Assembly (NCBI GenBank): GCA_030145015.1
Contig: JAQYWI010000155.1
Span: 1 to 13,130 of the forward strand
DNA length: 13,130 nt
Direction: 5' to 3'
Origin: Desulfobacterales bacterium
GTDB lineage: Bacteria; Desulfobacterota; Desulfobacteria; Desulfobacterales; JAHEIW01
Shown here: positions 1-13,130 of the stretch, piece after piece
How positions within the stretch are numbered: the stretch's first letter is position 1
Layout of the letters: each line of letters opens with the position of its first letter
The notes under the pieces: generated by a model
Told to the model about the DNA's origin: nothing
Databases searched by the model: none
The model's input: the letters and a program-made list of their open reading frames with translations, nothing else
Translations under genes and position numbers: made by a program

Positions 1-130
1 ACATTAAATCTTTTAATATTGTAGCAGGTGATGAATCTGCCTCTTTGCAGGCGCACTGGTTTCGTTCTGAAGGAAAGATCCATTTGTCAAAGTGGCGGCC
101 TGAAGTCTGGAACCGTAAAATTTTTTGGTA

Positions 131-139
131 AGGAGGGTG
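131..139 (+). promoter_or_regulatory. Ribosome binding site of the cold-shock gene
   Basis: AGGAGGGTG sits a few bases before the ATG at 145. It decides the start in favour of the 65-residue protein over the longer open frame beginning at 28. Confidence 0.8.
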
Positions 140-144
140 TCACG

Positions 145-342
145 ATGGCTAATGGGACGGTCAAGTGGTTTAGTAATAGCAAAGGCTACGGCTTTATTGA
201 GCAGGAAGACGGCCCGGATGTGTTCGTTCATCATTCAGCAATTAGTGCCGCTTTCCAGACCCTAAAGGAGGGTGATCGGGTTAGATTTGACATCGAGCAG
301 GGTGAAAAAGGTCCGGCGGCAGCAAATGTCACTGTGGTTTAG
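145..342 (+). CDS. csp: Cold-shock domain protein (CspA family)
   Basis: A 65-residue single cold-shock domain, the usual family length. Such proteins are cytoplasmic, bind single-stranded RNA and DNA, and act as RNA chaperones at low temperature or during growth transitions. The sequence shows both nucleic-acid-binding motifs: RNP1-like KGYGFIE at about residues 13-19 and RNP2-like VFVHHSAI at about 26-33. The N-terminal GTVKWF is also typical. The frame is open further upstream to an ATG at 28, but the start at 145 was chosen because AGGAGGGTG (131-139) lies just before it and the family begins MANGTVKWF. The leader upstream may be long, as is common for csp mRNAs, but no clear promoter was seen. 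A terminator follows, so the gene is probably monocistronic. Which csp paralogue it is, and whether cold induces it, cannot be told. Confidence 0.95.
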
Positions 343-692
343 CGTATCATTTCTTAATTAAAAAAGGGCGTTCCAGCGGTTATGAGGGCACGCCCTGTTT
401 ATTTTATACAACTTGGTTGGTTAGGATTTAAAGAGGGGGAAGGCGAGTTAAAACTTCGATTGAAAATAGGATATCACAACTCTTTAGGAGTCTCCCAAAG
501 TTTGGATATGTTGGAGAGTACCTCAGGTTTTAGAACTGTAAAACTGCCTGTATTTTATAGCAGAAATCTGCAATTGAGAGGCTATAGTCATTTCAGATTC
601 TGCTCTACAGGCTAATAATGTGATCTCTTATTCATTCTTGCCTTTATTCCGGAGACGGCGATATGAAAGGTGGAGCCCAATTTGACCTGAGC
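343..692. other. Intergenic stretch without a convincing gene
   Basis: Apart from the csp terminator, nothing recognisable was seen. A 77-codon open frame at 382-615 has no ribosome binding site, starts inside the terminator loop and resembles no known protein. A 21-codon frame from the ATG at 663 has a GGAG upstream but no other support. Confidence 0.5.
365..402 (+). terminator. Rho-independent terminator after the cold-shock gene
   Basis: AGGGCGT (365-371) pairs with ACGCCCT (390-396) across an 18-nt loop. A T-rich tail (GTTTATTTTATA) follows. It begins about 20 bases after the csp stop. The loop is rather long, so confidence is moderate. Confidence 0.6.
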
Positions 693-947
693 CTAACTTT
701 CTTTCGACTTATACTTAAATGGAGCTAACTCTTGTAAAGTTTTAAAAGCTCCTTTATCTGGCGGGTGCCAGTCTTTATCAAAAGCAAGCCCTGCACAATA
801 TTTGCAAACGGAGCGTTGATGTAGCTCTTGCCACACCAAGGCAAACCATTTTCTACACTTTGGACATTTTAATGCAAAAACTATGTTTATCATGCTCAAG
901 AGTATTATGCTCAAGAGTATAATAGCAATAACCATAAAGTTTAACAT
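693..947 (-). CDS. Small membrane-anchored zinc-ribbon protein, function unknown
   Basis: An 84-residue protein of unknown function. Residues 1-26 form one strongly hydrophobic segment (ILL/II-rich), probably a membrane anchor or uncleaved signal. Next come two CxxC pairs, C28-P-K-C31 and C48-K-Y-C51, spaced as in a zinc ribbon. The tail from about residue 55 is polar and basic. The start is supported by a GGGAGGTGGGG ribosome binding site directly upstream (complement of 948-960). A tandem 15-bp duplication lies inside the hydrophobic segment. The gene is isolated, about 550 bp from the minus-strand flavoprotein gene upstream of it, so no operon partner suggests a role. The ribbon could bind metal or a partner at the cytoplasmic face. 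That this is a real gene is fairly secure; the function is not. Confidence 0.65.
   Translation of the reverse strand: MLNFMVIAIILLSIILLSMINIVFALKCPKCRKWFALVWQELHQRSVCKYCAGLAFDKDWHPPDKGAFKTLQELAPFKYKSKES
892..920. repeat. Tandem 15-bp duplication inside a membrane segment
   Basis: ATGCTCAAGAGTAT at 892-905 is repeated at 907-920 with a period of 15 bp. Being a multiple of three it keeps the frame and duplicates five hydrophobic residues (IILLS-IILLS) in the small zinc-ribbon membrane protein on the minus strand. Confidence 0.8.
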
Positions 948-1498
948 ACCCCCACCTCCCCCAAGCAGATTTTGATGTATTCAGGAATGATTTCAGCTTC
1001 CAACACAAGTGTTTCAGAAGACAGGCAGGCACATCTTGAGCGGTTTCTCCATTGAATCTTAACCTAATTTTAGGTTAAAGTTTGATGGTAACCGGCGTCT
1101 ATTTCATTGGGGAAAATCAATTAGAAATTGAGAGTCGTTCAATAGGCGAATATGAATAGCAGGGAGAATCGATAATGAAAATGAATTGCAGGCGTAAAAT
1201 TGTGATTCAAAAAGCATCCAATTGGTAATCTAATATATAAAAACAGGCCTTCGTGTCAAGAATAATAAATTTCTTTGTCAAATATCACAAGGTAACATCA
1301 AGTACCGATACATTGAGAATAACAAAACTTTGGCAATTTTGCAGATATGCGCGAATATCACAACTTTTTCAGAGATTCAAAAGTACTGCTTTGTTGGTGG
1401 TACATGCAAATTTGAGCACCTAAATTCATTGCAGAAAAATAGCAGGGCCCCAGGAAAAATTAATCTCCCCTAAGTAAGTATTCATTTTATACACTTCC
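948..1498. other. AT-rich intergenic stretch, no gene seen
   Basis: No open frame here has a ribosome binding site or recognisable product. The only structure noted is the palindrome at 1059-1078. No terminator was identified for the minus-strand flavoprotein gene ending at 1499. Confidence 0.5.
1059..1078. repeat. 20-bp near-perfect palindrome
   Basis: TTAACCTAAT followed by TTTAGGTTAA: nine of ten positions are symmetric. It is AT-rich and has almost no loop, so it looks more like a dimeric protein binding site or a chance AT palindrome than an RNA hairpin. No gene starts nearby. Confidence 0.45.
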
Positions 1499-2326
1499 CT
1501 ATTTATCTATTTTGGTTTCTTGCTTCCTCTCAAAAGCCCTTACGCCAGCCTCATATACCTGGGTGATCTCTGACAAAGAATCAACACTTCGCCCGGCAGC
1601 GGCAAGGGAATCAGATCGTGCAAGGCCTGAAAGTACATCCGTGCCCATATCCTCAGGCACCTCCAGGGCAACGAAATCAGCCAGTAAGCGACGCTCCTCG
1701 GCGCGACTCAGTCCTAGATAAGGTAAATTATCATACCACACCAGGCGTTCCTCTAGACCATTGAAGGGAGTGCGACTTTTGGTCATCATAGCGATCTGAC
1801 CGCCGAGTTCGCCAGCACGTGTTAGTGCTTGATCAAAGTTGAATCGGGTGGCAGGCACCGGCTCAAGAGCCCGCATCTGCATCATCTGGAAAAAGTGGTA
1901 CACCGGCCGAAGTCCCGATACAAGTCCGTTCCCCGTACCTCCTGCAATGGCAACGCCAAGAGCCGGCAGCCCCTGTAAAGGCCCCGAACGCGCATAAACC
2001 CTAAACATTTTTAGAATTAAATATTTCACTAACCCGCTGGTATCCCACCAGTAAACCGGGGTGCCCAAGACCAGAGCACCGCAGCTCAGAATCTTCTGGC
2101 TTAGAAATTCGAATGCTTCATCCTCATATGTACATTTCAGGTTGTCTGCACAAACCCAAGGTAGACAGTCCTTGCATGCGGCCACAACGTATTCTGACAT
2201 CTGTATCAGCTCTGTAGTCGCGCCAGCTTCAGCCGCCCCTTTTAATGCGGCCATGACGAGCTTGTTGGTGCGTCCCTCCGGATTGGGGCTTCCGACAATT
2301 CCCAAGACGATTCTATTCACTTCCAT
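1499..2326 (-). CDS. Flavodoxin-fold NAD(P)H-dependent FMN reductase / iron-sulfur flavoprotein-like
   Basis: A 275-residue cytoplasmic flavoprotein of the NADPH-dependent FMN reductase superfamily. The N-terminal GSPNPEGRTNKL (about 12-23) is the FMN phosphate-binding loop. GTPVYWWDTSG (about 88-98) is the second flavin loop (usually GSPVYF..). Between them are four cysteines, C51, C54, C59 and C65, placed where iron-sulfur flavoproteins carry a compact cysteine motif, so a 4Fe-4S cluster is possible. The spacing (x2, x4, x5) differs from the motif I remember (x2, x2, x4-7), so cluster binding is inference. Residues from about 195 on form an extension beyond the basic fold. The start is supported by GGAGGTTATTT before the ATG. 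It stands alone on its strand. Substrate and electron partner are unknown; related proteins reduce quinones, flavins or oxygen species in anaerobes. Confidence 0.85.
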   Translation of the reverse strand: MEVNRIVLGIVGSPNPEGRTNKLVMAALKGAAEAGATTELIQMSEYVVAACKDCLPWVCADNLKCTYEDEAFEFLSQKILSCGALVLGTPVYWWDTSGLVKYLILKMFRVYARSGPLQGLPALGVAIAGGTGNGLVSGLRPVYHFFQMMQMRALEPVPATRFNFDQALTRAGELGGQIAMMTKSRTPFNGLEERLVWYDNLPYLGLSRAEERRLLADFVALEVPEDMGTDVLSGLARSDSLAAAGRSVDSLSEITQVYEAGVRAFERKQETKIDK

Positions 2327-2682
2327 AAATAACCTCCATCTAATCAGCTTCCGACAACACCCAAAAAGCCTTGCCGAATTATTGTATATCTTGCCATTAT
2401 TTCAGTTTTGTATCAAGCTGTCCTACATTGAAAAACTACCAATTATCACACCAAATGAAATTATTGCAGATACTAAATGGATCACAAGTTTTTAGCACAT
2501 ATCGATAGGTTAGGTTAATAGCAGAAATAGCAAGTCATGATTACCATAGATTAGTTTCTATTTTATCTTGATTATCATGGTGATTTTGATTTTTAGGATT
2601 TATTTTTCGTTCCCAAAAAATATTGATTTCTTTCCTGCAAAAATCTATGTGCGGCCGCTACACCATATATAGTATAAATTCA
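2327..2682. other. AT-rich divergent intergenic region
   Basis: This lies between the minus-strand flavoprotein gene and the plus-strand small-protein pair. It is strongly AT-rich apart from a GCGGCCGC octamer at 2651-2658. I found no convincing promoter for the flavoprotein gene: a TTGATA is present on the minus strand, but there is no good -10 at 17 bp. No RNA gene was recognised. Confidence 0.4.
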
Positions 2683-2712
2683 TTGACAAAAATCCATATA
2701 TTGTTGTATATA
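2683..2712 (+). promoter_or_regulatory. Sigma70-type promoter for the small cysteine-rich pair
   Basis: TTGACA (2683-2688) and TATATA (2707-2712) are separated by 18 bp. Transcription should start near 2719, about 75 bases before the preferred ATG at 2794. CATATATAGTA occurs upstream (2664-2674) and a similar TATATATAGTA overlaps the -10. CATATA and TATATA also face each other over the -10, so a repressor site is conceivable. Confidence 0.55.
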
Positions 2713-2793
2713 TAGTAAACTTGAATGATACTGGTAATACTCTTTTACGACATATTTATTTACATAATTAGTGAAGGCGGGAAATTAGACGCT

Positions 2794-2928
2794 ATGAGTT
2801 ACATCTACTGTCCAAAAAGCAAGGCTCAAAATAAAAAGCACATCACCATCTGCAAGCAATGCCAGCACCGTAAATCTTGTTTAGAATACCTGAGTTATCT
2901 GCAACCAGAATTACCCTTAAAAAGCTGA
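2794..2928 (+). CDS. Tiny cysteine-rich protein, putative zinc finger
   Basis: Function not recognised. It has 44 residues from the ATG at 2794, with cysteines C6, C20, C23 and C29 (the last three in CKQCQHRKSC) and basic residues between them, as in a small zinc finger. The frame is open back to an ATG at 2725. That would add a hydrophobic stretch (MILVILFYDIFIYII), but it lies only a few bases from the predicted transcription start and has no ribosome binding site. The 2794 start has only a weak AAGGCGGG 12 bases upstream, so the choice is uncertain. The stop is 10 bases before the next gene, suggesting co-translation. A role in nucleic-acid binding or metal sensing is possible but unsupported. 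Confidence 0.55.
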   Translation: MSYIYCPKSKAQNKKHITICKQCQHRKSCLEYLSYLQPELPLKS

Positions 2929-2938
2929 GGGGGTATTT

Positions 2939-3199
2939 ATGACAGATCAAATGATAGCTGAAGCAGACGAAAAGCTTTACAATGATCTTAGAGAAGAGCC
3001 ATGCATTGTGTGTGGGGATCCATATCTCTATGTTTTAGGAAGTTATACGCCGGATGAACCGAAACGTTCTATAAAGCGCGATTACAAGGCGCCTGTTCTT
3101 TACTATACCTTGTGCGAGAAATGCTTTAATAAAGGTCGCATACCAACTGCCCGAATAGAGGCGGCTTATAGAAGTAAATTTGGCAAAATGGCTGCCTGA
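2939..3199 (+). CDS. Small protein with two CxxC pairs, putative zinc ribbon
   Basis: An 86-residue protein of unknown function. It has two CxxC knuckles, C22-I-V-C25 and C59-E-K-C62, separated by 33 residues rich in Tyr, Pro and Lys. This is a typical zinc-ribbon layout. The N-terminus is acidic and probably helical, the C-terminus basic, and there is no signal or membrane segment. The ATG at 2939 has a clear ribosome binding site (GAGGGGG, about 5 bases before it). It follows the 44-residue cysteine-rich gene by 10 bases and shares its promoter. Two zinc-binding miniature proteins in one operon suggest a joint job, for example metal handling or regulating transcription, but nothing in the window identifies it. 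No terminator was seen after the stop. Confidence 0.7.
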   Translation: MTDQMIAEADEKLYNDLREEPCIVCGDPYLYVLGSYTPDEPKRSIKRDYKAPVLYYTLCEKCFNKGRIPTARIEAAYRSKFGKMAA

Positions 3200-3375
3200 G
3201 ACACTATCTACGGTAACTAGAAAAACAAACTCGACCTCAAACCCTTCACGATCGCATTAAAAAGCGCAACGCAAGCACCTCATCCCGGTCACTTGAAATA
3301 TTCTCACTCAATCTAATTAGGCTAAGCAGTAACTTTTACTCCTCTTTTCAGCACCCGGATACCAGCAGCCAGGTT

Positions 3376-4467
3376 TTATGGTTCGCAGCTTACATGGCAA
3401 ACACCCGTCGGCAATTCAATGGCATAAGGAAAATATTTCTTTTTGAACCGCACCGCTACATTTACCAGGCTGATTAATACCGGAACTTCCACCAGCGGGC
3501 CGATTACCGCTGCAAAGGCCTGGCCTGAATCAATTCCGAACACCGCCACCGCTACCGCAATCGCGAGTTCAAAATTGTTTGAAGCCGCTGTAAAGCTCAA
3601 GGTGGTGGACTGCTCGTAAGTTGCCCCGACTTTCATGGATAAAAAGAAAGAGACGAAAAACATTATCACAAAATAGATGCAAAGCGGGATGGCGATACGA
3701 ATCACATCGAAAGGCAGCTGGACGATATATTCTCCTTTTAAAGAAAACATCACCAGGATAGTGAATAGTAAGGCGATCAATGTGATCGGGCTTATTTTCG
3801 GAATAAATTTTTGCTCATACCATTCAATACCCTTTGTTTTTATTCCGATGATCCGGGTGATGATCCCGCCAATAAACGGAATTCCGAGATAGATGAAGAC
3901 GCTTTCTGCAATCTGGCCGATTGAAATATCGACCACGACTCCCTTAAGGCCGATCCACTGCGGGAGCACCGTGATGAAGATATAGGCATAAACGGAGAAA
4001 AAAAGGACCTGGAAAATCGAATTAAAGGCCACCAATCCGGCACAATATTCGCGGTCTCCGGCAGCCAGATCATTCCAGACAATAACCATGGCAATACAGC
4101 GTGCCAATCCGATGAGGATGAGTCCGACCATGTATTCATTCTGACCGGATAGGAAGGTGACCGCCAGAAGGAACATTAATATCGGACCGATGACCCAGTT
4201 TTGAACCAATGACAGCAATAAAACTTTTAGGTTTCGAAACACCTGGCCCAGCTGTTCGTATTTAACCTTTGCCAGCGGCGGGTACATCATCAGAATTAAG
4301 CCGATGGCAATCGGAATATTCGTTGTTCCTACCTGAAAGTAGTTGATGATACTTCGGATTTCAGGGTAGATATAGCCGCCGCCGACGCCGACAAACATGG
4401 CCAGAAATATCCAGAGCGTTAAAAAGCGATCGAGGAATGAAAGTTGTTTCACAGATGCATCTGTCAT
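3376..4467 (-). CDS. acr3: ACR3-family arsenite efflux permease
   Basis: A 363-residue integral inner-membrane transporter of the ACR3 (arsenical resistance-3) family, about the usual length, with some ten hydrophobic segments. It exports arsenite, driven by the proton-motive force. Family hallmarks are visible: [18 protein letters not shown] at about 121-138 with the conserved Cys124 that binds arsenite, [15 protein letters not shown], and the C-terminal [17 protein letters not shown] and [12 protein letters not shown] stretches with their conserved glutamates. The C-terminal tail carries two further cysteines (CHVSCEP). GGAGAAGG lies just before the ATG. The gene follows the thioredoxin-like gene by 33 bp and shares its promoter, forming an arsenic resistance operon. 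No arsC or arsR is in the window. Such genes are sometimes labelled arsB, but the sequence is ACR3-type, not the E. coli ArsB type. Confidence 0.95.
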
Positions 4468-4500
4468 GAGCCTTCTCCATTACCCGATTTTGATTTGCAT

Positions 4501-5007
4501 TTATTGCTGCTTTGCGGCAGCATCGTTTAACAATGCCTCGAGCTGTGTTTTTTTGGGCATTGCGCCGACGGCCTTGACCTCGCCGTTGATGACCAGAGCC
4601 GGTGTGCCTGTTACGCCGTAATTTCCGATTTCGGCCGGATCGGTCACATGCTCGATGTCGGCTGCAAGATTCATTTCAGTCATCACCGCCATCAGATCCT
4701 GTTCCAGGTCGTCACAACAGGGACAACCACTGCCCAGGACCTTGATTTCCAGCCCTTCTATTTGGTCTTGTTCATAAGGCTGCCCGACAATTTTTTTAAA
4801 TTCCCGTAAAAAAGCCCGTCCGTAATCTTTTTGGCTCTTCTCAGGTATGTAATTAAATTTAGCCAGCCGCCGAATCAGTTCTGCGCTCACCGCATTATCC
4901 GACCTGCCGTCAAACTCCCGGGAAACTTCCGCCAGAACATGCTTCAATCCAATAATGCCCATGCGGTGACGCCCAACTTTAATCTGAGTTATTTCATCTT
5001 CAGTCAT
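4501..5007 (-). CDS. Two-domain thioredoxin-like protein (CPCC) of an arsenic operon
   Basis: 168 residues. The C-terminal half (about 86-165) is a small thioredoxin/glutaredoxin-like domain of the type annotated as redox-active disulfide protein (TM0996/MTH895-like). It has the active-site motif GSGCPCCDDL with C95, C97 and C98, and the cis-proline loop TGTPALVI with P136. The first 85 residues form a separate domain with no function I can assign, marked by GIIGLKHVL and YGRAFLREFKK. A Gly-x-x-x-YG-x-AFLREFK pattern is familiar from small proteins of anaerobes, but I cannot name it. The domain is probably cytoplasmic, since no signal peptide is seen. It is the first gene of an operon with acr3, so a role in arsenic redox or hand-over to the permease is likely but unproven. 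AGGTCG precedes the ATG. Confidence 0.85.
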   Translation of the reverse strand: MTEDEITQIKVGRHRMGIIGLKHVLAEVSREFDGRSDNAVSAELIRRLAKFNYIPEKSQKDYGRAFLREFKKIVGQPYEQDQIEGLEIKVLGSGCPCCDDLEQDLMAVMTEMNLAADIEHVTDPAEIGNYGVTGTPALVINGEVKAVGAMPKKTQLEALLNDAAAKQQ

Positions 5008-5042
5008 AATAATTCGACCTGCTTTATTTAATCATTTAGGAG

Positions 5043-5070
5043 GTTATAATAGTGACCCTAAGGGTGTCAA
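5043..5070 (-). promoter_or_regulatory. Promoter and operator of the arsenic operon
   Basis: On the minus strand TTGACA (complement of 5065-5070) and TATAAC (complement of 5043-5048) are 16 bp apart. The transcript would start near 5036, giving a leader of about 30 nt. The spacer holds the palindrome ACCCT-A-AGGGT (5055-5065). A dyad between -35 and -10 is where a repressor such as ArsR commonly sits. The regulator is not encoded in the window. Confidence 0.65.
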
Positions 5071-5210
5071 AATAAATATACTCTAAACTATATCAAAATT
5101 AGCAGTTCATTTTGGAAGGCAGGGAAAAAGAGTTCCAAAGGTGCTCTAAAGTTAGAAGTGCCTAAATTGCCTAAAATGATCTAAAATGCCTAAAGTTGAG
5201 GAATTCTACC

Positions 5211-5266
5211 CTTCGAGAGCCTCCCTTCGAGAGCCTCCCTTCGAGAGCCTCCCTTCGAGAGCCTCA
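5211..5266. repeat. 14-bp tandem array, 4 units (copy A)
   Basis: CTTCGAGAGCCTCC is repeated head to tail at 5211, 5225, 5239 and 5253; the last unit ends CCTCA. The corresponding array in copy B has five units, the first divergent. Confidence 0.9.
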
Positions 5267-5303
5267 GGGTCTAACGACAGGGTCTAACGACAGGGTCGAA
5301 CGA
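5265..5303. repeat. 13-bp tandem array, 3 units (copy A)
   Basis: CAGGGTCTAACGA at 5265 and 5278, then the variant CAGGGTCGAACGA at 5291. It directly follows, and overlaps by two bases, the 14-bp array. The same three units, with the same variant last, are in copy B. Confidence 0.9.
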
Positions 5304-5341
5304 TCATCTATCAAAGGATGGTGAAGAAGCTGCGCAAATTT

Positions 5342-5415
5342 GTATCGAGAACAAGTACGAGGACGACGACGAGAACGATGCATATGGAATCGTAAATCGT
5401 ACTCGTCCTCGATAC
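5342..5415. repeat. Long inverted repeat closing copy A
   Basis: The arms 5342-5360 and 5397-5415 pair over 19 bp with two mismatches (core ATCGAG..AC.AGTAC against GTACTCGTCCTCGAT). The loop is about 36 nt and purine-rich (GAGGACGACGACGAGAACGA). The equivalent arms in copy B are 12836-12850 and 12893-12907. Confidence 0.75.
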
Positions 5416-5461
5416 CAAAAATAGGATTTGCACCTTTTAAGGAAGGAGGATGTCCACTAAC

Positions 5462-5486
5462 AGTTTGGCCGATTCTCGGCCAAACT
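5462..5486 (-). terminator. Strong stem-loop at the end of the liv-ligase operon
   Basis: AGTTTGGCCGA (5462-5472) and TCGGCCAAACT (5476-5486) form a perfect 11-bp stem with a 3-nt loop, touching the ligase stop codon. On the minus strand no T-run follows, so it may not be a classical intrinsic terminator. It could instead protect the mRNA 3' end or work with Rho. Confidence 0.5.
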
Positions 5487-7132
5487 TACCGGGTTTCTTT
5501 CCTGCGTTGTTCCTCGCTGCGGATTTCGCGTCGAAGCAGTTTGCCGACTTTGGACTTGGGCAGCATGTCCCTGAACTCGATATACTGGGGTATTTTATAG
5601 GCGACGAGGCTCTCACGACACCACTTGATCAACTCGTAACCGGTGATTCCTTTAATGTCTTCTCTAAGCACCACATAGGCCTTGATGCGCTCGCCCACCT
5701 TTTCATCCGGAACGCCAACAACGCAGGCGCCGATAACCGCCGGATGTTCCTGCAGCACCGATTCGATTTCAGAGGCCGATACCCGATAGCCCTTGTGTTT
5801 AATTGTATCAACGGTGCGGTCCACAAAATACAGGTTGCCGTCTGCATCCATGGACATGATGTCGGCGGTGCGGTACCATTTGGCGCCGTCTATTTCGATG
5901 AATGATTCGGCGGTTTCTTCGGGCTTGTTCCAATAATAGGTCACCATATAATCAGAGGAAACCAGCAACTCTCCCGGTTCTCCGGCTTCCACCGGTTCAA
6001 GTGTTGCCAAGTCCACGATTTTAATTTTTTTGGTCGCCATGATGCGCCCCACACTTTTGGGTGGGTACTCAACTCCAACCGGGCACATGGAAACCCCGCC
6101 GCAGGTTTCGGTGGCTCCGTATCCCTGCAGAATTTTTTTGCCGAATTTCTGCTCCCAGCGTTTTCCGACTTCAACCGGCAGCAAGTCGCCGGCACTGAAC
6201 CAGTATTCCACCGAGCCCAGGTCATACTGATCGAGGCGATCATGTTCTAAAATCATGCGGTACAGGGTGGGAACACCGATCATGGTTTTGGCCTTAAAGC
6301 GCTGTATGGCCTCCAGGGCTGCATCCAGGTTGATTTTGGGCTGCAGAATCAGGGTCCCGCCCACCAAAAGGGTTGCCAGACCGCAGGTCTGCCCCAGAAT
6401 GTGAAACAGGGGCGCATTTCCCAAAATCACATTTTTTTCAGGCGGAAACAGGGATTCGCTGATGGTAATCTGTTCCCGGGCTGAAACCCGGAAAAGGTTA
6501 TGGGTAAAAGGGACCCCTTTGGGGAATTTGGTGGTGCCGCCGGTGTAAAGAATTTCGGCAATTTCATTTCCATCTGATTCGATCACCGGCTGCTTTTGTG
6601 GTGATTTACGGTATTGGGCCAGCAATTTGCGAAAGGAAGAGGTGTTTTCGTCTAAGGCTATTTTACCCCGGGGGATGACATCAAACAGGTAGCCAAAACC
6701 GCGTTTCCACCACGGCAGCAAATCAGCCATTTTGGTCACGATCACCTTTTTGAGCTGCGTTTCCGTCAGCACGCTGGTGACATAGCCAAAATTGGTGTCG
6801 GCACATACAATCGCCTCGGCGCCACTGTCGTTGGCGATATACTTGAGATCATGGGGGGTGTAAATGGGCGTGATGGGAACGCATATGCCGCCGATTTTTT
6901 GAATTCCCAGCCAGGCCGCCACCCACTGGATACTGTTGGGAATATAAATGATGATTTTCTGACCGGCTGTGAGGCCCATATCCGTTAATGCAGCGGCAAA
7001 CCGACCGGCCATGTCCTCCAGTTCCTGATAGGAAAAGCAGGTGCCCAGGTAAACCACAGCCGTATTATGTTTGCAGCGTTCGGCGGTGTTTGCAAAGGTT
7101 GAATAAATGCTGTTTTCAGGACGTTTTTCCAT
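5486..7132 (-). CDS. AMP-dependent acyl-CoA synthetase / ligase
   Basis: A 548-residue class I adenylate-forming enzyme, full length for fatty- or aromatic-acid CoA ligases. It activates a carboxylic acid with ATP to the acyl-AMP and then to the CoA thioester. Visible motifs: the A3 phosphate loop YTGGTTKFPKG (about 196-206), the A5 motif GYGATETCG (about 337-345), A7 WYRTADI (about 419-425), A8 DRTVDTIKHKGYRVSASEIE (about 438-457), and the catalytic lysine in PKSKVGKLLRRE (about K531). Oddities are K-F for the usual G-x in A3 and TAD for the usual TGD in A7. It is the last gene of the liv operon, so its substrate is probably what the transporter imports. The ATG at 7132 was chosen; a TTG at 7144 overlapping the livF stop is possible, and neither has a strong ribosome binding site. 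Exact substrate unknown. Confidence 0.9.
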   Translation of the reverse strand: MEKRPENSIYSTFANTAERCKHNTAVVYLGTCFSYQELEDMAGRFAAALTDMGLTAGQKIIIYIPNSIQWVAAWLGIQKIGGICVPITPIYTPHDLKYIANDSGAEAIVCADTNFGYVTSVLTETQLKKVIVTKMADLLPWWKRGFGYLFDVIPRGKIALDENTSSFRKLLAQYRKSPQKQPVIESDGNEIAEILYTGGTTKFPKGVPFTHNLFRVSAREQITISESLFPPEKNVILGNAPLFHILGQTCGLATLLVGGTLILQPKINLDAALEAIQRFKAKTMIGVPTLYRMILEHDRLDQYDLGSVEYWFSAGDLLPVEVGKRWEQKFGKKILQGYGATETCGGVSMCPVGVEYPPKSVGRIMATKKIKIVDLATLEPVEAGEPGELLVSSDYMVTYYWNKPEETAESFIEIDGAKWYRTADIMSMDADGNLYFVDRTVDTIKHKGYRVSASEIESVLQEHPAVIGACVVGVPDEKVGERIKAYVVLREDIKGITGYELIKWCRESLVAYKIPQYIEFRDMLPKSKVGKLLRREIRSEEQRRKETR

Positions 7133-7140
7133 GGGCAGTA

Positions 7141-7887
7141 TCAAATTCCAAAATAGGCGGCTTTGACTTCGGGGTTATCCATCAGTTCGGTGCCGGTGCC
7201 CGATAACGCCAGCATACCGTTTTCAATCACATATCCTCTGTCAATAAACGGCAGTATCGGCCGCGCAAATTGTTCGGTGATCAAAATGGTAATGCCCGAA
7301 TCTTTTTTAAAATTTTTGATGGCGTTCACCAGCGTGGTCTGCATCATGGGGCTGAGCCCCAGCAGCGGTTCATCCAGCAGCAGCAAGGTCGGTTTTAGGA
7401 TCAGGGTCATTCCGATTGCCAGCATTTGCTGCTCGCCGCCGCTTAAAAAGCCGGCCTTGCGTTGTTTTAAATTCACGAGTGCAGGGAAAAGGGAATAAAC
7501 ATAGTCCATGCGATCCTTTAAAGCTGATTTTTTAACCTGATGGCCGGCGATCTTTAAATTTTCAACCACGTCGCTTTCAGGGAAAATGGGGTGCCGCTCT
7601 CTGGATAGAACCAGCCCTTTCTTTACGCGATCAAAGGGCTCTGTTGCGGTGATGTCTTCACCTTTATATATAATTTCTCCGTATATGGTGATTCTTTCCC
7701 CGCCTTTGCGCTGTTCCTTGATTTGCATATCGATGATAAGGCCCGATATGGTGTTCATCAGGGTGGTTTTGCCGGCGCTGTTCGAGCCGATAACCCCGAT
7801 AATTTCTCCCTGATCGACCTTCATCGAAAAATCATTCAACGCCAGGGCGTTTTCAAAGAAAACCATCAGATTCTTAACTTCCAGCAT
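7141..7887 (-). CDS. livF: Branched-chain amino-acid-type ABC transporter ATPase LivF
   Basis: A 248-residue ATPase of the LivF type that powers import through LivH/LivM. The nucleotide-binding motifs are Walker A GSNSAGKT (34-41), ABC signature LSGGEQQ (148-154), and Walker B LLLLDEP (168-174). Gln206 in ITEQFA stands at the switch position, as is usual for LivF. Walker A reads GSNSAGKT instead of the common GPNGAGKT or GRNGAGKT but keeps GKT. A short charged insertion (about 52-66) follows the P-loop helix. AAGGAT precedes the ATG at a good distance. An unusually long gap of about 190 bp separates it from livG upstream. The ligase gene follows within about 10 bp. Confidence 0.95.
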   Translation of the reverse strand: MLEVKNLMVFFENALALNDFSMKVDQGEIIGVIGSNSAGKTTLMNTISGLIIDMQIKEQRKGGERITIYGEIIYKGEDITATEPFDRVKKGLVLSRERHPIFPESDVVENLKIAGHQVKKSALKDRMDYVYSLFPALVNLKQRKAGFLSGGEQQMLAIGMTLILKPTLLLLDEPLLGLSPMMQTTLVNAIKNFKKDSGITILITEQFARPILPFIDRGYVIENGMLALSGTGTELMDNPEVKAAYFGI

Positions 7888-7941
7888 TCTTAAATCCTTG
7901 TTTAGAGCATTTGAGAATTCGAATTTATGATTTTGAATTTG

Positions 7942-7961
7942 CCCTTCGACTCGGCTCAGGG
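7942..7961. repeat. Isolated CCCTTCGA...CTCAGGG dispersed motif
   Basis: CCCTTCGACTCGGCTCAGGG lies in the livG-livF gap. It has the form CCCTTCGA-n-CTCAGGG that recurs in intergenic DNA of many bacteria (from memory, not checked). The ends of the 14-bp arrays in the two large repeats read CCCTTCGAGAGCCTCAGGG, the same pattern. The rest of the gap (7888-8081) is AT-rich with TTTCGAA-like words and holds no gene. Confidence 0.65.
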
Positions 7962-8081
7962 TGGTAAGCCGGCCGAACCATTTCGAGTTTCGAACTTCGT
8001 ATTTCGGATTTTAAAGCGGTTCCAGATTTAATGTAGTTTCAGCATAAAAATTTACAAAAACATAAGAACTTTATAATTAGG

Positions 8082-8831
8082 TTACTCACTACCCAGATAC
8101 GCATTTTTTACTTCTTGGCTGTCCATGACAGTTGCCGCCTGACCGTCGGCAATTTTTTGCCCAAAGTTGAGTGCAATTATGCGATCGGCAATTCTGAAAA
8201 GCTCCTTTAAACGGTGCTCGATCATGATGATGGTTTTTCCCTGTTGACGCAGTTTTTCAATGATGGGAACAATACTGGCGACTTCAGCCAGACTCAAACC
8301 GGAGAAGAGCTCATCCAGGATAATCAAATCCGGCTGCAGGGCAATTGCCTTAGCGAGTTCCAGGCGTTTCAAATATCCCTGGGGCAGTACGCTGGCCACT
8401 TTGTAGGCCACAAAAGCGTCACGCTCAAATCCGACCTCTTCCAATAAGTCAAGGGCCACCGCATTGCGATCACCATATTTCCCGCCGACGATTTTTTTAA
8501 CCCGGGGCGAATACAACGGAATGATCATATTCTTATAGGCCGGAAGCTGGTAAAACGGTTTTACCATCTGGAAGGTTCGGGCAATTCCCTGCCGAACAAT
8601 TTTATGAGGCGGCCAGCCGGTTATATCTTTTCCACGATAACGGATCCCCCCTCTGGTCGGTTTCACAAAGCCGGTAATCAGATTGACCGCTGTGGTTTTT
8701 CCTGAGCCGTTGGGTCCGATCATTCCCAGAAGTTCACCTTCGGCAATCTCAAAATTCAAATCATCGATGGCCTGCACGCCGCCGAAATTTTTATAGATTC
8801 CCGAAACTGTTAGCAGGGGAGAAGGGCTCAT
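8082..8831 (-). CDS. livG: Branched-chain amino-acid-type ABC transporter ATPase LivG
   Basis: A 249-residue ATPase partner of LivF. Motifs: Walker A GPNGSGKT (39-46), the LivG-typical ARTFQ after the Q-loop region (about 84-88), Walker B LIILDE (about 169-174), and switch histidine His206 in MIEHRL. The ABC signature is unusual: LPQGYLKRLELAKA (149-162) where LSYGxQRRLEIARA is common. This is a known kind of variation in LivG-like proteins, so activity is still expected. The start was placed at 8831 because GGAGGTCGATTG lies immediately before that ATG. The ATG at 8849 would put this ribosome binding site inside the gene. The start overlaps the livM stop by one base (TGATG), indicating translational coupling. 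The C-terminus NAYLGSE is typical of the family. Confidence 0.95.
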   Translation of the reverse strand: MSPSPLLTVSGIYKNFGGVQAIDDLNFEIAEGELLGMIGPNGSGKTTAVNLITGFVKPTRGGIRYRGKDITGWPPHKIVRQGIARTFQMVKPFYQLPAYKNMIIPLYSPRVKKIVGGKYGDRNAVALDLLEEVGFERDAFVAYKVASVLPQGYLKRLELAKAIALQPDLIILDELFSGLSLAEVASIVPIIEKLRQQGKTIIMIEHRLKELFRIADRIIALNFGQKIADGQAATVMDSQEVKNAYLGSE

Positions 8832-9865
8832 CAATCGACCTCCACCCATCTTTCAAATTGATGGTATTTGCGCTGAATATAGTGAAAAATGCCCTCCGGC
8901 ACGGCGACGGTAAATACGACCAGGAACAGGCCGTAAAAAACGATTCGGAGCCCGCCGATACCGCGTAATATTTCTGAAAGCGGCACCAGAATAAAGGCGC
9001 CGAGCATCGCGCCGGCCAATGTTCCCATACCGCCGACCACTGCCGCAGCAATCGGCAGAATGGAATAATCCAGCGCGTATACCGGCATGCCCACAAACAT
9101 ATAAACATGGGTCACAAAAGCGCCTGCAAAGGCACCGATAGCAGCAGCGATAAACAGGGCCTGGGTTTTAAACCAGTAAATATTGATACCGGCATTCATG
9201 ACCGAACGGTCGTTATCATTGATTGCCTTGAGCACCAGGCCGTAATCTGAATTCATCAGGCGTCGGAAGCCAAACAGGGCCGCCAGCAGGACGGCTATAA
9301 TGAGATAAATCTCCACCCATCTGTTCGGCAGGGGGTCCAATCCGCTGAGGCCTTCGGTGCCCCCAAAAATCCGTGTGGCCTCAATGATTCGGACCAGCAT
9401 CAGCGGCAGCACCAGGGTGACCATTGAAAAATAAATTCCGCGCAAGCGTAAAACAGGCACAAGGAACAGCGTACAAAACAGCCCTCCGAAAATAGTTGCC
9501 AGCGGAAGGGTTATATAGGGGGGCCAACCCAAATAGTGATTCATATTTCCGGCAAGGTAGGCACCGGTTCCGAAGAAGAGTGCCTGGCCCAGGGAGACCA
9601 TGCCGCTCTGGGCCAGGATATCCCAGCTGATTGCAAGCAAGGCAAAAACAGATACGGAAAGTAAAACGCGCTGCCAGTAGTGACTGAGAACGATTGACAG
9701 TAATAATAAGCCCACAATGGGCAGCAGCCGTGGGGCGGATAAATAAAGCATTTCCCGCCAGGAGGACAGGGCAAATACATCACTGGATCTGGCTTTTATG
9801 CCTCTGTCTATTCGTTCTTTGCGCTTTTTCTTTGAACCACTTGAATTTAATTCCGCATTCCCCAT
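8831..9865 (-). CDS. livM: Branched-chain amino-acid-type ABC transporter permease LivM
   Basis: A 344-residue multi-spanning inner-membrane permease of the LivM type, pairing with LivH. The family signature SGMVSLGQALFFGTGAYLAG is present, followed by hydrophobic helices and the cytoplasmic EAA-like loop region ALKAINDNDRSVMNAGIN. The first 35-40 residues from this start are polar and basic (KKKRKERIDR) and not typical of LivM. The start is uncertain: the frame runs back to 9922, overlapping livH. The ATG at 9865 leaves 22 bases after the livH stop and has a GGCGGAA-like sequence upstream. The ATG at 9751, just before MLYLSAPRLLP, would give a classical LivM N-terminus. The DNA at 9841-9880 looks like intergenic repeat sequence that has become coding. 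Confidence 0.9.
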   Translation of the reverse strand: MGNAELNSSGSKKKRKERIDRGIKARSSDVFALSSWREMLYLSAPRLLPIVGLLLLSIVLSHYWQRVLLSVSVFALLAISWDILAQSGMVSLGQALFFGTGAYLAGNMNHYLGWPPYITLPLATIFGGLFCTLFLVPVLRLRGIYFSMVTLVLPLMLVRIIEATRIFGGTEGLSGLDPLPNRWVEIYLIIAVLLAALFGFRRLMNSDYGLVLKAINDNDRSVMNAGINIYWFKTQALFIAAAIGAFAGAFVTHVYMFVGMPVYALDYSILPIAAAVVGGMGTLAGAMLGAFILVPLSEILRGIGGLRIVFYGLFLVVFTVAVPEGIFHYIQRKYHQFERWVEVD

Positions 9866-9877
9866 TCTAAATTCCGC
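9849..9877. repeat. Short direct repeat at the livH-livM junction
   Basis: AATTCCGC occurs at 9849-9856 and 9870-9877, 21 bp apart, with CATTCCCCATT between. On the minus strand this reads GCGGAATT..GAATGGGGAAT..GCGGAATT, a low-complexity word type typical of intergenic filler. Here it overlaps the possible livM start. Confidence 0.55.
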
Positions 9878-9887
9878 CTTCTTTCCT

Positions 9888-10760
9888 CTATATCCTTTCT
9901 TCCAGTTCCTTTTGTTCCCCAAACAAGCCGGACGGTCTGATAACCAGTATCACCAGGATGGCAATCAGCGGCACCAGCATTACCCAGTGGCTTTCCAGAT
10001 ATGTAACCGTGAAGGTCTGCCCATATCCAATTAAAAAGGAGGCCAGCACAAGCCCTCCGGTGGATCCCAGCCCGCCAACAATACATACGGCCAAGGCATT
10101 GATAAGGACGCTGTATCCCTGTTCTACATTTATGGTACCCAGGGGTAAGATAACAATGGCGGCAACTGCCGCATAAGCCGCACCAAAGGAAACACTGAGC
10201 ATAGCGATGCGGTCGGTATTGATGCCCAGGCTGAGTGCCGTGCGCTCATCCTGGGCGATTCCTCTAAAGCGCAGACCGGTACGGGTGTGGTGGGTGAAAA
10301 ACCAGATAAAGGCGGCCATGGCGATGCCAATTAGCACGATGAAAACACGCTGCATATCGATAACCACCTCACCGATGTCAATGCTGGTGTCAATAAAAAC
10401 CGGCAGAGAATATTCAAAGCCGATAAAACCCATATATTTAAAAAGTTCCAGCAAAGCCAGGCCGATGCCGAAAGTGGCGATAACCTCTGATAACACCAAC
10501 CCTCGAATTCGCAGCAGAACAAATCGATACATCAGAGCCCCGGCCACGGCGGTTAAGGCAACCGCTAAAACAACTGTAACTAAATAAGGCAGGCCGATAG
10601 AATTAAAAAAGACCCAGCATACTAATGCACCCATAATATATAGTGCACCGTAGGCAAAGTTTGCGACTCCACTGATACCGAAGGTGAGGTTAAAGCCCAG
10701 GGCCACTAAAACCAGTATGATGCTGTTTACAAAACCGTAGACTAAGGTATGGGCTAGCAT
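9888..10760 (-). CDS. livH: Branched-chain amino-acid-type ABC transporter permease LivH
   Basis: A 290-residue inner-membrane permease of the LivH type, the usual length, with about eight hydrophobic segments. N-terminal LVALGFNLTFGISGVANFAYGALYIMG is the family hallmark (cut here as LVALGFNLTFGI, then SGVANFAYGALYIMG). The cytoplasmic coupling loop GLRFRGIAQDERTALSLGIN contains the EAA-like element contacting the ATPases. GGLGSTGGLVLASFLIGYGQ near the C-terminus is also typical. The ATG at 10760 has no recognisable ribosome binding site (ATTATTACCC precedes it), which is odd in an operon where the others are clear. It is separated from livJ by about 215 bp containing a terminator, so livHMGF transcription depends on read-through or an unseen promoter. 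Confidence 0.95.
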   Translation of the reverse strand: MLAHTLVYGFVNSIILVLVALGFNLTFGISGVANFAYGALYIMGALVCWVFFNSIGLPYLVTVVLAVALTAVAGALMYRFVLLRIRGLVLSEVIATFGIGLALLELFKYMGFIGFEYSLPVFIDTSIDIGEVVIDMQRVFIVLIGIAMAAFIWFFTHHTRTGLRFRGIAQDERTALSLGINTDRIAMLSVSFGAAYAAVAAIVILPLGTINVEQGYSVLINALAVCIVGGLGSTGGLVLASFLIGYGQTFTVTYLESHWVMLVPLIAILVILVIRPSGLFGEQKELEERI

Positions 10761-10885
10761 GGGTAATAATAATTTAGCGTTAGTTTAAATCCTGTGGATT
10801 TGTAAAAACAATTGGATGTAGCTCGGAGACACCGACTCATGGCTGCAATGGTAATTTAATTGATACACACTTGGTCTGAGTCCAG

Positions 10886-10924
10886 AAAAACCCGCCCGCC
10901 TTACCTGAGATAGCCAAGGCGGGC
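10886..10924 (-). terminator. Intrinsic terminator between livJ and livH
   Basis: On the minus strand GCCCGCCTT (complement of 10916-10924) and AAGGCGGGC (complement of 10894-10902) form a perfect 9-bp GC-rich stem with a 13-nt loop. GGGTTTTTC follows. It lies about 50 bases after the livJ stop. Partial read-through would give more binding protein than membrane components. Confidence 0.85.
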
Positions 10925-10976
10925 AGTTAGGATTGCCGATTTTTTGTGTTTTGCTTCGGCCTTAATTAGAATATCC

Positions 10977-12248
10977 TTATCTTTTGACCCACGGCGGCAG
11001 GACGATTGGACCGTCAGCCAGGGCTTTAGGATATACCATTTTTCTTTTGCCGTCTTCCGTCCATTGGAAAAATGCCCCAACTGCGGTTTGCGCTGGATCG
11101 CTGCCGTAAACGACCTGATGCCCCTCATCAAACTTGATCCGGCCCATTACGCCCTGCCGGTCGGTTTTTTCAACTTCTGCCACAATGGCGTCCGGATCGA
11201 GAGAGCCGGCACGTTCGATTGCTTCTTTCAGGATATACACCGATTCATAAGAGGGTGCCGGTCCGTGACCCGACTGAATACCCTTCCCGTAAGCTTTTTT
11301 ATAATTATTGTAGAAGTTTAAGGACGGAGCGTATTTTGCTGCAGGTACGTTACCCAACTCAAAGGTGGCATTCAACAGCCCACCGATTTTGCCTTTAAAG
11401 GTTTTCCAGGCGACTTCACCCGCCATCGGTGAGATAAATCCGGCGATGAGCCCCGGTACCTTGATGCTTTTCCACTGTTTAACAAGGACACCGCTTTCAG
11501 GCATATCAAAACAGGCAAATATTACCCCGGCTTTCTTTGCTTTGGCTTTCATTAAGGCCGAAGAGAAGTCGGAAAAACCGGTGGGAAATTGGTCATGGCC
11601 CAACACTTCATAACCTAAAGCCGGATAAACCTTTTTCGCCATTGCCCCTGCGGTACCCCGCGCCCAGGCAACATCCTGGTTCATGATGTAAACCTTGTCA
11701 AAACCAAATTCTTTTTTTAGCGTTGCCATTGTACCGCCCAAAAGTTTGGCCCAGTAAATCACATTCATGGAAACCCTGAATACATATTTGTATTTTTCAG
11801 GATCTTTTTTGATTCTATCCTCCGTGCCGGGGCTCATTGCGATGGTGCCCAGCATCGGCATCTTGTACTTGGAAAAAATATCCATGCCCGCGAGCAAGGC
11901 CTCGGAGCGGAAAGGGCCGACCACAATGGCTGTCGGCTTTTTCTCTAAGATAAGTTTTTCCAATCCCAATAAGGCTTCCGGAACCGGGACACCGGCAGCT
12001 GCATCGCGTAGATCGGCAGCGACCACCTTAAATGGCCGCTTGGTGCCCCCAACATTGACACCTCCTTTGTTGTTAATCTCACTAACTGCCAATTGAACCG
12101 CTTTATGAGATTCCTTGCCTTCCAAAGAACCTAAAGAAGTGGGGACGCCGATGACGATCGGTTCAGCGGCAAATACAGAAGGCGCGGGTGTCGCCCAGAT
12201 GAATGCAAAGACCAACATAAAAGTGAATACGCATATTTTCCGATTCAT
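10977..12248 (-). CDS. livJ: Periplasmic substrate-binding protein of a branched-chain-type ABC transporter (LivJ/LivK-like)
   Basis: A 423-residue type I periplasmic binding protein (Peripla_BP_6 type). It begins with a Sec signal peptide: basic MNRK, a hydrophobic core and a likely signal peptidase I site at VFA-AEP, near residue 27. No lipobox is seen. The mature protein starts IVIGVPTSLG and contains AVQLAVSEINNKGG, IVVGPFRSE and, late, YESVYILKEAIERAGSLD, all usual in the family. It binds the solute in the periplasm and delivers it to LivHM. The pairing with a CoA ligase suggests an organic acid rather than leucine or isoleucine, but the ligand cannot be read from the sequence. A strong AAGGAGG lies before the ATG. 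It is the first gene of the operon and is followed by an intrinsic terminator. Confidence 0.93.
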   Translation of the reverse strand: MNRKICVFTFMLVFAFIWATPAPSVFAAEPIVIGVPTSLGSLEGKESHKAVQLAVSEINNKGGVNVGGTKRPFKVVAADLRDAAAGVPVPEALLGLEKLILEKKPTAIVVGPFRSEALLAGMDIFSKYKMPMLGTIAMSPGTEDRIKKDPEKYKYVFRVSMNVIYWAKLLGGTMATLKKEFGFDKVYIMNQDVAWARGTAGAMAKKVYPALGYEVLGHDQFPTGFSDFSSALMKAKAKKAGVIFACFDMPESGVLVKQWKSIKVPGLIAGFISPMAGEVAWKTFKGKIGGLLNATFELGNVPAAKYAPSLNFYNNYKKAYGKGIQSGHGPAPSYESVYILKEAIERAGSLDPDAIVAEVEKTDRQGVMGRIKFDEGHQVVYGSDPAQTAVGAFFQWTEDGKRKMVYPKALADGPIVLPPWVKR

Positions 12249-12273
12249 AGGTTTCCTCCTTTTTAATCAGCTC

Positions 12274-12292
12274 TTCCCGGAAAAACCGGGAA
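12274..12292 (-). promoter_or_regulatory. Hairpin in the livJ leader
   Basis: TTCCCGG (12274-12280) and CCGGGAA (12286-12292) pair perfectly around a 5-nt homopolymer loop, just upstream of the livJ ribosome binding site. It may stabilise the mRNA 5' end or affect translation. No classical promoter was found between here and 12570. Confidence 0.45.
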
Positions 12293-12570
12293 AAATCAAG
12301 TTAAAGGGTTTATTTGAATCTTTTGTTCGTGGGGTAGCGCCGCTCCGAGTCTGCATTAGAATGCTCAACAGGCGGCTTTTTGATCTTGAGAGAGCGGCCC
12401 TTTTCCGGGGAATTTGGAAATAGAGCCCGACGATCATCGATTACGAATTTAAAATTTGTAAATTTCAAGCAGTGTCTATGTTACCAAGTGGTAGCTATCT
12501 GAACCATTTCGGGATGTCAAGGAATTTGTGTTTTGAACGAAATAATTTGCGCGCCTTTCTATAACCAATC
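12293..12570. other. livJ upstream region without a recognised gene
   Basis: This should contain the liv operon promoter on the minus strand, but I see neither a good -35/-10 pair nor a sigma54 GG..GC site. The AT-rich words around 12430-12470 (GAATTTAAAATTTGTAAATTTC-like) are partly palindromic. No protein or RNA gene was recognised. Confidence 0.4.
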
Positions 12571-12688
12571 TCAAAATTAGCAGTTCCTCTTGGGGGACAG
12601 AGAAAAAAAGTTCCCAAGGTGCTCTAAAGTTAGAAATGCCTAAAATGCCTAAAATGATCTAAAGTGCCTAAAGTTGAGGAATTCTACC

Positions 12689-12758
12689 TGTCGAGAACCT
12701 CCCTTCGAGAGCCTCCCTTCGAGAGCCTCCCTTCGAGAGCCTCCCTTCGAGAGCCTCA
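12689..12758. repeat. 14-bp tandem array, 5 units (copy B)
   Basis: A divergent first unit (TGTCGAGAACCTCC) is followed by CTTCGAGAGCCTCC at 12703, 12717, 12731 and 12745, the last ending CCTCA. Copy A has four units. Confidence 0.9.
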
Positions 12759-12795
12759 GGGTCTAACGACAGGGTCTAACGACAGGGTCGAACGA
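12757..12795. repeat. 13-bp tandem array, 3 units (copy B)
   Basis: CAGGGTCTAACGA at 12757 and 12770 and the variant CAGGGTCGAACGA at 12783, exactly as in copy A. Confidence 0.9.
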
Positions 12796-13048
12796 TCATC
12801 TATCAGAGGATGGTGAAAGAAGCTGTGCAAAATTGTCTCGAGAACGAGTACGAGGACGACGACAAGGACGATGCTCATGGAATCGTAAATCCTACTCGTC
12901 CTCGATAACCAAAAATAGGATTTGCACCATTTAAAAAGACGGAGCGCGAGCAAAACCATAATTTTAGGCATTTTAGATCATTTTTAATTTTAGCTCATTT
13001 GTGGTTGTAAGCACTTTATATAGGTTTAAAACCGTACCATCGGGTGTT

Positions 13049-13067
13049 AATCCGCCTGAGGCGGATT
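13049..13067. repeat. Perfect 8-bp stem palindrome
   Basis: AATCCGCC (13049-13056), TGA, GGCGGATT (13060-13067). No T-run follows on either strand, so it is not a standard terminator. It resembles the short TCCGCC..GGCGGA palindromes scattered in many bacterial genomes. Confidence 0.6.
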
Positions 13068-13099
13068 GAGATAGGTTCTAGTATCTTATCGAATGTTAA

Positions 13100-13115
13100 G
13101 TTCATTATAGTGAAC
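13100..13115. promoter_or_regulatory. Operator-like palindrome over a possible -10 at the window edge
   Basis: GTTCATTATAGTGAAC is symmetric at 14 of 16 positions. Its minus strand contains TATAAT (complement of 13104-13109), a consensus -10; the matching -35 would fall at or beyond the window end. A palindrome covering a -10 suggests an autoregulated gene, but any such minus-strand gene would have to lie leftward and none is seen there. The assignment to a promoter is therefore tentative. Confidence 0.35.
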
Positions 13116-13130
13116 GATAATTTTTTCTAT

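Follow-up and report, generated by a model that had tools for sequence, protein, structure and literature searches.

Paired repeats in a Desulfobacterales contig as probable ORF-less members of a mobile palindromic element family linked to a PF05635 four-helix protein

The two composite repeats on contig JAQYWI010000155.1, of which 13,130 nucleotides were analysed (the window), are probably, at a probability of about 0.7, ORF-less (non-autonomous) members of a mobile family of palindromic elements, the ORF-bearing form of which encodes a four-helix protein; copy B is clearly nested in a second element, a MITE. As far as sequence comparison reaches, relatives show that the family is dispersed and placed at gene junctions, that one junction can occur in empty, ORF-less, and ORF-bearing states, and that arm family and protein clade are co-inherited. 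That movement depends on the four-helix protein is our hypothesis.

Two non-coding copies in the same direct orientation, with their modules in the order originally described, were found in the window (Table 1). These copies, A (5081-5440) and B (12559-13081), belong to a family with many more members. The limits first proposed (5093-5440 and 12571-12934) were too short: the left ends lie at 5081 and 12559, and copy B reaches ∼150 bp farther, to 13081, through a right arm (12958-13000) and a closing end GAGATAGGTTCTAG (13068-13081). Copy A lacks a right arm: over the following 160 nt its highest-scoring inverted match reaches 9, whereas the arms of copy B match each other with a score of 28. 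The "long inverted repeat" named as a module is a separate hairpin inside the larger palindrome; we read its 6-bp unit as CGAGNA. Identity between the copies was 105/116 in the left part, 93/93 in the arrays, and 126/137 in the remainder, and TRF counted 4.1 and 4.8 units of the 14-bp array and 3.0 and 3.0 of the 13-bp array in the two repeats. The string TGCCTAAA occurs seven times in the window (0.74 expected; seven or more in 0 of 200 shuffles). An Rfam scan of the window returned 0 families at gathering score, and the arrays run head-to-tail and spacer-free, not as the direct repeats with unique spacers of a CRISPR. BLAST of copy A against plasmids and phages gave 0 matches, as did the family pattern in viral contigs.

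Table 1. Coordinates of the repeat features and neighboring genes in the window.
Feature	Positions	Strand	Basis or comparison
Copy A, composite repeat, right arm missing	5081..5440	+	
Copy B, composite repeat, complete with both arms	12559..13081	+	
Copy A, degenerate outer MITE-like end CTCTAAACTATATCAAAA	5081..5098	+	end motif TAGAASYTATCTCAAAA
Copy B, outer MITE left end CTATAACCAATCTCAAAA	12559..12576	+	
Copy B, outer MITE right end GAGATAGGTTCTAG, inverted	13068..13081	+	
Copy A, left palindrome arm of CTAAA units and core TTGAGGAATTCTACC (core 5196-5210)	5146..5210	+	family core pattern
Copy B, left palindrome arm of CTAAA units and core (core 12674-12688)	12624..12688	+	
Copy B, right core (GACGGAGCGCGAGC...) and right arm (TTTTAGGCATTTTAGATCATTT...), complementary to left arm	12933..13000	+	
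Copy A, 14-bp array CCCTTCGAGAGCCT	5209..5265	+	TRF
Copy B, 14-bp array	12691..12757	+	TRF
Copy A, 13-bp array CAGGGTCTAACGA	5265..5303	+	TRF
Copy B, 13-bp array	12757..12795	+	TRF
Copy A, inner hairpin, 6-bp CGAGNA units between GCAAA and TTTGCAC	5333..5434	+	similar hairpin in G001 (L120, L121)
Copy B, inner hairpin, 6-bp CGAGNA units	12826..12928	+	
Flanking thioredoxin-like gene (PF13192)	4501..5007	-	syntenic in G002 and G004
liv-ligase operon	5486..12248	-	syntenic in G002 without repeats

A pattern scan of genome contigs recovered many copies in sulfate-reducer genomes, in support of the view that the repeats belong to an intergenic family scattered through genomes and do not stem from duplication in place. 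The family arms consist of 9-10 bp units AGTGNCTAA, present in at least 119 stretches from at least 25 Desulfobacterota-type genomes; the suggested occurrence of TGCCTAAA strings in Desulfobacterota agreed with the titles of the matches listed, all of Desulfobacterota or Deltaproteobacteria type. Within the order, 21 of 194 genomes carry the family, with up to 27 exact copies, versus 0 of 194 for a reversed control pattern. In the close relative G001, 96 matching pieces, grouped by hand, occupy at least ∼40 places, a lower bound with 40 of 183 first-look candidates scored. A fixed module order holds only in part: at L120 in G001 arrays and hairpin stand together, but elsewhere in that genome the two are separable, with arrays without the hairpin at L122 and L124 (the same place as L010) and the hairpin without arrays at L121. 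By crude ORF calls on the matches listed, 4 of 125 cores lay inside ORFs of at least 100 aa, versus 1881 of 2380 random positions. A right arm was detected in 63 of 106 testable copies, and the core of the complete element is asymmetric (GTTRAGGAATTCTRYC ... AGCGNAGCGA) in many genomes. Across these 63 elements the arms of one element were less alike than arms across elements of the same genome (22.95 vs. 23.96, sd 0.35; 4999 of 5000 permutations as high), and strict stem conservation is thus not favored; a stricter arm-coupling test on 14 complete elements showed no greater likeness within elements than between them (p 0.45).

This abundance bears on the suggestion that the pair brackets the liv-ligase operon as a recombination cassette, marking or duplicating it or forming a composite transposon. 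The copies are indeed direct, 7.5 kb apart, and identical in their arrays, but the family occupies some 40 or more places in G001, and 40 copies per 3.1 Mb give, by arithmetic, a mean of 0.19 neighbors within 7.5 kb of a copy, so the pair is unremarkable. In the relative G002, arsenic-type genes and the operon are kept in synteny (pieces at 68-86% identity) with no repeat at either place, although these places are not clean empty sites, with 153 bp of other sequence at that of copy B and an extra gene at that of copy A. The repeats therefore do not mark the operon, and we reject the cassette as very improbable.

The same arms flank, on both sides, an ORF for a PF05635 (S23/IVP, four-helix) protein at seven distinct sites in five genomes (two each in G001 and G059, one each in G020, G061, and G063), from a set of 50 PF05635 loci of which 20 were partly chosen for the subclade. 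These copies carry a single ORF of ∼117 aa (PF05635/TIGR02436), and in a tree of 46 PF05635 domains the seven arm-flanked proteins formed one exclusive clade (100/100). The cores differ, reading GGTATTC, TGTATTC, or lost in ORF-bearing copies and GGAATTC in ORF-less ones; the ORF is absent from copies A and B, and a regex search for a four-helix ORF in the pattern loci (at least 119) found none. An AF2 model of the protein (pLDDT 96.6) matched 2rld (TM 0.82-0.88, E about 1e-5), 2gsc (TM 0.70-0.82, E 0.0015-0.012), and the DGR accessory protein Avd (4dwl/8ub7, TM 0.67-0.71, E 0.05-0.09) in Foldseek.

Three ORF-bearing sites were compared between relatives, with clean empty sites found for two, a near-empty site for one, and ORF-less copies in other relatives for two. 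Relatives G069 (to within about a base), G065, G067, G071, and G074 lack the element at L236 in G059; the G059 site itself begins with a short palindrome that has no ORF, after which come the ORF and another right arm. That at L232 in G001 is absent in G002 and G006, ORF-less in G003, and internally deleted in G004, and at the place of the G059 L200 element, G064 has a near-empty site (33 bp) and G069 an ORF-less copy. Both neighboring genes were kept at the gene junctions in the cases read, other unit families occupy the same junction in other relatives, and the window copies and the three compared sites all lie between protein genes, not in 23S rRNA. We infer movement from these comparisons of sequence, in which empty and filled states alone would fit either gain or precise loss. 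Against movement by the four-helix protein, no target-site duplication is visible and PF05635 is not known to have a catalytic activity.

The association extends beyond this family. On plasmids of five other phyla, all 15 PF05635 genes fetched (out of 35 plasmids hit) lie between inverted arms with an inverted-flank score above the shuffle maximum, 13 of them by at least 4; among controls, 27 of 371 ORFs (6 by at least 4) and 1 of 25 neighboring CDS (0 by at least 4) exceeded it. Periodic flanks were found at 14 of the 15, with a period of 7 in 24 of 24 such flanks; 12 of 54 control ORFs, drawn from the same loci, which are rich in elements, had periodic flanks as well. Counts of inverted arms in Desulfobacterota depend on the method, being 29 of 34 rows (one site twice) for ORFs picked by an HMM from three arm-flanked proteins and 16 of 27 testable (of 30) in an automated run, in which Y1_Tnp reached 16 of 26.

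An ordinary MITE, placed by a DDE transposase through its outer TAGAASYTATCTCAAAA ends and carrying the palindrome, arrays, and hairpin as passive cargo, is somewhat unlikely as the explanation. Both ends are present in copy B, and with up to 2 mismatches allowed the end motif is found 125, 102, 102, and 87 times in G001-G004 versus 2-4 for the reversed control; of 24 end pairs in the fetched loci, eight (306-526 bp, all in G001) enclose the palindrome core, whereas the rest (15 at 80-295 bp, one at 552 bp) lack it. Yet palindromes are abundant where the ends are at control level (5 vs. 4 in G059, 1 vs. 4 in G063), and such ends are lacking on the ORF-bearing elements that have empty sites. 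The insertion point of the palindrome was not found in "empty" MITE copies, the interiors of which are too diverse. We also regard it as unlikely that the four-helix gene is a passenger, hairpins of some other origin having captured small ORFs (PF05635, PF13366, DUF559) of which none moves the element. PF13366 ORFs do lie between unit-type arms (21 of 30 loci over the shuffle maximum), and one DUF559 ORF is nested between such arms in G029. Arm family, though, follows PF05635 clade, at 100/100 for the seven AGTGNCTAA rows and 100/99 for three ATCGAAC rows, even if the clade of the TAATTCG plasmid genes also contains genes with other arms; the dominant flank period is 7 for PF05635 outside the window family, versus 8-9 for PF13366.

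A host function, as a terminator or an RNA-processing or mRNA-stability hairpin under selection at gene ends, appears improbable. The copies sit between genes but seldom between divergent ones (8 divergent, 66 tandem, 20 convergent, and 27 contig-edge, versus 116, 237, 60, and 86 for random intergenic positions), the predicted fold of copy B has a z of -6.1, and in 81 of 124 copies the left arm closes every one of the three reading frames (on average 2.51 frames closed vs. 2.03 after shuffling). Against this, the distribution across the order is patchy, the element is missing at orthologous junctions of relatives, different unit families stand at the same junction in other relatives, and selection against harmful insertions explains the placement equally well.

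Under the preferred reading, a mobile family with ORF-bearing and ORF-less members, the complete element consists of two inverted arms of short degenerate tandem units around an asymmetric core and would have moved into gene junctions, rather than being precisely lost elsewhere. The four-helix protein, which forms a pentamer in a solved relative and resembles in structure Avd, the cofactor of DGR reverse transcriptases, may recognize the arms in hairpin form, as DNA or RNA, and help to copy or insert the element, and ORF-less copies would use it in trans. In the window lineage, some copies lie inside the second MITE with TAGAASYTATCTCAAAA ends and have collected the extra arrays and the 6-bp-unit hairpin; the last move of copies A and B possibly proceeded via the outer MITE ends instead.

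Among known systems, intervening sequences (IVS) with an S23p/IVP ORF are located in 23S rRNA and are excised from the RNA by RNase III. They resemble these elements in having a PF05635-type ORF between terminal inverted repeats, a PF05635/TIGR02436 protein being found here in the ORF-bearing relatives only, but the present elements lie between protein genes in many, mostly ORF-less copies. The Coxiella IVS is described with tandem heptamers of variable number beside the ORF, and the Xanthomonas S23p as a pentamer (PMC4990558), and two four-helix genes are listed in PMC5524665. REP/BIME palindromes with their RAYT (Y1_Tnp) share the many short intergenic copies and few gene-bearing ones, but the protein differs and Y1 transposase is not inside these elements: RAYT was rejected as partner, as 0 of 30 fetched Y1_Tnp (PF01797) loci had these arms, and in the same genomes such loci had inverted repeats (16 of 26) but periodic tandem units in 0 of 28. 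MITEs are likewise short, non-coding, and dispersed with inverted ends, and terminal inverted repeats at high copy number were found for the outer layer (copy B, G001-G004), copy A retaining only a degenerate left end; the flanks of this layer show no clear target duplication, although a TA duplication would fall inside the searched pattern. Unlike MITEs, the palindromes have an ORF-bearing relative without a known transposase, arms that are tandem-unit arrays, and no target duplication seen. Avd has the four-helix fold in common with the modeled protein (4dwl, 8ub7).

Cyanobacterial STRR are heptanucleotide repeats. Together with the TAACTGA (PMC4679880) and GGGAATC repeats, the latter in Xanthomonas and Nostoc (PMC4692102), they share 7-bp units in intergenic arrays, and 70 and 75 close convergent (inverted) GGGAATC pairs are reported for two Xanthomonas genomes (PMC4692102). 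The main texts of PMC4679880 and PMC4692102 contain neither S23 nor four helix and leave open how the repeats spread, and in the open-access literature no link between heptamers and a four-helix protein was found. As a tentative generalization, PF05635 proteins might serve a bacteria-wide and so far undescribed class of mobile elements as their trans-acting factor, with inverted arms built as arrays of ∼7-bp units, often with stop codons that would make landing in gene junctions harmless; orphan heptamers (STRR, TAACTGA, GGGAATC) would then be ORF-less remains, the 23S rRNA IVS a form settled in rRNA, and PF13366 and DUF559 nuclease ORFs would share the architecture. DUF559 was rejected as a further general partner: 4 of 8 genomes gave only seven matches between them, and very long frames accounted for most of these.

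Comparable elements elsewhere are a hint that short bacterial repeats spread by a route not yet described. The S23/IVP structure 2gsc, available since 2006, has had no function assigned to it, and catalogues of heptamer repeats have offered no spreading route; linking the four-helix protein with heptamers makes both testable by one simple genetic assay, and could explain some of the intergenic repeats carried by Desulfobacterota, Cyanobacteria, and other groups.

Both composite repeats of the original prediction, one on either side of the liv-ligase operon, were present in the window with the modules assigned to them, but the unit is larger than was proposed and copy B extends beyond 12934, into a right core and then a right arm. 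Copy A lacks a right arm (inverted score 9, versus 28 in copy B). The arrays of the two copies are 93/93 identical and the remaining parts 8-10% different, a pattern that, judged from the sequence, may reflect either a recent conversion event or constraint of some kind acting on the arrays. The window itself is Desulfobacterales-like (one named hit).

Coordinates of the two repeat copies and associated segments in the window
Feature	Coordinates	Remarks
Copy A	5081-5440	RNA fold z = -3.4
Copy A, 14-bp and 13-bp arrays	5209-5303	
Segment without the extra gene of G002/G004	5007-5486	
Copy B	12559-13081	left end starts CTATAACCAATCTCAAAA
Copy B, 14-bp and 13-bp arrays	12703-12795	
Copy B, right arm	12958-13000	complementary to left arm
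Copy B, closing end	13068-13081	
Copy B, folded segment	12559-13084	RNA fold z = -6.1, arms paired

These copies belong to a dispersed family. Scanning genome contigs with the pattern TGCCTAAARTTRAGGAATTCTRYC gave at least 119 matching stretches in at least 25 genomes (counting matches listed and telling genomes apart by accession prefix); among the matches listed, all titles were Desulfobacterota/Deltaproteobacteria-type. Exact matches occurred in 21 of the 194 genomes of the order containing the close relative CSMAG_771 (G001), with a maximum of 27 per genome, and the reversed control pattern in 0/194 genomes of the same order. The search for further copies in relatives that had been proposed as a check found at least 96 BLAST pieces of copy B in G001, in ∼40 places as grouped by us, a lower bound from 40 of 183 first-look candidates scored. 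The cores avoid genes, with 4/125 inside ORFs of ≥100 aa versus 1881/2380 random positions (crude ORF calls), and they are scarce between divergent genes, their surroundings being tandem in 66 cases, convergent in 20, divergent in 8, and a contig edge in 27, compared with 237, 60, 116, and 86 for random intergenic positions. All three reading frames are closed by stops in the left arm of 81 of 124 copies (mean 2.51 frames versus 2.03 shuffled).

The outer ends are those of a separate, very abundant MITE with the end motif TAGAASYTATCTCAAAA, counted at ≤2 mismatches 125, 102, 102, and 87 times in the relatives G001 to G004, and 5 times in G059 and once in G063, where the reversed control gave 4 and 4. 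Among 24 MITE end pairs in the fetched loci, 15 core-less pairs measured 80-295 bp and another 552 bp, and the eight enclosing a core (306-526 bp) were all from G001. The arrays are separable from the CGAGNA hairpin (arrays only in loci L122 and L124, the latter being the same locus as L010; hairpin only in L121; both in L120). In L133 the palindrome core runs opposite to the outer MITE ends, as would result from a flip of the interior between the arms. Arm-adjacent hairpins are genome-specific, of the CGCCGAAGGCG type in 11/11 right-arm copies of RPGP (G059) and JAFDFV (G060) and of AGCGNAGCG or other types in other genomes; both ORF-bearing G059 copies also have a CGCC...GGCG hairpin. Within one element the two arms resemble each other less than do arms taken from different elements of that genome (L001-L119), perhaps through the instability of perfect long palindromes.

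Other copies carry an ORF for a four-helix protein of the S23/IVP family. PF05635 searches matched in 8/8 genomes and 0/14 control genomes, and among 50 PF05635 loci scanned (30 as returned, 20 chosen partly by subclade) the ORF is flanked on both sides by window-family arms at seven distinct sites, spread over five genomes; the three of these ORFs that were scanned are TIGR02436 or PF05635. Arms and proteins are co-inherited: in a 46-row tree the seven proteins with window-family arms form one exclusive clade (100/100) and three with ATCGAAC arms another (100/99), although the clade of TAATTCG plasmid genes also contains genes with other arms. The AF2 model has four helices (pLDDT 96.6), for which the best Foldseek match was 2rld (S23 family; TM 0.82-0.88), then 2gsc (Xcc0516; 0.70-0.82) and the DGR Avd structures 4dwl and 8ub7 (TM 0.67-0.71, E 0.05-0.09). 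In phmmer, 2rld was matched at 3.4e-20; 7991 of 7998 scored candidates, among the matches listed, were homologues. We know of no enzymatic activity for this fold.

Three ORF-bearing sites, L236 and L200 in G059 and L232 in G001, were compared with relatives, where the element proved present or absent at the orthologous places. At L236, where a short ORF-less palindrome precedes the ORF, the site of G069 is empty, give or take about one base, between flanks 89-91% identical, and those of G065, G067, G071, and G074 are empty but for 10-17 bp; G066 retains a right-arm remnant and G029 has both ends around other contents (in this comparison G060 is split over contigs and G073 partial). At L232, the genes meet at stop/start in the empty G002 and G006; an ORF-less copy is present in G003 and, internally deleted, in G004, and the same junction of G025 holds an ATCGAAC-type element. 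At L200, G064 has 33 bp only, G069 an ORF-less copy, and G067 and G029 other arm-flanked ORFs (GxxExxY by our reading of the sequence); the ATCGAAC element of this locus is also missing from G064, where 81 bp remain. The gene upstream of L232 has the same terminal residues with or without the element, and that upstream of L236 gains a short tail encoded by the arm. No target duplication was visible at the compared sites, and on site comparison alone presence and absence may reflect gain or precise loss. Separately, a DUF559 endonuclease-like ORF with arms of GTTCACA/GTTCACG units is nested in the remains of a window-family element (L368, G029:C75:37340-38160).

The association of arms with PF05635 genes extends to other phyla. 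A tblastn search with the L200 protein matched 35 plasmids, and in the 15 fetched (Cyanobacteria, Chloroflexota, Bacteroidota, Spirochaetota, and Bacillota) inverted flanks exceeded the shuffle maximum for 15/15 PF05635 genes, 13 by ≥4, versus 27 of 371 control ORFs (400 drawn, from Desulfobacterota loci), 6 by ≥4, and 1 of 25 neighbor CDS, 0 by ≥4 (from 10/15 plasmids). At lags 5-11, flanks were periodic for 14/15 plasmid genes (both flanks in 10/15), with period 7 in 24/24 flanks, and for 23/29 Desulfobacterota PF05635 genes (both in 12; period 7 in 22 flanks, 9 in 7, 8 in 3, 6 in 2, and 10 in 1). The corresponding values were 10/30 for PF13366 (both in 0; period 9 in 6, 8 in 3, and 6 in 1), 0/28 for Y1_Tnp, and 12/54 for control ORFs of the same element-rich loci (both in 4). 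In several of the 15 records the plasmid genes adjoin defense genes, including DISARM, cas1/cas2, type I R-M, and DUF1156/Swt1 (L252-L266). PF13366 (PD-(D/E)XK) ORFs are often enclosed by inverted arms with units of 8-9 bp, e.g., ACCACAGAG and CACGAAG (L285, L287, L290-L319), and two such ORFs, read by eye, occupy a junction that holds a four-helix element in a relative.

We consider copies A and B to be ORF-less members of a mobile palindromic family whose ORF-bearing form encodes the four-helix protein, with a probability of roughly 0.7. That the four-helix gene is a passenger, only carried by the palindromes, is less likely given the exclusive clade, and gains slightly, at the expense of the preferred reading, because the automated arm test gave no separation of PF05635 from Y1_Tnp loci. 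Inverted flanks of Desulfobacterota PF05635 genes vary with ORF choice (29/34 rows, one site twice, versus 16/27 testable of 30); the automated run giving the latter value found 21/30 for PF13366 and 16/26 for Y1_Tnp, whose inverted flanks are, by our reading, single REP-type repeats. The cores of ORF-bearing copies are GGTATTC, TGTATTC, or lost, versus GGAATTC in ORF-less copies, and no four-helix ORF was found by regex in the 119 listed pattern loci, which together argue against a simple parent-derivative story. In the literature, the Coxiella IVS combines an S23p ORF with variable heptamers and inverted ends of 28 bp, and older proposals of IVS as remnants of mobile elements are cited (PMC4990558); TAACTGA repeats stop all three frames in forward orientation, with no evident transfer mechanism (PMC4679880); and GGGAATC heptamers form many inverted pairs, in general with no tie to mobile elements (PMC4692102). 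Within the open-access papers searched, none was found to connect heptamers with four-helix genes.

The repeats had also been proposed as possibly marking the liv-ligase operon as a cassette, a reading that found no support: G002 is syntenic with the window across the thioredoxin gene, ACR3-type genes, and the operon (pieces of 68-86% identity), and over the 19.5 kb compared has none of the repeat motifs save one isolated CTAAAGT. Its sites are thus repeat-free but not clean empty sites, since at the place of copy B the shared flank is separated from a shared inverted motif by 153 bp of different sequence, and the place of copy A holds an additional 480-aa gene missing from the window. This extra gene, permease-like by our reading, adjoins the thioredoxin gene in both G002 and G004 (about 460 aa in the latter; L170, L171); the window segment without it holds copy A, itself without a right arm, and a deletion may end in copy A.

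For the family as a whole, we infer that the elements move, and that the four-helix protein would bind the arm hairpin and act in trans on ORF-less copies such as A and B. The Avd-like fold, and it solely, may suggest copying by reverse transcription, with host repair or a nuclease as alternatives. With stop codons in the left arm, insertion behind a gene would do no harm.
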